Assembly: GCA_017795005.1 (NCBI GenBank)
Contig: CP051242.1
Location: 2,070,976 to 2,134,975, forward strand
Source: Balneolaceae bacterium
GTDB taxonomy: Bacteria > Bacteroidota > Rhodothermia > Balneolales > Balneolaceae
Direction: 5' to 3'
DNA length: 64,000 bases
The notes beneath the pieces were generated by a model that saw nothing but the letters and a program-made list of their open reading frames with translations, ran no database searches and was not told the DNA's origin. Below, piece by piece: positions 1 to 64,000 of the stretch (position 1 is the stretch's first letter; every line of letters begins with the position of its first letter). The translations under genes and the position numbers were made by a program.

Positions 1-590
1 AGAACCATCTTGTCATCGGCTTTTTGTTCTCTGATGAGATAGATTTCGCCCATTGGTTTTTTATTCCAATCCCAAATCCGAACATTTTGTCTGTTAGAAC
101 TTCGTTCTCTAGTGCTTTCCATTAAACTCAGTTGCAGCACGTAATGATACATCCCCGACTCTAAGGTATTCGATAGCGAACCGGAAGCATATAAAGCTTT
201 GGATTCCGTTTCCTGAAAGGTTTTGGTGTATAGTGTATCTGTCCATAAATCCCGTGTAGCACTTTCAAGATTGGAAGATTTTCTTCCCGCTTTTCCTTTA
301 AAAATCTCTGAATTCAGTCGGGCTATGGTATAGTACTCCATGCCTTCAGGTTTCGTAATATCATCGTTAATTGAAATCTTTTTGTAAGGTAGAAAGTCGT
401 TATCAAAACGGAAGATGAGAGATAGGTTGGCTTTTCCATCTTCAGTTGGAAGGATCAGATCATCAATGAAAATCTGAGGAGCATTGGCTCTGTTTACTAG
501 ATTTACATAACTGACCCGGTTTGAACGTTGAGCCCATAAAGAGGTTGATACTAATAAAAGAGCTAGTAGCAGAGAGAACCTTTTTTGCAT
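1..590 (-). CDS. Secreted protein of unknown function, N-terminal part (runs off the left edge)
   Basis: The reverse strand is open from an ATG at 590 to the window edge (about 196 codons, no stop). The first 21 residues form a clear Sec signal peptide (MQKRFSLLLALLLVSTSLWAQ minus its final residue), with likely cleavage after WA. The mature part begins RSNRVSYVNLVNRA and reads like a beta-rich periplasmic protein. It vaguely recalls the N-terminal halves of GWxTD-domain proteins common in Balneolota, but the diagnostic motif would lie beyond the edge, so this is only a guess. It is divergent from the carboxylase gene, with 116 bp between the two start codons. Confidence 0.7.
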   Translation of the reverse strand, partial: MQKRFSLLLALLLVSTSLWAQRSNRVSYVNLVNRANAPQIFIDDLILPTEDGKANLSLIFRFDNDFLPYKKISINDDITKPEGMEYYTIARLNSEIFKGKAGRKSSNLESATRDLWTDTLYTKTFQETESKALYASGSLSNTLESGMYHYVLQLSLMESTRERSSNRQNVRIWDWNKKPMGEIYLIREQKADDKMV

Positions 591-706
591 TGTTTCAAAT
601 ATTTAGTTCTGTGACCGAGCAGGAAATAAGTAATCGATCTTTAAAATTTCTATTTTCAACGAAATATTGTTGGATACTAGTATACAAAAACATTGAATTC
701 TTACCT

Positions 707-2326
707 ATGAGTACAACCTCGAAGCATTGGCTGAATGATTTAATACAAGAACTTCAAACACAGGAAGATGTTATAAAACTGGGTGGAGGAGCTTCCAGAA
801 TCGAAAAAGAGCATAGCAAAGGTAAATTTACCGCAAGAGAACGCATTGAAAAACTGATCGATGAAAAGAGTGATTTTTATGAGTTGGGTTTATGGGCCGG
901 CTACGAAATGTACGATGAAGTTGGAGGATGTCCGGGTGGAGGAGTAGTAACAGGTATTGGAGAAGTGAGTGGTAGGACCTGTATGATTGTCGCTAATGAT
1001 GCTACAGTTAAAGCGGGAGCATGGTTTCCAATAACGGCTAAAAAGAACCTGAGAGCACAGGAGATAGCCATTGAGAATCATATTCCTCTTATTTATTTAG
1101 TGGATTCGGCCGGAGTATTTTTACCCATGCAGGATGAAATTTTTCCGGATAAAGATCACTTCGGCAGAATGTTTCGGAACAATGCGGTTATATCATCAAA
1201 AGGAATCCCACAAATTGCCGCTATTATGGGAAGTTGTGTCGCCGGTGGTGCATATCTTCCTATTATGAGTGATGAAGCATTAATTGTTGATGGAACCGGA
1301 AGTGTATTTCTGGCTGGGAGTTATCTTGTTAAAGCAGCCATTGGTGAGTCAGTTGATAATGAAACGCTTGGTGGAGCTACTACTCATACCGAAATTAGCG
1401 GAGTTACTGATTATAAAATGAAGGATGATGAAGAATGTCTAACTACTATTCGAAATCTGGTAGATAAACTTGGACCATTTGATACTGCCGGATTTAATAA
1501 ATCAGATGCAAAAGAGCCAAAACGCCCAGCTTCAGATATATATGATATTCTTCCCGAATCCAGGACTTCTCAATATGATATGTATGAAATTCTTGATTGC
1601 ATTATAGATGATGGCAGCTTTACCGAATTCAAAAAAGGATACGGACAGTCCATTATTACCGGATATGCCAGAATTGACGGTTGGAGTGTGGGAATTGTAG
1701 CTAATCAAAGAACCATCAATAAAACCAAAAATGGTGAGATGCAAATTGGCGGGGTGATTTACTCTGATAGTGCTGATAAGGCAGCCCGGTTTATTATGAA
1801 TTGTAACCAAAAGAAAATTCCTTTAGTCTTTTTTCAGGATGTAACAGGATTTATGATTGGTAAGCGAAGTGAACATGGGGGAATTATAAAAGACGGCGCT
1901 AAAATGGTGAATGCAATGGCGAATTCTACCGTTCCGAAAATTACTATCGTAATTGGAAACAGCTATGGTGCCGGAAATTATGCCATGTGCGGACGTGCAT
2001 ACGATCCTCGATTCATGTACGCCTGGTCAACAGCGAACATCGCTGTGATGAGTGGAGCTTCGGCCGCTAAAACTTTACTTCAGATAAAAGTCGCATCAAT
2101 GAAAAAGAAGGGAGAGGAAGTGAGTAAAGAAAAGCAGGCTGAACTGATGAAAGAAATCACTGAGAGTTATAATAAGCAAACGGATGTCAGATATGCTGCG
2201 GCTCGGTTGTGGGTGGATGGAATTATTCATCCTTTAGAAACCCGTGATCGGATTTCGAATGCAATAAAATGTGCTAACTTAAATCCCGAGATTGAGGAGT
2301 ATAAGACGGGTGTGATTCAGGTATAG
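707..2326 (+). CDS. Acyl-CoA carboxylase, carboxyltransferase (beta) subunit, methylcrotonyl-CoA type
   Basis: Carboxyltransferase half of a biotin-dependent acyl-CoA carboxylase; it transfers CO2 from carboxybiotin to an acyl-CoA in the cytoplasm. The 539-residue length is usual for the family. The N- and C-terminal crotonase-like halves are both present. MGSCVAGGAYLPIMSDE near residue 180 and SYGAGNYAMCGRAYDPRF near residue 420 are the acyl-CoA/biotin oxyanion-hole regions, and IFPDKDHFGRMF is typical of methylcrotonyl-CoA carboxylase beta (leucine degradation) rather than propionyl-CoA carboxylase. I start at ATG 707 (MSTTSKHWL); the frame is open further upstream but that stretch shows no family similarity. 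No biotin carboxylase/BCCP subunit is adjacent, so the partner must be elsewhere. The C-terminal 53 bp overlap the convergent gene. Confidence 0.9.
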   Translation: MSTTSKHWLNDLIQELQTQEDVIKLGGGASRIEKEHSKGKFTARERIEKLIDEKSDFYELGLWAGYEMYDEVGGCPGGGVVTGIGEVSGRTCMIVANDATVKAGAWFPITAKKNLRAQEIAIENHIPLIYLVDSAGVFLPMQDEIFPDKDHFGRMFRNNAVISSKGIPQIAAIMGSCVAGGAYLPIMSDEALIVDGTGSVFLAGSYLVKAAIGESVDNETLGGATTHTEISGVTDYKMKDDEECLTTIRNLVDKLGPFDTAGFNKSDAKEPKRPASDIYDILPESRTSQYDMYEILDCIIDDGSFTEFKKGYGQSIITGYARIDGWSVGIVANQRTINKTKNGEMQIGGVIYSDSADKAARFIMNCNQKKIPLVFFQDVTGFMIGKRSEHGGIIKDGAKMVNAMANSTVPKITIVIGNSYGAGNYAMCGRAYDPRFMYAWSTANIAVMSGASAAKTLLQIKVASMKKKGEEVSKEKQAELMKEITESYNKQTDVRYAAARLWVDGIIHPLETRDRISNAIKCANLNPEIEEYKTGVIQV

Positions 2327-2942
2327 TACTCGAATCAAAGCTTAAGAATCTCATTTTTGATACAATCTTTTCATTCAGATAATCAACGAGCCACGTTTTA
2401 TCGTTGGCTGATAAATGCTCTCCGAAAAATAAATCGCCTTTATTATAAACAATAACCGGGTTTTCCGAGATAAAACCTGAATCAAAAGAGCCTGAGTTCA
2501 TTAATTTGAAACTGTTTCTAGTTCTGTTTCTCATTGCAAGGTGATTTTTCTTCTCAATGGACATAAGGTCCTTATATGGTATTACCGTTTCACCTTTACT
2601 GTACATTGTTCTCTTACGAACAATCAGTTCTTGATCTTTAATCAATATTTCCTGAGTTCCAAAAACAGAATTTATTACTCCAAGTATTAATCCAATTCCA
2701 ACTAACCAAAAAGGAATTGAAAAAGCAGCAAAAAAGATGGAAGCATTTAACGCCATAGAAGTCCAGAATACAAGAAAGGCATTCCAGAAAATGGCAAAAA
2801 AGAAAGTGCCTCCAAGTTTAGCAGAGAACCCTTCCGGTTTAATTGTAACTAAACTTTGTTGATTCCGTGTTTCCTCAACAATAATTTTTTTTGAATGATC
2901 TATTTTACGATTCTTTGTTAGGTCACTAATTTTTTGATTCAT
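2274..2942 (-). CDS. Membrane protein with PH-like/DUF3592-type C-terminal domain, function unknown
   Basis: 222 residues: a Lys-rich N-terminus, then two adjacent hydrophobic segments (about residues 45-95, GTFFFAIFWNAFLVFW and IPFWLVGIGLILGVI), followed by a beta-rich soluble part (ILIKDQELIVRKRTMYSKG) resembling a small PH-like domain. The last ~18 codons are antisense to the 3' end of the carboxylase gene, an overlapping convergent arrangement. It is divergent from the next gene by 46 bp; that gene is also a small membrane protein with a similar layout, so the two may be functionally related. No precise function can be given. Confidence 0.7.
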   Translation of the reverse strand: MNQKISDLTKNRKIDHSKKIIVEETRNQQSLVTIKPEGFSAKLGGTFFFAIFWNAFLVFWTSMALNASIFFAAFSIPFWLVGIGLILGVINSVFGTQEILIKDQELIVRKRTMYSKGETVIPYKDLMSIEKKNHLAMRNRTRNSFKLMNSGSFDSGFISENPVIVYNKGDLFFGEHLSANDKTWLVDYLNEKIVSKMRFLSFDSSTIPESHPSYTPQSRDLS

Positions 2943-2988
2943 TATACCCTCAAATAATAAACAGACTTTGAAAACCTAATAGTAAAGG

Positions 2989-3492
2989 ATGCGCTATAAA
3001 CTTCAAAAAAATCCTCCGATCATATGCTTGAGTGTGGAAGCCAGTTTCACTTTGCTGGATTTTATGGCACTGTTTGCTTGTCTGTTACTTGGAGTGTTTT
3101 TTGCGCTGTTTCTGTGGATTTTTGCCGTAGCAATCCTGATTAAGTTGTTTACCCGAAATGATTATGAGTTTAGTTCTGATACCTATTCCTTAACTCAATA
3201 TCTCAGAATATTCAGCTATTTCAGGATTAAAAGAAGAACTATTTCTTTTGATGAAATAGATCGCTTTTTGTTCTCCAATTTTGATTCAGGTCAGGCTTTG
3301 GTGGAAAGAGGGCTCATTAACAAAGAATGGTTTACTTTGGAAATTATAACCAAAGACCAGCAACGGATTCAGTTAGTTAAAGCTTTGCCCGATGAATTAG
3401 AAGAAATGGATCGGCTGTATTTTGAGCTGAAAGAATATCTGGGAGAATGGTTTAGATTTGAAGTGGAATATGAAGAGCTGAAGACTTCATGA
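2989..3492 (+). CDS. Small membrane protein, function unknown
   Basis: 167 residues with one long hydrophobic region (about 22-55, LLDFMALFACLLLGVFFALF and following) that can form one hairpin or two helices. A soluble part follows with alternating hydrophobic/charged strands (YFRIKRRTISFDEIDRFLFS) like the membrane-anchored PH-like domain of its divergent neighbour. The ATG at 2989 follows a short purine-rich stretch (AGTAAAGG). Family unknown; the gene looks real from composition and clean spacing on both sides. Confidence 0.6.
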   Translation: MRYKLQKNPPIICLSVEASFTLLDFMALFACLLLGVFFALFLWIFAVAILIKLFTRNDYEFSSDTYSLTQYLRIFSYFRIKRRTISFDEIDRFLFSNFDSGQALVERGLINKEWFTLEIITKDQQRIQLVKALPDELEEMDRLYFELKEYLGEWFRFEVEYEELKTS

Positions 3493-3544
3493 AAATTTAT
3501 ATCACGGTTTAATGAATTAATAAACGCTATCATTCAATAAAAAC

Positions 3545-4609
3545 ATGATTCATCACAAACATTCACTTCTGCTTCTTATTCTAAGTCTGTTTTTTGTTAC
3601 CTGTAAAGATTCCGGTACCGGTAGTGAAGAAACAGATCTTGAACCAAGTTTGAGAAATTCTCCAACTTTTCCTGTTGGGTATGCAATCCAACGTACACAT
3701 CTGGATGATTTTCAATATCTCCAGCTTTTAAGAAATGAAGCAAGCAGTATTTCTGCTGAGTACGAGATGAAGATGAATCCGATGTACAACAATCAGAATG
3801 CAGTCGATTATGGAATAGTCGACCAAATAGTTGGTATTGCTGATGAATTGGAAGTTCGTGTTCATGGACATGCATTATTATGGCATAGTGCTGTTCCCGG
3901 TTGGATGAATAGTTTTTCCGGAACAGATGCCGAATTTGAATCTCTTATTGAAGACTATGTTAAAGATGTTGTCAGTCGTTACAGAGGACAGGTTGCCAGT
4001 TGGGATGTGGTAAATGAAGCATTTGAAGATGGTTCAGGGAATCCTCTAAGAAATAGTGTGTTCAGACAAAAAATGGGAGATGATTACATCGAAAAAGTCT
4101 TCAGATGGGCAAGAGAAGCAGACCCGGATGTTTTATTGTTTTATAATGATTATAACTTAGCAGCCAATGGTTCTAAACTTGATGCTGTTCTGGATCTAGC
4201 CGATGATTTTATAGCAAGAGGGATACCAATTGATGGTATTGGTTTCCAAATGCACATATCTTATAACTGGCCTTCAGAACAAAATATCATGTTGGCTACC
4301 AATAAAGTGGTTTCACGAGGTTTACAAATACATTATTCAGAATTAGATATCCGTGTGAATCCTGATGGGGCTTCCGATTCTTATACTCCTGAATTGGATC
4401 AGAGATTTACAGACAGGACAGAATTTATTTTTAATTTCTATAAAAACTTACCCGAAGAATCACAGTTTGGGATTACCTGGTGGGGAGTTAAAGATGATGA
4501 TACATGGTTAAGAGATTTCTGGGATAACCAAAATGAGTGGCCATTACTATTTGATAGCGAATTTAATCCAAAACCAGCAGCGCAAGTTATCATCGATTTA
4601 TTTGAATAG
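3545..4609 (+). CDS. GH10 endo-1,4-beta-xylanase, lipoprotein
   Basis: Glycoside hydrolase family 10 enzyme hydrolysing internal beta-1,4 bonds of xylan. A lipoprotein signal with lipobox FVTC places the lipidated cysteine at residue 20, so it should sit on the cell envelope. The TIM barrel shows the GH10 signatures in order: HGHALLWH (107-114), WDVVNEAFE with acid/base Glu158, FYNDYN (199-204), GFQMH (233-237), YSELDI with nucleophile Glu266, and ITWWGVKDDDTWL (310-322). No carbohydrate-binding module is present and the 354-residue length is that of a minimal catalytic protein. There is no SusCD pair or other polysaccharide-utilisation gene alongside, so it is a solitary enzyme here. It is convergent with the cupin gene 6 bp away. 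Confidence 0.93.
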   Translation: MIHHKHSLLLLILSLFFVTCKDSGTGSEETDLEPSLRNSPTFPVGYAIQRTHLDDFQYLQLLRNEASSISAEYEMKMNPMYNNQNAVDYGIVDQIVGIADELEVRVHGHALLWHSAVPGWMNSFSGTDAEFESLIEDYVKDVVSRYRGQVASWDVVNEAFEDGSGNPLRNSVFRQKMGDDYIEKVFRWAREADPDVLLFYNDYNLAANGSKLDAVLDLADDFIARGIPIDGIGFQMHISYNWPSEQNIMLATNKVVSRGLQIHYSELDIRVNPDGASDSYTPELDQRFTDRTEFIFNFYKNLPEESQFGITWWGVKDDDTWLRDFWDNQNEWPLLFDSEFNPKPAAQVIIDLFE

Positions 4610-4615
4610 CTACAC

Positions 4616-5029
4616 TTATTGATTGATACTGATTGGAGTTCCAACTTCACCAATATAAAAGGCGATAAGAACTGTAGGGACATCTCCCGTATTTTTCCCG
4701 GCATGCCAGGTATTCATCACTTCAACAATTGGATCACCAGCTTTAAACACTTTCGATTCACCGTTTTCTTTCGTTACGGTTAATTCACCTTCCAGAATCA
4801 TTCCTCCAAGTGGAGTTGTATGTTTATGAACTGGTAGTTCAAATCCGATCGGCATAGTAATTTTTGAAATGGTGATTTCAGGTTTTCCGGTTGGATAGGC
4901 TTCAATAACAGTTCCATCCCAGCTTGTTGAAGTCTTTGAAAGAACTTCTACTTTTACGGTTTCTTCCTGGGCATGGACTTGAAGCGAAAAAAAAAGTATT
5001 AAAAGAATAGATAAACTGAAGCTTTTCAT
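4616..5029 (-). CDS. Secreted cupin-domain protein
   Basis: 137 residues; Sec signal peptide ends at VHA-Q (about residues 1-20). The remainder is a single small beta-barrel cupin: motif 1 is visible as PVHKHTTPLGGMILEGELTV (two His and a downstream Glu as candidate metal ligands) and motif 2 as GDPIVEVMNTWHAGKN. The substrate cannot be told from sequence; many such secreted cupins are uncharacterised. It stands alone, convergent with the xylanase. Confidence 0.8.
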   Translation of the reverse strand: MKSFSLSILLILFFSLQVHAQEETVKVEVLSKTSTSWDGTVIEAYPTGKPEITISKITMPIGFELPVHKHTTPLGGMILEGELTVTKENGESKVFKAGDPIVEVMNTWHAGKNTGDVPTVLIAFYIGEVGTPISINQ

Positions 5030-5107
5030 AAGTAAAAAATTTGTTTAAAGTGTAGTTGTAAACTTAAATATTTGATATTACTTACCCGTCCAGATACCAA
5101 AATAATA

Positions 5108-5563
5108 CTATCTATTCAAAATAAAATATGGATTATCATCGGAGCTTATTCTATCAACTTCGAGAGTATCAATAAAGAAATTGATCCCAAATGTTTCAAG
5201 CCTGTGTGCATTTCTAAATCCTAATGTATATATGCCTTTTTCTAGTTCAAATTTTATTTCAGTTTTAGCGGGACCAATTGAAGTAAGACAAACATCTGAT
5301 TCTAGTTCATTTCTTAATGGAATAATAGAAATATGTTTTGTTTTTGAAACATCATATTCTGTAAGGATTGTATAGTTTGAACAAGGTAAAGTTTCTATCG
5401 TTTTCATTTTTATTGTAACAGGAGAATTATTGCCCTCACTTGCTGTGACTGAAAATTCAATTGGTGAGTCATAATCCGTATTAGTAATTAGATGCTCCTT
5501 TGAGCAACCAATCAACCCTATTAGGGTTAAAATAATTACAGTGTAATATAAATTTTGACTCAT
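5108..5563 (-). CDS. Small lipoprotein, function unknown
   Basis: I start at ATG 5563 (MSQNLYYTVIILTLIGLIGC), which gives a classic lipoprotein signal with lipobox LIGC at residue 20. An upstream in-frame start would overlap the isocitrate dehydrogenase gene and spoil the signal peptide. The mature ~130 residues are predicted beta-rich and contain two isolated cysteines (PCSNYT, DVCLTS) that could form a disulfide. No family recognised. It lies 16 bp after the stop of the isocitrate dehydrogenase gene on the same strand and could be co-transcribed. Confidence 0.7.
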   Translation of the reverse strand: MSQNLYYTVIILTLIGLIGCSKEHLITNTDYDSPIEFSVTASEGNNSPVTIKMKTIETLPCSNYTILTEYDVSKTKHISIIPLRNELESDVCLTSIGPAKTEIKFELEKGIYTLGFRNAHRLETFGINFFIDTLEVDRISSDDNPYFILNR

Positions 5564-5579
5564 ATTTGATTCATTTCTT

Positions 5580-7841
<2,262 letters not shown>

Positions 7842-7888
7842 TCAGGGCGAGTAAACTACGAAAAATGAGGGGGAATTTGGAATATTTG

Positions 7889-7941
7889 AATAAAGAATTA
7901 GGAATTATAGAAAGGTGCTTTCTATTCCTAATTCTTTTATT
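7889..7941. repeat. AT-rich palindrome (hairpin), dispersed type C
   Basis: Left arm AATAAAGAATTAGGAATTAT and right arm ending in CCTAATTCTTTTATT pair nearly perfectly around a GTG loop, and the right arm is followed by a second direct copy of TTCCTAATTCTT. It sits between icd and the mutL pair, which are divergent, so it is not a simple terminator. Similar AT-rich palindromes occur at 60.6 and 61.2 kb. Confidence 0.7.
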
Positions 7942-8018
7942 CCTAATTCTTATATTCAGGGCACGATTGGCGGAATAGCTCCGTTGGTTTCTATAAAGGT
8001 TAACGAACCAGAGATACC

Positions 8019-8231
8019 ATGCTTAGACCCATGTTCGGCTACAGGCCAAAAATTAAAAAATTCGATTTACCATTTCGGTACTACGATCCCGAGAAAGAGG
8101 AAAGAGAAAATAACCGGAGAAAAAGACGGATTAAGTTTCAAACGCATAATCGTGTAAAGCCAAAACAAAATATCCGAGTACTGGGATTAGCATTACTATT
8201 GGCTTTAGTAGTTTATATCATTTCACTTTAA
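8019..8231 (+). CDS. Small basic protein with C-terminal membrane anchor, upstream of mutL
   Basis: 70 residues: MLRPMFGYRPKIKKFDLPF, a very basic middle (RENNRRKRRIKFQ) and a C-terminal hydrophobic helix (VLGLALLLALVVYIISL). It ends 15 bp before mutL. From memory, proteins starting this way (FGYRPKIKKFDLPFRYYDP) precede mutL in related genomes, which would support it as real; I could not check this. Function unknown. Likely a tail-anchored protein co-transcribed with mutL. Confidence 0.65.
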   Translation: MLRPMFGYRPKIKKFDLPFRYYDPEKEERENNRRKRRIKFQTHNRVKPKQNIRVLGLALLLALVVYIISL

Positions 8232-8246
8232 AACCGGATTTATTCG

Positions 8247-10088
8247 TTGAGCGAGACGCAGGAGCGCACCTCTGTTATACACCAGTTACCACCCGAAATC
8301 AGCAACAAAATAGCTGCCGGAGAGGTTATTCAGCGTCCGGCTTCTGTAGTTAAAGAGTTACTTGATAACGCTATTGATGCTGGTGCTGATCATATAAAAA
8401 TCATAGTAGAAAACGCAGGTCGTACGCTTATCCAGGTTATTGATAATGGATGCGGTATGAGTGAAGATGATCTGCCTTTGTGTTTTGAGCGTCACGCCAC
8501 TTCGAAAATCAATTCCATTGAAGACCTGTTTAAAATCAAAACCATGGGCTTCCGTGGAGAAGCGATGGCTTCTATTGCATCTGTTTCTCAGGTATTAGTG
8601 AAATCAAAACGAGCTGAAGATGATAACGGCTGGGAGTTTGAAGTCTGGGGCGGAGAAGAACGTGATATCAAACCAACAGCCACAGATAACGGAACTTCTA
8701 TTTCTGTCCGTAATTTATTTTTCAATGTTCCTGCACGTCGACAGTTTTTAAAAACAGATGTTACCGAATTAAGACATATGCTTCGTACCGTTCAGTACGC
8801 AGCATTAGCTAATACCGATATTGGGTTTGAAGTAGTCGCTGATGGGGAAACTATTTATAATCTACCCATTCATTCCCTAAAAGATAGAATTACTCAAATT
8901 TTTGGATCCCCCTACAAAGCTAGTTTGATTGAATTTCAGGAAGAAACCAGCTATGTGAAAATTCATGGTTTTGCTTCTGATCCAAAATTGGCTAAGAAAA
9001 GCAGGGGAGAACAGTTTCTTTTTGTAAATGGACGACCATTCCAGCACAGGTATCTTACTCATGTGATTCTGAGTTTATATGATGCCTGGACAAGAAATAA
9101 CGAATATCCGTTTTATGCTCTTTTCGTCGAAATTGATCCAACAAAGATTGATGTAAATGTGCATCCGGCAAAAATGGAAATTAAGTTCGAAGATGAGCGG
9201 AGTATTATTCAATTAGCCAGATCGGTAGTAAACCGAGCATTGAATAATCACTTTAATGTGCCTTCAATTCCTCAGGAAGAAGATTCTTTCTTAAGTGATG
9301 ATACTTCAACCAAAGGATTTGATTCAGGTTTTTCCTTTAATACTCCTGCAGCACGACCCCGACTTGGAAAAGATGTTGAGTTTCATATTCCATCAAGAAT
9401 TAATATAAATCCTGTAAAGGGTAGAGGTGATGAGTTTTCTGAATCATTATATGGAAGAACAGCACCTGAAAAATCATCGGATTCTTTTGGAAACGATTTC
9501 GGAAGTAAAACAGAATCTGTTCCCGTTGATAAAACCTTTTGGCAACTTCATAATACTTACATCATAACTCAAACCCGAACTGGTTTGTGTATGATCGATC
9601 AGCATCTGGCACATAAGCGTATTATTTTCGAAAAAGCCTTAAGCGCTACAGAAGCCGCTCTTCCAAGTACTCAGCAACTCTTATTCGCTCAAACTTTAGA
9701 GCTTTCTGCCTCGGATTACACCCTATTGAAAGAATTGCATCCGATTATCCAACAAATGGGATTTTCAGTTCAGCTCCTTAGTGGAAATACGGCAATGATA
9801 AATGGTGTACCTGCTGATATAGAAATCGGGAATGAGCAGGAAGTACTGGTTTCTATGCTTCATCAATATCAGGAGTTGGGGCAGAAACTTAATTTAGAAG
9901 CACGCGACCGACTTGCAATCGCATTTGCTGCTAAAGCAGCTATCCCAAGAGGAAAGAAAATGACTGAGTTGGAAATGGAAAGTCTGGTCGATCAACTTTT
10001 CTCCTGCGAACAACCTTATCTTGATCCTTTAAAAAAACCAACAATCGTGTATCTTTCACTGGACGAAATTCAATCAAGATTTCGTTAA
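8247..10088 (+). CDS. mutL: DNA mismatch repair protein MutL
   Basis: MutL links mismatch recognition by MutS to strand incision. The N-terminal GHKL ATPase is intact (IAAGEVIQRPASVVKELLDN, DNGCGM, TMGFRGEAMASI, GTSISVRNLFFN) followed by the transducer domain, a low-complexity linker (about residues 350-425) and the C-terminal dimerisation domain. The start is a TTG at 8247; no ATG/GTG lies between the upstream in-frame region and the conserved ATPase start. The endonuclease motif of MutH-less bacteria, DQHA-x2-E-x4-E, is here DQHLAHKRIIFE (Asp451-Glu462) with Lys457 where Glu is expected. So the latent nuclease may be altered or absent, as I recall for other Bacteroidota. Confidence 0.95.
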   Translation: MSETQERTSVIHQLPPEISNKIAAGEVIQRPASVVKELLDNAIDAGADHIKIIVENAGRTLIQVIDNGCGMSEDDLPLCFERHATSKINSIEDLFKIKTMGFRGEAMASIASVSQVLVKSKRAEDDNGWEFEVWGGEERDIKPTATDNGTSISVRNLFFNVPARRQFLKTDVTELRHMLRTVQYAALANTDIGFEVVADGETIYNLPIHSLKDRITQIFGSPYKASLIEFQEETSYVKIHGFASDPKLAKKSRGEQFLFVNGRPFQHRYLTHVILSLYDAWTRNNEYPFYALFVEIDPTKIDVNVHPAKMEIKFEDERSIIQLARSVVNRALNNHFNVPSIPQEEDSFLSDDTSTKGFDSGFSFNTPAARPRLGKDVEFHIPSRININPVKGRGDEFSESLYGRTAPEKSSDSFGNDFGSKTESVPVDKTFWQLHNTYIITQTRTGLCMIDQHLAHKRIIFEKALSATEAALPSTQQLLFAQTLELSASDYTLLKELHPIIQQMGFSVQLLSGNTAMINGVPADIEIGNEQEVLVSMLHQYQELGQKLNLEARDRLAIAFAAKAAIPRGKKMTELEMESLVDQLFSCEQPYLDPLKKPTIVYLSLDEIQSRFR

Positions 10089-10093
10089 TGGTT

Positions 10094-10130
10094 AATCGTT
10101 ATTCGTTTTGCCAATTAACGAATAACGATT
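10094..10130. repeat. Perfect 14-bp stem hairpin, 'TTATTCGTT' repeat type D
   Basis: AATCGTTATTCGTT pairs exactly with AACGAATAACGATT across a 9-nt loop, directly after the mutL stop and 17 bp before the next gene. A further direct half-copy (CAACGAATAAC) follows. Related palindromes with GGTTATTCGTT occur at 51.0-51.1 kb. There is no T-run, so it is not an obvious intrinsic terminator. Confidence 0.75.
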
Positions 10131-10146
10131 CAACGAATAACAAAGA

Positions 10147-11256
10147 ATGAACATCCTCGCTATAGAACCATTTTACAGCGGCTCTCATAAGGCTTTTTTA
10201 AAAGGATTAGCGAAGCATTCAAGTCATAACATCATTCCAATAAAATTGAACTATAATGGATGGAAATGGCGAATGCATGGTGATTCTCTCACTCTTGCCC
10301 AACTTACCAGTGAAGTAAAAGAGGATATCGATTTACTGCTAACAAGTAGCATGACCAATCTCCCTGCTTTTCTGGCACTTAATAACCCAAGATTTGCTCA
10401 CACTCCTAAAATCATGTATATGCATGATAATCAGTTTACAAGACCGATTCCGGAGGGAGAAACCAGAGATATGACTTATTGTTATATCAATTATTTGAGT
10501 ATGCTGGTAGCGGATAAACTGTTGTTTTCGTCACAGTTTCACCTGGATGATTTGTTAGGTGCTCTCCCAAAATTCCTGGATAATTTCCCGGACGACAAGC
10601 ATTACAATACTGTGGATCAGATCAGGGAGAAGAGTGTGGTGATGTATCCCGGACTGGACCTGAAGCATTTTGACGCGCAACAGGATACTCGAAAGAAAAA
10701 TGATCGACCCGTAATTGTTTGGAACCAGCGTTGGCAGTTTGACCGGAATCCCGCCATGTTTTTCAGAGTATTGAACCGGTTAAATGATATCGATCTTAAA
10801 TTTGATCTTATTCTGGCTGGAGATACAAAACATGAAAAGCCAGAGGAATTTCAGAAAGCCTGGAAACGATTTGGGCAGCAAATTACGCACTTTGGTTATG
10901 TAGATGATAAAGAGGCCTACAGCAAGTTACTTCATTCAGGAGATATTGTTGTTTCAACAGCGACCTACGAGTTTTTCTGTGTATCCATTATGGAAGCTAT
11001 TTATTGCGGCTGTCATCCACTGGTACCCAAAAGTTTACACTATCCGGAACTAATCCCTGAAACGCTTCATAACCCATTACTTCATGCACCTGTTTTGTAT
11101 GAAAACGAAGATGAACTCTTCAAGTTCATGAAAGACCTGCTTACGGAAACGACTAAACCCCTTCCAAAAGCCACCCTTCAGAATATCAACAAACATTTGG
11201 AATGGAGTCGCCAGTACCGAAAGTTCGATCAACTGTTTGAGGAGATGGTGGGGTAA
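10147..11256 (+). CDS. GT4-type glycosyltransferase of the tRNA-queuosine mannosyltransferase (GTDC1/QTMAN, DUF3524) family
   Basis: 369 residues with strong resemblance along its length to human GTDC1, now known as the enzyme that mannosylates queuosine in tRNA-Asp. It begins MNILAIEPFYSGSHKAFL, has WKWRMHG (39-45), MHDNQF (92-97), VWNQRWQFDRNP (191-202), and a nucleotide-sugar site YEFFCVSIMEAIYCGCHPL with the GT4 E-x7-E pair Glu275/Glu283, followed by PKSLHYPELIP. Human GTDC1 has the near-identical order ([33 protein letters not shown]). No signal peptide or membrane segment, so cytoplasmic. Substrate in this bacterium is inferred only. It follows mutL by 58 bp including a hairpin. Confidence is high for the family, moderate for the reaction. 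Confidence 0.85.
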   Translation: MNILAIEPFYSGSHKAFLKGLAKHSSHNIIPIKLNYNGWKWRMHGDSLTLAQLTSEVKEDIDLLLTSSMTNLPAFLALNNPRFAHTPKIMYMHDNQFTRPIPEGETRDMTYCYINYLSMLVADKLLFSSQFHLDDLLGALPKFLDNFPDDKHYNTVDQIREKSVVMYPGLDLKHFDAQQDTRKKNDRPVIVWNQRWQFDRNPAMFFRVLNRLNDIDLKFDLILAGDTKHEKPEEFQKAWKRFGQQITHFGYVDDKEAYSKLLHSGDIVVSTATYEFFCVSIMEAIYCGCHPLVPKSLHYPELIPETLHNPLLHAPVLYENEDELFKFMKDLLTETTKPLPKATLQNINKHLEWSRQYRKFDQLFEEMVG

Positions 11257-11301
11257 AACTAAGACTATTTAACTCATTGTAAAAAAACGACGTTTAGTTT
11301 T

Positions 11302-12864
11302 TTAATTATCCATTGCCTCTTTATGTTTAATTGCCTGGTCCACAATACTTGAGGCTACCTCAATCCAATTCTCATCATTATATAATCTTTTTTTATCCCT
11401 ATTAGTGTCTAATTCGATAAGGAAATCTTTTAGATCATTTGAATTAATATCAGCCCAATCAGCAAGTCTGTTAACATTAAATTTGGCTTTTAGATTATCA
11501 TAGTTACTAATTAGGAAGTTCTTAATTCTTTCTGAAAGGTTCGGGACAAATATATTTATTGGAATATTTGATAGGACTTCATCAATATTGATTTCATCTT
11601 TCAAGCTCTCCATATATAATTCAGTCATGTCTATTGAAATACCTGTTTTATATGCGGCAACAGACTCAAAACCCTCTCTCAGATGATTTTTTTCAATATC
11701 GTCTGCTATCTTAGGAATACTATATAATTCTGTTCCCTCAATTGGCAATACAGCAATAAAACCTTCATTAATTTTATCAGCTGGTATTAAAGGCTCAATT
11801 TCATTTTTAAGAAAATCGCCTGCATCTTGAAATGCACTGCTTGGATAAATTATTCTAGTTGAGACATACTTTATATTTTCAGGAAGCCGGCTGGGATTAG
11901 GATAAGAATATTTAACATGAGGAAATCTATCTAAAGCTTGTTTTACACCTGGGATATTTTGAAACTTTTGAGAAAGAACGAGAAAGGCTTTTGACCTTAC
12001 CGCTTTTTTTTGAAGTTCATCCTTAACTCGGTTCCTTAAATTTTTTTCAAGTTGTTTGACATTTAGTTTTCCATCCTTAATTAGAATGGATAGTGTTCTT
12101 CTAAATTCTTCAGACTGTTCTTTTTCTAACTTTAGGTTAAATGAAAGATTGTAAGTCTTATTATACTTTCTTGTGAGTTCATCAGTCTTTGATTTAAAAT
12201 CAAGCTCTACAACATCTTCTTGAAGTTTTTTCCCATTTAAATAATTGTCATAATATTGAATTACTGTTTTAGCTCCTTCATCAAGATTAATAAAATCATA
12301 TTTTTCGAAAATTGAAGCGATTGCAGTTTTGTAAACTCCTGATTTTAAAATGTCTACTTCGTTTTCAATTTCATGGCATAATGTTGATAGAATTATTGCA
12401 TCTTTTTGTACTTGTTCTAATTCTTGATGAGAATTTATAATAAACACAATTATAGAGTCTTTTCTGTAGTAGTCGATCTCTGAATTCTCAATCGAATTTA
12501 ATAGCCATTCACTATCAAAACTTAATTCCGTTTTTTGCTTTAAAAATTTTAATATGGGCTTTAATTGGTTTTGAATCTCTTTCCGTTTCTTTTTTTTCTT
12601 TCGGCGTTCTTCTATTGCAGTTGATAATGGATCATAAAAAAGGAATAAGCTCCCAATAAAAATTGCTAGAACTAATTTAACTTTTGGGTATTCTTGACTT
12701 GGAAGTACTTCATCTAAATAAATTGCTCCTGAAATTAAAACTGCCCCAAGTATTCTAAGGAACAAATCACTTATCAAAAATTTGAGAAAAGCTAATATAT
12801 ACTTCCAAATCCAATTAAGAGTTGAGACGAAATGTTTTCTAGTTTTCTTGACTATTGTTTTCAT
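11302..12864 (-). CDS. Membrane-anchored protein of unknown function
   Basis: 520 residues. Two hydrophobic segments near the N-terminus (about residues 20-60 and 66-82: FLRILGAVLISGAIYL and VKLVLAIFIGSLFLFY), then a highly basic stretch (ERRKKKKKRKEI) and a ~400-residue Lys/Glu-rich, largely helical cytoplasmic part with no motif I recognise. The gene is visibly more AT-rich than its neighbours and stands alone between the glycosyltransferase and a dispersed repeat, so acquisition by transfer is possible. I do not assign a function. Confidence 0.7.
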   Translation of the reverse strand: MKTIVKKTRKHFVSTLNWIWKYILAFLKFLISDLFLRILGAVLISGAIYLDEVLPSQEYPKVKLVLAIFIGSLFLFYDPLSTAIEERRKKKKKRKEIQNQLKPILKFLKQKTELSFDSEWLLNSIENSEIDYYRKDSIIVFIINSHQELEQVQKDAIILSTLCHEIENEVDILKSGVYKTAIASIFEKYDFINLDEGAKTVIQYYDNYLNGKKLQEDVVELDFKSKTDELTRKYNKTYNLSFNLKLEKEQSEEFRRTLSILIKDGKLNVKQLEKNLRNRVKDELQKKAVRSKAFLVLSQKFQNIPGVKQALDRFPHVKYSYPNPSRLPENIKYVSTRIIYPSSAFQDAGDFLKNEIEPLIPADKINEGFIAVLPIEGTELYSIPKIADDIEKNHLREGFESVAAYKTGISIDMTELYMESLKDEINIDEVLSNIPINIFVPNLSERIKNFLISNYDNLKAKFNVNRLADWADINSNDLKDFLIELDTNRDKKRLYNDENWIEVASSIVDQAIKHKEAMDN

Positions 12865-12972
12865 TAGTTAATCTAAATAAAAAGAAAATTACTTCTATAA
12901 TTTTACTTACTTAATCTATAGATGTAAAGTGAATAAATTCAATCGGATTTCAAAAATAATGAAATGAGAAAA

Positions 12973-13115
12973 CTCTGTCCCTCTTTGGAGAGGGACAGGG
13001 TCAAAACTTGTTTTGGCTCAGGGAGAGGACAGGAGCGAGGAAGAAATTTTAATTCACCACCGTCCTCCCTCTGAAATCAAACAAGTTTGATTTCGGTCTC
13101 CCCCCGAGGGGAGAC
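12973..13115. repeat. Dispersed two-armed palindromic element, family A copy 1
   Basis: Outer hairpin GTCCCTCTTTGGAGAGGGAC, inner hairpin GGGTCAAAACTTGTTTTGGC, a variable middle, then inner hairpin GAAATCAAAC-AA-GTTTGATTTC flanked by CGTCCTCCCTCT and a final hairpin GTCTCCC...GGGGAGAC. Three further copies occur at 39.8, 55.4 and 58.3 kb. The gap between flanking genes (12865-13122) holds nothing else that I can support. Confidence 0.85.
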
Positions 13116-13122
13116 ATGATAA

Positions 13123-13704
13123 TTACCGCTCATTAAAACCTTTTCCCGCATAAATCTTATCCTCACAGCGATTGATTCGGGCAGCTCTTGTTTCGGATTG
13201 CTTGGCCCCGGAGAAATGGAGGAGATAGCCTCTCTGGCGACCGGGAGTTAAAGCGTAAAAAGCTTTTTTGTAATTTGGGTCTTCTTCGAATTTATCCAAC
13301 AATTCCTGTGGGACTTCAAACTCGGAGGTATCCTTGAATTCTACTTTAAGTCCCTTTTTTTCAACCTCAATCGCATTTTTAATGATGGCTTTGATCTGCT
13401 CTTCCTGTTCAATGATTTGGGAAACATCGGTAAACCTGATCTGCCGACCAGCCTGCATATTTTCAGTGGGTTGGACCAGAATTTCGACCGGATCTTCCAA
13501 TAAAGCTCCTTTAAAGAAGCTCAATGCATAGTAATCTTTAAAACAGCTGAGAATTACCACATTATTTCCGTCATAGCAGTAGCATGGTTGATACCACTTC
13601 AAAGCTTCTGTTAATCCACATTCCAAAGCAATACGCCTGGATTCTATCAACTCGTCTTTCCATTGTTTGGCTTTTTCAATGAATGTGTCGACTTCAGGTA
13701 TCAT
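13123..13704 (-). CDS. YdeI/OmdA-family protein (DUF1801-like)
   Basis: 193 residues, soluble. The N-terminal half (ALKWYQPCYCYDGNNVVIL) matches the DUF1801/YdhG-like fold and the C-terminal half (YKKAFYALTPGRQRGYLLHFSGAKQSETRAARI, quoted in parts) is the YdeI/OmdA signature TPGRQRGYLLHF and AKQSETRAARI. Family members are widespread and have been loosely linked to bacteriocin/antibiotic resistance; the biochemical role is unknown. Monocistronic; a family A repeat lies immediately downstream. Confidence 0.85.
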   Translation of the reverse strand: MIPEVDTFIEKAKQWKDELIESRRIALECGLTEALKWYQPCYCYDGNNVVILSCFKDYYALSFFKGALLEDPVEILVQPTENMQAGRQIRFTDVSQIIEQEEQIKAIIKNAIEVEKKGLKVEFKDTSEFEVPQELLDKFEEDPNYKKAFYALTPGRQRGYLLHFSGAKQSETRAARINRCEDKIYAGKGFNER

Positions 13705-13751
13705 AGTTTTTATTTACACAAGAGAAGGGTTTCAACCCTTCGTGATTAAAG

Positions 13752-15038
13752 TTACAATTGATTCAAAAACTCAACCATCAATGTATAATAATCTTCGAAT
13801 TCGGTAAAGGGCAGGGTTTCATACCGGTCGTAAACGTCGTGATAAGCCCGAATTCCTCCAAGTGTATAAATGTAAAATCCAGGGACTCCGACTTCATTGA
13901 AAGCACAATGATCGCTGTTGCAGGCTGTACCCCGGATTTTAACCTGCGGGAGAAGGTTCTGGTTTTCGTTGATTTCAACTAACCGATCAAATTGATTTCG
14001 ATAAACAGAGCCATTCACGACCTGAATGCCTTCATCTCCGGTTCCCGCTAAATCGAAGTTGAGCAGAAATTTCACTTTTGAAAGATCAAACAATGGGTGT
14101 TCCACAAAATATTTTGACCCCAACAAACCGATTTCTTCTCCTCCAAAAGCAATGAATGCCATATTGAAAGGTGCTTTGTTTTTCGAAAAGTGTTTTGCCA
14201 GACTCAATAGCATCGCCGTTCCGCTGGCATTGTCATTGGCTCCGGGGAAGAGGGCAGAGCCCATTTTTCCGAAGTGATCATAGTGAGCTATAATTACAAT
14301 CAATGAATCCTGGTTTTCTCCTTCCAGATAGCCAACTACATTTTGGGTTTTGTATTTCTTTTCCAGTTTTGTCTTCAGATTAACCTTGATTTCTGTGATC
14401 GGAGTATCAACACTATCAGCAAGTACAATAAAAGCCGGTTTAGCATATTGTTGCTGAGCTCCGTGCCAAGTCAATTTTTCGGAGGTAAGTTCTATAGTTC
14501 CTGCGGCCGGATTGCTTTGATTGTATTTCAAAAATCCAATGACGCCCTGAATGCGCTCCAGTTCTTCTTTAGTGAAATCCTCTTCGCTATAGCTATCTAC
14601 CGCAATGAATTTATTGCCAGAAGATCTGAGTTTGGTTCCCAGTAATTCGTCACTCATAATTTCATCAATCGAAAGCCGAACTACATCATATGTCCCTTTT
14701 ATGGAAGGAGAACCAGGGGTTACTACGAAATCATAACCTGTTTGTAGTTTTTGTCCGTTTACTTCCAGTTTAATTTTGTTGGGAAATGTATTTACAGAGG
14801 CTTCAAATTTTTGGAAATAGTCTTTGGTGTAGGAGAGAAGTCCGAATTTTTTGAATTCATCCCGGATAAATTCCGCAGCGATTTTATCACCTTTCTCTAC
14901 ATAACCCCGACCTTTAAATTCTTCAGAGCTTAACGTCTGAACTACTTCTTTTGCATAGGGGAGAACCTGAGCTTTTGCCTCGTTCAGGAAGAAAAAGCAA
15001 AACAGGAAGAATATACTAAAACGGAGCATCCTCATCAT
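13752..15038 (-). CDS. Secreted M28-family zinc aminopeptidase
   Basis: 428 residues with signal peptide (ends EAKA-Q, about residue 23). The M28 metal ligands are visible in order: His in IAHYDHFG, bridging Asp in GANDNASG, Glu pair in FGGEEIGLLG, Asp in LNFDLAGTGD, and His in SDHCAF. A PA-like insert precedes the catalytic domain. Expected to release N-terminal amino acids from peptides in the periplasm or outside the cell. The start (MMRMLRF) overlaps the 3' end of dnaB by 23 bp on the same strand, so it is probably the second gene of that transcript. Confidence 0.92.
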   Translation of the reverse strand: MMRMLRFSIFFLFCFFFLNEAKAQVLPYAKEVVQTLSSEEFKGRGYVEKGDKIAAEFIRDEFKKFGLLSYTKDYFQKFEASVNTFPNKIKLEVNGQKLQTGYDFVVTPGSPSIKGTYDVVRLSIDEIMSDELLGTKLRSSGNKFIAVDSYSEEDFTKEELERIQGVIGFLKYNQSNPAAGTIELTSEKLTWHGAQQQYAKPAFIVLADSVDTPITEIKVNLKTKLEKKYKTQNVVGYLEGENQDSLIVIIAHYDHFGKMGSALFPGANDNASGTAMLLSLAKHFSKNKAPFNMAFIAFGGEEIGLLGSKYFVEHPLFDLSKVKFLLNFDLAGTGDEGIQVVNGSVYRNQFDRLVEINENQNLLPQVKIRGTACNSDHCAFNEVGVPGFYIYTLGGIRAYHDVYDRYETLPFTEFEDYYTLMVEFLNQL

Positions 15039-16554
15039 CTGGAGCTGGATTATGAGGCATTATGGGTGAATCAGACTGTGGAGTAAAATTAGCTTGCAGC
15101 ATATCGTTGGAAACACCTCCCATTAAAGCAGGGTCATTAGATTGGGAAGTCAGATTTTCAAATCGTGCATAATCTTTCACAAAATAATGCATCTTGCTTC
15201 CTACAGGACCGTTACGTTGCTTTCCGATGATCACTTCCGCAAGTCCGGCCGTAGACTGACCTTCAGCAGTTGTTGTAATTCCATAGTATTCGGGACGATA
15301 GAGAAACATTACAATGTCGGCATCCTGCTCGATGGAACCGGATTCACGAAGGTCACTTAGCTGTGGACGCTTATCACCCCCACGTTGCTCCACGGCACGA
15401 CTCAACTGTGATAGCGCAATTACCGGGACATCCAGTTCTTTGGCAAGGGATTTGAGTCCCCGGGAAATAGAGGCGATTTCCTGTTCACGGTTTCCTGAGT
15501 CTTTTGAAGAACCCTGCATAAGCTGCAAATAATCAACGATTACTAACCCGATATTATGTTCCGTCTTAAGGCGTCTACATTTGGTTCTGAGTTCCATTAA
15601 GGTGATGGCAGGCGTATCATCAATAAAAAGATCAGCAGCAAATAAATCGCCCGCAGCATCAATGAGTCGCTTAAAACCATCGTCATCCAGTGTTCCTTTT
15701 CTGGCCTGATCTGCTCTCACGCGAGCTTCCATAGTAAGAAGACGTTGTACCAAAGATTGGTTCGACATTTCCAGAGAAAAAATGGCAACCGGAGTACGCA
15801 AATTTTCATCGGGATGCATTGCTGCATTCCGAGCCGCTGTTAGTACAAAAGCTGTTTTTCCCATCGATGGACGTGCTGCAATAATTACCAAATCGCCATT
15901 TTGCCAGCCGGCTGTCATTTGATCAACAGCAAGTCCGGAGGGAACACCGGTAATTCCATATTTCTTACCACGCATATCTTCAAGATAGGCGAGAGTATCT
16001 TTCAGAATATCAGCAACGGGTTTTGCAGTACTTCTGTTCTTTTGATTGGCAAGGTCGAAAATTTTCTGTTCAGCTTCATCAAGCACATCATATGCATCGG
16101 TGGTGGTGTCATAAGATTCACGAATAACATCCGTGGAAGCTAGGATCAGATTCCTTTTTATTGCTTTCTCGGTAATAATCTGAGCGTGGTATTCGATATT
16201 TGCAGCCGAGCTGACGGATCGGGTTAAATCGGATATATATGTTGCACCACCAACACTATCCAGTAATCCTTTATCCCGAAGTTCATTTTCCACGGTGAGT
16301 AAATCGAGTGGGTTATCCCGTTCGTATAAATTGGAAAGGGTTTCATAAATATGTCGGTTAGCAGGTTTATAAAAGTCTTCTGCCTTTAACATATTCAAAG
16401 CTATGGTTGCAGCACCATGTTCAATCAGCATTGCACCCAGAACAGCTTCTTCAACTTCTACAGCCTGTGGTGGAACCCGACCTTCCTGTTCCAGAATTTT
16501 TTTCTGATCCACACCTGAATTCTTGCTATATGATGAACCGTTCTTCTTAGCCAA
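15016..16554 (-). CDS. dnaB: Replicative DNA helicase DnaB
   Basis: Hexameric 5'-3' helicase that unwinds the chromosome at the fork. 512 residues: N-terminal DnaB domain (QAVEVEEAVLGAML, residues ~30-130), linker helix, and RecA-like C-terminal domain (~195-465) with Walker A ARPSMGKTAF, Walker B LVIVDYLQLM, and SDLRESGSIEQDAD with the arginine-finger region. No intein. The C-terminal ~45 residues are Pro/Asp/Asn-rich and disordered. A perfect DnaA box lies about 90 bp upstream of its start. Confidence 0.97.
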   Translation of the reverse strand: MAKKNGSSYSKNSGVDQKKILEQEGRVPPQAVEVEEAVLGAMLIEHGAATIALNMLKAEDFYKPANRHIYETLSNLYERDNPLDLLTVENELRDKGLLDSVGGATYISDLTRSVSSAANIEYHAQIITEKAIKRNLILASTDVIRESYDTTTDAYDVLDEAEQKIFDLANQKNRSTAKPVADILKDTLAYLEDMRGKKYGITGVPSGLAVDQMTAGWQNGDLVIIAARPSMGKTAFVLTAARNAAMHPDENLRTPVAIFSLEMSNQSLVQRLLTMEARVRADQARKGTLDDDGFKRLIDAAGDLFAADLFIDDTPAITLMELRTKCRRLKTEHNIGLVIVDYLQLMQGSSKDSGNREQEIASISRGLKSLAKELDVPVIALSQLSRAVEQRGGDKRPQLSDLRESGSIEQDADIVMFLYRPEYYGITTTAEGQSTAGLAEVIIGKQRNGPVGSKMHYFVKDYARFENLTSQSNDPALMGGVSNDMLQANFTPQSDSPIMPHNPAPDDEDAPF

Positions 16555-16631
16555 CTCTTCGATAGGGTTTAAGGATTATGGGACAAAAGTACATATTAAT
16601 GGAAACTGAAAAGGAGTTTCTTTTCAACAAG

Positions 16632-16651
16632 CTTTCCACAAGTTATCCACA
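16632..16651. promoter_or_regulatory. DnaA box pair upstream of dnaB
   Basis: TTATCCACA (16643-16651) is a perfect consensus DnaA box; CTTTCCACA (16632-16640) is a second, degenerate copy 11 bp away in the same orientation. They lie 78-98 bp upstream of the dnaB start and immediately after the end of the uracil-DNA glycosylase gene, so DnaA may control dnaB here. A small hairpin (GAAACT...AGTTTC) lies between the boxes and dnaB. A cluster is lacking, so this is not an origin. Confidence 0.5.
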
Positions 16652-16653
16652 TT

Positions 16654-17463
16654 TTAAGGTTGGCCTCCCAACTTATCATAACGTGTTCGAAGCATCAGTA
16701 CGTCTTCCCATGTTGGACGCTTCCATTGTGGATTTCGAAGCAAAGCAGCGGGGTGATAAGTCACCATTAATTCGCGCTCAAGAAAAGGATGAAATTTACT
16801 CCTCATATTTTTTAAAGATTCGTCTTTTCCAAGAAGAGTAGTTGCAGAAATTCTTCCAACACATAAGATCAATTTCGGATTTACTAATTCAATTTGCCGA
16901 ATAAGGTAGGGGAGACTTCGTTGTCTTTCTTCCGGTTTGGGATCCCGATTATTAGGAGGACGATGTTTTAAAATATTCGCAATATAAATATCCGATCGGT
17001 CGAAGTCTATGGCTTTCATGATCTTATCAAGCAATTGACCGGCTTGCCCAACAAATGGTTCCCCTTGTAAATCTTCATTCATACCAGGAGCCTCACCAAT
17101 TATCATCAGATCTGCATCAGGATTACCAACTCCGAACACAAGATTTGTATTTTCTAAATCTGTCCGAAGCTCTTCTGCTTTTTCACAGATTCCCTTAAGT
17201 TCTTTAAGCGTGGAACTTTTTGAAATAAGATCAAGTAGTACCGGAGCTTCTGTAGTCTCGTCTTCAAGAATTTTTTCTTCTGAATCTTTTTCGATTAGCT
17301 CTATAGGATTTTTTGCAACCTGAACATTCTCAGGTTCAGAGCTGGAATCATGGGTTTGAGAAATTGACACACTATCCACATCGAAAGAACCATAAAGCTC
17401 TCGTTGTTGATTGAGCAATTTTTGCGCTCTTTCTATTAAGTCTTTAGGATTCTGATCTGGCAT
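16654..17463 (-). CDS. Family-4-type uracil-DNA glycosylase lacking the Fe-S cysteines
   Basis: Excises uracil from DNA at the start of base-excision repair. Family-4 motifs are clear: GEAPG (123-127) with [22 protein letters not shown] (166-179), and [10 protein letters not shown] (236-245). In characterised family-4 enzymes four cysteines bind a 4Fe-4S cluster; here the KCRPP cysteine is His167, the second cysteine of that pair (xxCxPYL) is Ser/Leu 183-184, and only Cys93 remains near the first pair. So the cluster is probably absent. The first ~80 residues are an acidic disordered extension not found in minimal ~200-residue enzymes. Upstream of dnaB on the same strand. Confidence 0.88.
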
Positions 17464-17480
17464 AGTAATTTTTTATAGGT

Positions 17481-17570
17481 TTGTCATTTCGAATCCCTTG
17501 TGGATGAGAAATCTAAAGGATAAACTTATAACTTACTGTTTAGATTTCTCCCTCTTGTCGAAATGACAAA
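17481..17570. repeat. Dispersed inverted repeat (TTGTCATTTCGA type)
   Basis: Terminal arms TTGTCATTTCGA and TCGAAATGACAA frame a second pair GAGAAATCTAAA / TTTAGATTTCTC, giving an imperfect 90-bp palindrome between the glycosylase and mtaB. The inner GAGAAATCTAAA motif recurs in the repeat-rich gap near 40.03 kb. It ends 3 bp before the mtaB stop codon and could act in transcript processing. Confidence 0.75.
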
Positions 17571-17573
17571 GTT

Positions 17574-18908
17574 TCAAACCAATAATTCCTCAATAGCTCT
17601 TTCCTGTTTTAGAATCTCTTCATTAAGGGTAGCAAAATGAAAACCTTTTGAGGAATATTCACTTATTTCTACATTCTGTATCGTATTTACTAATCGATGA
17701 TTAAAAGGAATAGCTACACGTACATAGTTATCAGTCCATCCAAACATTAACCCGTCTTTATTTTCTTCTTCAAAAAGAGCAGGGCGTGTTTGCCCTTCAA
17801 ATCGCAGATCAAAGGCAAACCTTTTCTTTGCTGAAAGTCGGCGAAGCTTATGCGTTCGTTTTTTTCTTTCCTGTTTAGGAATACTAGGTTTTAAACTTAA
17901 TGCATGAGTATTTGGGCGTTCAGAATAAGTGAAAACGTGCAAATAGGAAACGTCCAATGACTCAATGAAGTCAAAAGATTCCCGGAACAACTCGTCCGTT
18001 TCTCCAGGATGTCCAGTAATTACATCTACGCCGATACAAGCGTCGGGCATTAATTCTCGAATTAATTCAACTCTACCTCTGTATAAATCTGAGCGATAGC
18101 GACGCTTCATCAACTTTAGCATTTCATCGGAACCACTCTGCAATGGAATATGAAAATGAGGTTGCAATTTCTTTGATTCAGCAGCAAAGCGAATAATATC
18201 TTCGTGTAGAAGATTAGGCTCAATGGAAGAAACCCTTAAGCGTTCTAATCCATCTACATTTTCCAGAGCCTGAAGTAGTTGGAAGAAATCTTCATCGGTA
18301 CCGTATCCAAAATCACCGGAATTAACACCGGTAATGATTACTTCCTTAAATCCTTCATCTACTAAAAGTTGGGCGTTTCTGACAACGGTTGAGATTTTAG
18401 GACTTCGGCTTGCTCCCCGTGCCAGAGGAATGGTACAAAAAGAGCATTTATAATTACATCCATCCTGAACTTTGAGAAAGGCACGGGTTCGGTCATCGGA
18501 AGAAAAAGCATTATGGAAATCAACCGCTTCATTTACATCAGAATTATAGATAATGGTTTTTTCCTGCTTGATGAAGTCATCGAATAAATCGAGTAGCTTG
18601 AACTTCTCTTTGGCACCAAGAACTACATCCACACCCTCAATCCGAGCAATTTCTTCCGGTTCCAGCTGTGCATAGCATCCTACAACAGCGATAAATGCCT
18701 TCGGATTTCTTCGTAGTGCCTGGCGAACCGTTTTACGGCATGCACTATTAGCATCCATCGTTACGGAACAGGTATTGATTACATAAATGTCGGCCTCACT
18801 GTTGAACTCTTCAAGTTCAAATCCTTCGTTCTCAAAATCTCTCCGCATAGAAGAAGTTTCAGAGAAATTGAGTTTACAGCCAAGGGTTTCAAATGCCACT
18901 TTTTTCAT
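17574..18908 (-). CDS. mtaB: tRNA t6A37 methylthiotransferase MtaB
   Basis: Radical-SAM enzyme converting t6A37 to ms2t6A in tRNAs reading ANN codons. Start at ATG 18908 (MKKVAFETLGCKLNFSET); an upstream in-frame extension would add a non-conserved segment. The N-terminal UPF0004 domain supplies the auxiliary-cluster cysteines (TLGCKLN, INTCSVT, VVGCYAQ), followed by the radical SAM CxxxCxxC in QDGCNYKCSFCTIP, and a C-terminal TRAM-like domain (~residues 380-440). 444 residues, complete. Divergent from the histidine kinase gene with 107 bp between starts. Confidence 0.95.
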   Translation of the reverse strand: MKKVAFETLGCKLNFSETSSMRRDFENEGFELEEFNSEADIYVINTCSVTMDANSACRKTVRQALRRNPKAFIAVVGCYAQLEPEEIARIEGVDVVLGAKEKFKLLDLFDDFIKQEKTIIYNSDVNEAVDFHNAFSSDDRTRAFLKVQDGCNYKCSFCTIPLARGASRSPKISTVVRNAQLLVDEGFKEVIITGVNSGDFGYGTDEDFFQLLQALENVDGLERLRVSSIEPNLLHEDIIRFAAESKKLQPHFHIPLQSGSDEMLKLMKRRYRSDLYRGRVELIRELMPDACIGVDVITGHPGETDELFRESFDFIESLDVSYLHVFTYSERPNTHALSLKPSIPKQERKKRTHKLRRLSAKKRFAFDLRFEGQTRPALFEEENKDGLMFGWTDNYVRVAIPFNHRLVNTIQNVEISEYSSKGFHFATLNEEILKQERAIEELLV

Positions 18909-19015
18909 AGATGTTAAGATAAGGAGATTGGTTTCTTCATGCGAATTATGAACCTTTAAAAATCTTAATAAGAAACTATTGATCAGGCATAGTACTTTAT
19001 CAAAAACATCAAGCT

Positions 19016-21376
19016 TTGAAATCTTTTGAATACATAGCAAATATTTCGGGGGATATTCTTTTCTTCTGCTCGATTAAAGGCGAATTTACTTTTGTAAATC
19101 ACTTTATGGAACGTTTGATTGGATCCAAATCTGATCAGATAATTGGAAAACATTTCACGGAATTTGTAAGCGAAGAGAAAAAAGAAGAAACAAAATCTCA
19201 CTTTACATCTATTCTCAATAATGAAAAGCAATCAGACTATTTTGAATTTCCAATAATTACTAATTCTGGTAATGAAGTCTGGGTTGGGCAAACGACAAAT
19301 CTGCTCAAAGATAAAGACGGAAATCCCGAAAGTTTTTTTGGGATAGCCAGACCTATTACTCGTCTCAGAAACGTGGAAAGTTCTCTTTCTGAAAGTGAAG
19401 CAAAGCTGCAATCCGTTATCGACTCTGCACTTGATGCAGTAATTGTAATTAATCAGAATGGCATAATTACAGAATGGAATAAACAGGCTGAAATTACTTT
19501 TGGTTGGAGCAAAGAAAGAGTTTTGGGTGAACGACTTTCAGATACAATTATTCCCAATAAGTATAGAATTGCACACGAACGGGGAATGAAACATTTCCTT
19601 AAAACGGGAGAGGGACCGGTTTTAAATCAACGCATTGAAATCACAGCCATAAACTCTTCGGGAGTTGAATTCCCGGTAGAATTAACCATTATTCCGAATC
19701 AAATTGATGGGGTTTACTTTTTTAGCTCTTTTGTTCGCGACCTAACAGAAGAGAAAAAATCAGAGCGACTCTTAAAAGCTGTTAACGAGTTGGCAATTAG
19801 TCTGCTAGGGAAGACAACGCTGGAGGAAATCGCCTGGGAAATCGCCCAAAATACGATTGATAAACTCGGTTTCGAAGATTGTGTGGTATATGTTCTTGAA
19901 GAAGAAACTCAATTGCTTCACCAAATAGCCGCATATGGACCAAAAAAAGCAGATGGTGATAAAATTGTAGACCCAATTTCAATTCCGGTTGGAAAGGGTG
20001 TTGTAGGAAGAGTAGCCAAATTAGGCGCACCAATTATTCTGGATGATACTTCTAAAGATCCGGAGTATATCATAGATGATGATATTCGGCTTTCAGAGTT
20101 GTGTGTACCCATTGTTGATGGGGAAAGGGTAATCGGAGTGATAGATTCTGAGCATAAAGAGAAAAACTTCTACACACAGGAGCATCTGGAAACGTTAACT
20201 ACGGTTGCAAATCTTGTATCTACGCAGCTGGGGAATGCTCTGGTAAATCAGCAAAAAGAAAAAGCCGAAAAATCTTTACGGGAAAGTGAAGAACGATGGT
20301 ATAAGTTGGTGGATAATCAACCAGAAGCTATTCAGATTACAGATCGTGGAAAATTAGTATATCTGAATGCAGCTGGTTTGGAACTTTACGAAGCGGATTC
20401 TATGCAGGAAATACTTGGTAAGAATCTCATTGAATTAGCAACTGGTACCTTAAAACCGGAATTTGAAAACAGACTCGAATTATTAGAAGAAGGGAAAAAA
20501 GTTCCGTCAATCGAATTTGAAATTACAACTTTCAAAGGGAATCGAAAAATCATTGAAGTGACATCAAATCCGGTTATTTATAATGGGAAAGAAGCTATCC
20601 AGACAATTGCCAGAGATGTGACTGAGAAAAAGAAAGAGGAACAGAAAAGAGAAAAGCTTTTAAATGAACTACGTGTTGTTAACGATCAACTACAGGAATT
20701 TGCTCATGTTGTTTCCCACGATTTGAAAGCTCCACTTAGAGCTATTAGTTCTTTAAGTGAATGGGTAATAGAAGATTATGCAGATAAGTTGGATGAAGAC
20801 GGTGAGAAAACATTGAATTTGATCATCGATAATGTGGAGAAAATGGATGAACTTATTGAAGGAATTCTTACGTATTCCACTTCTTCCGGAAAAGATGAAC
20901 TGGATGAAAAAATTGAAACCAATGAGCTTATTCAGACATGTATCAATAATCTGGAAGTTCCGGAATCGATATCAATTAATGTTCAGCAAAACTTTCCTAT
21001 AGTTCAGTTTAATAAGATTCAGCTTACCCAGATCTTTCAGAACCTGATTTCAAATTCCATTAAATTTATGAATAAGAATTCTGGAAATATATCTCTAAAA
21101 TGGAAAGAAGAAGCTAATAAATGGCTATTTTCAGTTTCTGATGACGGTCCGGGTATACCTGATGAGATTGGAGATACCGTTTTCGATTTATTTTCAAAAG
21201 CAGATCAAAATAGGGAAGGATCAACCGGAATCGGGTTATCTATTGTGAAGAAGATTCTCGAAAATAAGGGGCAGAAAATCTGGTTCAAAAATAACAAAGA
21301 AAAAGGAGTTACTTTTTTCTTTACTATACCAAAAAACGAATATAATGAAAGATCAGAAATCAGTTTTACTTCTTGA
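19016..21376 (+). CDS. Soluble PAS-PAS-GAF-PAS sensor histidine kinase
   Basis: 786 residues, no membrane segment, so it senses a cytoplasmic signal. Domains: PAS (about 1-110), PAS (~125-245, DSALDAVIVINQNGIITEWN), GAF (~255-410), PAS (~425-540), HisKA with phospho-acceptor His568 in VSHDLKAPLRAI, and HATPase (DDGPGIPD, GSTGIGLSIVKK). The only start available is TTG 19016; an in-frame stop lies at 18980, so the N-terminal PAS is just complete. Its stop overlaps the next receiver gene by 32 bp, indicating tight coupling. First gene of a four-gene signalling operon facing the polysaccharide genes, of which it is the likely sensor. Confidence 0.92.
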   Translation: MKSFEYIANISGDILFFCSIKGEFTFVNHFMERLIGSKSDQIIGKHFTEFVSEEKKEETKSHFTSILNNEKQSDYFEFPIITNSGNEVWVGQTTNLLKDKDGNPESFFGIARPITRLRNVESSLSESEAKLQSVIDSALDAVIVINQNGIITEWNKQAEITFGWSKERVLGERLSDTIIPNKYRIAHERGMKHFLKTGEGPVLNQRIEITAINSSGVEFPVELTIIPNQIDGVYFFSSFVRDLTEEKKSERLLKAVNELAISLLGKTTLEEIAWEIAQNTIDKLGFEDCVVYVLEEETQLLHQIAAYGPKKADGDKIVDPISIPVGKGVVGRVAKLGAPIILDDTSKDPEYIIDDDIRLSELCVPIVDGERVIGVIDSEHKEKNFYTQEHLETLTTVANLVSTQLGNALVNQQKEKAEKSLRESEERWYKLVDNQPEAIQITDRGKLVYLNAAGLELYEADSMQEILGKNLIELATGTLKPEFENRLELLEEGKKVPSIEFEITTFKGNRKIIEVTSNPVIYNGKEAIQTIARDVTEKKKEEQKREKLLNELRVVNDQLQEFAHVVSHDLKAPLRAISSLSEWVIEDYADKLDEDGEKTLNLIIDNVEKMDELIEGILTYSTSSGKDELDEKIETNELIQTCINNLEVPESISINVQQNFPIVQFNKIQLTQIFQNLISNSIKFMNKNSGNISLKWKEEANKWLFSVSDDGPGIPDEIGDTVFDLFSKADQNREGSTGIGLSIVKKILENKGQKIWFKNNKEKGVTFFFTIPKNEYNERSEISFTS

Positions 21377-21758
21377 AGACAGTGAACTTGAAATTAAAAA
21401 AGTAGAAAGGGCTTTTGATAAGCTAGGCTTTGAAAATAATCTTATTATAAAGGTAAATGGGAAAGAGGGATTAGATTGGCTCAGGGATAATAAAAACCCG
21501 CTTCCGGGATTAATTTTGCTTGATTTAAATATGCCTGTAATGGATGGATTTGAATTTCTGGAAAAAATCAAAGACGATTCTGTTCTGAAAAGGATTCCGG
21601 TTGTTATTATGACTACTTCAAAACATCCTTCAGATAAACTTAAAGGATTTGAACGGCAAGCTGCCGGCTATATGGTCAAACCAGTTAGATACAGTGATTT
21701 TCTGGATATGCTTTCAACCTTAAAACATTATTGGGAAACCAGCGAATTGGCGGATTGA
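21345..21758 (+). CDS. Single-domain response regulator (Rcp1-like)
   Basis: 137-residue stand-alone receiver. Acidic pocket ED (11-12), phospho-acceptor Asp60 in LLDLNMPVMDG, Thr in VIMTTSKHP and Lys in MVKPVRYSDF are all present. The sequence type (KDDSVLKRIPVVIMTTS) is that of the Rcp1 family that pairs with phytochrome-like multi-PAS/GAF kinases. It overlaps the kinase 3' end by 32 bp. With no output domain it probably passes phosphate onward, plausibly to the Hpt protein encoded next. Confidence 0.92.
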   Translation: MKDQKSVLLLEDSELEIKKVERAFDKLGFENNLIIKVNGKEGLDWLRDNKNPLPGLILLDLNMPVMDGFEFLEKIKDDSVLKRIPVVIMTTSKHPSDKLKGFERQAAGYMVKPVRYSDFLDMLSTLKHYWETSELAD

Positions 21759-21759
21759 A

Positions 21760-22437
21760 ATGCATATTATTTATGTGGATGATAGCGAATTTGATCAGTT
21801 AGCATTTAAACGACTGATGAGAAAAAATCAGGAGTTTTCATATTCTGTCTTTAGTTCTTTGGATGATCTTTTCAATGTCACAGTTAAACCAAATACTGTG
21901 TTAATAAGGGATTGTTACCTACCCGGAAAGATTCCTGATTACTCCATTTTTTCAGAAGTTTATTTTGTAAGTGGAAGTTCGCTGAGTTCAGGTTTGAAGT
22001 CGAAATTGAACATCGAAAACAATCATTTTTTTCAAAAACCAATTAAGCAGTCCGATTTAGATAAAATGCTCCCTAAAGAGATTGGATCTGAAAATGATTC
22101 ATCCTTAGACTTAAGTTATCTGGATGAATTGTGTGATGGGGATGAAGAATTCAAAAAAGAAATGATCTCGGTTTATTTGTCTGAGGTTCCTAACCAACTA
22201 AAGACATTGAAGGAAGCCGTGGAAAAACAGAAATCCATTGAAATTGCTTCCGTTATTCATGCGTTAAGAACAAAAATAAGAACGTTCGGAATTTTGAATG
22301 TGGATGACTTATCTGAAAAACTGGAATATTCAGCAAGAGACGAGGAAATTAAGGATTGGTTGGTGTTTGAGGAAGAAGTGGATAAACTTGTATCCGAAAT
22401 GGAAAAAACTGCAACAAAGTTGGAGCAATTGTCATGA
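21760..22437 (+). CDS. Receiver-Hpt fusion phosphotransfer protein
   Basis: 225 residues. The N-terminal ~110 form a short receiver: DD at 7-8, Asp51 in LIRDCYLPGK, Ser in YFVSGSS and Lys in FFQKPI. The C-terminal ~110 are an all-helical Hpt domain with His167 in IHALRTKIRTFGI, at the place of the usual HxLKG motif. It starts 1 bp after the receiver gene stop and overlaps the LytTR gene by 4 bp (ATGA). Its place between a kinase/receiver pair and a LytTR regulator suggests a His-Asp-His-Asp relay. The receiver is diverged, so phosphorylation at Asp51 is not certain. Confidence 0.82.
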   Translation: MHIIYVDDSEFDQLAFKRLMRKNQEFSYSVFSSLDDLFNVTVKPNTVLIRDCYLPGKIPDYSIFSEVYFVSGSSLSSGLKSKLNIENNHFFQKPIKQSDLDKMLPKEIGSENDSSLDLSYLDELCDGDEEFKKEMISVYLSEVPNQLKTLKEAVEKQKSIEIASVIHALRTKIRTFGILNVDDLSEKLEYSARDEEIKDWLVFEEEVDKLVSEMEKTATKLEQLS

Positions 22438-23117
22438 AATGTATCATCATTGACGATGAGAAAACCGCACGGTTGGCACTAAAAAAACTATGTGAAAAAA
22501 CCGGAGCAATTGAAGTAGTTAATGAGTTCGAAAATCCGGCTGATGCTCTGGCTTTTATTCATCAGAATGAGCTGGATTTTATTTTTCTTGATATTCATAT
22601 GCCTGAGCTTACAGGTTCAGAATTCGTAAAATCAGTGTCCGAACTCCCGGATGTAATCATGACAACCACCGACACAAGTTTTGCTTTAGAGGCCTTTGAG
22701 TATAATGTAATTGACTACCTGATAAAGCCAATTTCGATGCCTCGTTTTTTAAAGGCATTTGATAAATTGAAAGCGAAGAAATCAGAAAACTCGGAAGAAA
22801 TAAAGACCGATTCTATTTTTGTGAATATTAATTCAAGGTTAGTAAAACTAAACTTTGATGAAATTCAGATTATTGAGGCTAAAGGTGATTATGTGCAAAT
22901 CAAAACAGAGGATAAGAAGCATACCGTACATATTACCATGAAAAAAATTGAAGAGAAATTGCCTCCTGCTACTTTTCTTAAAGTTCACAGATCCTATATC
23001 ATTAATCTTAATAAGATTGTGGATATCGAGGATAATAGCATTTTAATTGCCGAAGAAATCATCCCAATTAGCCGTGGGAATAAAGAAACTTTGCTGAGTA
23101 AGCTAAATATGCTCTAG
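22434..23117 (+). CDS. LytTR-family response regulator
   Basis: 227 residues: receiver (1-120; DDE at 7-9, phospho-acceptor Asp53 in FLDIHMPELTG, Lys in YLIKPIS) and LytTR DNA-binding domain (~128-227; EAKGDYVQIKT, FLKVHRSYIINLNKI). LytTR proteins bind two direct repeats about two helical turns apart. Exactly such repeats precede the three following transcription units (23.14, 25.60 and 27.99 kb), the first only 19 bp after this stop codon, so this is their likely activator. Last gene of the four-gene signalling operon. Confidence 0.93.
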   Translation: MKCIIIDDEKTARLALKKLCEKTGAIEVVNEFENPADALAFIHQNELDFIFLDIHMPELTGSEFVKSVSELPDVIMTTTDTSFALEAFEYNVIDYLIKPISMPRFLKAFDKLKAKKSENSEEIKTDSIFVNINSRLVKLNFDEIQIIEAKGDYVQIKTEDKKHTVHITMKKIEEKLPPATFLKVHRSYIINLNKIVDIEDNSILIAEEIIPISRGNKETLLSKLNML

Positions 23118-23136
23118 CAAAAACTTTATAAAACTT

Positions 23137-23205
23137 CCATTCACCGACAGATACCAGCATTTCAACGAAGAATCTGATCTGAGAAGGGTATCCGGTTTAT
23201 GTTTA
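23137..23205 (+). promoter_or_regulatory. Putative LytTR operator and promoter 1 (upstream of the TolC-like gene)
   Basis: Direct repeat CCATTCACCGA (23137-23147) followed by GCATTTCAACGA (23157-23168); the shared TTCAMCGA cores are exactly 21 bp apart. A -7-like box TATGTTTA starts at 23198, 30 bp after the second repeat ends. Same architecture as the sites at 25.6 and 28.0 kb. There is no good TTG at -33, which fits an activator-dependent promoter. Confidence 0.7.
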
Positions 23206-23221
23206 AACAAAAACATACATC

Positions 23222-24493
23222 ATGAACCGGATTAACTTAATACTTATAATTACATTTCTGCTCAGTTCAAGTAGTCAAGGTCAGTACCTGATTAATGACA
23301 TATTGAATTATGGAAATGCAGAATATTCTACCACACGAGCAGAAGAATACTATACTGAAGCAGCATTAATGAGACAAAATTATGGTCTTTCATTTAATGC
23401 TTCAGCTCAACACCGTTTTGGAGAAGGCTTTATTGAAGGAGATCTAACTGAAAACAATGGGCAAACTTTTTACAAAGCAGGTGTTAGCTGGGATATCCTG
23501 AAAGGTGGTTGGTTATTCAATCAATCCAGAGCTGATCAATTCGATTTGAAAGCTCAATTGGAATCACTATCGGAACAAAAAGAAACAAAAAACAGAACGT
23601 ATTTCGCTCAGTATTCCTATTCTGCATATGTATTCGATAAATGGATACTTGATATTTATACTTCCCGCGAAAATTTTTTAAAGTCTAAAAAGCCACTTTT
23701 TAGTTCACTTACCCGGGATGGATATTTTACTAATCGTGAAAACCTGGAGCTAGATGCTCGTTTAACAGAGGTTAACTATCAAATAAAAAATTTATCGTAC
23801 TCAAATCAGGCATTCGAATCCATCTTTGGCAAACCGTTACCTGTTACAAATAAGAGTGTTTATGCAATGCCTGATATTAAGATCACGAAACTGTTAGAAG
23901 ATCTGGAAACGAGTCAGAGTTTAATATTGATAGTAAAATCAAGAAAGGAACTAAATCAACAACCGAATTTTTGGATTGAGGATGTCAGTGTAAAAGCTTC
24001 TGTTAATTACAATCATCAGGTCAGTTTTACAGATTCACGAAGAGATTTCGTTTCTGCAGGACTTACGCTTAGTATTCCGGTTTATCGGAACTATGGGATC
24101 AGAAATCAGCAATTTGCTTTGGCTAATAAGAAGATTGATGAAGAATTTGACTATGAGATTGCCAACCTGAAGAAAGAGCTATTAATGCTCTATCAGGAAT
24201 ATGCATACAAACAAAAGCAACTGGCTAATACGTATTCAACAATAGAAATCCTTGAAGAGAAGATAAGAGTTCAAACCATTCAAAAAGTAAGCGTAAACTC
24301 AGATTTACCAACTATCGATGCTTCTCTGTTAAAAGACGATTTATACTCTGTAACTATAGAGCAGCTTTCATTAAGTAAGCAGATGGTTCAATTAATTGTA
24401 AGGATGAACACTTTGATTCCAGATTCAGAAATATCAGAGTATCTGATTTATAAGCCTCAGGAATTCATGAGTTCTAACAAGGAGGTGAAGTAA
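23222..24493 (+). CDS. TolC-like outer membrane efflux/secretion protein
   Basis: 423 residues with signal peptide (MNRINLILIITFLLSSSSQG-Q). The rest has the TolC pattern: two halves rich in long amphipathic helices (e.g. residues ~295-370, KIDEEFDYEIANLKKELLML) and beta-strand pieces (FNASAQHRFGEG, VSVKASVNYNHQVSF). It would form the outer membrane channel for export with the periplasmic adaptor encoded next; the stop and the adaptor start overlap (TAATG). There is no AlgE/BcsC-type porin in the locus, so polysaccharide export through this channel is the working model. Divergent from known TolC proteins; family placement is from overall pattern. Confidence 0.75.
   Translation: MNRINLILIITFLLSSSSQGQYLINDILNYGNAEYSTTRAEEYYTEAALMRQNYGLSFNASAQHRFGEGFIEGDLTENNGQTFYKAGVSWDILKGGWLFNQSRADQFDLKAQLESLSEQKETKNRTYFAQYSYSAYVFDKWILDIYTSRENFLKSKKPLFSSLTRDGYFTNRENLELDARLTEVNYQIKNLSYSNQAFESIFGKPLPVTNKSVYAMPDIKITKLLEDLETSQSLILIVKSRKELNQQPNFWIEDVSVKASVNYNHQVSFTDSRRDFVSAGLTLSIPVYRNYGIRNQQFALANKKIDEEFDYEIANLKKELLMLYQEYAYKQKQLANTYSTIEILEEKIRVQTIQKVSVNSDLPTIDASLLKDDLYSVTIEQLSLSKQMVQLIVRMNTLIPDSEISEYLIYKPQEFMSSNKEVK
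24479..24487 (+). promoter_or_regulatory. Strong Shine-Dalgarno sequence for the HlyD-like gene
   Basis: AAGGAGGTG lies 6 bp before the ATG at 24493, a near-perfect match to the anti-SD. Such sites are rare in this lineage and in this window; it lies inside the TolC-like coding sequence and should ensure efficient reinitiation at the overlapping TAATG. Confidence 0.7.
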
Positions 24494-25530
24494 TGGAACA
24501 GTTTAGTTTTAAACAGGGAAATGCAACTATTCGCCATCTTAAAGAACCAGCGAAGCCAAAGAAAAAACTTAATACCGACCGGGTACTATTTATCATTCTT
24601 TTAGTGATCATCGCAGTGTATGGATCCTTCAAATTATACAAAGGCATTGCCGTTATTGAAATCGATGGAATGGTTACTATGGATAAACTGGAAGTTCATT
24701 TTACTGACGATATCCGGTTAAACGGACTTCAAATTGAAGAAGGAGCAAACATTCTAAAAGGTGACACACTTTTTACATACACCAATCAATATTTTGAGAA
24801 TGATGGAGCCAGCTATGCAAATGTAATTGCAAACAGAGAACGAGTAAACCGTGAAATTTTTGGACTAACACGACAGTTAAATGAAAAAAGAACTGAACGA
24901 TCAATTCTTGAAGAAAGATTAGCTTCGCAACGATTTGAACTCGAAAAAATAAGGGAATTAGTGACCCTCGCAGCCCTTACACGGCATTCTTTTGACGATC
25001 AACAACGAGCAATAGGAAAAACAGAAGATGATCTGGAACTAGTTAAAGAAAAAATCAGGTATCTGATACGCCATATTGATCAACTTGCAAAACTAAAAGC
25101 AGATTACAGCAGTTCTGCGTGGGCAGGAGGAGGATTAAGCCAAAGAAAACTGTATGTGGCCCCAACAGATGGGTTGATTGGAAGGATAAGCGTAAAAGAA
25201 AATGAAGTCTGTTATAAAGGGGATGAAGTAATGACTATTCATCAGCCCCAGGATTTACGGATACAGGCCTATTTCAACCAAAAAGAATCAGATAAAGTAC
25301 AGATCGATCGTATAGTAACGATTGAGTTCCCGGACGGAACTAAGCAAAAGGGGGTAATCAAAAAGTATTACGTTTCTACGTATGAGTTGCCTGAAGAATT
25401 CCAGAAAAAGTATGAGCCGACAGAACGGTCAATTCTGGTAGATATCATGCCATTGCATGAGGATGATCTGGACGGATGGAAGCAGTTTTATAAAATGTCG
25501 GTGAAGGTGAGTTTAGGAAGATTTTATTGA
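24493..25530 (+). CDS. HlyD/Alg44-like membrane fusion (periplasmic adaptor) protein
   Basis: 345 residues: cytoplasmic N-terminus (~30 aa), one membrane helix (about 32-50, VLFIILLVIIAVYGSF), a barrel-sandwich half (LEVHFTDDIRLNGLQIEEG), a long coiled-coil hairpin (~110-200), the second sandwich half (APTDGLIGRISVKENEVCYKG, quoted in part) and a beta-barrel domain. This is the HlyD/EmrA plan and resembles the periplasmic half of Alg44 in alginate synthesis. There is no PilZ domain, so c-di-GMP control as in Alg44 is not indicated. Operon partner of the TolC-like protein; expected to bridge the inner-membrane GT2 synthase to the outer channel. Confidence 0.82.
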   Translation: MEQFSFKQGNATIRHLKEPAKPKKKLNTDRVLFIILLVIIAVYGSFKLYKGIAVIEIDGMVTMDKLEVHFTDDIRLNGLQIEEGANILKGDTLFTYTNQYFENDGASYANVIANRERVNREIFGLTRQLNEKRTERSILEERLASQRFELEKIRELVTLAALTRHSFDDQQRAIGKTEDDLELVKEKIRYLIRHIDQLAKLKADYSSSAWAGGGLSQRKLYVAPTDGLIGRISVKENEVCYKGDEVMTIHQPQDLRIQAYFNQKESDKVQIDRIVTIEFPDGTKQKGVIKKYYVSTYELPEEFQKKYEPTERSILVDIMPLHEDDLDGWKQFYKMSVKVSLGRFY

Positions 25531-25556
25531 CCCTGGAAGAGACATATGATGTTTGT

Positions 25557-25592
25557 AAAGCCGGTTCATGGATAATGAGCCGGCTTTTTTTT
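25557..25592 (+). terminator. Rho-independent terminator after the TolC/HlyD operon
   Basis: AAAGCCGGTTCAT and ATGAGCCGGCTTT form a 13-bp stem with a 5-nt loop, followed by a T-run. It separates the HlyD-like gene from the next operator-promoter. Confidence 0.92.
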
Positions 25593-25597
25593 GCAAA

Positions 25598-25666
25598 CCA
25601 TTCATCGAAGGATTTCTTCCATTCACCGAAAAATCTGCTTTCGAGGCTTATGAAATGAGACTTTTG
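25598..25666 (+). promoter_or_regulatory. Putative LytTR operator and promoter 2 (upstream of the large lipoprotein gene)
   Basis: CCATTCATCGA (25598-25608) and CCATTCACCGA (25619-25629), again 21 bp apart. The box GACTTTTG (25659-25666) starts 30 bp after the second repeat and matches the TAnnTTTG consensus except at its first base. The spacer GGATTTC and the AATCTG three bp downstream of repeat 2 are shared with site 1. Confidence 0.75.
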
Positions 25667-25694
25667 AAGTCAATTCTTAACTAATAGGATATAA

Positions 25695-27665
25695 ATGAAA
25701 ACAAAACTAATATACACCATATTTGGGCTCAGCCTATTTGTCGGATGTGCTCCTACATTCGAAAATCAGGTTAATGAGCAGGAAGAAGAAATTCTGGTTC
25801 AGCACAACCAGGATATTCTAAATGAACGAGTTGAATATGTAAATAAACCTCTTCAACTTGATGAAGATGGAACTGCTTCTGTATTTGATCCGAATTCAAA
25901 CCTGAAATATAAAGGAACAGAATCAAACACCGTTTCCAGTTACTCAAATACAAATACTCCTGATCATACATGGTATTTTGTAGCCGAAGTGGCTCCACCT
26001 GTTTTTAATGGGCATAAGCTTAGTGCGACTCATATTCAGTTGATGGACGGGAAAGCCTATGTTTCTTACAACAAGCAGGGAGATATCCATCTTGGAGGCC
26101 TGGAAGTATTCGATCTGTCGAATAGAGCTTATCCAAAGCTGGTTAGCCAAATCCTCTTCGACCGGGCCGATGTAAATGCAATTACGGTTGATTATGAAGG
26201 AAGCGAAGCCAATAGGAAAATCTGGTTGGCATTATCTCATAAAGCTTCCGGAGCAGTACTCAGAGAAGTAGATTTGATAGACGGATTGATTTCCGAATCT
26301 GTGAAAGATGTGGAGCTTTCCGGGCTGCTGGAATCTGGGATATCAGCATCTGCTAATAGTGTAGCCCGATCCGGGAACAAACTGTATGTTACATCCGGAA
26401 AAACCTACGGAGGGACTATTACCCTGAATGTAAACTCGCTGGAAAAAATGGATGTCCAGGAGTATCCAAATGCAAAATATATCGCAGTAAATGGAATCAT
26501 TGATTACGCTTCTACTGCGGTAACATTGGTGACCGGAGACGAGGCAAAACTAAAGTTACGTCAAATTGGAAGTATCTGGAACGACCGTGAAATCAATATC
26601 GGGTCGATAAAACACCAAAACGTAGAAGCAATATACCGGGGTAAGTCAACGCTTCATTTCGCGGATTTATATCCGGGGATAGTGTACGTAGCTTTGGGAT
26701 CAGAAGGCTTAAGTGCTTACGATATCTACAGTAAAGAAAAGCTGTTTCAATCTCCTGAGAACATGCTACAAAGAGGAAACACAAACGGGGTGACGAGCGA
26801 TGATAATTATTTATATATCGCCAATGGAGCAGATGGACTTTCTGTAGCTGAATTGCCTAATTATGGTGAAAATATTGAGCCCTTTTTCTCGTGGGATTTA
26901 AATGCATTGGGTGCATCAGCAAATTACATGGAAGCTGACGGAGACTGGATATTTGTAGCAAAGGGCGGCGGCGGCCTCACCATTCTGAGAAAAGGAGACC
27001 TTGGAGAACATAAAACCATCAACGGTTATACCGCAAACGGTGTGCCTGTTGGTATGGAACCGGTAGACACACCCGTTTGTAGTGAACTACTTCCAAATAT
27101 TTATTCCACCATTCTTCCGGAACGTCAGGATCAGACAATTCTGCATCCTGAGTATTTTGAGAATCCTTACCAGGAAATTGAAGTAGAAAAGAAAACGAAA
27201 CTCTTTGTTACTTTTATTGATGAAGGAGCTGGGTACAGGAATACCTTAGGTTACTACACTTATCAAAAAGGAAATAAACCTCAGTCTGTCGAAGAACTTG
27301 ATAAGACCGTTATTTTCCCAAATGCATCCGCTCAATATTCCGGTGGCGACCTGATCCAGGGAAATACCATGAAGTTACTTGGCGAATTCGAACCCGGTAC
27401 TGTAGTAGGTTTCTATTTAATCTCAAACGGATGGAGCGGAAGTAAAATCAGTAACGGAATTTATTCACAGTATACCATCCCTGAGTTTAATGTAAGCAAT
27501 CGCCAGCAGAGTGTGCTTTTCTACGATCAGCAGTGTTCATCATTGGTAATGTCTTTTGAAGATATCGCACTTCCACAGGGCGATAAGGACTTCAATGATG
27601 CCATTTTTATGATTCAGGCCGAAGATTCCACAGCTATTGATGTCACAAAATTCATTCAGAAATAA
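25695..27665 (+). CDS. Large lipoprotein with LVIVD-like beta-propeller and C-terminal DUF4114 domain
   Basis: 656 residues. Lipobox LFVGC gives a lipidated Cys18. Residues ~85-440 contain LVIVD-like/propeller repeats (LEVFDLSNRAYPKLV, YVALGSEGLSAYDIYSKE, WIFVAKGGGGLTILRKG). The C-terminal ~170 residues (TKLFVTFIDEGAGYRNTLGY through FEDIALPQGDKDFNDAIFMI) match DUF4114, a domain of surface and matrix proteins with a conserved acidic, possibly Ca2+-binding end. It has its own operator-promoter and terminator and lies between export and synthesis genes. Probably an envelope or surface protein that interacts with the exported polymer; no enzymatic residues recognised. Confidence 0.8.
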   Translation: MKTKLIYTIFGLSLFVGCAPTFENQVNEQEEEILVQHNQDILNERVEYVNKPLQLDEDGTASVFDPNSNLKYKGTESNTVSSYSNTNTPDHTWYFVAEVAPPVFNGHKLSATHIQLMDGKAYVSYNKQGDIHLGGLEVFDLSNRAYPKLVSQILFDRADVNAITVDYEGSEANRKIWLALSHKASGAVLREVDLIDGLISESVKDVELSGLLESGISASANSVARSGNKLYVTSGKTYGGTITLNVNSLEKMDVQEYPNAKYIAVNGIIDYASTAVTLVTGDEAKLKLRQIGSIWNDREINIGSIKHQNVEAIYRGKSTLHFADLYPGIVYVALGSEGLSAYDIYSKEKLFQSPENMLQRGNTNGVTSDDNYLYIANGADGLSVAELPNYGENIEPFFSWDLNALGASANYMEADGDWIFVAKGGGGLTILRKGDLGEHKTINGYTANGVPVGMEPVDTPVCSELLPNIYSTILPERQDQTILHPEYFENPYQEIEVEKKTKLFVTFIDEGAGYRNTLGYYTYQKGNKPQSVEELDKTVIFPNASAQYSGGDLIQGNTMKLLGEFEPGTVVGFYLISNGWSGSKISNGIYSQYTIPEFNVSNRQQSVLFYDQQCSSLVMSFEDIALPQGDKDFNDAIFMIQAEDSTAIDVTKFIQK

Positions 27666-27685
27666 TTGACATCTATAAACACATT

Positions 27686-27719
27686 AAAGCCGGTTTGAGA
27701 ATATCAGTCCGGCTTTTTT
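27686..27719 (+). terminator. Rho-independent terminator after the lipoprotein gene
   Basis: AAAGCCGG ... CCGGCTTTTTT, an 8-bp GC-rich stem with a 14-nt loop and a T-run, 20 bp after the stop codon. Confidence 0.9.
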
Positions 27720-27731
27720 GTGTGATTGTGT

Positions 27732-27953
27732 TTTTAAATAGCCCCCAGATTTATCCGGGGGTATCTATATGTTAGAAAATAAACCCAAGTCTCATTCTTT
27801 GTACAACGGCGAAAGGATTTCGTAGGGTTGGCATCCATTGTCGCGTTATAGTCATCCCCTTCGATTCTGATTTTTGCTTCTATTTAAACGAGAGACTCGG
27901 GGTGCGTGGAATCCGTAAGGTTACCCCGGGATAAATCCCGGGGCTATTTAAAA
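27732..27953. mobile_element. 222-bp MITE-like element with 31-bp terminal inverted repeats
   Basis: The first 31 bp (starting TTTTAAATAGCCCC) and the last 31 bp (ending GGGGCTATTTAAAA) are inverted repeats with 28 of 31 positions identical; each end is also internally near-palindromic (CCCGGGATTTATCCCGGG in the right copy). The interior has no ORF. No target duplication is obvious. It sits between the lipoprotein terminator and the third operator and explains most of the 435-bp gap between genes (27666-28100). Confidence 0.8.
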
Positions 27954-27993
27954 GCATTTTACACCACCAAAACAAAGAATCTCACCATTCAAA

Positions 27994-28062
27994 CCATTCA
28001 CCGACAGATTCTTTCCATTCGTCGATAATATCTCAAAAAGGCTGAATCTGTGAGTAGATTTG
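27994..28062 (+). promoter_or_regulatory. Putative LytTR operator and promoter 3 (upstream of the nucleotide-sugar dehydrogenase operon)
   Basis: CCATTCACCGA (27994-28004) and CCATTCGTCGA (28015-28025), 21 bp apart. A perfect TAnnTTTG -7 box, TAGATTTG, occupies 28055-28062, starting 30 bp after the second repeat exactly as in sites 1 and 2. An extra CCATTCA half-site lies at 27985. Confidence 0.78.
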
Positions 28063-28100
28063 TCTCAGAATTTAAAAACAAAAAATAAATCAATAAGACA

Positions 28101-29468
28101 ATGAACAACACAGCAAAAAAACTAGATGTAATTCAATCTGAAGCGCCTGCGTTAAGATTGATCAAACACGACAACAACATTTATTCAAGACTGGCTCTTG
28201 GAGAAGCGAAAATGGCTATGGTAGGACTTGGATATGTAGGATTACCTATTGCTCTTGAATTCGCAAATAACTTCAACGTAATCGGTTTTGATATCAATGA
28301 AGAACGCGTTGATATGATGAAAGAAGGAATCGATCCTTCTAAAGAATTATCCAGCGAAGCATTTGAAAATAAAAACATCAAATTCACTGCTAAAATAAAT
28401 CAAATTGCCGAAGCGGAATTTTATGTAGTAGCCGTTCCAACTCCCATTGATGAACGAAGAGAACCAAATTTAACTCCACTTAAAAAAGCAACCGCAAGTG
28501 TAGCTGAAGTACTTAAGAAAGGAGATTATGTGGTATTTGAATCTACTGTTTACCCGGGCTGTACAGAAGAGGTATGTGTACCGATTCTTGAAAGAATTTC
28601 CGGACTTACTTTTAACGAAGATTTCAAAGTTGGGTATTCACCGGAAAGAATCAATCCGGGCGATAAAGTACATACGGTAACAAATATTACTAAAGTAGTA
28701 TCCGGTAGTGACGAAGAGTCTTTAGAACAGATTGCGAAAGTTTACGAAAGCATAATTACAGCTGGTATTCATAAAGCTGCAAGTATGAAAGTAGCTGAAG
28801 CTTCTAAAATCATCGAAAACACTCAACGTGATGTTAACATTGCGCTTATGAATGAACTTTCCTTGATTTTTGACAAACTTGACATCGATACTAATGCAGT
28901 ACTCGAAGCTGCAGGTACAAAATGGAATTTCCTGAAGTTCTTCCCAGGATTAGTAGGCGGTCACTGTATCGGTGTGGATCCTTACTACCTTGCTTATAAA
29001 GCAAAACAAGTAAAAGTAGACCCACGAGTTATTTCAAGCTCACGATTTATAAACGATGGAATGCCTTATAACATCGCATTTAAAATTTCAAGAGAATTGG
29101 AAAAACTAGGTAAAGACCCAAAAGCTTCTACTGTACTTGTGAAAGGAATAACGTTCAAAGAAAATGTAAGTGACATCAGAAATTCAAAAGTAGCTGATGT
29201 AGTTAAAAAACTTGAACTATTCGGCATCAAAAGTTGGGTTGAAGATCCGCATGCTGATGGTGAAGAAGTTTATAATGAATATGGAATCAGATGTGAGAAA
29301 GAACATCAAGGAAAGTTTGATGTGGTAATCATGGCGGTTGCGCATGACGAATACAACGAACTTGATGCTGACTACTTCAACACGATCTCTTATTCAGATA
29401 CCATCTTTTATGATGTGCGCGGAATGATCAAAGATAAAGTGAACCACGGGACTTACTTAAGCCTCTAA
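28101..29468 (+). CDS. Nucleotide-sugar dehydrogenase (UDP-GlcNAc/UDP-glucose 6-dehydrogenase family, TviB-like)
   Basis: Oxidises C6 of a nucleotide sugar to a uronic acid with two NAD+. 455 residues: NAD-binding Rossmann domain with GLGYVGLPIALEFA, central helical domain, and C-terminal UDP-binding domain. The catalytic Cys289 is in VGGHCIGVDPYYLAYKA; GITFKENVSDIRNSK is the C-terminal substrate signature. The sequence style (VAVPTPIDE, YSPERINPGDK) fits the TviB/WbpA UDP-HexNAc dehydrogenases rather than UDP-glucose dehydrogenases, but the substrate cannot be fixed. First gene of the third operon; it implies that the exported polymer contains uronic acid. Confidence 0.92.
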   Translation: MNNTAKKLDVIQSEAPALRLIKHDNNIYSRLALGEAKMAMVGLGYVGLPIALEFANNFNVIGFDINEERVDMMKEGIDPSKELSSEAFENKNIKFTAKINQIAEAEFYVVAVPTPIDERREPNLTPLKKATASVAEVLKKGDYVVFESTVYPGCTEEVCVPILERISGLTFNEDFKVGYSPERINPGDKVHTVTNITKVVSGSDEESLEQIAKVYESIITAGIHKAASMKVAEASKIIENTQRDVNIALMNELSLIFDKLDIDTNAVLEAAGTKWNFLKFFPGLVGGHCIGVDPYYLAYKAKQVKVDPRVISSSRFINDGMPYNIAFKISRELEKLGKDPKASTVLVKGITFKENVSDIRNSKVADVVKKLELFGIKSWVEDPHADGEEVYNEYGIRCEKEHQGKFDVVIMAVAHDEYNELDADYFNTISYSDTIFYDVRGMIKDKVNHGTYLSL

Positions 29469-29498
29469 GCTGAAGCTTTAGCCTGAACGGTGAACGTC

Positions 29499-30875
29499 AT
29501 GTTTGAACTCATACAACATCCAAACTCTTCTTCCAAAACTCTGAGCTTTGATAACGAAAGCCTGAACGTGGTTGTTATCAACAGGGTAGGAGAGTTGGAT
29601 GTTGATTCGTTGCAGAATGCGGATGCACTCTTGATTCAAACTACGACAAGTCACGACGCTAACGAACTTATCCGATCCATCAGATCAAACAGAAACAGAT
29701 TAAAAGCTTTAATTCCTGTTTTCATAAGTTCAACCGTTTCAAATCTTCAAAGTATCCGGTATCAGTTTGATGGTGTTTTTTCGGACGATACCAAAGAGAT
29801 ACTTCTTCAAAGATTGAAGGCCATAAAATCAAGATTGGCTGAAATGAATTACGAAATTCATCAACTTGATTACCATCAGTCTTTACTACAATCTGCACTT
29901 CAATTTGCTTACTCAAGAGAACAAGTATTCGAACCCGTAAGAAACAGATTTTCCAAGATCGGGTTCTCTTACCCATTCTTAGGTGCAATTCTTAAAGAGG
30001 AAGAAGCTAACAGAGTACTTGAGATTCTGAATATATCCTGCACAGAAGGGTATACCACTAAAAAAGCTATAGAAAAGACTCATACGTGCAAAAAGTGCTC
30101 CGGAGGATATCTTAACTACAGAGAATGTTGTCCTAAATGTGGTTCATCAGATCTTAAAACGGAAGATTTAATTCATCACTTTTTATGCGCACATATTGCA
30201 CCGGAACAAGATTATAAAAAAGAAGATACACTTGAATGTCCGAAGTGTGATAAAGAGTTACGCCATATTGGGATTGATTACGACAAACCATCCAGTATGC
30301 ATACTTGTAACGATTGCTCCCACTCATTCCAACAGGCAGAAGTAAAAGCTTTATGTATCGACTGCGGACATGATAACGAACTTTCTCAGTTAGGAAGCCT
30401 CGAAATCGGAGCGTACGAACTTACTCCTCACGGCGAGCAAATTGCCAAATTTGGATTGCATATTCAGAAAACAGAAACAACCTCTAAAGAAATTCATACC
30501 GTTTCCGTACAAATTCTGGAGCTCTTCAAGAAACAAGAGCTTTCCAGAGAACAATTAGAAAAGCAATGCTGGGAAGGTTCAGTTCGGATTCATCCTGAAA
30601 TAATGAGTCATTTCCACATAGAACAACAGGAAATCATTCAGAAAGAAATCTGCACTATCATCTCGAAGTATCTTGGTAAAGCGGATGTATTATCCAGCCC
30701 GAACACAACCTGGTATCGTTTTTTGGTGTACGATAAGAGTCCTGAGAACATTGAAAAAACAGGTAGTATCATCCAGAATAATATCTCCAAGCTTATAACA
30801 GACGGAATAGGTGAGTATGAACATCCGGCAGAGGTTTTAATTACCAAACTGGATAACGGAGTAGATCATGTTTGA
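29499..30875 (+). CDS. Zinc-ribbon protein, TackOD1-like, with N-terminal receiver-like domain
   Basis: 458 residues from ATG 29499 (a GTG three codons upstream, at 29490, is an alternative). The first ~115 residues alternate beta/alpha like a receiver (DALLIQTTTSHD, LIPVFISSTVS, YQFDGVFSDD) but lack the phosphorylation site. The centre has paired cysteines, CKKC (197-200), CPKC (211-214), CPKC (247-250), CNDC (270-273) and CIDC (286-289), at least two zinc ribbons, resembling the TackOD1 output domain. The last ~140 residues are helical and may bind nucleic acid or protein. It overlaps the GT2 gene by 8 bp, so it is probably an obligatory partner or regulator of polymer synthesis. TackOD1 is recalled from pattern; confirm by HMM. 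Confidence 0.72.
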   Translation: MFELIQHPNSSSKTLSFDNESLNVVVINRVGELDVDSLQNADALLIQTTTSHDANELIRSIRSNRNRLKALIPVFISSTVSNLQSIRYQFDGVFSDDTKEILLQRLKAIKSRLAEMNYEIHQLDYHQSLLQSALQFAYSREQVFEPVRNRFSKIGFSYPFLGAILKEEEANRVLEILNISCTEGYTTKKAIEKTHTCKKCSGGYLNYRECCPKCGSSDLKTEDLIHHFLCAHIAPEQDYKKEDTLECPKCDKELRHIGIDYDKPSSMHTCNDCSHSFQQAEVKALCIDCGHDNELSQLGSLEIGAYELTPHGEQIAKFGLHIQKTETTSKEIHTVSVQILELFKKQELSREQLEKQCWEGSVRIHPEIMSHFHIEQQEIIQKEICTIISKYLGKADVLSSPNTTWYRFLVYDKSPENIEKTGSIIQNNISKLITDGIGEYEHPAEVLITKLDNGVDHV

Positions 30876-32178
30876 ACAACTTGCTCCGGAATACGTTGAA
30901 TATTGGTTTGTGGTAGGCTTCAACAAATTCCTTCGTGTATTCTGGTATTTCTGTCTGTTTGAATTTACCCGGTATATAATCATCGATTATATAATCGTGT
31001 TCTTTAAATGGCTGACCAGGAAAAGCGATGATGAACAATTCGAGCAAGCCCGCAGAGCCTTTTTTCTTGAAAATCCATTGGTTTCTATCATTATTCCGGG
31101 AAAGAATGAAGGCGCTCATCTTTTCAAGCTTACTAAATCTTTGGCCGAACAAACCTATCAGAATTTTGAGCTTATTATTGTTGATGATGGCTCGGACGAT
31201 GAAACTCCTATCATCGGCAAAAACCTCGAGCGACTCGGACTCATTGATATGTTTATCCGGAATGAGATAAGAGGAGGGAAGGCTTCGGCAGCAAATCTGG
31301 CCTTACGTTATGCTAAAGGAAAGTACATTGTTCACCTTGATGCCGATTGTTCCTTCGACAGAGACGCGATTGAGCGTGTGGTGATTCCATTCTACTACGA
31401 TGAAAAAATCGGAGCAGTAGGTGGAAACGTGAAAGTGCGAAATTACAATGATTCTTTATGTACCAGCTTACAGGCCATTGAGTATTTAAAAACAGTTTCT
31501 GTGGGGCGAATTATCACTTCCTATCTGGGTATTTACAAAATTGTATCCGGTGCATTTGGAGCTTTTAAACCGGAAATTCTGGATAGAATTGGTGGTTGGG
31601 ATATTGGCCCGGGCTTGGATGGAGATATCACAGTTAAGATTCGAAAATGTGGATATAAAATTCACTTTGAACCCAAAGCTATTTGTCTGACCAATGCTCC
31701 TTCAAAATTTAAAGTATTGACCAAGCAACGCTTACGATGGGATAAATCTATCATTCGATTCAGAGTTCGTAAACACCGGGATGTGTATTTCCCTCATGCC
31801 AATTTTAACTGGTCGAATTTCTTTGCGCTGTTCGAAAATGTATTCTACAACGTGATTCTGGATTTGATGTGGATCCTGTACATGATTGACATTCTGTTTA
31901 ATTACACCTCATCGTTACAGTATATCATCCCAATGAACTTCACACTCTATGTTGTAATGAGCTATGTACAAATGGGAAGCATTCTTTTATTCACCGAGCG
32001 CAGAAAAGAAGAGATGAAGCTGATTAAGTTTATTCCGCTGATGACCATTTACACCGGGATTTATCTGCGCTTAGTCCGAACGACTGCCTACTACAAAGAA
32101 TTCTTCTTCAAACACTCCTACGAAGATGTCTGGAACCCTTCGAAATCTTCGACTATGGCGAAGAGGTATGGTCTTTGA
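30868..32178 (+). CDS. Membrane GT2 polysaccharide synthase (processive)
   Basis: 436 residues: N-terminal membrane helix (~22-48), cytoplasmic GT-A domain, and three or four C-terminal helices (~322-345, 352-376, 387-405). Catalytic motifs of processive beta-glycan synthases (BcsA, PgaC, Alg8) are complete: VDDGSDD (105-111), DAD (158-160), a GLDGDIT acidic site (249-255) and QRLRW (287-291). There is no PilZ domain. Its start lies inside the stop of the Zn-ribbon gene, and the operon also carries the sugar dehydrogenase. It should polymerise the uronic acid-containing chain and push it into the periplasm toward the HlyD/TolC pair. Confidence 0.92.
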   Translation: MFEQLAPEYVEYWFVVGFNKFLRVFWYFCLFEFTRYIIIDYIIVFFKWLTRKSDDEQFEQARRAFFLENPLVSIIIPGKNEGAHLFKLTKSLAEQTYQNFELIIVDDGSDDETPIIGKNLERLGLIDMFIRNEIRGGKASAANLALRYAKGKYIVHLDADCSFDRDAIERVVIPFYYDEKIGAVGGNVKVRNYNDSLCTSLQAIEYLKTVSVGRIITSYLGIYKIVSGAFGAFKPEILDRIGGWDIGPGLDGDITVKIRKCGYKIHFEPKAICLTNAPSKFKVLTKQRLRWDKSIIRFRVRKHRDVYFPHANFNWSNFFALFENVFYNVILDLMWILYMIDILFNYTSSLQYIIPMNFTLYVVMSYVQMGSILLFTERRKEEMKLIKFIPLMTIYTGIYLRLVRTTAYYKEFFFKHSYEDVWNPSKSSTMAKRYGL

Positions 32179-32232
32179 AAAGATGAGATGAAATTATTTA
32201 TAGCCATTGTTGTGCGACGTTTTAATTTAACT

Positions 32233-32919
32233 TTACTCGTTGATAGGTCTTATCCCAAAAATTAGTAAATAACCTATCATCCAAAATTCTCCAATGGTAG
32301 CGGGTAGAGTAAGAAATCTATTAAAGCTAAAATCAATTCCTGAGTAGCTTATAATTGTAGAAATTAGATAGCCAATACCGCCTATAATAATAATTCTTCC
32401 TAACCAGACAGGCATTCTTTTAGATTTGATGACAATAAACCCCATGGGAAACAACCAAAGTCCAAAGAAAATGCTACCAACACCCCAAGCATTTGAAATT
32501 ATATTTTGAAAAATCTGAATAAGTAAAACTTTGTCTTCCATAGTACTTATATCTGAACTGGCAACGCCTATTGCAGAGGCGATTGAAATTGCACTTATCA
32601 TAATGGCTATAGCATTCACCATTCCCCATATACCTAAAGTCCAAGCTTCCCATTCATAATTGTCTTTAAATAGTTTGAAAAACCAAACTGCGGTAAGTGC
32701 TTGTGATAGTACTATAGCAAACTCTAATAGTAGCCTAATTCTTGCAGTAGATTCTAATTCTACTAAATTCACTAAGGTTTGTTCAGGATTACCAGATATA
32801 AATATTTGAGAATGAAAGACCATAAATCCAAGAATCCCAGTAATAGCCATCATTAAATACCATATACCTGTTATTCTTGCAGTTTTAATCGATTGATTTT
32901 GTTCTTTATTTAAACCCAT
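32233..32919 (-). CDS. DUF4386-family membrane protein
   Basis: 228 residues, six predicted membrane helices. The start (KTARITGIWYLMMAITGI), the EFAIVLSQALTAVWFFKLFK block and the LWLFPMGFIVIKSKRMPVWLG block are DUF4386 signatures. The function of this family is unknown. Monocistronic; the 254-bp gap upstream (32920-33173) holds AT-rich sequence in which I see no gene. Confidence 0.85.
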   Translation of the reverse strand: MGLNKEQNQSIKTARITGIWYLMMAITGILGFMVFHSQIFISGNPEQTLVNLVELESTARIRLLLEFAIVLSQALTAVWFFKLFKDNYEWEAWTLGIWGMVNAIAIMISAISIASAIGVASSDISTMEDKVLLIQIFQNIISNAWGVGSIFFGLWLFPMGFIVIKSKRMPVWLGRIIIIGGIGYLISTIISYSGIDFSFNRFLTLPATIGEFWMIGYLLIFGIRPINE

Positions 32920-33173
32920 AGGTTATTTGATATTAGTGTTCATTATTAATTGAAGGTGTAACAGGATTATTGTTTTATTTTTGCTCTAATGAGATACAAC
33001 AACAGAGTAAAATGAACTTAGCTCACTTTATTCCCATTTCAAGTATAAGTTTGATTCATTTTTTATATTCATAATCATACGCATAAAGTTAATTATTCAG
33101 ATTAATACCAAAGTACAAACTTCAACTTACGCAGCCCAAAAAAATGGGTTAATTATGAAAGAACTAACCATAG

Positions 33174-35207
33174 TCAAAAATCCTCTTCAAACTCCACCGG
33201 GGGTTTTTCTTCTCTGAATATCTCGGCGGCATCGGCGAATCGGCCTGCTAGTCCAACCATCACTAAACGATCTCCTGCTTCCAGTGTAAAGGAACCGGCC
33301 GGGTTTCCGGTATTTTTCTCGCCACGTTGTACGGTGAGTACCGTAATTTCATATTCATTACGTAGTTTAAGTTCTGCCAAAGTTTTGCCGGCGGCGTAAC
33401 TGCCTTCACGAACTAACACGGCACGGGTGTGTAAGCCTTCTTCATCCAGTCCCTGAAGTACCATGAGATGAGCTTCCTGTATACTTCCTTTCATAATCTG
33501 GAAATCCTCAGCACGTAGTTCACGAATATGTTGCTCTATTTCCTGGTCGGGAATCATGTAGGCACTAAGTACGCTGGAAAAAAGTCGGACCGTGGTTTCC
33601 ATTTCCTCAGGAACTACCGTATCAGCCCCCGCTTGTTCCATGGCTTCAGCTTGTGCCAAATATCGTGTTCGTACAATGATTTGAAGAGTAGGGTTGAGGT
33701 ATCTCGCCACTTTTATAATTCGTGGGTTTGCATCCAGATCGTTAATAGCAATCACACATAGCTTGGCGCTTTCAATACTGGCGTGTTCAAGAATATGAGG
33801 TCGGGTGGCGTCTCCATAAATGGCGTTTATTCCTTGTTCTTTCATCTCACTTACCGATTTCGGATTCATCTCCAAAACCACAAAAGGAATATTGGTTTCC
33901 ATAAAGATTTTTGCCAGATTTCTGCCAGCAGGACCATAACCAACCAGAATCACATGATCTTCAAGACTTACTGAAGATTCAGAATCAGAGTCTTTATTTC
34001 TTTTCTGACCAATTCTGTTCAAAGGAGTTTTAGAAAGCAGTTCGCCCACTTTGGGACTTATGGACAAAAACAGCGGGGTGAGAAGCATAAGGAATACCGA
34101 AACTGCGATAAACATTTGGGAACCGAGTTCACCATAACCTCCCGGTACTAATCCGGCATTTCTTCCGGCACGTTCCAGTACAAAAGAGAATTCCCCGATT
34201 TGAGATAATACTATACCGGAAGCAGCAGCAACCCGTATCGGATATCCAAGTACCAACAAACTAAAGGTGCTGAGAATAAACTTTAGCAAGAGTATTCCTG
34301 AGGTTACACCAAGTAGAAGGAGAGGGTATTCCAGCACGACCCGAACATCCAACAACATTCCAACTGAAACAAAGAATACAGCATTAAAAATAGTTTTAAG
34401 TGGAATTATTTCGCTTAATGCATGGTCGCTGTAATGACTTTCACTTACTACCAGTCCGGCAAGGAAAGCTCCCAGTGCCAGGCTTACATCTGCTAGATTA
34501 GTAAGGGCGGCAGTTCCAAAACAAATAGCCATAACCGTGAGTAGAAATAATTCCTGCCTACGGGTTTGAGCTACTTTATCTAAAATCCAGGGTACAATTT
34601 TTCGGGCTAGTAAAACTATTCCGATTACTAACAGAACAGCTTTCCCGAGTACAATCAGAATATCTGTAGTTGAACCGCTTTGCCCTGAAAGAAGTGGTAC
34701 CAATAACACCATTGCGATAATGGCGAAATCCTGGAAAATGAGAACAGCAAGTGAAAGTCGACCAGTTGGAGTGTCTGTTTTTCCTTGTTCGCTTAATAAA
34801 CCCAGAATAACTGCTGTAGAGCTTAGAGCCACCAAAAAACCGGTATAGATTCCAATCTTCCAGTCAACATTTAACAAAATGAAAATACCAACTACTGAAG
34901 CAACGGTAAGGGCGACCTGAAGTCCACCACCTACAAAAATGGCAGATTTTATTTTGTTCAGCTTTTCAAGACTGAACTCAATCCCAATGGTGAAGAGTAA
35001 CAATATAATTCCGATTTCAGCGAGAATATCTACCAGTTCCTGATCCTGAACCAAACCAAGCGCATTTGGGCCTATTAATACTCCAGCAAACAAAAAGCCA
35101 ATAATGGGCACTAGCTTAATTTTATAGCTAATAAAGGCAATGACTACTGCTACAAGGAATAGAGCTACAATCTCATTTAAAAAGGGTAAACTTACAGCGA
35201 GGAACAT
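33174..35207 (-). CDS. CPA2-family cation:proton antiporter (KefB/YbaL type) with RCK domains
   Basis: 677 residues. Residues ~1-385 are the Na/H exchanger membrane domain of about 12 helices (SSTAVILGLLSEQGK, ADVSLALGAFLAGLVVSES, SQIGEFSFVLERAGR). A TrkA-N (RCK) nucleotide-binding domain follows (~410-530, DHVILVGYGPAGRNLAK, GDATRPHILEHA), then a TrkA-C domain (~575-665). Expected to exchange K+ or Na+ for H+ under nucleotide/redox control. Divergent from the korA gene with 190 bp between. Confidence 0.93.
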   Translation of the reverse strand: MFLAVSLPFLNEIVALFLVAVVIAFISYKIKLVPIIGFLFAGVLIGPNALGLVQDQELVDILAEIGIILLLFTIGIEFSLEKLNKIKSAIFVGGGLQVALTVASVVGIFILLNVDWKIGIYTGFLVALSSTAVILGLLSEQGKTDTPTGRLSLAVLIFQDFAIIAMVLLVPLLSGQSGSTTDILIVLGKAVLLVIGIVLLARKIVPWILDKVAQTRRQELFLLTVMAICFGTAALTNLADVSLALGAFLAGLVVSESHYSDHALSEIIPLKTIFNAVFFVSVGMLLDVRVVLEYPLLLLGVTSGILLLKFILSTFSLLVLGYPIRVAAASGIVLSQIGEFSFVLERAGRNAGLVPGGYGELGSQMFIAVSVFLMLLTPLFLSISPKVGELLSKTPLNRIGQKRNKDSDSESSVSLEDHVILVGYGPAGRNLAKIFMETNIPFVVLEMNPKSVSEMKEQGINAIYGDATRPHILEHASIESAKLCVIAINDLDANPRIIKVARYLNPTLQIIVRTRYLAQAEAMEQAGADTVVPEEMETTVRLFSSVLSAYMIPDQEIEQHIRELRAEDFQIMKGSIQEAHLMVLQGLDEEGLHTRAVLVREGSYAAGKTLAELKLRNEYEITVLTVQRGEKNTGNPAGSFTLEAGDRLVMVGLAGRFADAAEIFREEKPPVEFEEDF

Positions 35208-35300
35208 AAACCGATTAAATTTTTAGGTGTATGATAAAACGAAATTTTATAATAGAAAGGATTATTTCAAACAGGTTGTAAAAAACCGCTTTCATTAAAA

Positions 35301-35329
35301 TTGATAACAAAAAGGTAACTTTATATTTC
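35301..35329 (+). promoter_or_regulatory. Candidate promoter for korAB
   Basis: TTG at 35301 and TATATTTC at 35322-35329 with an 18-bp spacer approximate the Bacteroidota -33/-7 consensus (TTTG ... TAnnTTTG), 68 bp before the korA start. Based on motif match only. Confidence 0.35.
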
Positions 35330-35397
35330 ATTTCTGATCAAAAAAGTACAATTTCAGCTAACCTAAATTATTTAAGTCACAGTCCTAACCACACAAA

Positions 35398-37278
35398 ATG
35401 AGTACTACAGATCAGGTACGTGAGGATGTCACCATACGTTTTGCTGGTGACTCCGGAGACGGCATGCAGCTAACCGGCTCACTTTTCACTAATACAACGG
35501 CACTTCTCGGTAACGATTTAAGAACACTCCCTGAATTCCCTGCAGAAATTCGAGCACCACAAGGCACAGTCCCGGGAGTTTCTTCATTTCAACTTCAGTT
35601 CGGGAGTACAAGAATTCTAACCCCCGGTGATGAATGTGATGCCTTGGTAGTAATGAACTCAGCAGCTCTTAAAGCCAATCTTTCTTTATTAAAGAAGGGA
35701 GGTACTATCATTGCCAATACTGCTGGTTTTGATAAGAAAAACCTGAATCTGGCAAAATATCCGGAAGGAATAAATCCATTGGAAGATGGCTCTCTTTCGG
35801 AATATGAAGTAATAGAAATTGATGTTAATTCGATGGTTAAAGAAGCCATTGGAGACATGGGACTTGGTTATAAAGATGAAGACAGAACCAAAAACATGTT
35901 TGTCCTTGGGTTGCTTTACTGGATGTATAATCGTCCAATGGAATCTACCATGGATTTTCTGAATCAGAAATTCGGGAAAAAGAATCCTCAGATTGCTGAT
36001 GCGAATATCCGTGTTCTCAAAGCTGGATATTATTATGGAGAAACTGCTGAGATATTTAATTCAAGGACTCAAATTACGGTTGAGCAAGCGGATCTTGAAC
36101 CGGGTACTTATAGAAACATAACCGGAAATGAAGCATTGGTGCTTGGATTAGTGGCCGCAGCCCGAAAATCAAACATGCCCATGTTTTTGGGTACCTATCC
36201 AATTACTCCTGCTTCTGATGTACTTCATGGACTTGCAAAACATAAGAAATTCGGAATTACCACTTTTCAAGCGGAAGATGAAATTGCAGCTTGTGCTTCT
36301 GCAATTGGAGCTTCTTTTGGAGGAAGTATTGGAGTAACCAGTTCCTCCGGACCTGGAATTGCACTTAAAGGAGAAGCGATTGGTCTTGCAGTGATGCTTG
36401 AGCTTCCATTGGTTGTGTTGAACATACAACGTGCAGGTCCTTCAACGGGAATGCCTACTAAAACGGAACAAGCCGATTTAATGCAGGCAGTATACGGAAG
36501 AAATGGCGAGAGCCCATTATTGATTGTTGCTCCTAAATCTCCTGCTGATTGCTTTGAAATGGCGTTCGAAGCCGTTCGTATTTCACTGGAACACATGACT
36601 CCGGTTATCTTTTTATCTGATGGATACATTGCAAATGGTTCGGAACCATGGAAATTCCCACAAGAAAAAGACTTGGTTGATATTAATGTTGAGTTCGAAA
36701 AACCACGACATGCTGAAGAAGATGCTCCTTTTATGCCTTATAAAAGAGATGATCGATTGGTTCGGAAATGGGCGATACCCGGAACGGCAGGAATTGAACA
36801 TCGCGTAGGTGGACTTGAAAAGGAAGATGTGACTGGAAACGTTTCTTACGATCCTGATAATCATCAGAAAATGACGAATATACGTCGTGACAAGCGTGAT
36901 CTGGTTGCTAACAATATTCCAGAGCAGGATATAGATCAGGGTAATGAATCCGGAGACGTATTAATTCTTGGCTGGGGTGGAACGTATGGCTCCATCAAAA
37001 CCGTGGTTCATCAGCTAAGAAAAGAAGGAATGGATATCTCTCATGCACATCTTCGATATATCAATCCTTTTCCAAAAAATCTGGAAAAGCTATTGAAAGG
37101 ATTTAAGCAGGTAATAGTCCCGGAAATCAATGATGGGCAATTGGTTAGGTTAATCAGATCAGAGTTTATGATACCTGCAAAACCTATCAATAAAGTAAAA
37201 GGACGTCCATTCGGAGTTTCAGAATTAAAACAGGAAATCCTCGATCTGATCGGAGAAGAACAAGCCGTAATATCTTAA
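35398..37278 (+). CDS. korA: 2-oxoglutarate (2-oxoacid):ferredoxin oxidoreductase, alpha subunit (gamma-alpha fusion)
   Basis: 626 residues. The N-terminal ~190 are the gamma domain (DVTIRFAGDSGDGMQLTGSL), followed by the alpha pyrimidine-binding domain (TYPITPASDVLHGLAKH, FQAEDEIAACASAIGASFGG, SSGPGIALKGEAIGLAVMLE) and the transketolase C-like domain (~480-610). With KorB it interconverts 2-oxoacid plus CoA and acyl-CoA plus CO2 using ferredoxin. Fusion of gamma to alpha and length match the mycobacterial/Bacteroidota KorA type. The partner starts 10 bp downstream. 2-oxoglutarate is the likeliest substrate, given isocitrate dehydrogenase in the same window. Confidence 0.93.
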   Translation: MSTTDQVREDVTIRFAGDSGDGMQLTGSLFTNTTALLGNDLRTLPEFPAEIRAPQGTVPGVSSFQLQFGSTRILTPGDECDALVVMNSAALKANLSLLKKGGTIIANTAGFDKKNLNLAKYPEGINPLEDGSLSEYEVIEIDVNSMVKEAIGDMGLGYKDEDRTKNMFVLGLLYWMYNRPMESTMDFLNQKFGKKNPQIADANIRVLKAGYYYGETAEIFNSRTQITVEQADLEPGTYRNITGNEALVLGLVAAARKSNMPMFLGTYPITPASDVLHGLAKHKKFGITTFQAEDEIAACASAIGASFGGSIGVTSSSGPGIALKGEAIGLAVMLELPLVVLNIQRAGPSTGMPTKTEQADLMQAVYGRNGESPLLIVAPKSPADCFEMAFEAVRISLEHMTPVIFLSDGYIANGSEPWKFPQEKDLVDINVEFEKPRHAEEDAPFMPYKRDDRLVRKWAIPGTAGIEHRVGGLEKEDVTGNVSYDPDNHQKMTNIRRDKRDLVANNIPEQDIDQGNESGDVLILGWGGTYGSIKTVVHQLRKEGMDISHAHLRYINPFPKNLEKLLKGFKQVIVPEINDGQLVRLIRSEFMIPAKPINKVKGRPFGVSELKQEILDLIGEEQAVIS

Positions 37279-37288
37279 TCGTAAAATT

Positions 37289-38368
37289 ATGTCAGTACAA
37301 ACAATCATAGACAATTTTGTAAAAGAGAACGAAGCGGATTTAAACACGCTTCCTGATTATTCGGGTAAAGATTTTTCCTCTGATCAGGACGTACGTTGGT
37401 GTCCGGGTTGCGGTGATTACACCATCCTGAAACAAGTCCAGAATGCGATGCCCGAATTAGGGATTGCAAAAAAGGATATCGTATTTATCTCCGGAATCGG
37501 ATGTTCTTCCCGTTTTCCCTATTACATGGATACCTTCGGGATGCACTCTATTCATGGTAGAGCGCCTGCAATAGCAACCGGACTTAAAACTTCCCGACCC
37601 GATTTAACGGTTTGGATTATCACGGGTGACGGGGATTCTCTTTCAATCGGAGCTAATCACTTTACTCAGTTATTACGCCGGAATGTGAATGTGAATCTCT
37701 TGCTGTTCAATAATGAGATTTACGGACTTACAAAAGGACAATATTCACCGGCATCTCCCAAAGGTATGGTTACTAAATCAACTCCTTATGGATCCATTGA
37801 TAATCCTTTTAACCCTCTAGCTTTGAGTTTAGGCGCGGATGGAAGTTTCGTAGCCAGAGCTATGGATCGTGACCCTAAGCATCTTAAGGAAATGATTTTA
37901 AGAAGTCATAAGCATCAGGGCACTTCCATGCTTGAAATCTATCAGAATTGTATTGTATTCAATGATGGGGCATTTGAGTTGTTCACAGACAAGAAAACCC
38001 GTCCACAGGAAGCAATTTATCTGGAACACGAACAACCTCTCGTTTTTGGAAAAGACAACGATAAAGGAGTTCGTCTGGATGGATTGAACCCGGAAATAGT
38101 TCAACTTGGAGATGATTATTCCAAAGATGATCTGTGGGTTCACGATGAGCAGGATTCTACAAAAGCTCATTTACTTTCAAAGTTCTTTGAGCATCCACCA
38201 AACGGGGAAGGGGTTCAGTTTCCGCGACCGTTCGGAGTTCTGTATGCAATTGACCGGCCTCGTTATGACGAAGGGGTAGTTGCACAGGTTCAATTAGCGA
38301 AAGAAACTCAGGGTGAGGCAAACCTGGATGCATTACTACAAGGAAACGAAACCTGGGTGGTAAAGTAA
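37289..38368 (+). CDS. korB: 2-oxoglutarate (2-oxoacid):ferredoxin oxidoreductase, beta subunit
   Basis: 359 residues, thiamine-diphosphate-binding subunit. RWCPGCGDYTIL, SGIGCSSRFPYYMDTFG, HGRAPAIATGLK, and the ThDP-Mg motif GDGDSLSIGANH with FNNEIYGLTKGQYSP are all present. The C-terminal ~60 residues (FGVLYAIDRPRYDEGV) are standard for KorB. No ferredoxin-like extension, so an external ferredoxin is needed. Translationally linked to korA. Confidence 0.95.
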   Translation: MSVQTIIDNFVKENEADLNTLPDYSGKDFSSDQDVRWCPGCGDYTILKQVQNAMPELGIAKKDIVFISGIGCSSRFPYYMDTFGMHSIHGRAPAIATGLKTSRPDLTVWIITGDGDSLSIGANHFTQLLRRNVNVNLLLFNNEIYGLTKGQYSPASPKGMVTKSTPYGSIDNPFNPLALSLGADGSFVARAMDRDPKHLKEMILRSHKHQGTSMLEIYQNCIVFNDGAFELFTDKKTRPQEAIYLEHEQPLVFGKDNDKGVRLDGLNPEIVQLGDDYSKDDLWVHDEQDSTKAHLLSKFFEHPPNGEGVQFPRPFGVLYAIDRPRYDEGVVAQVQLAKETQGEANLDALLQGNETWVVK

Positions 38369-38428
38369 TTGAATTAAGAATAATTCAATTAAGAATTAAA
38401 AATCCAGGTCATTCCTGAACCTGTCTGC

Positions 38429-38450
38429 CCTGCCTTTGCCGGTAGGCAGG
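38429..38450. repeat. CCTGCC...GGCAGG palindrome (dispersed)
   Basis: CCTGCCTTTGCCGG-TAGGCAGG is a short palindrome between korB and the histidine kinase gene. The same type recurs at 39824-39844, nested in another repeat, and near 39993-40026. Just before it lies an AT-rich stretch with direct copies of AATTAAGAAT. Confidence 0.65.
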
Positions 38451-38467
38451 CTCCGAAGAGAGACATT

Positions 38468-39694
38468 TTAAGTCCCAACCGAAAACTCAGAAGCTACATG
38501 AAGGGAAACAGTGACTTCTGTACCCGATCCTTGTTCTGATTTGATATCAAGTGAACCGTTTAAGGACTGAATAAGTCTGCGTGCTAACTGAAAGCCGAAT
38601 CCGAATCCTCGTTCTTTCCTTGTTCCAACAGTAGATTCGATCTCTTCTCCACGGATAAGATTTTCAACCTGATCCTGCAGCATTCCTATTCCGGTATCTT
38701 TGATAATGCCAATTAATTGAGCACCATCTTCGTTGGTCTCAAGACTTAGGTTAATTGAAACAGATCCTTCTTCCGGTGTAAACTTAATAGCATTTGTGAC
38801 CAGGTTGCCAATAATCTGTAGTAGATGCTGTTTCGAGAATTTAAGTTCCCGATGTTCAATTCCGATTTTTACCTCAAAATTAAGTTTTTTGGTTTCAGCC
38901 TGAGGATTGAACAGAGTTTCGAGTTTGTTTTTCAAATCCTTTAACGTGATGTATTTCAGGATGGAGTTTGCCTCGATATCTTGTTTATGTGCTCCAAGTA
39001 TTTCTTCGGCGAGATCCATAAGGGAAGAGCTGCTTTTATGAATCATCGTATTGATGCTTTTCAAATCTTCTAAATTCCCATCTTTAAGTTGTTCTTCGGC
39101 AATCTGGGATAAACCAATAATTCCATTGATAGGGCCACGAATATCATGAGTGAGTTTTTTGGCACTTTCTTCCATTTCCTCAATCTCATGCTTTAAGTCT
39201 TTCATCGACTTAATCTGATCCAGAATGGTCAGTACATTATTTGCGATGATAGAGAGCATCTCCGCTTTTTCCGGAGGAAATGCATTTAGTTTCCGGTCCA
39301 TTACACAGACAGAACCAATGTTATGCCCGTCTTTTGTAGTAATAGGAACTCCAAAATAATATTTGAGCTGTAAATCACCTTTTACATAGTCACGTTCTTT
39401 AAAACGTTCGTCGGTATCAAGTCCTTTGGCTTCAAAAAAATCGGTTTCCAAAATAGTAAACTGGCAAACAGACTCGTTTTTTGGAATTTGATCAGCCTGC
39501 ATCCCAAAACTGGATAACGTCCATTGAGTATTAGGGCCTAATAGATTTATCTGAGATATGGGCATTCCTGCAATGTGTGCAGCAAGTCTTGATAAATCAT
39601 TTAAGATGGGATGGTCGGAAGTATAATCGATGTCATATTCAGCAAGTTTGAGTACCCTTTCAAACTCTTTCTGAGCAGAAAATTCTAAAGCCAT
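38468..39694 (-). CDS. GAF-domain sensor histidine kinase
   Basis: 408 residues, soluble. GAF domain (about 15-160; CQFTILETDFFEAKGL, YYFGVPITTKDGHNIGSVC), HisKA with His183 in LTHDIRGPINGI, and HATPase with IGNLVTNAIKFTPEEG, DTGIGM and GFGFGFQLARRLIQ. No receiver gene is adjacent, so it is an orphan kinase in this window. The GAF type is common in kinases sensing redox or small ligands, but no cofactor residue can be identified. Confidence 0.92.
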   Translation of the reverse strand: MALEFSAQKEFERVLKLAEYDIDYTSDHPILNDLSRLAAHIAGMPISQINLLGPNTQWTLSSFGMQADQIPKNESVCQFTILETDFFEAKGLDTDERFKERDYVKGDLQLKYYFGVPITTKDGHNIGSVCVMDRKLNAFPPEKAEMLSIIANNVLTILDQIKSMKDLKHEIEEMEESAKKLTHDIRGPINGIIGLSQIAEEQLKDGNLEDLKSINTMIHKSSSSLMDLAEEILGAHKQDIEANSILKYITLKDLKNKLETLFNPQAETKKLNFEVKIGIEHRELKFSKQHLLQIIGNLVTNAIKFTPEEGSVSINLSLETNEDGAQLIGIIKDTGIGMLQDQVENLIRGEEIESTVGTRKERGFGFGFQLARRLIQSLNGSLDIKSEQGSGTEVTVSLHVASEFSVGT

Positions 39695-39810
39695 TTAATT
39701 CTGTTACCCTGTTAATTTTAAAAAGCGTTGCAAATATAACAGAATTCGTGAATTTCTAATCAGAGCTTAATAATTCTTAACTATTTCAGTTTAGTTGATC
39801 TCAGAAAATT

Positions 39811-39970
39811 ATCCCTCCTTGGGGTCTGCCTGTCGGCAGACAGGAGGGGCAGAGTCAAAATTTGTTTTGGCTCAAGGAGAGGATGGTGGTGTTTTGTTTT
39901 ACATTGCCTCCACCGTCCTCCCTCTGAAATCCCGCAGGCGTGATTTCTGTCTCCCCCCAAGGGGAGACAG
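39811..39970. repeat. Dispersed two-armed palindromic element, family A copy 2, with a nested palindrome
   Basis: Matches copies at 12.97, 55.41 and 58.26 kb (AGAGTCAAAATTTGTTTTGGC, CCGTCCTCCCTCTGAAATC, GTCTCCCCCCAAGGGGAGAC, each quoted in part). The outer left hairpin is interrupted by TCTGCCTGTCGGCAGACAGG, a copy of the CTGCC/GGCAG palindrome, so one repeat has inserted into another. Confidence 0.8.
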
Positions 39971-40339
39971 GTAGCCAGTAGTCATCCCAGACCTGCCTTT
40001 GCCGTAGCGGCTTTGCGTAGGCAGGCGGAGTGAGAAATCTAAAAAGAGATTTTAAAGGAAGAATTAGAAAAAGCACAAGCGGACGCTTGCGCCAGAGTGG
40101 AGGGGGGATTGTGTATAAGTGCTTGGGAAACACGACTCATAATCGTGCGGTCTAAGCATTTATACCTCTAGCTCCAATGCTCTGCGTTGGAGCTTTAGTG
40201 GGCAGTTAGAGGTAGTTAGTTCCGACGCGGAGCATCGGAACGAGAAGAAAAATAAATTACACTAGAAAGGATTACCAATCCTAAAAGAGTAAAGAATAGA
40301 AAACTCCGTTACTTTTTAATCAATTTCTAAACCTTTTAT
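39971..40339. repeat. Repeat-rich intergenic region without genes
   Basis: This gap holds a CCTGCC...GGCAGG palindrome (~39993-40026), a GAGAAATCTAAA motif shared with 17.5 kb, ACACGACTCATAATCGTG (~40132), GCTCCAATGCTCTGCGTTGGAGCT (40171-40194, quoted in part as two arms GCTCCAA/TTGGAGC) and TTCCGACGC...GCATCGGAA (~40220-40240). These are different palindrome families side by side. I see no coding sequence. Confidence 0.7.
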
Positions 40340-41332
40340 TCAAACCGCCTCAGGAACATGCTCCGGTTTTGCATTTTTGTAAGCCGGACGAGCTTTCAAT
40401 CCAAACAATTCAAACATATGCATGTCTTCGTCCAGAGTATTGTTATCCGTGGTAAGTAATTTCTCCCCGGTAAAGATGGAGTTTGCACCAGCCATAAAGC
40501 AAAGAGCCTGCTCCTCGAAATTCATTCGAAAACGACCGGCAGAAAGTCTGACCATAGATTCCGGCATCAAAATACGAGCGGTAGCAATCATTCGCGCCAT
40601 TTCCCAGCTTGGTACTTTAGGTTGACCTTCCATTGGGGTTCCATCTACAGCAATTAATGCGTTAACGGGTACTGATTCAGGATGTGGATTTAAATTTGAA
40701 AGGGTGTATAGGAGACCAATGCGGTCTTCGTGAGTTTCTCCCATTCCGATTATTCCACCTGAGCATACGGAGATATTATTATCCTGAACTTTTTTAATGG
40801 TATCTAAACGATCATCATACGTTCGTGTGGTAATAATTTTTTTATAAAAATCTTCGCTTGAGTCCAGATTATGGTTGTAAGCGTATAGACCTGCTTCCTT
40901 CAGTTTTTCAGCCTGATCATCTGTAAGCATTCCAAGGGTAGCACAAACCTCAAGTCCTAAATCAGCTACTCCTGAAACCACATCCAGTACTTCGTCAAAA
41001 TCTTTATTTTGGCGAGCACTTCTCCATGCTGCTCCCATACAAAAACGAGTACTTCCAGCTTCTTTTGCACGCTCTGCTGCTGCGAGAATCATTTCCTTAG
41101 GCATTAGCTTCTCGTTATTCACTCCGGTGTTATATCGAGCCGATTGAGGGCAATACGAGCAGTCTTCTGAACAACCACCCGTCTTAATTGAAAGGAGAGT
41201 ACATACCTGAACTTCACCGGTTTCATGAAATTCTCTGTGAACAGTTTGAGCTCTGTAGATCAACTCCATTAAAGGAGTATTGTAGATTTCTGAGATTTCT
41301 TCTTTTGTCCAGGTGTGTTTAACAACGCTCAT
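40340..41332 (-). CDS. bioB: Biotin synthase
   Basis: Radical-SAM enzyme inserting sulfur into dethiobiotin. Start at ATG 41332 (MSVVKHTWTKEE); the TTG three codons upstream is less likely. 330 residues. The SAM-cluster motif is GGCSEDCSYCPQSA (Cys54, Cys58, Cys61), and the auxiliary 2Fe-2S region shows RFCMGAAW, EVCATLGML and SAGRFRMNFEEQALCFMAGAN (quoted in part). Other bio genes are not adjacent. It supplies biotin for carboxylases such as the one at 0.7 kb. Confidence 0.97.
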   Translation of the reverse strand: MSVVKHTWTKEEISEIYNTPLMELIYRAQTVHREFHETGEVQVCTLLSIKTGGCSEDCSYCPQSARYNTGVNNEKLMPKEMILAAAERAKEAGSTRFCMGAAWRSARQNKDFDEVLDVVSGVADLGLEVCATLGMLTDDQAEKLKEAGLYAYNHNLDSSEDFYKKIITTRTYDDRLDTIKKVQDNNISVCSGGIIGMGETHEDRIGLLYTLSNLNPHPESVPVNALIAVDGTPMEGQPKVPSWEMARMIATARILMPESMVRLSAGRFRMNFEEQALCFMAGANSIFTGEKLLTTDNNTLDEDMHMFELFGLKARPAYKNAKPEHVPEAV

Positions 41333-41479
41333 GTAATACAAATTAAGTTATTTCCTACGAATGCAAAGTAAGAGGATTCGCTTCAAAACCCAATCACTGA
41401 ATTGAATGTCTTCGGCAACTTTACATAGAATTACTATATTCATTTGATTAATTCTAAACACCAACAATCACTAAAAGAA

Positions 41480-42322
41480 ATGTTCATAAAAAAGCATCTG
41501 ACTCTACTAATAATAACGCTAGTTTTAATAACAACGGCTTGTACTAACCAAAATCCTAAAACTGAAAAAATGGAAAAACAAATTGGAGTGCAGGTATACT
41601 CAGTTCGCAATGAACTTTCTCAAAACTTCGATTCTACATTAGCAGCTCTTTCTGAGATTGGTTTTGATCAGATTGAAGCTTATGGGTTAAGTACAGATGG
41701 TTTGTTATTTGGAATGGAACCAGCTACTTATAAAGCTAAAGTTGAAAGTTTAGGTATGGAACTGGTTACTTCTCATACTACCTACATTACGGTAGAAGAG
41801 GCGCCTGTGATAATTAAGGCTGCAAAAGAAGCGGGTTTGAAATATGTAATTATTCCTTGGATTAATAATCAATTGAGAGAAGATTATGATGCTTTAGCCC
41901 AAAACCTGAATGAAGTTGGGGCATTATTCAAAGAAGCGGGAATTGGTTTTGCCTACCACAACCATGATTTTGAATTTCAGCCTACTGAGGATGGCAGGAT
42001 TCCTATGGAGATTTTGCTTGAAGAAACCAATCCTGATTTAGTCAGTTTTCAGTTAGATTTGTACTGGGTTGTAAAAGCAGGGTACGATCCTATGAAATTT
42101 ATTAATAAATATTCTGGGCGTTTTATGGGATTTCATATAAAAGATGCAAACGAAGAATTAGATCAAACTACCATTGGGACTGGCATAATTGATTTTAAAA
42201 CCATTCTCTCAAATCAGGAGATAGCAGGCTATGAATTCTATTTTGTGGAAGACGAACGGGTAGATAATCCTCTGGGAAATGTAAAGGCCGGACACGACTA
42301 TTTAGTTGAGCTTGATTTCTAA
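41480..42322 (+). CDS. Lipoprotein of the sugar phosphate isomerase/epimerase (AP-endonuclease-2-like TIM barrel) family
   Basis: 280 residues from ATG 41480. Signal peptide with lipobox TTAC (about Cys20). The TIM barrel is the xylose isomerase-like/IolE-like fold: IGVQVYSVRNEL, FDQIEAYGL, YHNHDFEF, SFQLDLYWVVKAG and GFHIKDAN supply the metal-binding His, Asp and Glu positions. Substrate unknown; secreted members are common in Bacteroidota sugar catabolism. An in-frame TTG at 41444 would extend the N-terminus but weaken the signal peptide. Monocistronic. Confidence 0.85.
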   Translation: MFIKKHLTLLIITLVLITTACTNQNPKTEKMEKQIGVQVYSVRNELSQNFDSTLAALSEIGFDQIEAYGLSTDGLLFGMEPATYKAKVESLGMELVTSHTTYITVEEAPVIIKAAKEAGLKYVIIPWINNQLREDYDALAQNLNEVGALFKEAGIGFAYHNHDFEFQPTEDGRIPMEILLEETNPDLVSFQLDLYWVVKAGYDPMKFINKYSGRFMGFHIKDANEELDQTTIGTGIIDFKTILSNQEIAGYEFYFVEDERVDNPLGNVKAGHDYLVELDF

Positions 42323-42456
42323 CCATCTATGGGACAGAAATTTATGTTGGATATAGTTTTTAATGTTTGTTAGCTTTTTCTAATCACTCTATTGATTGGA
42401 AGCCAATAAATGCGTACGATTAGCAAACTCACTATGCATGTTTTAGGATTTAGCGA

Positions 42457-43128
42457 ATGAATATATTAGTTGTAGAAGACGACCCGTCAGTAAGAACCCT
42501 TGTAAAGGCAGTTTTAGAACATAACGGAAATTCCGTTCACGCCGAAGATACAGCTGCAACAGGTGAAAAAGCTGCCAGTGAAGGGGATTTTGACATGATC
42601 ATACTTGATCTAGGTTTACCCGATGGAGATGGTTATGAAGTATGTAAAAGTATCAGGGATAAAAATATTACAACTCCTGTTCTTATTCTTTCAGGAGAAC
42701 AGGAAACAGATGTTAAAGTAAAATGTTTGAAAGTGGGAGCGGATGATTATCTCACCAAACCCTTTAACACGGAAGAATTAATCGCCAGAATGGAAGCAAT
42801 TCAGCGAAGAACTGAGTCGGCTTCAGATCAATTATTAAGCTGCGGGGAATTAAAAGTAGATCTGCTTAAACGAGAATTCTCAATCAATAACGAGAAAGTG
42901 CAGCTGACTAATAATGAGTTTAATCTGTTAGTTTATTTTCTAAAGAATAAAAATAAAATTATCACTCAGGAAGAACTGGCAGAGAAAGTATGGGATATTC
43001 ATTTTGACACTCAGACAAATTATATCAATGTATATATCAGTTACCTGAGAAAGAAAATTCGTGAATATTCTGATGTAGATTACATCGAAACGATCCGAAA
43101 GAAAGGATTTACTTTCAGATGTGAATAA
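42457..43128 (+). CDS. OmpR/PhoB-family response regulator
   Basis: 223 residues: receiver (1-118, EDD at 7-9, Asp51 in IILDLGLPDGDGY, Lys in DDYLTKPFNTEE) and winged-helix DNA-binding domain (~128-222, LTNNEFNLLVYFLKNKN, VYISYLRKKIREY, IRKKGFTFRCE). No cognate kinase beside it. It is followed by a strong terminator, so it forms its own transcript. Confidence 0.94.
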   Translation: MNILVVEDDPSVRTLVKAVLEHNGNSVHAEDTAATGEKAASEGDFDMIILDLGLPDGDGYEVCKSIRDKNITTPVLILSGEQETDVKVKCLKVGADDYLTKPFNTEELIARMEAIQRRTESASDQLLSCGELKVDLLKREFSINNEKVQLTNNEFNLLVYFLKNKNKIITQEELAEKVWDIHFDTQTNYINVYISYLRKKIREYSDVDYIETIRKKGFTFRCE

Positions 43129-43149
43129 AGAAAATCTGATTTAATTATC

Positions 43150-43178
43150 AGGCTGTCTCTTTTGGGACAGCCTTTTTT
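43150..43178 (+). terminator. Rho-independent terminator after the response regulator
   Basis: AGGCTGTCTC-TTTT-GGGACAGCCT followed by a T-run, 22 bp past the stop codon. It overlaps nothing if trmH starts at ATG 43186. Confidence 0.92.
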
Positions 43179-43185
43179 ATGTCCT

Positions 43186-43869
43186 ATGGATTCTTTTACA
43201 CGCAATAACTTAATTGAATATCTGAAAGATTTTACTACAGAATCACGATGGGAAACCATTCAAAAGGTTCTAAAGGAGAGAACGAATCACATTACTATTG
43301 TTTTGGAAGACTTGCATAAGCCACATAATGCAAATGCAGTACTACGAAGTTGTGATGGATTTGGGATACAGGATGTCCATATAATCGAAAACAGAAATGT
43401 ATTTGGTGCAGAAAGTACCGTATCAATTGGAGCTCATCAGTGGCTTAGTCTAAATAAGTACAACAATCCTGAAAAAGATAATCTGCTGGATTGCTATAAA
43501 TCTTTAAGAAATCAGGGGTATAAGATCATTGCTACTACTCCTCATGAGCAGGATCAGGATTTAAATGACTTACCAATAAATGAAAAAGTAGCTTTGGTAT
43601 TCGGAACAGAAAGGGAGGGACTTAGTGATGAGGCTATGAAAGAAGCTGATGGATATGTTAAAATCCCAATGCACGGATTTAGTGAGAGTTTCAATATTTC
43701 GGTAAGCGCAGCAATTTGTTTATATGATTTGACTACCAGAATCAGGCAATCTGATATCAATTGGCAATTAGCTGAGGATTATCAAAAGGAGCTGTCCCTT
43801 TTATGGCTCAGAAAAACCATTAAAGCCTCTGATAAACTCATAGAAAAATTTCTAAGCGAAAACTCCTAG
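43186..43869 (+). CDS. trmH: tRNA (guanosine-2'-O)-methyltransferase TrmH
   Basis: SPOUT-class enzyme methylating the 2'-O of G18 in tRNA. Start at ATG 43186 (MDSFTRNNLIEYL); a TTG at 43162 lies inside the preceding terminator. 227 residues. Motif 1 EDLHKPHNANAVLRSCDGFG, motif 2 ALVFGTEREGLSDEAM and motif 3 IPMHGFSESFNISVSAAICLY are all clear, and the C-terminal extension matches TrmH. The stop codon shares CTAG with the convergent peptidase stop (4-bp overlap). Confidence 0.93.
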   Translation: MDSFTRNNLIEYLKDFTTESRWETIQKVLKERTNHITIVLEDLHKPHNANAVLRSCDGFGIQDVHIIENRNVFGAESTVSIGAHQWLSLNKYNNPEKDNLLDCYKSLRNQGYKIIATTPHEQDQDLNDLPINEKVALVFGTEREGLSDEAMKEADGYVKIPMHGFSESFNISVSAAICLYDLTTRIRQSDINWQLAEDYQKELSLLWLRKTIKASDKLIEKFLSENS

Positions 43870-45233
43870 CGAGGTAGTTTTATGTTTAAGTCAGCAACTC
43901 CGTATGCGAAAGCTGCCATAGTTGCTACACATTCGTTGAAATCTTCAATATTTAGCTTATCAATTGTATCAGCATCTGTATGATGATACCAGAAATATTT
44001 TTCTCCATTAACTCTTAGCCCCATTCCAGGTACACCACCTCTCATCAGAGGGCCAATATCAGCACCGCCTCCACCTTTACTAACTTCACCCGATTCAATT
44101 TCTTCCAGGTGTGATCCAATCTCTGTTAAAATGTCAAAGGCTTCATCACTTCCTGAAAACCCAAACCCAATTGGATCAAAAACACCAGCATCTGACTCCA
44201 TAGCAAGTATGTGATTATCCAATGAGTTTTCGTCTTCTTCTACCCAACGGCGATATTCATTTGCTCCGGCTAACCCGTTTTCTTCATTAGTCCACAGAAC
44301 CACTCTTATAGTACGCTTAGGAGTTAATCCCGATTCTTTGATTAAACGAAGAGCCTCCCATGCTCCAACACATCCACCTCCGTCGTCCATCATTCCAGTT
44401 CCAACATCCCACGAATCAATATGACCACCCAGCACAATGATTTCATCTGGAAATTCTGAGCCTCTGATTTCTGCCATTACATTTCTGGAATCGGCATCAG
44501 GAAACGTTTCCGCTTCCATCTTTAACGTGATTTCGATTTCTTCACCACGATCTGCAAATCTTTGAAGGAGCAAAGCATCTTCAACCGTAATAGCGGCATG
44601 AGGAATCTTATCAATTCCATCCTGATATCGCATAACTCCGGTGTGAGGAGTTTGCATTGAATATGGTGTAACAGATGCTATCAAACTTGCAATAGCGCCA
44701 TACTTTGAGGCTTCAGAAGCACCGTTAACCCGATAAGCTACCGTTTGACCATAGGTGGTAAATTCTGCGTTAAATAAGACTATTTTACCAGCAATTTCTT
44801 CACTTCTTTCCTCTAATTCTTCAAAATTTTTAACAACTAATACTTCACCTGTTATTCCTTCTTTGGGTGTTCCAATACTTCCTCCAAGTCCTAGCATGGG
44901 CAGATTTCTTTTGATTGGAGCATTGAGAGTCACTGATTCTTCTCCACGAACCCAATAAGGGACTTTCACTGGTTGAGTCCATACACGGTCAAAGCCATCT
45001 TTCTTCATTTCTTCTACAATCCAATCGATAGAATTTTCAAGGTTTTCGGAACCACTGAACCGTGGACCAAAAGTATCACCCATAAAAGTAAGTCTGTTCC
45101 ACCCGGTTTCATTGGTCATCGCTGCTTCGATGATTGTTTGAACCTCACTTTCGAATGAATCGGGTATTGGATTTTGAGCAAAGGCACAAATACTTAAAAC
45201 TGAAATGCAAAGGAATAGGAAAGATTTTTTCAT
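43866..45233 (-). CDS. Secreted M28-family peptidase (carboxypeptidase Q-like)
   Basis: 455 residues with a signal peptide (ends CAFA-Q). A PA-like domain (~120-240) precedes the zinc peptidase domain: LGGHIDSWDVGTGMMDDGGG gives His, the bridging Asp and their neighbours, TNEENGLAGANEY the Glu pair, and MESDAGVFDPIGF the next Asp. The closest known type by pattern is plasma glutamate carboxypeptidase/carboxypeptidase Q, a dipeptidase. It is the second M28 enzyme in the window but only distantly similar to the first. Convergent with trmH. Confidence 0.9.
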   Translation of the reverse strand: MKKSFLFLCISVLSICAFAQNPIPDSFESEVQTIIEAAMTNETGWNRLTFMGDTFGPRFSGSENLENSIDWIVEEMKKDGFDRVWTQPVKVPYWVRGEESVTLNAPIKRNLPMLGLGGSIGTPKEGITGEVLVVKNFEELEERSEEIAGKIVLFNAEFTTYGQTVAYRVNGASEASKYGAIASLIASVTPYSMQTPHTGVMRYQDGIDKIPHAAITVEDALLLQRFADRGEEIEITLKMEAETFPDADSRNVMAEIRGSEFPDEIIVLGGHIDSWDVGTGMMDDGGGCVGAWEALRLIKESGLTPKRTIRVVLWTNEENGLAGANEYRRWVEEDENSLDNHILAMESDAGVFDPIGFGFSGSDEAFDILTEIGSHLEEIESGEVSKGGGGADIGPLMRGGVPGMGLRVNGEKYFWYHHTDADTIDKLNIEDFNECVATMAAFAYGVADLNIKLPR

Positions 45234-45300
45234 AGCAGGAATATTTTTGTAGGGCTAAAGTAAAACAACAGGGAGCAATAAAATTGAAAATAAATGCAAC

Positions 45301-45326
45301 AAAAAACCCCAAATAATTGGGGTTAT
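45301..45326 (-). terminator. Rho-independent terminator for the M23 peptidase gene
   Basis: On the minus strand AACCCCAA-TTA-TTTGGGGTT is followed by TTTTTT, just after the M23 stop at 45331. Confidence 0.85.
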
Positions 45327-45330
45327 AAAA

Positions 45331-46305
45331 TTAGTCGAGGGAATTTGTATTGGTCTCTGAAATCCGTCGGAACATCATGTATTCTTCAGGAGAGGTATCA
45401 GCAAAGAGATAGAAGAGGGGATCTACCGCTCTTTTATTTAAATGAACCTCGTAGTGTAAATGTGGACCTTCAACCAAGCCGGTATTTCCTGACTTAGCAA
45501 TTTCCTGACCTCTTAATACTTTTGTTCCTGATTTAATATCGGTACCAAATGTAGAGAGATGGGCGTACAATGTTTCGAATCCAAAGCCATGATCAATAAT
45601 AACAACTCTTCCAAGATTTCCTTTACGACCAGCAAATTTAACAACTCCATCACCTGTAGCATATACAGGTGAACCAATATCGGCTCTGAAGTCTAATCCA
45701 TTGTGAGGTCGGCTATATTGTAGAACGGGATGATATCGTAATCCAAAGCCACTTAACAGTATCCCACTTCCGGGCTTGATTGCTGGAATATGAGTTAGTT
45801 TCTCTTTGTTATTGTTGTACTGATTTTTGATTTCTTCGAAGCTAATGTTCTGAATCCCAATTTTTCGCTCCAGATTATCAATTTTAGAAGCAGTCCATTT
45901 TAAAAGATCTGCTGTAGATTCTTCATAAATATCAAATTCTTCGTAAGGATTTGTTCCACCGATTCCTGCCTGCCGTTCTTCAATTGTAATTTCATCCAAT
46001 CCTAGAATGGAACGGTAAACTTCATTGTCTCTTGTTGCTATGTCCTCAAGTTGTTTATCAAGGCTGGTAATAGCTTCTTTTGTGCTTTCAAGTTGAGAAT
46101 AAAGTGCCTCATTTTCAGCTTGTAAAGCTAATTCAGAAGGAGAACCGATTTTAGTGGAAAGAAGGATAATTCCTATTCCTGCGAACACTACGCCGGTTAA
46201 AATCCAAATAGATAAATTATAAATAACCTGTTCTTTACGATTATAAGTAATCGGAATAAATTCACAGGTTGACTCGTCGTAGTAGTAATGATTTTTTAAA
46301 GACAT
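45331..46305 (-). CDS. Membrane-anchored M23 peptidase (murein endopeptidase-like)
   Basis: 324 residues: short cytoplasmic N-terminus, one membrane helix (~33-52, WILTGVVFAGIGIILLS), a coiled coil (~60-100) and an M23 LytM domain (~195-305). The zinc site is intact: His and Asp in RPHNGLDF, and HLHYEVH, with preceding GFGLRYHP. This is the plan of EnvC/NlpD-like or MepM-like cell-wall hydrolases; the helix keeps it in the inner membrane. Same strand as hprK, 75 bp apart, and followed by its own terminator. Confidence 0.92.
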   Translation of the reverse strand: MSLKNHYYYDESTCEFIPITYNRKEQVIYNLSIWILTGVVFAGIGIILLSTKIGSPSELALQAENEALYSQLESTKEAITSLDKQLEDIATRDNEVYRSILGLDEITIEERQAGIGGTNPYEEFDIYEESTADLLKWTASKIDNLERKIGIQNISFEEIKNQYNNNKEKLTHIPAIKPGSGILLSGFGLRYHPVLQYSRPHNGLDFRADIGSPVYATGDGVVKFAGRKGNLGRVVIIDHGFGFETLYAHLSTFGTDIKSGTKVLRGQEIAKSGNTGLVEGPHLHYEVHLNKRAVDPLFYLFADTSPEEYMMFRRISETNTNSLD

Positions 46306-46380
46306 AGGTAGTTTAAGTTCAAACTCAACAAAGTTACTAAGTCCTTGGAGTTCTTCAAAGAGTATTCCTAAACTCTAATG

Positions 46381-47412
46381 TTACTCAATATCACCTTCAA
46401 AGTATTCGATTGCTCTTTTTAATGATGATTCCCGTCCTTTAGTCTTCTCAGCAATACTTGATTGTATCCGGTCCTGAAATGCTCTAGCAGCATCATAACC
46501 ATAATGTTTTAATAAATGGTTCATGGCAATTACTTCTGCAATTACCGTAATATTTTTACCAGGAGTAATAGGAAGGGTGATATAGGGAATTTCGAGATTC
46601 ATAATGTTAACAGTATCGTGATCTAATCCTGTGCGGTTTACTTCATCAGTATCATCCCATAAAGTAAGTTCAACAACCACTTCAAGACGTTTTTGATATC
46701 GAACAGATCTGATACCAAACATGGACATTACATCCACGATACCCAATCCTCGGATTTCCATGAAATGTTTACTCATTTCTGTAGCTGATGCCATTAATAC
46801 ACTACTTTTTTGTGTAAGCATAACTACATCATCCGCAACCAATCGATGACCTCTTTCTACGAGATCGAGAGCTACTTCACTTTTTCCAATACCTGATTTA
46901 CCAGCTATTAGTATTCCGATCCCATATACATCTACCATAGCTCCGTGAACCATAGTTTGAAGGGCAAATTGATCATCCAGAAAATCCCTTAGTAGAAACA
47001 TGAAACGGGTAGTTTCATATGGAGTCATATAAACTGGGATTCCAACTTCTTCTGCCAGATCCAGCAAATACTGAGGAAGGTTATTCCCATCAGTAAGGAA
47101 AATAACGGGAATCTGATACTGGGTTAAATTCCCAAATGCTTTTATTTGTTTTTCTTTAGAAAGATGTTCCAGGTATTGAGTTTCAGTATTTCCAATTACC
47201 TGAATCCGTTGATAAGTAAAAAGTTCCAGATACCCTGTTAGCGCTAATCCGGGTCGGTTTAAATCAGCTTCAGTAACGAATCGGTGATCGCCACAATCAC
47301 CTGCTGCACAAGCTACTAGATTTATGTGTACTCGTTCTTTTAGCCGTTTTACAAGATAGCTTACGCTTATCTTCTCTTTAATGGGAATAGCTGGTTGTGG
47401 AGTAAATGGCAT
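46381..47412 (-). CDS. hprK: HPr kinase/phosphorylase
   Basis: 343 residues. N-terminal HprK domain, then the kinase domain with Walker A AGKSGIGKSEVALDLVERGH, the VADD segment, and the family signature EIRGLGIVDVMSMFG. Phosphorylates Ser46 of HPr. In organisms without a full sugar PTS its role is regulatory and poorly known. It begins 6 bp downstream of the hpf gene, so the two are co-transcribed. Confidence 0.95.
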   Translation of the reverse strand: MPFTPQPAIPIKEKISVSYLVKRLKERVHINLVACAAGDCGDHRFVTEADLNRPGLALTGYLELFTYQRIQVIGNTETQYLEHLSKEKQIKAFGNLTQYQIPVIFLTDGNNLPQYLLDLAEEVGIPVYMTPYETTRFMFLLRDFLDDQFALQTMVHGAMVDVYGIGILIAGKSGIGKSEVALDLVERGHRLVADDVVMLTQKSSVLMASATEMSKHFMEIRGLGIVDVMSMFGIRSVRYQKRLEVVVELTLWDDTDEVNRTGLDHDTVNIMNLEIPYITLPITPGKNITVIAEVIAMNHLLKHYGYDAARAFQDRIQSSIAEKTKGRESSLKRAIEYFEGDIE

Positions 47413-47418
47413 GGCGAA

Positions 47419-47718
47419 TTAATGAGTGGTGAATTTCTTTTCCTTATAACGCTTAAGCTGCCGAGAAAGGTTTTCAACTGCTGATAAAACTGCTTGTTCA
47501 TACTTTGGGGCAGTCTCGGTAGCGGTTAACGTCTTATTAGGTATCTGAATAATAATTTCTGCTTTTTGTGGATTATCATTATCTGCATGAGGTTCTAATA
47601 TGATACTGCAACTTACTATCCGGTCATAAAACTGTTGGAGTTTTGTTACAGCATCTTCGCTATAGGCTTTAAGGTTTGCGCTTGCGTCAAAGTGGCGTGC
47701 TGTAAATCTGATGTTCAT
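47419..47718 (-). CDS. hpf: Ribosome hibernation promoting factor (short HPF/YfiA)
   Basis: 99 residues, the short form: MNIRFTARHFDASANLKAYSED (quoted in part) and the basic C-terminal helix (LSRQLKRYKEKK) are typical. Binds the 30S subunit in stationary phase. It lies between the Xer recombinase (22 bp) and hprK (6 bp) genes in one operon. Confidence 0.94.
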   Translation of the reverse strand: MNIRFTARHFDASANLKAYSEDAVTKLQQFYDRIVSCSIILEPHADNDNPQKAEIIIQIPNKTLTATETAPKYEQAVLSAVENLSRQLKRYKEKKFTTH

Positions 47719-47739
47719 AGTCTGTAGTCTTTTTAAATT

Positions 47740-48657
47740 TTATGATTTTGCTCTTGGATGTGCTTGTTCGTACACATTTTTTAGTCGTTCTACACTTGTA
47801 TGTGTGTAAACCTGGGTGGCCGCTAAATTAGCATGGCCTAAAAACTCTTTAATTAAACGAATATCGGCTCCATTATTCAACATGTGAGTTGCAAAACTAT
47901 GTCTTAATACATGTGGACTTTTCTGAGTGACCTCACTTTCTCTGGTTAAATATTTTTCAACCATATATCTGACCGCTCTAACATAAGCTCGTTGTCCACT
48001 TGCTGCAAGAAATAGAGCTTTTCGTGCATCTGAGTCTGTTCTTGAACCATAGAGTTCAACTCGTTTTTTTATGAAGCTCTGAAGAATATCTTTAGCAGTA
48101 TTCCCTAAGGGCACTATTCGTTCTTTATTACCTTTTCCTCTAACCGTTATCTGACCTGATCGTAAATCCACATCAGTTAGGTTTAACCCAACTAATTCGC
48201 TTACTCTTATTCCGGTTCCATAAAATACCTCAAGAATAGCCCGATCCTGAAGTCCACGAGTGGTTTCAATATTTACATTATCCAGCATTCGCTCCATATC
48301 TTCTGAGGTTACTGTTTTGGGGAGCGTTTTTTCTTTCTTTGGTACAACGAGCAGATGCGCAGGGTTTTTTGTGATGTACTCACGCTTAAAAGCATATTTA
48401 AAAAAGGAGCGAAGCGCAGCAACTTTACGTGCAATCGAACTTTTCGAAAGACCTGAATCTGAAAGTTCTCCCAACCAAAGACGAATAGTTAATCTGGTGA
48501 TGTATTGTACATCCACTTGATCTGGGGCGCATTCGAATTGAGAAGCGCAAAAATCAAGAAAAGTAGTTAAATCGTTTTCATACGAAATAATAGTATAAGG
48601 AGAGGAATTACGTTCAACCTGAAGATATTTCAGATATTTCTCGATCAGTTTTTTCAT
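47740..48657 (-). CDS. Tyrosine recombinase XerC/XerD
   Basis: 305 residues from ATG 48657 (MKKLIEKYLKYLQVERNSS); a TTG three codons upstream is less likely. N-terminal SAM-like core-binding domain (~1-90) and catalytic domain with Arg in YGTGIRVSELVGL, Lys in RGKGNKERIVPLG, HVLRHSFATHML (His, Arg), LGHANLAATQVYTH (His and nucleophile Tyr). Length and the operon with hpf/hprK fit a chromosomal Xer for dimer resolution, not a phage integrase. XerC versus XerD is not decided. Confidence 0.94.
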   Translation of the reverse strand: MKKLIEKYLKYLQVERNSSPYTIISYENDLTTFLDFCASQFECAPDQVDVQYITRLTIRLWLGELSDSGLSKSSIARKVAALRSFFKYAFKREYITKNPAHLLVVPKKEKTLPKTVTSEDMERMLDNVNIETTRGLQDRAILEVFYGTGIRVSELVGLNLTDVDLRSGQITVRGKGNKERIVPLGNTAKDILQSFIKKRVELYGSRTDSDARKALFLAASGQRAYVRAVRYMVEKYLTRESEVTQKSPHVLRHSFATHMLNNGADIRLIKEFLGHANLAATQVYTHTSVERLKNVYEQAHPRAKS

Positions 48658-48719
48658 CAACCGCAATATGTTTAACTGGCAAACAAAATGAAACCGGTCG
48701 CTAAGAAATTTTAAGGCTT

Positions 48720-49871
48720 TTAAACTTCACGACCTTTCCAGGAAGATTTAATACCAAAGATCTTATTGAAGATTGAAACTAACCCCAATATCTGGAACCA
48801 AAGTACCGAAATAGGGTGTAGAAAGGAGTAAATCAAGTTTACCTTGAAAAGTTTGTGTATCGCTATTTTTTGAACCAGTATTATTAGGATAATTACTCCA
48901 GAAAGGAGAGTTGTTACTAAGTCATTTTCTACAATTCCAATAACCAGAGTAATAAATGGAAGTATATATACAACAATGTGTAGAATTCCCATACAAACGA
49001 ACTCAAACATATTTGTAAATCCATTCAAAAAGTTTTTCTTAAAACCATTCCAGATTTCAGAATGTGAGTTATACATTCTGCAATAAACGGTATTAACACC
49101 ATGAAACATCTGGAAGAGAAACCCGGATGTTTTAATATTCCTGGCAAGTTCCATGTCTTCTACAACTTCATTCTTTACCGATTTGTGACCACCAATTTGA
49201 TCGTATGCTGACCTTCGAAAAGCTAAAAACTGACCACAACCAGCAATAAATTTATCGGACAATTTTGGAATAAAGAAAGATGGCATCCATCGGGGATGGC
49301 GCTCTACATAAATTGCCGGGAGCAGCGTAAACAGAGCAAAATTAAACATCGGTACGATCATATTTTCCCAAAATGATTTAAGCTCCTGTTGTGGCCATAC
49401 AGTAATAGCATCTTTGTACTTCAATCTTGAAACTGTTTTTGTAAGTACATCCGGTTCCAGCCAAACATCTGCATCAATAAAAATCAGTATTTGACCTCCG
49501 GCTTCCTCAGAAAGTTGATGACAAGCCCATGGTTTACCCAGCCAATCATCGGGTTTCGGTTCTCCTTTTATGCGTTTTAGATTGGTAATTATATCTGATA
49601 ATTGGCTAAGAATTTCGGTAGTTCTGTCGGTGGAGTTGTCATCCAGAACTAACACTTCAAATGAAGGATAATCTTGCTTTAAGGCATTTGTTACACAACG
49701 TTCAATTACGTCTTCTTCATTTCGAGCTGGTATACAAATACTCACAAACGGGGCATTCTGCTCAATTTCAAATTCAACAGATTTAAGTGATTTAAACTCA
49801 TATAAATTCCGTATCAATACCACCGAAGTGGCTAATAACAAGAGTAGTACAAAACTGAGGATGTAAATCAT
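48720..49871 (-). CDS. Membrane GT2 glycosyltransferase, probable carotenoid glycosyltransferase (CruC-like)
   Basis: 383 residues from ATG 49871, which puts a membrane helix (MIYILSFVLLLLLATSVVLI, quoted whole) at the N-terminus; three or four helices follow at ~275-350. GT-A motifs: CIPARNEEDVIERCV, LDDNSTDRT, FIDADVW, GCGQFLAFRRSAY and VVEDMELARNIK. Sequence order and topology match the CrtQ/CruC type that glycosylates the hydroxyl of carotenoids. Its divergent neighbour is a CrtC-like hydratase that makes such a hydroxyl, and an acyltransferase gene follows that. A sterol or hopanoid acceptor is the alternative. Confidence 0.8.
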   Translation of the reverse strand: MIYILSFVLLLLLATSVVLIRNLYEFKSLKSVEFEIEQNAPFVSICIPARNEEDVIERCVTNALKQDYPSFEVLVLDDNSTDRTTEILSQLSDIITNLKRIKGEPKPDDWLGKPWACHQLSEEAGGQILIFIDADVWLEPDVLTKTVSRLKYKDAITVWPQQELKSFWENMIVPMFNFALFTLLPAIYVERHPRWMPSFFIPKLSDKFIAGCGQFLAFRRSAYDQIGGHKSVKNEVVEDMELARNIKTSGFLFQMFHGVNTVYCRMYNSHSEIWNGFKKNFLNGFTNMFEFVCMGILHIVVYILPFITLVIGIVENDLVTTLLSGVIILIILVQKIAIHKLFKVNLIYSFLHPISVLWFQILGLVSIFNKIFGIKSSWKGREV

Positions 49872-49931
49872 ATTGAACGAAGGTAGTAAACCAACAGTTG
49901 ACGGACACAATAAGTAACCGTTTATTTGTGT

Positions 49932-50999
49932 ATGAACATTTCAACTAAACTCAACGACGAGCATTTTGATCCCGAAAAACCTCCAAAAGGTTATGAGTGG
50001 TGGTATTTTGATGCAATAAGTCTGGACAAAAAATGGAGTTTGGTGGTTATTTTCTTTCAGGGAAATCCATTTTCACCCGAATATATCAAGGCTGGGGCGG
50101 ATGCTCTACCGAATGATTTTCCTGCAATCAGCATATCCGTTTATAAAAATGGTAAACCGGAATACTACAGCTTTATTGAATATCAGGAAGGTCGGTTTCA
50201 TTGGAATGATAAAGACGAGTCCTGTTCAATTGGGAGTAATTTTTTTAAAAGATCAATTAATGGAAACGAGTTAGTATATGAATTACTGCTAGCTCAAACT
50301 CTGGAGTCAGGTCATTCTATTAATGCCAAGCTTAAATTCTCTTCACCAGTTCTTCCAGAAGATTCGATTGAACATCAATCTACTGAAGAGAAGCATTTCT
50401 GGAATTTGCTGCAGCCTCATGCTCAGGTTAATGGTTCAATTTCCTTAAAAGGGAAAAGAAACGATTTCAACGTGCTTTTTAGCGGAACGGGATATCATGA
50501 TCATAATACCGGATATGAACCTATGAAGGAAAGTTTTGACGATTGGTATTGGGGCAGATTTCATTTCAAAGATTCAACATTAATTTATTATGTGATGAAT
50601 CAGTTAGATGGTGGAAAACAGCATGAAGCATGGTTAATTTCAAATCAATCCGGAGAAGTAATGGATACTTTTAGCGAAATCAAATCCGGCTACTTTGAGA
50701 AGAACCGTTTTGGATTGAATTCAGCCAGAAAGATTGAATTGAAATCGCTCAAAGCACACGCTACCATTCAATTAAGTTCTCTGGTGGATAATGGACCTTT
50801 TTATCAACGTTTTTTAAGTGATTGTGTGATGCAATATGAGGGTAAGACTACAGCTGGGGTAGGAATCTCTGAGTACATCAAGCCTGCTCAGATTTATGAA
50901 GAGAAATACTGGTGGATGGTTAGAATGCGATTACGATTTTTAGCTCAAAAACCGCATTGGGTGCAGAGATCGAAGATGTTTTATGAGTGGACCTGGTAG
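49932..50999 (+). CDS. crtC: Carotenoid 1,2-hydratase (CrtC-like)
   Basis: 355 residues from ATG 49932 (a TTG two codons earlier is possible). The CrtC features are clear: GYEWWYFDA near the start, GTGYHDHNTGYEPM in the middle, DDWYWGRFHF, and a C-terminal RMRLRFLAQKPHW. The enzyme adds water across the C1-C2 end of acyclic carotenoids to give a tertiary alcohol. Lipocalin-like fold, no membrane helix. Divergent from the GT2 gene with 60 bp between starts, which share a promoter region. Confidence 0.88.
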   Translation: MNISTKLNDEHFDPEKPPKGYEWWYFDAISLDKKWSLVVIFFQGNPFSPEYIKAGADALPNDFPAISISVYKNGKPEYYSFIEYQEGRFHWNDKDESCSIGSNFFKRSINGNELVYELLLAQTLESGHSINAKLKFSSPVLPEDSIEHQSTEEKHFWNLLQPHAQVNGSISLKGKRNDFNVLFSGTGYHDHNTGYEPMKESFDDWYWGRFHFKDSTLIYYVMNQLDGGKQHEAWLISNQSGEVMDTFSEIKSGYFEKNRFGLNSARKIELKSLKAHATIQLSSLVDNGPFYQRFLSDCVMQYEGKTTAGVGISEYIKPAQIYEEKYWWMVRMRLRFLAQKPHWVQRSKMFYEWTW

Positions 51000-51010
51000 G
51001 TTTGTTATTA

Positions 51011-51135
51011 GTTAATGGTTAATGGTTATTCGTTGAATTGATTACCTCCGATTTAATTTTAGCTAAAAGATCTTGTACCAATTTTTCGAACCTTGTGTTT
51101 AAGTCACTATTAACCATTAACGAATAACCATTAAC
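51011..51135. repeat. Inverted repeat of the 'GGTTATTCGTT' type overlapping the acyltransferase 3' end
   Basis: Left arm 51011-51039 contains GGTTAATGGTTATTCGTT; right arm 51109-51135 reads ATTAACCATTAACGAATAACC and on. They are inverted copies separated by ~70 bp. The right arm lies inside the coding sequence of the acyltransferase and the left arm contains its stop codon. Related to the hairpin at 10.1 kb. Confidence 0.75.
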
Positions 51136-51717
51136 TACATCACCAATAGAAATATATAAATCCGGTTTGTTTGATCTTGAATAATCGATATAGAAAGCGA
51201 CTGGAACAAAATCCACATCATCCATTTTTTTGAAAAGCCACGAAAGTCCTTCTTTAAATTCAGGTTTTGAATCTGATACTGGTGTCAATTTTCCTTCTGG
51301 GTATATAAACAGAGAGGCATTTTCCCTTTTCATCGATTCTACTGCGTATCGAAGTGATTTAATAGAAGAGCGGGGGTTGTCAAGATTGATTGAAAAAGCC
51401 CCGATCCTGGAAAAGAATGGGTATTGTTTCATTTGTTTGTCTTCCATCAGAGCACGCGCTTTTTGCTTAAATAGTGTTCTGTTAAGATATAAAGGAAGAA
51501 GTCCGTCCCACCAATAATTGTGATTGATAAAGTAAACGGTTCTGGAATTTTCGTTTGGAATGTATTCCTGTTTAATAATCACTTTTCTGAATCTTATCCA
51601 AATGATAAACCGGGTATACCAGTCGAAAAACCAGATAATGAATTTAGATTCTTTTGCAGGTATAAATTCCAAAATACTTTTTTTAGTGATGATAGGGCTT
51701 AGCGTCTTATCTTCCAA
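51019..51717 (-). CDS. PlsC-like acyltransferase, probable carotenoid glycoside acyltransferase (CruD-like)
   Basis: 232 residues. The lysophospholipid acyltransferase motifs are present: H-x4-D in INHNYWWDGLL, and the PEG motif in LFIYPEGKL. In the context of CrtC and CruC-like genes it most likely acylates the sugar of a carotenoid glycoside, as CruD does in Chlorobi. The only starts are TTG (51717, or 51672 fifteen codons later). The first is just 2 bp from the divergent ATG at 51720. The C-terminal ~35 residues (YSLMVNSD ... INSTNNH) are encoded partly by a dispersed repeat. Confidence 0.8.
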   Translation of the reverse strand: MEDKTLSPIITKKSILEFIPAKESKFIIWFFDWYTRFIIWIRFRKVIIKQEYIPNENSRTVYFINHNYWWDGLLPLYLNRTLFKQKARALMEDKQMKQYPFFSRIGAFSINLDNPRSSIKSLRYAVESMKRENASLFIYPEGKLTPVSDSKPEFKEGLSWLFKKMDDVDFVPVAFYIDYSRSNKPDLYISIGDVVNGYSLMVNSDLNTRFEKLVQDLLAKIKSEVINSTNNH

Positions 51718-51719
51718 TC

Positions 51720-52379
51720 ATGAAAAAGCACAGAGGAAAGCCCGTCGTTCCAATTACGGATGCAAATATCGACTCTTATTCAGAAGAACATACGACTCCT
51801 GAATCTGATGAAATAGTGCACTTAATGAAATCCAGTGATGCTCAGCTTCAATACATTGATATGCTGAGTGGAAGATTGGTTGGACAGTTACTTAAAATAC
51901 TTATCCAAATATCGGGCGCTAAGCGAATACTTGAAATAGGAACGTTTACAGGGTATTCTGCCATAATGATGGCTGAAGCTTTGCCGGAAGATGGAGAAGT
52001 GGTCACTCTGGAGATGAATTTGAAGTATCAGGAAATCGCTCAGAAGCATTTTAATGAGTCTGAAGTAGGTAGTAAAATTTCTCTTATTAAAGGAAATGCA
52101 CAACAAACCATAGATGAACTGGAGGGAAAATTTGATCTGGTATACCTGGATGGAGATAAGCTCAGGTATCATTTTTATTTCGAGAAAGTTCTTCCGAAAC
52201 TCAAAAAAGGCGGGTTAATCATTGCAGACAATGTTCTTTGGGATGGTACAGTATTAAATCCGGAAGATCAAAAAGCTAAAGCGATAGCCGACTTTAATAA
52301 ATTTGTTTCAGAGGATGATCGGGTAGAGCAAGTGCTTTTACCAATCCGCGATGGAGTAAATGTGATCAGGAAGTTGTAG
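51720..52379 (+). CDS. SAM-dependent O-methyltransferase (caffeoyl-CoA/catechol type)
   Basis: 219 residues. Class I Rossmann fold with RILEIGTFTGYSAIMMAEAL (motif I, 20 residues), GEVVTLEMN, FDLVYLDGDKLRYHFYFE and LIIADNVLWDGTVLNP (metal-binding DN), the plan of the COG4122 Mg-dependent O-methyltransferases. Substrate unknown; because it sits beside the carotenoid genes, a pigment hydroxyl is one option. The N-terminal 35 residues are an extension. Start codon 2 bp from the divergent acyltransferase start. Confidence 0.88.
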   Translation: MKKHRGKPVVPITDANIDSYSEEHTTPESDEIVHLMKSSDAQLQYIDMLSGRLVGQLLKILIQISGAKRILEIGTFTGYSAIMMAEALPEDGEVVTLEMNLKYQEIAQKHFNESEVGSKISLIKGNAQQTIDELEGKFDLVYLDGDKLRYHFYFEKVLPKLKKGGLIIADNVLWDGTVLNPEDQKAKAIADFNKFVSEDDRVEQVLLPIRDGVNVIRKL

Positions 52380-52605
52380 TTGGGAAGAATAGTCTTTCTG
52401 AGGCTACTTCCGAAGGATTTTAGCGAATGTCCGCTTGATTCTTTGCTTTTACACAGAATATCCAAAAAAAAATCTGTGTTAAGTCATCCTGAACTCGTTT
52501 CAGGATCTTAGGAAAAGGCTTTGATGTACTTATCTAGCTAAAAAGCCCCATTGATAAAGCACAAAGATCCCGGATCAAGTCCGGGATGACCTAAACAAAA
52601 AAAGT
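52380..52605. repeat. Intergenic palindromic repeats
   Basis: Contains TCTGAGGCTACTTCCGAAGG (related to the repeat at 55.67 kb), GTCATCCTGAACTCG-TTTCAGGATC, and GATCCCGGATCAAGTCCGGG-ATGAC, the ends of a GTCATCC...GGATGAC inverted repeat of ~115 bp (52484-52591). No coding sequence seen. Confidence 0.7.
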
Positions 52606-52611
52606 AAAGCG

Positions 52612-52827
52612 TTAAGACTCAGCTTCCTCAGTCTTACATGTACTCAATCCAAAAGGCATGTAAAGGGGACAGGTGCTAACCAGGCTAGTCAATACAAATA
52701 CAGCAGCGAGTACCAGTAAAACAATAGCAACAGTTCCGGAAATAACTTCCATAAAGTATAATACTGCCACAGTAACAGCTAGTAATAAACGAATAATTCG
52801 ATCCGCAGAGCCCATGTTCTTTTTCAT
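52612..52827 (-). CDS. Small DUF2892-family (YgaP-like) membrane protein
   Basis: 71 residues: KKNMGSADRIIRLLLAVTVAV start and STCPLYMPFGLSTCKTEE end, two membrane helices, and two conserved cysteines typical of DUF2892. Last gene after copA and a 33-codon ORF on the same strand, suggesting a role in metal or sulfur stress, though none is proven. Confidence 0.85.
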   Translation of the reverse strand: MKKNMGSADRIIRLLLAVTVAVLYFMEVISGTVAIVLLVLAAVFVLTSLVSTCPLYMPFGLSTCKTEEAES

Positions 52828-52838
52828 AATAACCTCTT

Positions 52839-52940
52839 TTAATTAGTGAAATATTGCACCAGCAAAACAATACCTGTGACTATTCCAATGCACAGAATAC
52901 ATACTCCAATTAACCTGAATGCCTTTTGTTTTGTGGTCAT
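52839..52940 (-). CDS. 33-residue single-helix membrane protein
   Basis: Reading from ATG 52940: MTTKQKAFRLIGVCILCIGI..., ending LLVQYFTN. One hydrophobic helix with two cysteines three residues apart (VCILC). It lies 49 bp after copA and 11 bp before the DUF2892 gene with a purine-rich AAAAGAGG before the latter, so the three look like an operon. Too short for certainty; small Cys-bearing membrane peptides beside copper ATPases are a known theme. Confidence 0.5.
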   Translation of the reverse strand: MTTKQKAFRLIGVCILCIGIVTGIVLLVQYFTN

Positions 52941-52989
52941 AAGAGAGTGTAACCAAGAATTATGAATTTTCCATAAATGTTATGACAAG

Positions 52990-55392
52990 TTAGATCACTT
53001 TGTTTTTCAATCGAAGTGAATTTGCTATTACTGATACCGAGCTGAAACTCATGGCTAGCGCGGCAATCATTGGAGAAAGCAATATCCCGAATATTGGAAA
53101 AAGCACTCCGGCTGCTACCGGTATTCCTACTGTATTGTAAATAAGGGCGAAGAACAGGTTTTGTTTTATGTTCTTCAGTACTTCTTCACTTAAATGAAAA
53201 GCTTTCACTATCCCATTTAGATCTCCTTTTACAAGCGTAATAGCGGCACTTTCGATGGCGACATCGGTTCCTGTTCCCATAGCTATTCCGATATCAGCCT
53301 GTGCAAGTGCAGGTGCATCATTAGTTCCGTCTCCGGCCATAGCCACTTTTTTCCCTTCTTCCTGAAGTCGTTTTACTTCATTGATTTTATCTTCCGGCAT
53401 ACATTCCGCTTTGAATGAATCCAGTCTGACTTCCTGAGCAACTGCTTTTGCTGTCTGGGGATTGTCACCCGTTAGCATGATTACTTCAATCCCTTTTTCC
53501 TGAAATTCCCGAATCGCCTTTTTACTGCTTTCTTTGATGGAGTCTGAAATCACTACAAAACCTGTTACTGTATCATCAATAGATAACCAGGATACGGTTT
53601 TTCCTTTTTCGAGATATGCTTCAGCTCCTGAATCAGCGGTTTGAACCAGTTTCTTATTTCCTAGTTTGATCGTCATTCCATCAATAAGTCCTTTAATTCC
53701 TTTTCCGGTCACAGATTCGAAATCAGTCGCTTTCTTAGATTCAATCTTCTGTTCTTTTGCATATCCGGTAACCGCTTTTGCAAGAGGATGTTCGCTTTCG
53801 TTGTTTAGGGAAGCTGCAAATTGTAGGATTTGACCGGAATCAAAACCATCGTTCACAGAAATTACTTCTTCAACGGATGGTTTTCCTTCGGTGATAGTCC
53901 CAGTTTTATCTACAATCAAGGTATCAATTTTGTTAAATCCCTCGAGTGCTTCTGCATTTTTGATGAGAATTCCATTCTGAGCTCCTTTTCCAACACCAAC
54001 CATTACCGACATAGGGGTTGCTAGTCCAAGAGCACACGGACAAGCGATTATCAATACCGCTATCGCATTTACTAATGCATACACCTGAGCAGGTTCAGGT
54101 CCCCAAATAGCCCAAATAACCCATGTTAATATTGCAACTATTACAACCGCTGGTACAAAAAAGGAAGAAATTTTATCTGCCAGATTTTGAATAGGCACAC
54201 GGCTATGACTCGCTTTGTTAACCATGTCCACGATTTGTGAAAGTAGGGTTTCATCCCCGACTTTCTCTGCTTTCATAATAAAACTACTGTTTCCGTTTAT
54301 AGTCCCCGAACTCACAGTATAGTCCACAGATTTGTCTACAGGAACTGGTTCTCCGGTAATCATGGATTCATCGATAGAACTCGCGCCTTCAATTATTACA
54401 CCATCTACAGGGATTTTTTCTCCGGGTTTTACTTTCAGATGATCCCCTTTACTAATTTCATCCATATGGATTTCTTCTTCAGAGCCATCTTCATTTACTC
54501 TGATAGCTGTATTAGGAGCCAATTTCATCAGTTCTTTAACAGCGCTGTTCGTTTGAGAATGCGCCTTTGCTTCCAACACCTGGCCTAGTAAGACCAGCGT
54601 TAGAATCACTGTTGCCGACTCAAAATAAAGATGCACTGTTCCGGCATCGGTTTTGAATTGATCAGGGAAAAAATCCGGGAAAATCAATGCGAATACACTA
54701 AAGATCCAGGCAATCCCAGCGCCTATACCTATAAGCGTAAACATGTTAAGGTTCCAGGTTTTAATGGAACGCCATGCCCGCTCAAAAAACATCCATGTGG
54801 CATAAAAAACCACAGGAATAGAAAGTCCGAACTGAATCCAATTCCAGATACCAACATCCATCCATTCATAGATAGGGTTATCAGGAATCATCTCACTCAT
54901 CGCAATAATGAAGATGGGAAGGGTAAAGGCTACTGCGATCCGGAATTTTTTGAGTAGTTCTTTGTATTTCTTTTCTTCAGCAGAAACTTCGTCATCAGAA
55001 TTCGATGATAAACTCACTTCTTCCACTAAATCCATTCCACACACCGGACAATCACCGGGTTGATCATACATTTTATCGCCTTCGCACTGCATCGGACAGT
55101 AAAACTTACCCGTACCTTTCCCTTCTTTTTTTTGATGATGTGAGTGATTATGATGAGAATGATCATGATTTGTTTGCTCATCAGATCTTCGAATGGAATA
55201 TTGTCCGCCGGCCTCCTTTAATGCATCCTGGAACATCGAAATGCTTAGATCAAAACTGGAATCGATTTCAGCGGTTCCTGCCTCTAAATCAACTGATACA
55301 TCATTTACCCCAACTACTTTACTGAGCGCCTGTTCTACATGATGTTTACAGCCACTGCAGCTCATTCCTTGTATGATGTATCTGTGTTTCAT
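52990..55392 (-). CDS. copA: Copper-exporting P1B-type ATPase
   Basis: 800 residues. N-terminal HMA domain with GMSCSGC (Cys12, Cys15), a His-rich linker (HDHSHHNHSHH, ~74-86), a heavy-metal-binding domain with CPMQCEG and CPVCGMDLVEE (~98-126), then the eight-helix P1B core: actuator GEPVPVDKS, membrane CPC in IACPCALGLATP, phosphorylation DKTGTITEGKP, hinge GDGTNDAPALAQADIG. It pumps Cu(I) to the periplasm. The extra HMBD is common in Bacteroidota enzymes. The AraC-HMA gene ~400 bp upstream on the same strand is its likely regulator. Confidence 0.95.
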   Translation of the reverse strand: MKHRYIIQGMSCSGCKHHVEQALSKVVGVNDVSVDLEAGTAEIDSSFDLSISMFQDALKEAGGQYSIRRSDEQTNHDHSHHNHSHHQKKEGKGTGKFYCPMQCEGDKMYDQPGDCPVCGMDLVEEVSLSSNSDDEVSAEEKKYKELLKKFRIAVAFTLPIFIIAMSEMIPDNPIYEWMDVGIWNWIQFGLSIPVVFYATWMFFERAWRSIKTWNLNMFTLIGIGAGIAWIFSVFALIFPDFFPDQFKTDAGTVHLYFESATVILTLVLLGQVLEAKAHSQTNSAVKELMKLAPNTAIRVNEDGSEEEIHMDEISKGDHLKVKPGEKIPVDGVIIEGASSIDESMITGEPVPVDKSVDYTVSSGTINGNSSFIMKAEKVGDETLLSQIVDMVNKASHSRVPIQNLADKISSFFVPAVVIVAILTWVIWAIWGPEPAQVYALVNAIAVLIIACPCALGLATPMSVMVGVGKGAQNGILIKNAEALEGFNKIDTLIVDKTGTITEGKPSVEEVISVNDGFDSGQILQFAASLNNESEHPLAKAVTGYAKEQKIESKKATDFESVTGKGIKGLIDGMTIKLGNKKLVQTADSGAEAYLEKGKTVSWLSIDDTVTGFVVISDSIKESSKKAIREFQEKGIEVIMLTGDNPQTAKAVAQEVRLDSFKAECMPEDKINEVKRLQEEGKKVAMAGDGTNDAPALAQADIGIAMGTGTDVAIESAAITLVKGDLNGIVKAFHLSEEVLKNIKQNLFFALIYNTVGIPVAAGVLFPIFGILLSPMIAALAMSFSSVSVIANSLRLKNKVI

Positions 55393-55412
55393 GATGATCT
55401 ATTGATTAATAA

Positions 55413-55553
55413 CTGTCCCTCCTTGGGGAGGGACAGAGTTGCGAATTTGAGCAACTCAGGGAGAGGACCGAAAGGCTAAGTTCTTTCTAAACCTTTACCG
55501 TCCTCCCTCTGGTTTCACACAAGTGTGAAATCAGTCTCCCTCCAAAGGGAGAC
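55413..55553. repeat. Dispersed two-armed palindromic element, family A copy 3
   Basis: GTCCCTCCTTGGGGAGGGAC, then GAGTTGCGAATTTGAGCAACTC as two arms GAGTTGC/GCAACTC, then CCGTCCTCCCTCT, arms TTTCACAC/GTGTGAAA, and GTCTCCC...GGGAGAC. The inner stems differ in sequence from copies 1, 2 and 4 but still pair. Lies upstream of copA. Confidence 0.85.
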
Positions 55554-55671
55554 ACAAATTCTGATCTAAAATGAGAAATATAATTTAGTATACACTTACA
55601 GAATTCCCGAAAAGTTGTGTAGGATTTTAGAAATTTTCCGGTATATGTGATTGAGAAAATACATTTCAGAG

Positions 55672-55746
55672 TCATTCTGAGGATACTTCCGAAGAATCTG
55701 CACAATTAGAAAGCTTTGCAGATCCTTCGCTTTCGCTCAGGATGAC
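55672..55746. repeat. 75-bp inverted repeat (AGTCATTCTGAGG type)
   Basis: AGTCATTCTGAGG...CCGAAGAATCTGCA at the left and TGCAGATCCTTCG...CTCAGGATGACTT at the right form an imperfect inverted repeat. Related to the repeat at 52.38-52.60 kb. Three tandem TCATTCG units follow at 55764-55785. With family A copy 3 this accounts for the 396-bp gap between copA and the regulator; no gene is seen. Confidence 0.75.
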
Positions 55747-55788
55747 TTAAAAAAAATATTTTCATTCGTCATTCGTCATTCGTCAATC

Positions 55789-56358
55789 CTACACCTCATC
55801 CAGGGGCTTACGGGAATTGCCCATAAAAGCTCTGAATTGGGAAGGAGAGAGACCTGTTACACTTTTAAACTGATTGGATAAATACTGAGCACTGCTATAT
55901 CCTAATTCCCATGCAATTTCGCTGATGGTCTTTTCGCCATATACCAGTAATTCTTTAACTCGTTCAATACGTTGCTGGATTGCATACTTTTCAATAGTTC
56001 GACCTTCTACCTCAGAAAACAAACTGCTTAGCGAGGAGTAGCTTTTCCCTAATTCCTTTTCCAGATACTCAGAGAGATTCAGGTTTTTATCTTCTGACCT
56101 GTTGGATCGGATTAACTGAATTACTTTTGTTTTAATAGCACTTATAACTTTAGAACTTGTATCATCAATAAGTTCGAATCCTTCTTTGTTCAATACAGAG
56201 CTAAGAGCATCGAGGTCTATTTCGGTTTCTTTTTTAAAAACTACTTTTCCCAGTTCGATGTTTTTTATGGGATAACCAAGTCCTTCAATTTCTTGTTTTA
56301 CGACTTTGATACACCGTTCACACACCATGTTCTTGATATATATGGAGGTTGTTTTCAT
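55789..56358 (-). CDS. AraC-family regulator with N-terminal HMA (metal-binding) domain
   Basis: 189 residues. The first ~65 form a heavy-metal-associated fold with NMVCERCIKVVKQ (Cys13, Cys16), the CxxC motif of copper chaperones. Residues ~95-180 are the AraC double helix-turn-helix (ISEIAWELGYSSAQYLSNQFK, quoted in part; TGLSPSQFR). A CxxC HMA domain joined to an AraC DNA-binding domain suggests direct Cu(I) sensing. It lies upstream of copA on the same strand and ahead of a divergent TPR protein gene. Copper is inferred from context; other thiophilic metals are possible. Confidence 0.88.
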   Translation of the reverse strand: MKTTSIYIKNMVCERCIKVVKQEIEGLGYPIKNIELGKVVFKKETEIDLDALSSVLNKEGFELIDDTSSKVISAIKTKVIQLIRSNRSEDKNLNLSEYLEKELGKSYSSLSSLFSEVEGRTIEKYAIQQRIERVKELLVYGEKTISEIAWELGYSSAQYLSNQFKSVTGLSPSQFRAFMGNSRKPLDEV

Positions 56359-56442
56359 TATTTAAAAAGTAGAATAAACAATCAGTTTGTATGTGCTTAA
56401 CAATTGATTTAGCTTCTCAATCATTTCAACCAAGTTAACGTA

Positions 56443-58023
56443 ATGTATCGATTGTTATCTACTGCTTTTCTTCTTTTGATTAGTTATTCATTAACTGCTC
56501 AGGAAGTGAGTTATCCTCCCGAATTCTCTGACCCTTTTCCATTATTTGAAAAAGCGTTAGGTGATTTTGAACGCCCGATCTCTTCTGAGAATGAAACTGC
56601 TCAGGCTTATTTCAACCAGGGATTTCAAATGATGTATGCCTTTACAAAAGAAGATGCTGCGCGTTCATTTATTGAAGCTCAGAAAGCGGATCCCAATTGT
56701 GCGATCTGCTATTGGGGCGAAGCATGGGCATGGGGTTCGTATCTGAATGGCAGAATGAGAACAAATGAAGCTCCAAGAGCATATGCAGCGATTCAAAAGG
56801 CGGTGGAATTATCCAATGATGGTTATGCCAACGAGAATGAACAAGCATTTATAAATGCAATGTCGGTGCGATATGCTGAAGAGTATGATTCAGGTACTCA
56901 GGCTGTTCGTGACACCGCTTATGCAAAAGCAATGAAAGAAGTGGTTGAGATGTATCCGGAAGATCTGGATGCCGGTACTTTTTATGCGGAAGCATTATTC
57001 TTACTCGAACCAAGAAGAGGGTACCGGGATATCAATGATCCGGATGTTCAGAAACTTCATGCTGAGCTTGAAAGGGTATTAGAACTGGATATTACCCATC
57101 CAGGTGCGTGTCATTTGTACATTCATGCTACAGAATCGACGACCGATCCCGGAAAAGCGGAAGCCTGTGCAGAATTTATTGGGACTTCCATTCCCGGAGC
57201 AAGTCATATCAATCATATGCCTTCTCATACCTGGAATGAAATTGGTCGCTGGGGCGATGCCGTTCGTGCTAATATCATGGCATGGCATTCCGATCAGAAA
57301 GCAGCAATAGGCGAAGGCTTTGCTATTTACCCAAGTCACAATTTACATATGCTGCTATTTGCTGCTTCGATGGACGGGCAGAGTGGAGTGGCTACACAAG
57401 GAGGGAGAGATTACACTAAGCTTACAGGCAACAATATGTACGAGGTACTAACTTTGATTCGCTTTGGCAGATTCGATGAAGTGCTTAGTGTAACAGAGCG
57501 TCCAACGCATGATGTTCATGGTGGAATGTGGGATTTTTCTATGGGATATGCCCGATTAAAAGAAGGTGATATTCGCATGGCAGAGAATTACTTAGCCAAA
57601 GTACTTGAAATCGCTGATACCTCGAATGCCAGATTTCGATTTCATCCCGCAGATCGATTATTGGGAACCGTTGGTGGAATTCTGGAAGGAGAGATTCACC
57701 TGACTAAAGGTGATACACTAGCCGCTATCGCCTCTTTTGAACGAGCAGTTATGTGGGATGATTCTCTGGATTACGATGAACCTGAACCATTACCTTTTGC
57801 AGCCCGACACTGGCTGGGAGCAGCTCTGCTCGAATACGGTAATTTTGAAAAAGCAGAAGAAGTCTTCAGAGCTGAACTATTAGACCATCCAAATAATGGC
57901 TGGAGTTATTATGGGTTAATTCAAGCTTTGGAAGGACAAGGAAAACAAGATGAAGAGCTAAATGCTGCCTTCGAAGCCAGCTGGGCCAGATCCGATACCT
58001 GGATTAGGGGGAGTCGGTTTTAA
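56443..58023 (+). CDS. Secreted TPR-repeat protein with conserved His/Cys motifs
   Basis: 526 residues with signal peptide (ends SLTA-Q). Several TPR-like helix pairs (AQAYFNQGFQMMYAFTKEDA, EYGNFEKAEEVFRAELL). Unusual conserved-looking motifs among them: CAICYWGEAW, CHLYIHATE, HINHMPSHTW and YPSHNLHML. The clustered His residues could bind metal. Family members known to me are annotated only as TPR proteins. Divergent from the HMA-AraC regulator gene by 84 bp, so it may be part of the copper response. The 3' end (last ~45 bp) is duplicated downstream. Confidence 0.82.
   Translation: MYRLLSTAFLLLISYSLTAQEVSYPPEFSDPFPLFEKALGDFERPISSENETAQAYFNQGFQMMYAFTKEDAARSFIEAQKADPNCAICYWGEAWAWGSYLNGRMRTNEAPRAYAAIQKAVELSNDGYANENEQAFINAMSVRYAEEYDSGTQAVRDTAYAKAMKEVVEMYPEDLDAGTFYAEALFLLEPRRGYRDINDPDVQKLHAELERVLELDITHPGACHLYIHATESTTDPGKAEACAEFIGTSIPGASHINHMPSHTWNEIGRWGDAVRANIMAWHSDQKAAIGEGFAIYPSHNLHMLLFAASMDGQSGVATQGGRDYTKLTGNNMYEVLTLIRFGRFDEVLSVTERPTHDVHGGMWDFSMGYARLKEGDIRMAENYLAKVLEIADTSNARFRFHPADRLLGTVGGILEGEIHLTKGDTLAAIASFERAVMWDDSLDYDEPEPLPFAARHWLGAALLEYGNFEKAEEVFRAELLDHPNNGWSYYGLIQALEGQGKQDEELNAAFEASWARSDTWIRGSRF
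57978..58022. repeat. Gene-tail duplication, copy 1
   Basis: The last ~45 bp of the TPR gene (CAGCTGGGCCAGATCC through GAGTCGGTTTTA) recur almost unchanged at 58193-58238, 215 bp downstream. Confidence 0.9.
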
Positions 58024-58043
58024 TACTGCTCAAAATTTCTTTT

Positions 58044-58170
58044 ATACAAGAAAGTCCTCCCTTGAGGGAGGTGTCCCGAAGGGACGGAGGGTGTTAGTGG
58101 GGCTCCAGCCTTTACAAACACCCCTCAGAATATCATCTAAAGAATGATATTCATCTCCCCTCAAGGGGAG
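58044..58170. repeat. Dispersed palindromic element (type B) between the two gene-tail copies
   Basis: Hairpins TCCTCCCTTGAGGGAGG, TCCCGAAGGGA, and CTCCCCTCAAGGGGAG, with complementary GGGTGTT/AACACCC arms between. Related in style to family A. It fills the space between the duplicated gene tails. Confidence 0.75.
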
Positions 58171-58192
58171 ACTTAGGTCGTGCTTTCTAATT

Positions 58193-58238
58193 CAGCTGGG
58201 GTCAGATCGGATACTTGGATTAGGGGGAGTCGGTTTTA
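58193..58238. repeat. Gene-tail duplication, copy 2
   Basis: CAGCTGGGGTCAGATCGG through GAGTCGGTTTTAG; differs from copy 1 by one inserted base and a few substitutions. It is not part of any open reading frame here. Confidence 0.9.
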
Positions 58239-58263
58239 GTTAATGTTAATGGGCTTTATAAAT

Positions 58264-58404
58264 GTCTCCCTTTGGAGGGAGACAGAAATTATGCTTGCAT
58301 AATTTCAGAGGGAGGACAGCGGTGACTATGAAAGAACGAGCCATTATTGTCCTCTTCCTGAGCCAAAACAAGTTTTGACTCTGTCCCTCTCCAAAGATGG
58401 ACAG
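58264..58404. repeat. Dispersed two-armed palindromic element, family A copy 4 (inverted orientation)
   Basis: On the plus strand it begins GTCTCCCTTTGGAGGGAGAC, then arms GAAATTATGC/GCATAATTTC, then GAGGGAGGAC; the other arm has GAGCCAAAAC/GTTTTGACTC and ends GTCCCTCTCCAAAGATGGAC. It is copy 1 in reverse orientation. With the type B element and the duplicated tail it explains the whole 403-bp gap 58024-58426; no gene is seen. Confidence 0.85.
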
Positions 58405-58426
58405 TCATTAAATTACTATTTCTATA

Positions 58427-59575
58427 TCAATACAACTCATACTCTAACAACCGGCACTCAATGGTAGAGTTATAAAACTCAATGCGTTGGTTGGTGCGTA
58501 AACCGACTTGTTTGGCTAAGGCAAAGTTTCCCGTAAAAACATATCCCCATTTGCCACTACAATCCTGTTTAAAGAAGTCACCAATGGCGCGGTAGAGTCC
58601 GGAGAGATTTTCGTCTTCACCTAAGCGTTCACCATAAGGTGGATTGAAAATAACGACTCCATCACCATATGGAATTTCGGTATCAATGAATTCACAGACA
58701 TCAAATTCAATAAGGTGATCAACCCCGGCAGTTTTAGCATTTTTCTTGGCTGCTTCTATTGCTTTAGGATCATTATCGGTAGCAAGAATACGGCTATAAT
58801 TCGGGAAATCTTTCAGCGAGTCTTGTTTAAGATCGTTTCTCAGCTCCGTCCATTTTTCCTCATCAAAGCCCAGAATATGTTTAATGCCATAATTAGGTCT
58901 AAGTTGACCTGCAGGACGGTTTAGCGCCATTAGCGCAGCTTCAATGGCAATCGTACCACTACCACACATAGGATTAATGAGATGCTGTCCCGGTTTCCAT
59001 TTACTTGCGAGAACAACTGAAGCAGCCAAAGTTTCCTGCATCGAAGCAGTATGATTATCCACTTTATAGTTTCTTCGGGAAATTGATTCGCCCGAAGTAT
59101 CCAGATATACAGAAGCTTCATCACCTTTCCAGAACAGAAAAACTACTGTTTTAGTCAGATCGGCACCGGAATCGGGTCTTGTACCCCTGGTCATACGAAT
59201 CCGGTCAACAATAGCGTCTTTGACCGTTAAATTCGCAAACTGGTTATTATTTATCGTTTGGTTTCTGATGAACGAAGTAATACTTACATACCCATGCTTA
59301 TCAATAAAATTCTCCCACGCAATTTTTTTTAATCCAGCTGTAAGATCATCCGCATTTTCTGCTCTGAAAGTATCCAGTAGAAAGTGAACCCTGTGAGCAG
59401 TTCGCAATACCAGATTCAGTTTCATACAATCATATAATGATCCCTGAGTTTCAACTCCAGCCGGACGGGTTTTGTTGATTGGAAATCCAAGTTCTTCCAA
59501 TTCTTTTTTGAGATAGGGAGTGATTCCTTTTGGACATGTGATTGAAATAGTAGAAGAGAGGGAAAAATTAGCCAA
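58427..59575 (-). CDS. THUMP-domain 23S rRNA (guanine-N2)-methyltransferase, RlmL N-terminal/YpsC type
   Basis: About 382 residues. THUMP domain (~10-130), then a Rossmann methyltransferase with INPMCGSGTIAIEAALMALN (motif I, 20 residues), LATDNDPKAIEAA and the catalytic motif IFNPPYGERLG (N-P-P-Y), of the COG0116 family. Methylates N2 of a guanine in 23S rRNA. No ATG is available near the conserved start (ISITCPKGITPYLKKEL). I use TTG 59575; TTG 59611 is the alternative. Confidence 0.9.
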   Translation of the reverse strand: MANFSLSSTISITCPKGITPYLKKELEELGFPINKTRPAGVETQGSLYDCMKLNLVLRTAHRVHFLLDTFRAENADDLTAGLKKIAWENFIDKHGYVSITSFIRNQTINNNQFANLTVKDAIVDRIRMTRGTRPDSGADLTKTVVFLFWKGDEASVYLDTSGESISRRNYKVDNHTASMQETLAASVVLASKWKPGQHLINPMCGSGTIAIEAALMALNRPAGQLRPNYGIKHILGFDEEKWTELRNDLKQDSLKDFPNYSRILATDNDPKAIEAAKKNAKTAGVDHLIEFDVCEFIDTEIPYGDGVVIFNPPYGERLGEDENLSGLYRAIGDFFKQDCSGKWGYVFTGNFALAKQVGLRTNQRIEFYNSTIECRLLEYELY

Positions 59576-59613
59576 GAGTGAATAAGTGAGAGTTGAAAGA
59601 TGATGGTACAAAT

Positions 59614-59652
59614 AAAAAAAGGAGCGAGAACTTACCTAAAGCCTCACTCCTC
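59614..59652 (-). terminator. Rho-independent terminator after the FKBP gene
   Basis: On the minus strand GGAGTGAG ... CTCGCTCC forms an 8-bp stem (one G-T pair) followed by seven T, starting 15 bp after the FKBP stop and ending just before the methyltransferase start. Confidence 0.8.
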
Positions 59653-59666
59653 AAAACTTATAGCTA

Positions 59667-60095
59667 TTAAGCTATTTCAACAACTTCGATATCGAACGTG
59701 AGATCTTTACCTGCTAATGGGTGATTAGCATCGATAGTGACATCTTCACCTTCAATTTTGGTTACCTGGCAAGGTACAGGCTGTCCGTTTTCTTGAGTAA
59801 GTTGCAATTGCATACCAACTTCGGGATCAAGATCAGCCGGAAGCTGAGATTTTTGAATGGTTACTTCCATTTGTGGATTGTGCTCGCCATAGGCTTCAGC
59901 ACTAGGAATTTCTGCTTTTGTTGAGTCTCCAACTTTAAGTCCCATTACTGCTTTTTCAAATCCCGGGATCAGTTGACCTGCACCCATGGTAAATTGAAGT
60001 GGATCACGTCCTTCAGAAGAGTCAAAAACTTCTCCGTTTTCTAGGGTTCCAGTGTAATGAACTTTTACGGTATCTCCGTCTTTAATAGTCGACAA
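59667..60095 (-). CDS. FKBP-type peptidyl-prolyl cis-trans isomerase (SlyD-like)
   Basis: 142 residues, cytoplasmic. FKBP core VKVHYTGTLENGEVFDSS, an insert-in-flap region (AYGEHNPQMEVTIQKSQLP, ~68-120) and HPLAGKDLTFDIEVVEI, the SlyD/SlpA pattern. Lacks the His/Cys-rich metal-binding tail of E. coli SlyD. Works as a prolyl isomerase and chaperone. Single gene with its own terminator. Confidence 0.94.
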   Translation of the reverse strand: MSTIKDGDTVKVHYTGTLENGEVFDSSEGRDPLQFTMGAGQLIPGFEKAVMGLKVGDSTKAEIPSAEAYGEHNPQMEVTIQKSQLPADLDPEVGMQLQLTQENGQPVPCQVTKIEGEDVTIDANHPLAGKDLTFDIEVVEIA

Positions 60096-60181
60096 AATGT
60101 TATCCTTTCTTTTAGGAATTATAAATTGATTAGTGCATCAAAGATAAGGAACTTAAGGGAGAGATATTAGCTTGCATTACT

Positions 60182-60607
60182 ATGATGAAATTTACTCCAA
60201 ACCCTCAGGAAGTACTTAAAAAAGCAAAAACAGTTGCTGTGATTGGCTGTTCTCCCGATCCTTATCGCACCAGCAACTATGCGGCAAAATATTTACTCAA
60301 TAAAGGGTATACAGTGGTTCCTGTAAATCCTAATGAGGCTGAGATTCTAGGAGAGAAGTGTTATCCTGATTTAAACTCAATTCCATCTGAAATACAGATC
60401 GATATAGTTAATGTATTCCGGAGAAATATTCATACAAAAGGAGTTGTAGAGGAAGTTGTTGACTGGAAGCAGGAAACCAGCCAAAACCCAGTGATATGGA
60501 CACAATTGGATGTTTCCTCTCCTGAAGCAGAATCATTAGCGGAAAATGCTGCAATCCCTTATATCAGGAACCTTTGTATTATGGTAGAGCTTGATAGAAT
60601 GAATTAA
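60182..60607 (+). CDS. CoA-binding protein (YccU-like)
   Basis: 141 residues with the CoA-binding Rossmann fold: TVAVIGCSPDPYRTSNYAAKYL, YTVVPVNPNEAEILGEKCY (quoted in part), IDIVNVFRR, and IRNLCIMVEL at the end. The cysteine after VIG and near the C-terminus are usual. Physiological role unknown; the fold is that of the succinyl-CoA synthetase alpha N-domain. Divergent from the FKBP gene. Confidence 0.9.
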   Translation: MMKFTPNPQEVLKKAKTVAVIGCSPDPYRTSNYAAKYLLNKGYTVVPVNPNEAEILGEKCYPDLNSIPSEIQIDIVNVFRRNIHTKGVVEEVVDWKQETSQNPVIWTQLDVSSPEAESLAENAAIPYIRNLCIMVELDRMN

Positions 60608-60608
60608 G

Positions 60609-60681
60609 AATTCAAAATTCAAGATTAAAAATTGAATTCACCAGAACCCAATTTTTAATTCTCAATTTATAATTTTGAATT
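60609..60681. repeat. AT-rich palindrome, type C
   Basis: AATTCAAAATTCAAGATTAA / TTAATTCTCAATTTATAATTTTGAATT as the two arms around CACCAGAACC. It lies between the convergent CoA-binding and yajQ genes and could serve as a two-way terminator, although it is one of several dispersed copies. Confidence 0.7.
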
Positions 60682-60684
60682 TCT

Positions 60685-61173
60685 TTACTTCATATTAGTA
60701 AACTGAAGGGGAATGCCCATATCTTTTGATTTCAGATGACGAATTGCAGCTTGTAGATCATCAATCTTCTTTCCGGTAACACGAACCTGATTATCCTGAA
60801 TCTGGGGCTGGACCTTCATCTTCATGTCTTTGATTTCTTTCACAATCTTTTTGGCCGTTTCTCTATCGATACCTTCTTTTAAAGCTACATCCATTTTTAA
60901 ATGCCCTTGAGATGTGCCTTCTTCTTTGCCAAACTCAAGTACTTTTGAATCAATTCCTCTTTTCACAAAGTTCTTAATGAGCATTTCTTTCACAGCCTGC
61001 ATTTTCATGTTTTCGGCTGCAACTAAATGAATCCGGTTTTCATTTTTGTGATAGGTTACTTCGGTATGAAGTCTGCGAAAATCGTAGCGGGTATTAATTT
61101 CTTTCAGGGTATTATTTACTGCGTTATCAACTTCCTGTGCGTTTATTTCATTTACAATATCGAATGAGGCCAT
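60685..61173 (-). CDS. yajQ: YajQ-family nucleotide-binding protein
   Basis: 162 residues; MASFDIVNEINAQEVDNAVN, TRYDFRRLHTEV, VTGKKIDDLQAAI and LQFTNM are the YajQ/UPF0234 signatures. The fold is two ferredoxin-like domains; some homologues bind c-di-GMP and act in transcription, others bind RNA. No evidence which applies here. Confidence 0.95.
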   Translation of the reverse strand: MASFDIVNEINAQEVDNAVNNTLKEINTRYDFRRLHTEVTYHKNENRIHLVAAENMKMQAVKEMLIKNFVKRGIDSKVLEFGKEEGTSQGHLKMDVALKEGIDRETAKKIVKEIKDMKMKVQPQIQDNQVRVTGKKIDDLQAAIRHLKSKDMGIPLQFTNMK

Positions 61174-61190
61174 TTTGGAATTCTGAATTT

Positions 61191-61265
61191 TAAATTATGA
61201 ATTTTGAATTGGGTTAGTTCCATTTGTCAAACCCAATTCAAAATTCAACATTCATAATTTATAAT
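61191..61265. repeat. AT-rich palindrome, type C
   Basis: TAAATTATGAATTTTGAATT-GGGTT and AACCC-AATTCAAAATTCA...ATAATTTA are long complementary arms around 14 nt. The right arm touches the stop codon of the following membrane protein gene. Similar to the element 580 bp upstream. Confidence 0.75.
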
Positions 61266-61942
61266 TATTCTTGCTCAAGTTTCTCTCTCATTTTTTTCGA
61301 AAGTAGGCGCTCTACTTCAAGTTGGTCTTCGGGGGGGATAAGAGTTTTAAATACCCGTACTAAATCATCCTGGGTATATTCAACCTGCAATACTTCTTCG
61401 GTATACCATTCATAGCTCAGTAAATTTTCCCAATCAACAACCGAATCAAGAAGTACTATTCCTTTTGTTTTGAATTCCGGCACCAACCGGAGTGTTATTC
61501 CCCAAACCCCTAAACCTAATAAAGATAACCCTGAAGTTATTCTTATTGGAGTAATTGCCAAATCTGAAAATAGAGATGATCGTTGAATACCAATTAAAAT
61601 TAATACGATGGCAATAATTACCGGAATGTATTCGGATATGAAAGTACGATGGCAGTATAAAATGGAACCGGCATTTACCCGGGTTTTATATTGATCAATT
61701 GCCGCTCCTGCAAAGAATCCAAAAACGGAGGCGTAAACGTTAGCAATTATTGCTCCAGCTAACGTCTCAGAAATAAATTCTATCTTAAAAAGTAAAAGAA
61801 GAATGGAATATAAACTAAGTGCAAATAGCGCAAAAAGAAGAAGCCTTCGAAGGGAAACCTGATACAAATAGAAAAGTCTTTTATACCCAAGGAAAAAGCT
61901 TATAGCTGCAACTACAATATTAGAAATATAAATCCAGAGCAT
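61265..61942 (-). CDS. Membrane protein of unknown function
   Basis: 225 residues. Four or five hydrophobic segments in the first ~150 residues (ISNIVVAAISFFLGY, LLLFALFALSLYSILLLLF, YIPVIIAIVLILIG, SGLSLLGLGVWGITL). A soluble C-terminal ~65 residues is rich in Glu and Trp/Tyr (DWENLLSYEWYTEEV, PPEDQLEVERLLSKK). No family recognised. Divergent from the DUF971 gene with 40 bp between. Confidence 0.75.
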   Translation of the reverse strand: MLWIYISNIVVAAISFFLGYKRLFYLYQVSLRRLLLFALFALSLYSILLLLFKIEFISETLAGAIIANVYASVFGFFAGAAIDQYKTRVNAGSILYCHRTFISEYIPVIIAIVLILIGIQRSSLFSDLAITPIRITSGLSLLGLGVWGITLRLVPEFKTKGIVLLDSVVDWENLLSYEWYTEEVLQVEYTQDDLVRVFKTLIPPEDQLEVERLLSKKMREKLEQE

Positions 61943-61982
61943 TTCTTAATTTGATTCTTTTATACACTAAAGGTAAAAATTC

Positions 61983-62309
61983 ATGGAGCCATCAACCAGT
62001 CCAACAGGAATAGAAGTAAGTAATGAAGAACAGGTTTTAGAGATTTCCTGGTCAGATGGTCATACTTCAGTGTATCCTTTATTCGGACTTCGTAAAAACT
62101 GTCCATGTGTAGCCTGCAGAGGAGGTCATGATAAAATGAACACATTTGAACCTGAGGCTTTTGAAATTGAAAACCCTCCGTTAATGAATATTACTAATAT
62201 TAAACAGGTTGGTAATCACGCTATTCAGATTACCTGGATCGATGGTCATAATGCCGGGATGTACGGCTGGGAGACTTTGAGGAAGTTGGATCCCAGGCTT
62301 TCTCAATAA
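61983..62309 (+). CDS. DUF971 (GBBH-like N-terminal domain) protein
   Basis: 108 residues. The DUF971 pattern is clear: LEISWSDGHTSVYPLFGLRKNCPCVACRGG near residues 25-55 (given here in two pieces: ISWSDGHTSVYPLFGLR and CPCVACRGG), with AIQITWIDGHNAGMYGWETLR at the end. The three cysteines may bind metal; plant/bacterial relatives have been linked to Fe-S assembly, but no role is established here. The 157 bp after it hold no gene that I can see. Confidence 0.92.
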   Translation: MEPSTSPTGIEVSNEEQVLEISWSDGHTSVYPLFGLRKNCPCVACRGGHDKMNTFEPEAFEIENPPLMNITNIKQVGNHAIQITWIDGHNAGMYGWETLRKLDPRLSQ

Positions 62310-62466
62310 TCAATATTCAACAAGGAATATTCATTTGTTAAAAAATTATCAGTTTGGAGGAGCAGTGACTGAGAACTTTCTGGGAACTTTAAATAGCTTG
62401 TGAGATTGCTTACATCCTTACAAAACTAATAGAAAAAACTCATTGCTCGAGTCTCAGTCCTCAAAA

Positions 62467-63892
62467 CTAAACTCTTATCCCAAATTCATTCTTTAACGCA
62501 GATTTCGCGGCATGGAATCCACACATTCCGTGCACACCGCCTCCCGGAGGAGTAGAAGAAGAGCAAATATACATTCCATCTGCAGGGAGTTTATAGGGAT
62601 CCCATTGAAACACCGGTCTGCCTAACAGTTGTTTCACCGTTTGAGCGCCTCCATTTATATCTCCACCAATATAGTTTTGATTATAGGCTTCAAATTCTGG
62701 CGCAGATATTGTATGCGTTGAAATAATTATATCTCTGAAACCGGGAGCATAGCGCTCTATCTGATTTATTATTTCTTCAGAGCAATCTTTATCAGAGTTA
62801 TTTGGCACATGACAATAGGCCCAAAGGGTGTGTTTTCCTTTCGGAGCTCTGGATTCATCAAACAAACTAGGCTGAGAAACAAGTACATATGGCTTTTCGG
62901 GATGATTTCCTTTCCAAACTTCTCTTTCTGAGAATGCAATTTCTTCAAATGAACCACCCAGATGAAGTGTACCTGCACCTTTACAATCTTGATTTATCCA
63001 TGGAACAGGCTTTAAATGCTCCGGGACCATATTTATATTTGAGAAATTTGTTTTTGAATTTTTCCGTGAGTTCTCTTTCGGCTATCCTGACTATTTGATG
63101 AGGAGTTAAATCAAATAGAATAGCTTTAGAAGAGGGTAAATCACTAGTTTTTAAAATACGGTTATTAGTTTCGATTTCTCCTCCCAGAGATTGCAGGTAT
63201 GTTGCCAGAGCTGTTGTTATTGAATGTGATCCTCCTTTTACTATAGGCCAACCGACAGCATGACAAGAGGTAGCAAGTATAAGTCCAAAAGAAGCAGTAA
63301 AAGATTTTTCTAGTGGAATTATACTGTGACTTGCTAAACCAGCGAAATAGGCTTTAACTCTGGCAGAATCAAACATAGAATTGGCGAGTAGTTTTGCTGA
63401 AAGCATTCCAAACCATCCAAAACGAGCCAATGAAAGAGGATTATCAGGAATCCGGATGGGTGCGAAAAAATCATTTGAAAGTGATTTCCATCCATCGACA
63501 AAGGGTTTAATCAGGTTCAGATAATGCTTACCATCTTTTCCCATTCGGGCAACAGTTTCAGTCAAAGAGATAGAAGCAATAACTGCATCGCCATCATCAA
63601 AGGGGTGTGCAATAGGAAATTCTGGTTGAATCCATTCTAATCCAAAATCTTTAAGTGGGAGAGTTCTGAAGAATGGAGAGCCAATCCCCGTAGGGTGAAC
63701 CGCAGAACAAACATCATGAATAAAACCAGGTTCTGTTAGTTCTTTTGTACGCGTTCCACCTCCAATCGTATTTTCAGCTTCTATAACTTTTACAGAAAGT
63801 CCATGTTGTGCTAATAAAACCGCGGCTGAAAGTCCATTCGGACCTGAACCAACAACTATAGCATCATATTCTGGATTTTTTACTTCCGGCAA
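62467..63892 (-). pseudogene. FAD-dependent oxidoreductase, CrtI/COG1233-like, frameshifted
   Basis: Two adjacent frames make one family protein. The first (63892 to ~63030) has the dinucleotide-binding start YDAIVVGSGPNGLSAAVLLAQ (quoted in part: VVGSGPNGLSAAVLLA) and reads to KYKYGPGAFK, then runs into ACSMDKSRL and a stop. The second frame continues the family sequence at KPVPWINQDCKGAGTLHLGG through CSSSTPPGGGVHGMCGFHAA. The family normally has about six residues (such as VDWAL) between GAFK and PVPW, so a short out-of-frame deletion seems to be the cause. Starts at TTG 63892, 2 bp after the stop of the protease gene. A sequencing or assembly error cannot be excluded. Family members are distant relatives of phytoene desaturase with unknown substrates. 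Confidence 0.85.
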
Positions 63893-63894
63893 AA

Positions 63895-64000
63895 TTATTG
63901 ACCATTAATTATTTCTTCAGCTCGTTTTAATGCCTCGTAAGCATTTACAATTCCACCTGAAACAGAAAGGGATGAAAATGGAACAGGGTCTTCGGTTCCT
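63895..64000 (-). CDS. C-terminal end of a subtilisin-like (S8) protease, partial
   Basis: The last 34 codons reach the right window edge: GTEDPVPFSSLSVSGGIVNAYEAL then KRAEEIINGQ and stop (given in two pieces of the same frame). SVSGGIVNAYEAL matches the usual end of S8 peptidase catalytic domains (SGGRVNAYNAL). The catalytic residues lie outside the window. Same strand and only 2 bp from the oxidoreductase start, so probably one operon. Confidence 0.65.
   Translation of the reverse strand, partial: GTEDPVPFSSLSVSGGIVNAYEALKRAEEIINGQ

Follow-up and report, generated by a model that had tools for sequence, protein, structure and literature searches.

Three paired direct repeats as predicted LytTR operators of a polysaccharide locus in a Balneolaceae bacterium

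The genome of this Balneolaceae species (G000; 3.75 Mb, a single contig) contains, within the stretch of 64,000 nucleotides that we analysed (the window), three pairs of 11-bp direct repeats of the type CCATTCAYCGA, with a 10-bp spacer and a 21-bp period, which are located in three intergenic regions of a polysaccharide locus (Table 1). These repeats very probably serve as operators for the adjacent REC-LytTR response regulator, which would be fed by a phosphorelay and would activate three transcription units together. That one adjacent LytTR regulator serves all three units had been proposed from the DNA of the window alone (the sequence-only reading), and this proposal is supported by comparative evidence and in all likelihood holds.

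Table 1. Predicted features of the locus (positions within the window)
Feature	Position	Strand	Basis or remark
Sensor histidine kinase, PAS-PAS-GAF-PAS-HisKA-HATPase	19016..21376	+	Pfam; H-box SHDLKAPLR
Stand-alone receiver (REC) protein	21345..21758	+	Pfam; phospho-acceptor Asp conserved (alignment)
Hpt phosphotransfer protein, N-terminal part receiver-like	21760..22437	+	Pfam; conserved His in HALRTKIRTFG
REC-LytTR response regulator, proposed regulator	22434..23117	+	PF04397 E 8.9e-21, PF00072
Operator 1, CCATTCACCGA-N10-CATTTCAACGA	23137..23168	+	half-sites 23137-23147, 23158-23168
-7-like box TATGTTTA, OEP-HlyD unit	23198..23205	+	
Outer-membrane efflux-type (OEP) protein	23222..24493	+	Pfam
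HlyD-type membrane-fusion protein	24493..25530	+	Pfam
Terminator-like hairpin ending OEP-HlyD unit, just before operator 2	25557..25587	+	13 pairs, T tract
Operator 2, CCATTCATCGA-N10-CCATTCACCGA	25598..25629	+	half-sites 25598-25608, 25619-25629
-7-like box GACTTTTG, DUF4114 unit	25659..25666	+	
Lipoprotein, LFVGC lipobox, C-terminal DUF4114	25695..27665	+	Pfam; sequence
Operator 3, CCATTCACCGA-N10-CCATTCGTCGA	27994..28025	+	half-sites 27994-28004, 28015-28025
-7-like box TAGATTTG, dehydrogenase unit	28055..28062	+	
Nucleotide-sugar dehydrogenase	28101..29468	+	nearest NCBIfam model TviB (UDP-GlcNAc C-6 dehydrogenase), below its cut-off
TackOD1 protein, N-terminal receiver degenerate	29490..30875	+	PF18551 E 2.2e-51; alignment
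Membrane GT2 glycosyltransferase, PgaC/IcaA- and NodC-like	30868..32178	+	below those models' cut-offs

Direct reading of the DNA bore out the geometry described in the sequence-only reading: the TTCAYCGA cores lie 21 bp apart at all three sites, each of them has a -7-like box that begins exactly 30 bp past the end of the second repeat, and the LytTR gene ends 19 bp before site 1, with its stop codon ending at 23117. The repeat positions also stood, except that the second half-site of operator 1 starts at 23158, one base off the 23157 given there. The best TAnnTTTG match was sought in the 55 bp downstream of the second half-site at 11 promoters, and all three -7-like boxes of the window are the top match in their region. 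The second half-site of operator 1 and the -7 boxes of promoter 2 are degenerate; in the window, GACTTTTG agrees with the TAnnTTTG consensus at five of the six fixed positions. The congeners G039 and G040 do not share the additional CCATTCA that precedes operator 3 in the window (27985). Sigma-70 consensus promoters were no commoner than in shuffled sequence and were left out of the analysis.

A sequence scan found no TTG in the -33 area of these promoters, which fits activator-dependent promoters. If the -7 box is taken at -12 to -5, where it has been placed in flavobacteria (PMC9723704), the operators cover about -73 to -42 and end shortly before the -33 region. Taken alone, this position would be compatible also with the adjacent LytTR protein acting as a repressor of the three promoters; repression is nevertheless quite improbable, as the operators, which stop 29 bp short of the -7 box, leave the core promoter free, as the promoters lack the TTG, and as characterised LytTR sites just upstream of the -35 element activate (PMC6193735). 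Activation by the LytTR regulator is most likely, judging from the position of the sites and from published LytTR promoters.

In their full form, the repeats are specific to this locus. Searching for TTCAYCGA-N13-TTCAYCGA with at most one mismatch, we found three matches in the window, compared to a mean of 0.017 (maximum 1) in 60 dinucleotide-Markov copies. The full operator motif (CCATTCAYCGA-N10-CCATTCAYCGA, up to 3 mismatches, with the reversed pattern as control) matches these three sites and no others in the whole genome (control 0). A looser core motif (up to 2 mismatches) gave 25 matches in the genome past the best four, nearly all of them within reading frames and noise-like. Two individual matches were set aside, C1:2157349 because it lies inside an ORF and C1:2454100 because the scan shows neither an ORF covering it nor an ORF start close by. 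In other genomes, the matches in G068 (C49) and G004 both lie within reading frames, and those in G094 represent a tandem repeat of the half-site.

A protein search identified Balneolaceae MAG HXMU1428-16 and Rhodohalobacter sulfatireducens WB101 as close relatives, and the locus was compared with that of the two congeners and of R. sulfatireducens (G068, locus L055). G039 and G040 each contain exactly three full-motif matches (up to 3 mismatches; control 0), and these are located at the same three promoters, between the LytTR and OEP genes, the HlyD and DUF4114 genes, and the DUF4114 and dehydrogenase genes. In R. sulfatireducens the DUF4114 gene and operator 2 are both absent, and the two remaining promoters have recognisable operators, one of which exceeds 3 mismatches. 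In the two congeners the half-sites are 82-97% identical, whereas identity in the upstream 60 bp is 24-56%. When G039 is set against the window, the half-sites reach 88% and 82%, the -7 box 79%, the spacer between the half-sites 50% and the upstream 60 bp only 24%. The lengths of the intergenic regions vary widely (about 115 vs 319 bp; 444 vs 200 and 497 bp), which indicates that operator and promoter are kept together as a unit.

The -7 box is nearly constant in its distance: the best match is found at +30 in 8 of the 11 promoters, at +31 once (promoter 1 of G068, TATGTTTA) and at +28 once (promoter 2 of G039, counted by eye on the sequence), and in promoter 2 of G040 the box at +30 is second best, with a better match at 37. 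At the same distance as in the window, promoter 1 has TATGTTTG in G040 and TAGCTTTG in G039, and promoter 3 has TAAGTTTG in G040, TAGATTTG in G039 and TAGATTAC in G068. The prediction that orthologous loci would conserve the repeats thus held for operators, 21-bp period and promoter box in both congeners, and for the two applicable operators in R. sulfatireducens. It is hardly conceivable that the repeats arose by chance or belong to a shared non-regulatory element such as the residue of a dispersed repeat; intergenic repeats do exist in this region, for example an inverted-repeat element at 27729-27956, but the number of matches in the window far exceeds the chance expectation, all three positions are kept across species despite diverged flanks, the half-sites are conserved above these flanks, and the full motif has no further copies in the genome.

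The genes upstream of that for the REC-LytTR protein encode a histidine kinase with PAS and GAF domains, which is predicted to be soluble, a stand-alone receiver and an Hpt protein; the real start of the kinase may lie downstream of the annotated TTG. The kinase H-box is intact in the window protein, and the REC Asp, the Hpt His and the Asp of the LytTR receiver are conserved across four orthologs. Phosphate would pass from the kinase to the stand-alone receiver, then to Hpt and finally to the LytTR receiver, a path which is likely according to the gene order. A LytTR dimer would then contact the two half-sites, which the 21-bp period (two helical turns) would place on the same face of the DNA, and would recruit RNA polymerase to promoters without a recognisable TTG at -33, so that the OEP-HlyD export components, the DUF4114 surface lipoprotein and the dehydrogenase-TackOD1-GT2 synthase would be switched on together. 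No motif match was found upstream of 19016.

All four genomes with the locus have the adjacent REC-LytTR gene in synteny, and among them its product hardly varies in the C-terminal DNA-binding stretch, which differs from that of a paralogue. The genome encodes 10 LytTR proteins, and a second operon for a lipoprotein, a His_kinase and a LytTR protein at C1:530.2-532.7 kb (L056:5221-7685, minus strand) has an operator of the same class, TTCACCGA-N13-TTCATCGA, at its own promoter. This operon is kept in at least five other Balneolaceae genomes, including other genera, and TTTCTTTG is found exactly at +30 in G000, G039, G002, G024, G025 and G026, and TAACTTTG at +29 in G035. As operator and geometry recur there, the motif is tied to LytTR regulators by evidence from outside the polysaccharide locus. 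Since at least one of the 10 LytTR proteins has a closely similar operator, cross-binding is possible, and another LytTR protein, above all the one of this His_kinase-LytTR pair, whose operon shares the box at +30, might be the main or an additional binder of the three sites. We consider this unlikely for several reasons. G040 and G068 retain the operators although neither encodes a close ortholog of the paralogue (their best matches share 50% and 41% identity), and genomes which encode the paralogue but lack the polysaccharide locus contain a single operator, located at the promoter of that LytTR itself. In addition, the two sets of operators differ in flanks and spacers, with CCA...CGA-NRGAT at the polysaccharide locus and GAAAA-type spacers at the second operon. 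Synteny, conserved operators and their retention in genomes without the paralogue together make the adjacent LytTR protein the most likely regulator.

Other LytTR loci were searched for repeats with a 21-bp period followed by a -7 box, and this yielded a single weak candidate, in L038, a further LytTR locus of the genome. There, at about 1442 of the reverse complement, a repeat (TGAATGGTACA / TGAATGGAACA, 10 of 11 bases) lies 32 bp before a CAATTTTG box and forms a candidate operator whose half-site differs from the CCATTCAYCGA type. In G098, a genome from a different family of the order, the gene for a REC-LytTR protein (L123, reverse complement 6139-6872) is followed within 20 bp by a putative operator, TCATTCGTCGA-N10-GCATTCATCGA, and then by a 660-aa ORF, the same arrangement as at site 1 of the window.

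The putative terminator before operator 2 (Table 1) and a second hairpin (GCCGG...CCGGC with a T tract, at about 27687-27719) before operator 3 are consistent with three separate units; the second hairpin was noticed by eye and is absent from the scan list. The inverted-repeat element mentioned above is about 228 bp long, has 35-nt inverted ends (89% complementary) and lies past the end of the DUF4114 gene, ahead of operator 3. A segment of it is found again at C1:3230658 (80% over 96 bp), and the element seems to be missing in G040, where the intergenic region measures 200 bp instead of 444. A reasonable guess for the product of the locus is a synthase-dependent polysaccharide with an amino-uronic acid; it is a guess because the matches of the enzymes fall below the cut-offs of the specific models. 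A PDB search with the dehydrogenase returned nothing at the very strict threshold of E 1e-60.

In archaeal response regulators, TackOD1 has been described as an output domain, and it occurs also in some bacteria (PMC5847659). In sister polysaccharide loci of other Balneolaceae (L060-L068), TackOD1 is fused to an intact receiver (REC-TackOD1), and LytTR operators are lacking. In the second TackOD1-GT2 locus of R. sulfatireducens, neither an operator nor a LytTR DNA-binding domain was found. The degenerate receiver of the TackOD1 protein described here, as opposed to the intact ones of the sister loci, might reflect a shift from post-translational to transcriptional control. We tentatively suggest, as a rather speculative scenario, that a dedicated three-promoter regulon for an amino-uronate-type polysaccharide, fed by the HK-REC-Hpt-LytTR path, replaced the post-translational control of the sister REC-TackOD1 loci.

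The predicted switch is of a known kind, as repeat length, spacing and promoter position match those of published LytTR operators, which consist of 9-11-nt repeats with 11-13-bp spacers (PMC4847170). The operators of AgrA, ComE, VirR, YpdB and HdrR/BrsR are likewise pairs of 9-11-bp direct repeats spaced by about two helical turns, which lie just upstream of the core promoter and are read by a LytTR protein, as predicted here. In contrast to these systems, the sites described here have a CCATTCAYCGA half-site, occur as three copies in one locus at TAnnTTTG promoters, and are predicted to receive their input from a phosphorelay instead of a LytS-type kinase. Published LytTR sites have been placed about 10 bp upstream of the -35 element (PMC6193735). 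Those of the LRS-like operons of Bacteroides consist of 11-bp direct repeats as well, with spacers of 11 bp compared to 10 bp here, and are located about 11 bp upstream of the promoter; these operons are proposed to be autoregulatory, with membrane-bound regulators (PMC6193735). Here, by contrast, the regulator is a predicted soluble response regulator with sites downstream of its own gene, and its neighbours are a kinase, a REC protein and an Hpt protein, which differs from the operator at its own operon and the membrane inhibitor that characterise an LRS. A further parallel is AlgR at algD of Pseudomonas, a LytTR response regulator which, as predicted for the regulator of our locus, controls polysaccharide genes as well as one for a nucleotide-sugar dehydrogenase. 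Its core site CCGTTCGTC resembles CCATTCRYC, a likeness that may be convergent; AlgR sites are single and distant (-470, -394) or inverted (-45), whereas those described here are direct repeats in pairs, close to the promoter and at a fixed distance from it (PMC4064291).

Our literature search found no account of this instance, of its three-site regulon or of its phosphorelay input, and no paper on LytTR regulators in this bacterial group. For a LytTR regulator of the Balneolaceae, the analysis provides a predicted operator, a promoter geometry and a complete predicted regulon, and it would connect an uncharacterised polysaccharide locus (TackOD1-GT2-HlyD-OEP) with a phosphorelay. Two separate LytTR systems share the constant +30 geometry, which may serve as a rule for finding further LytTR regulons in Balneolaceae.
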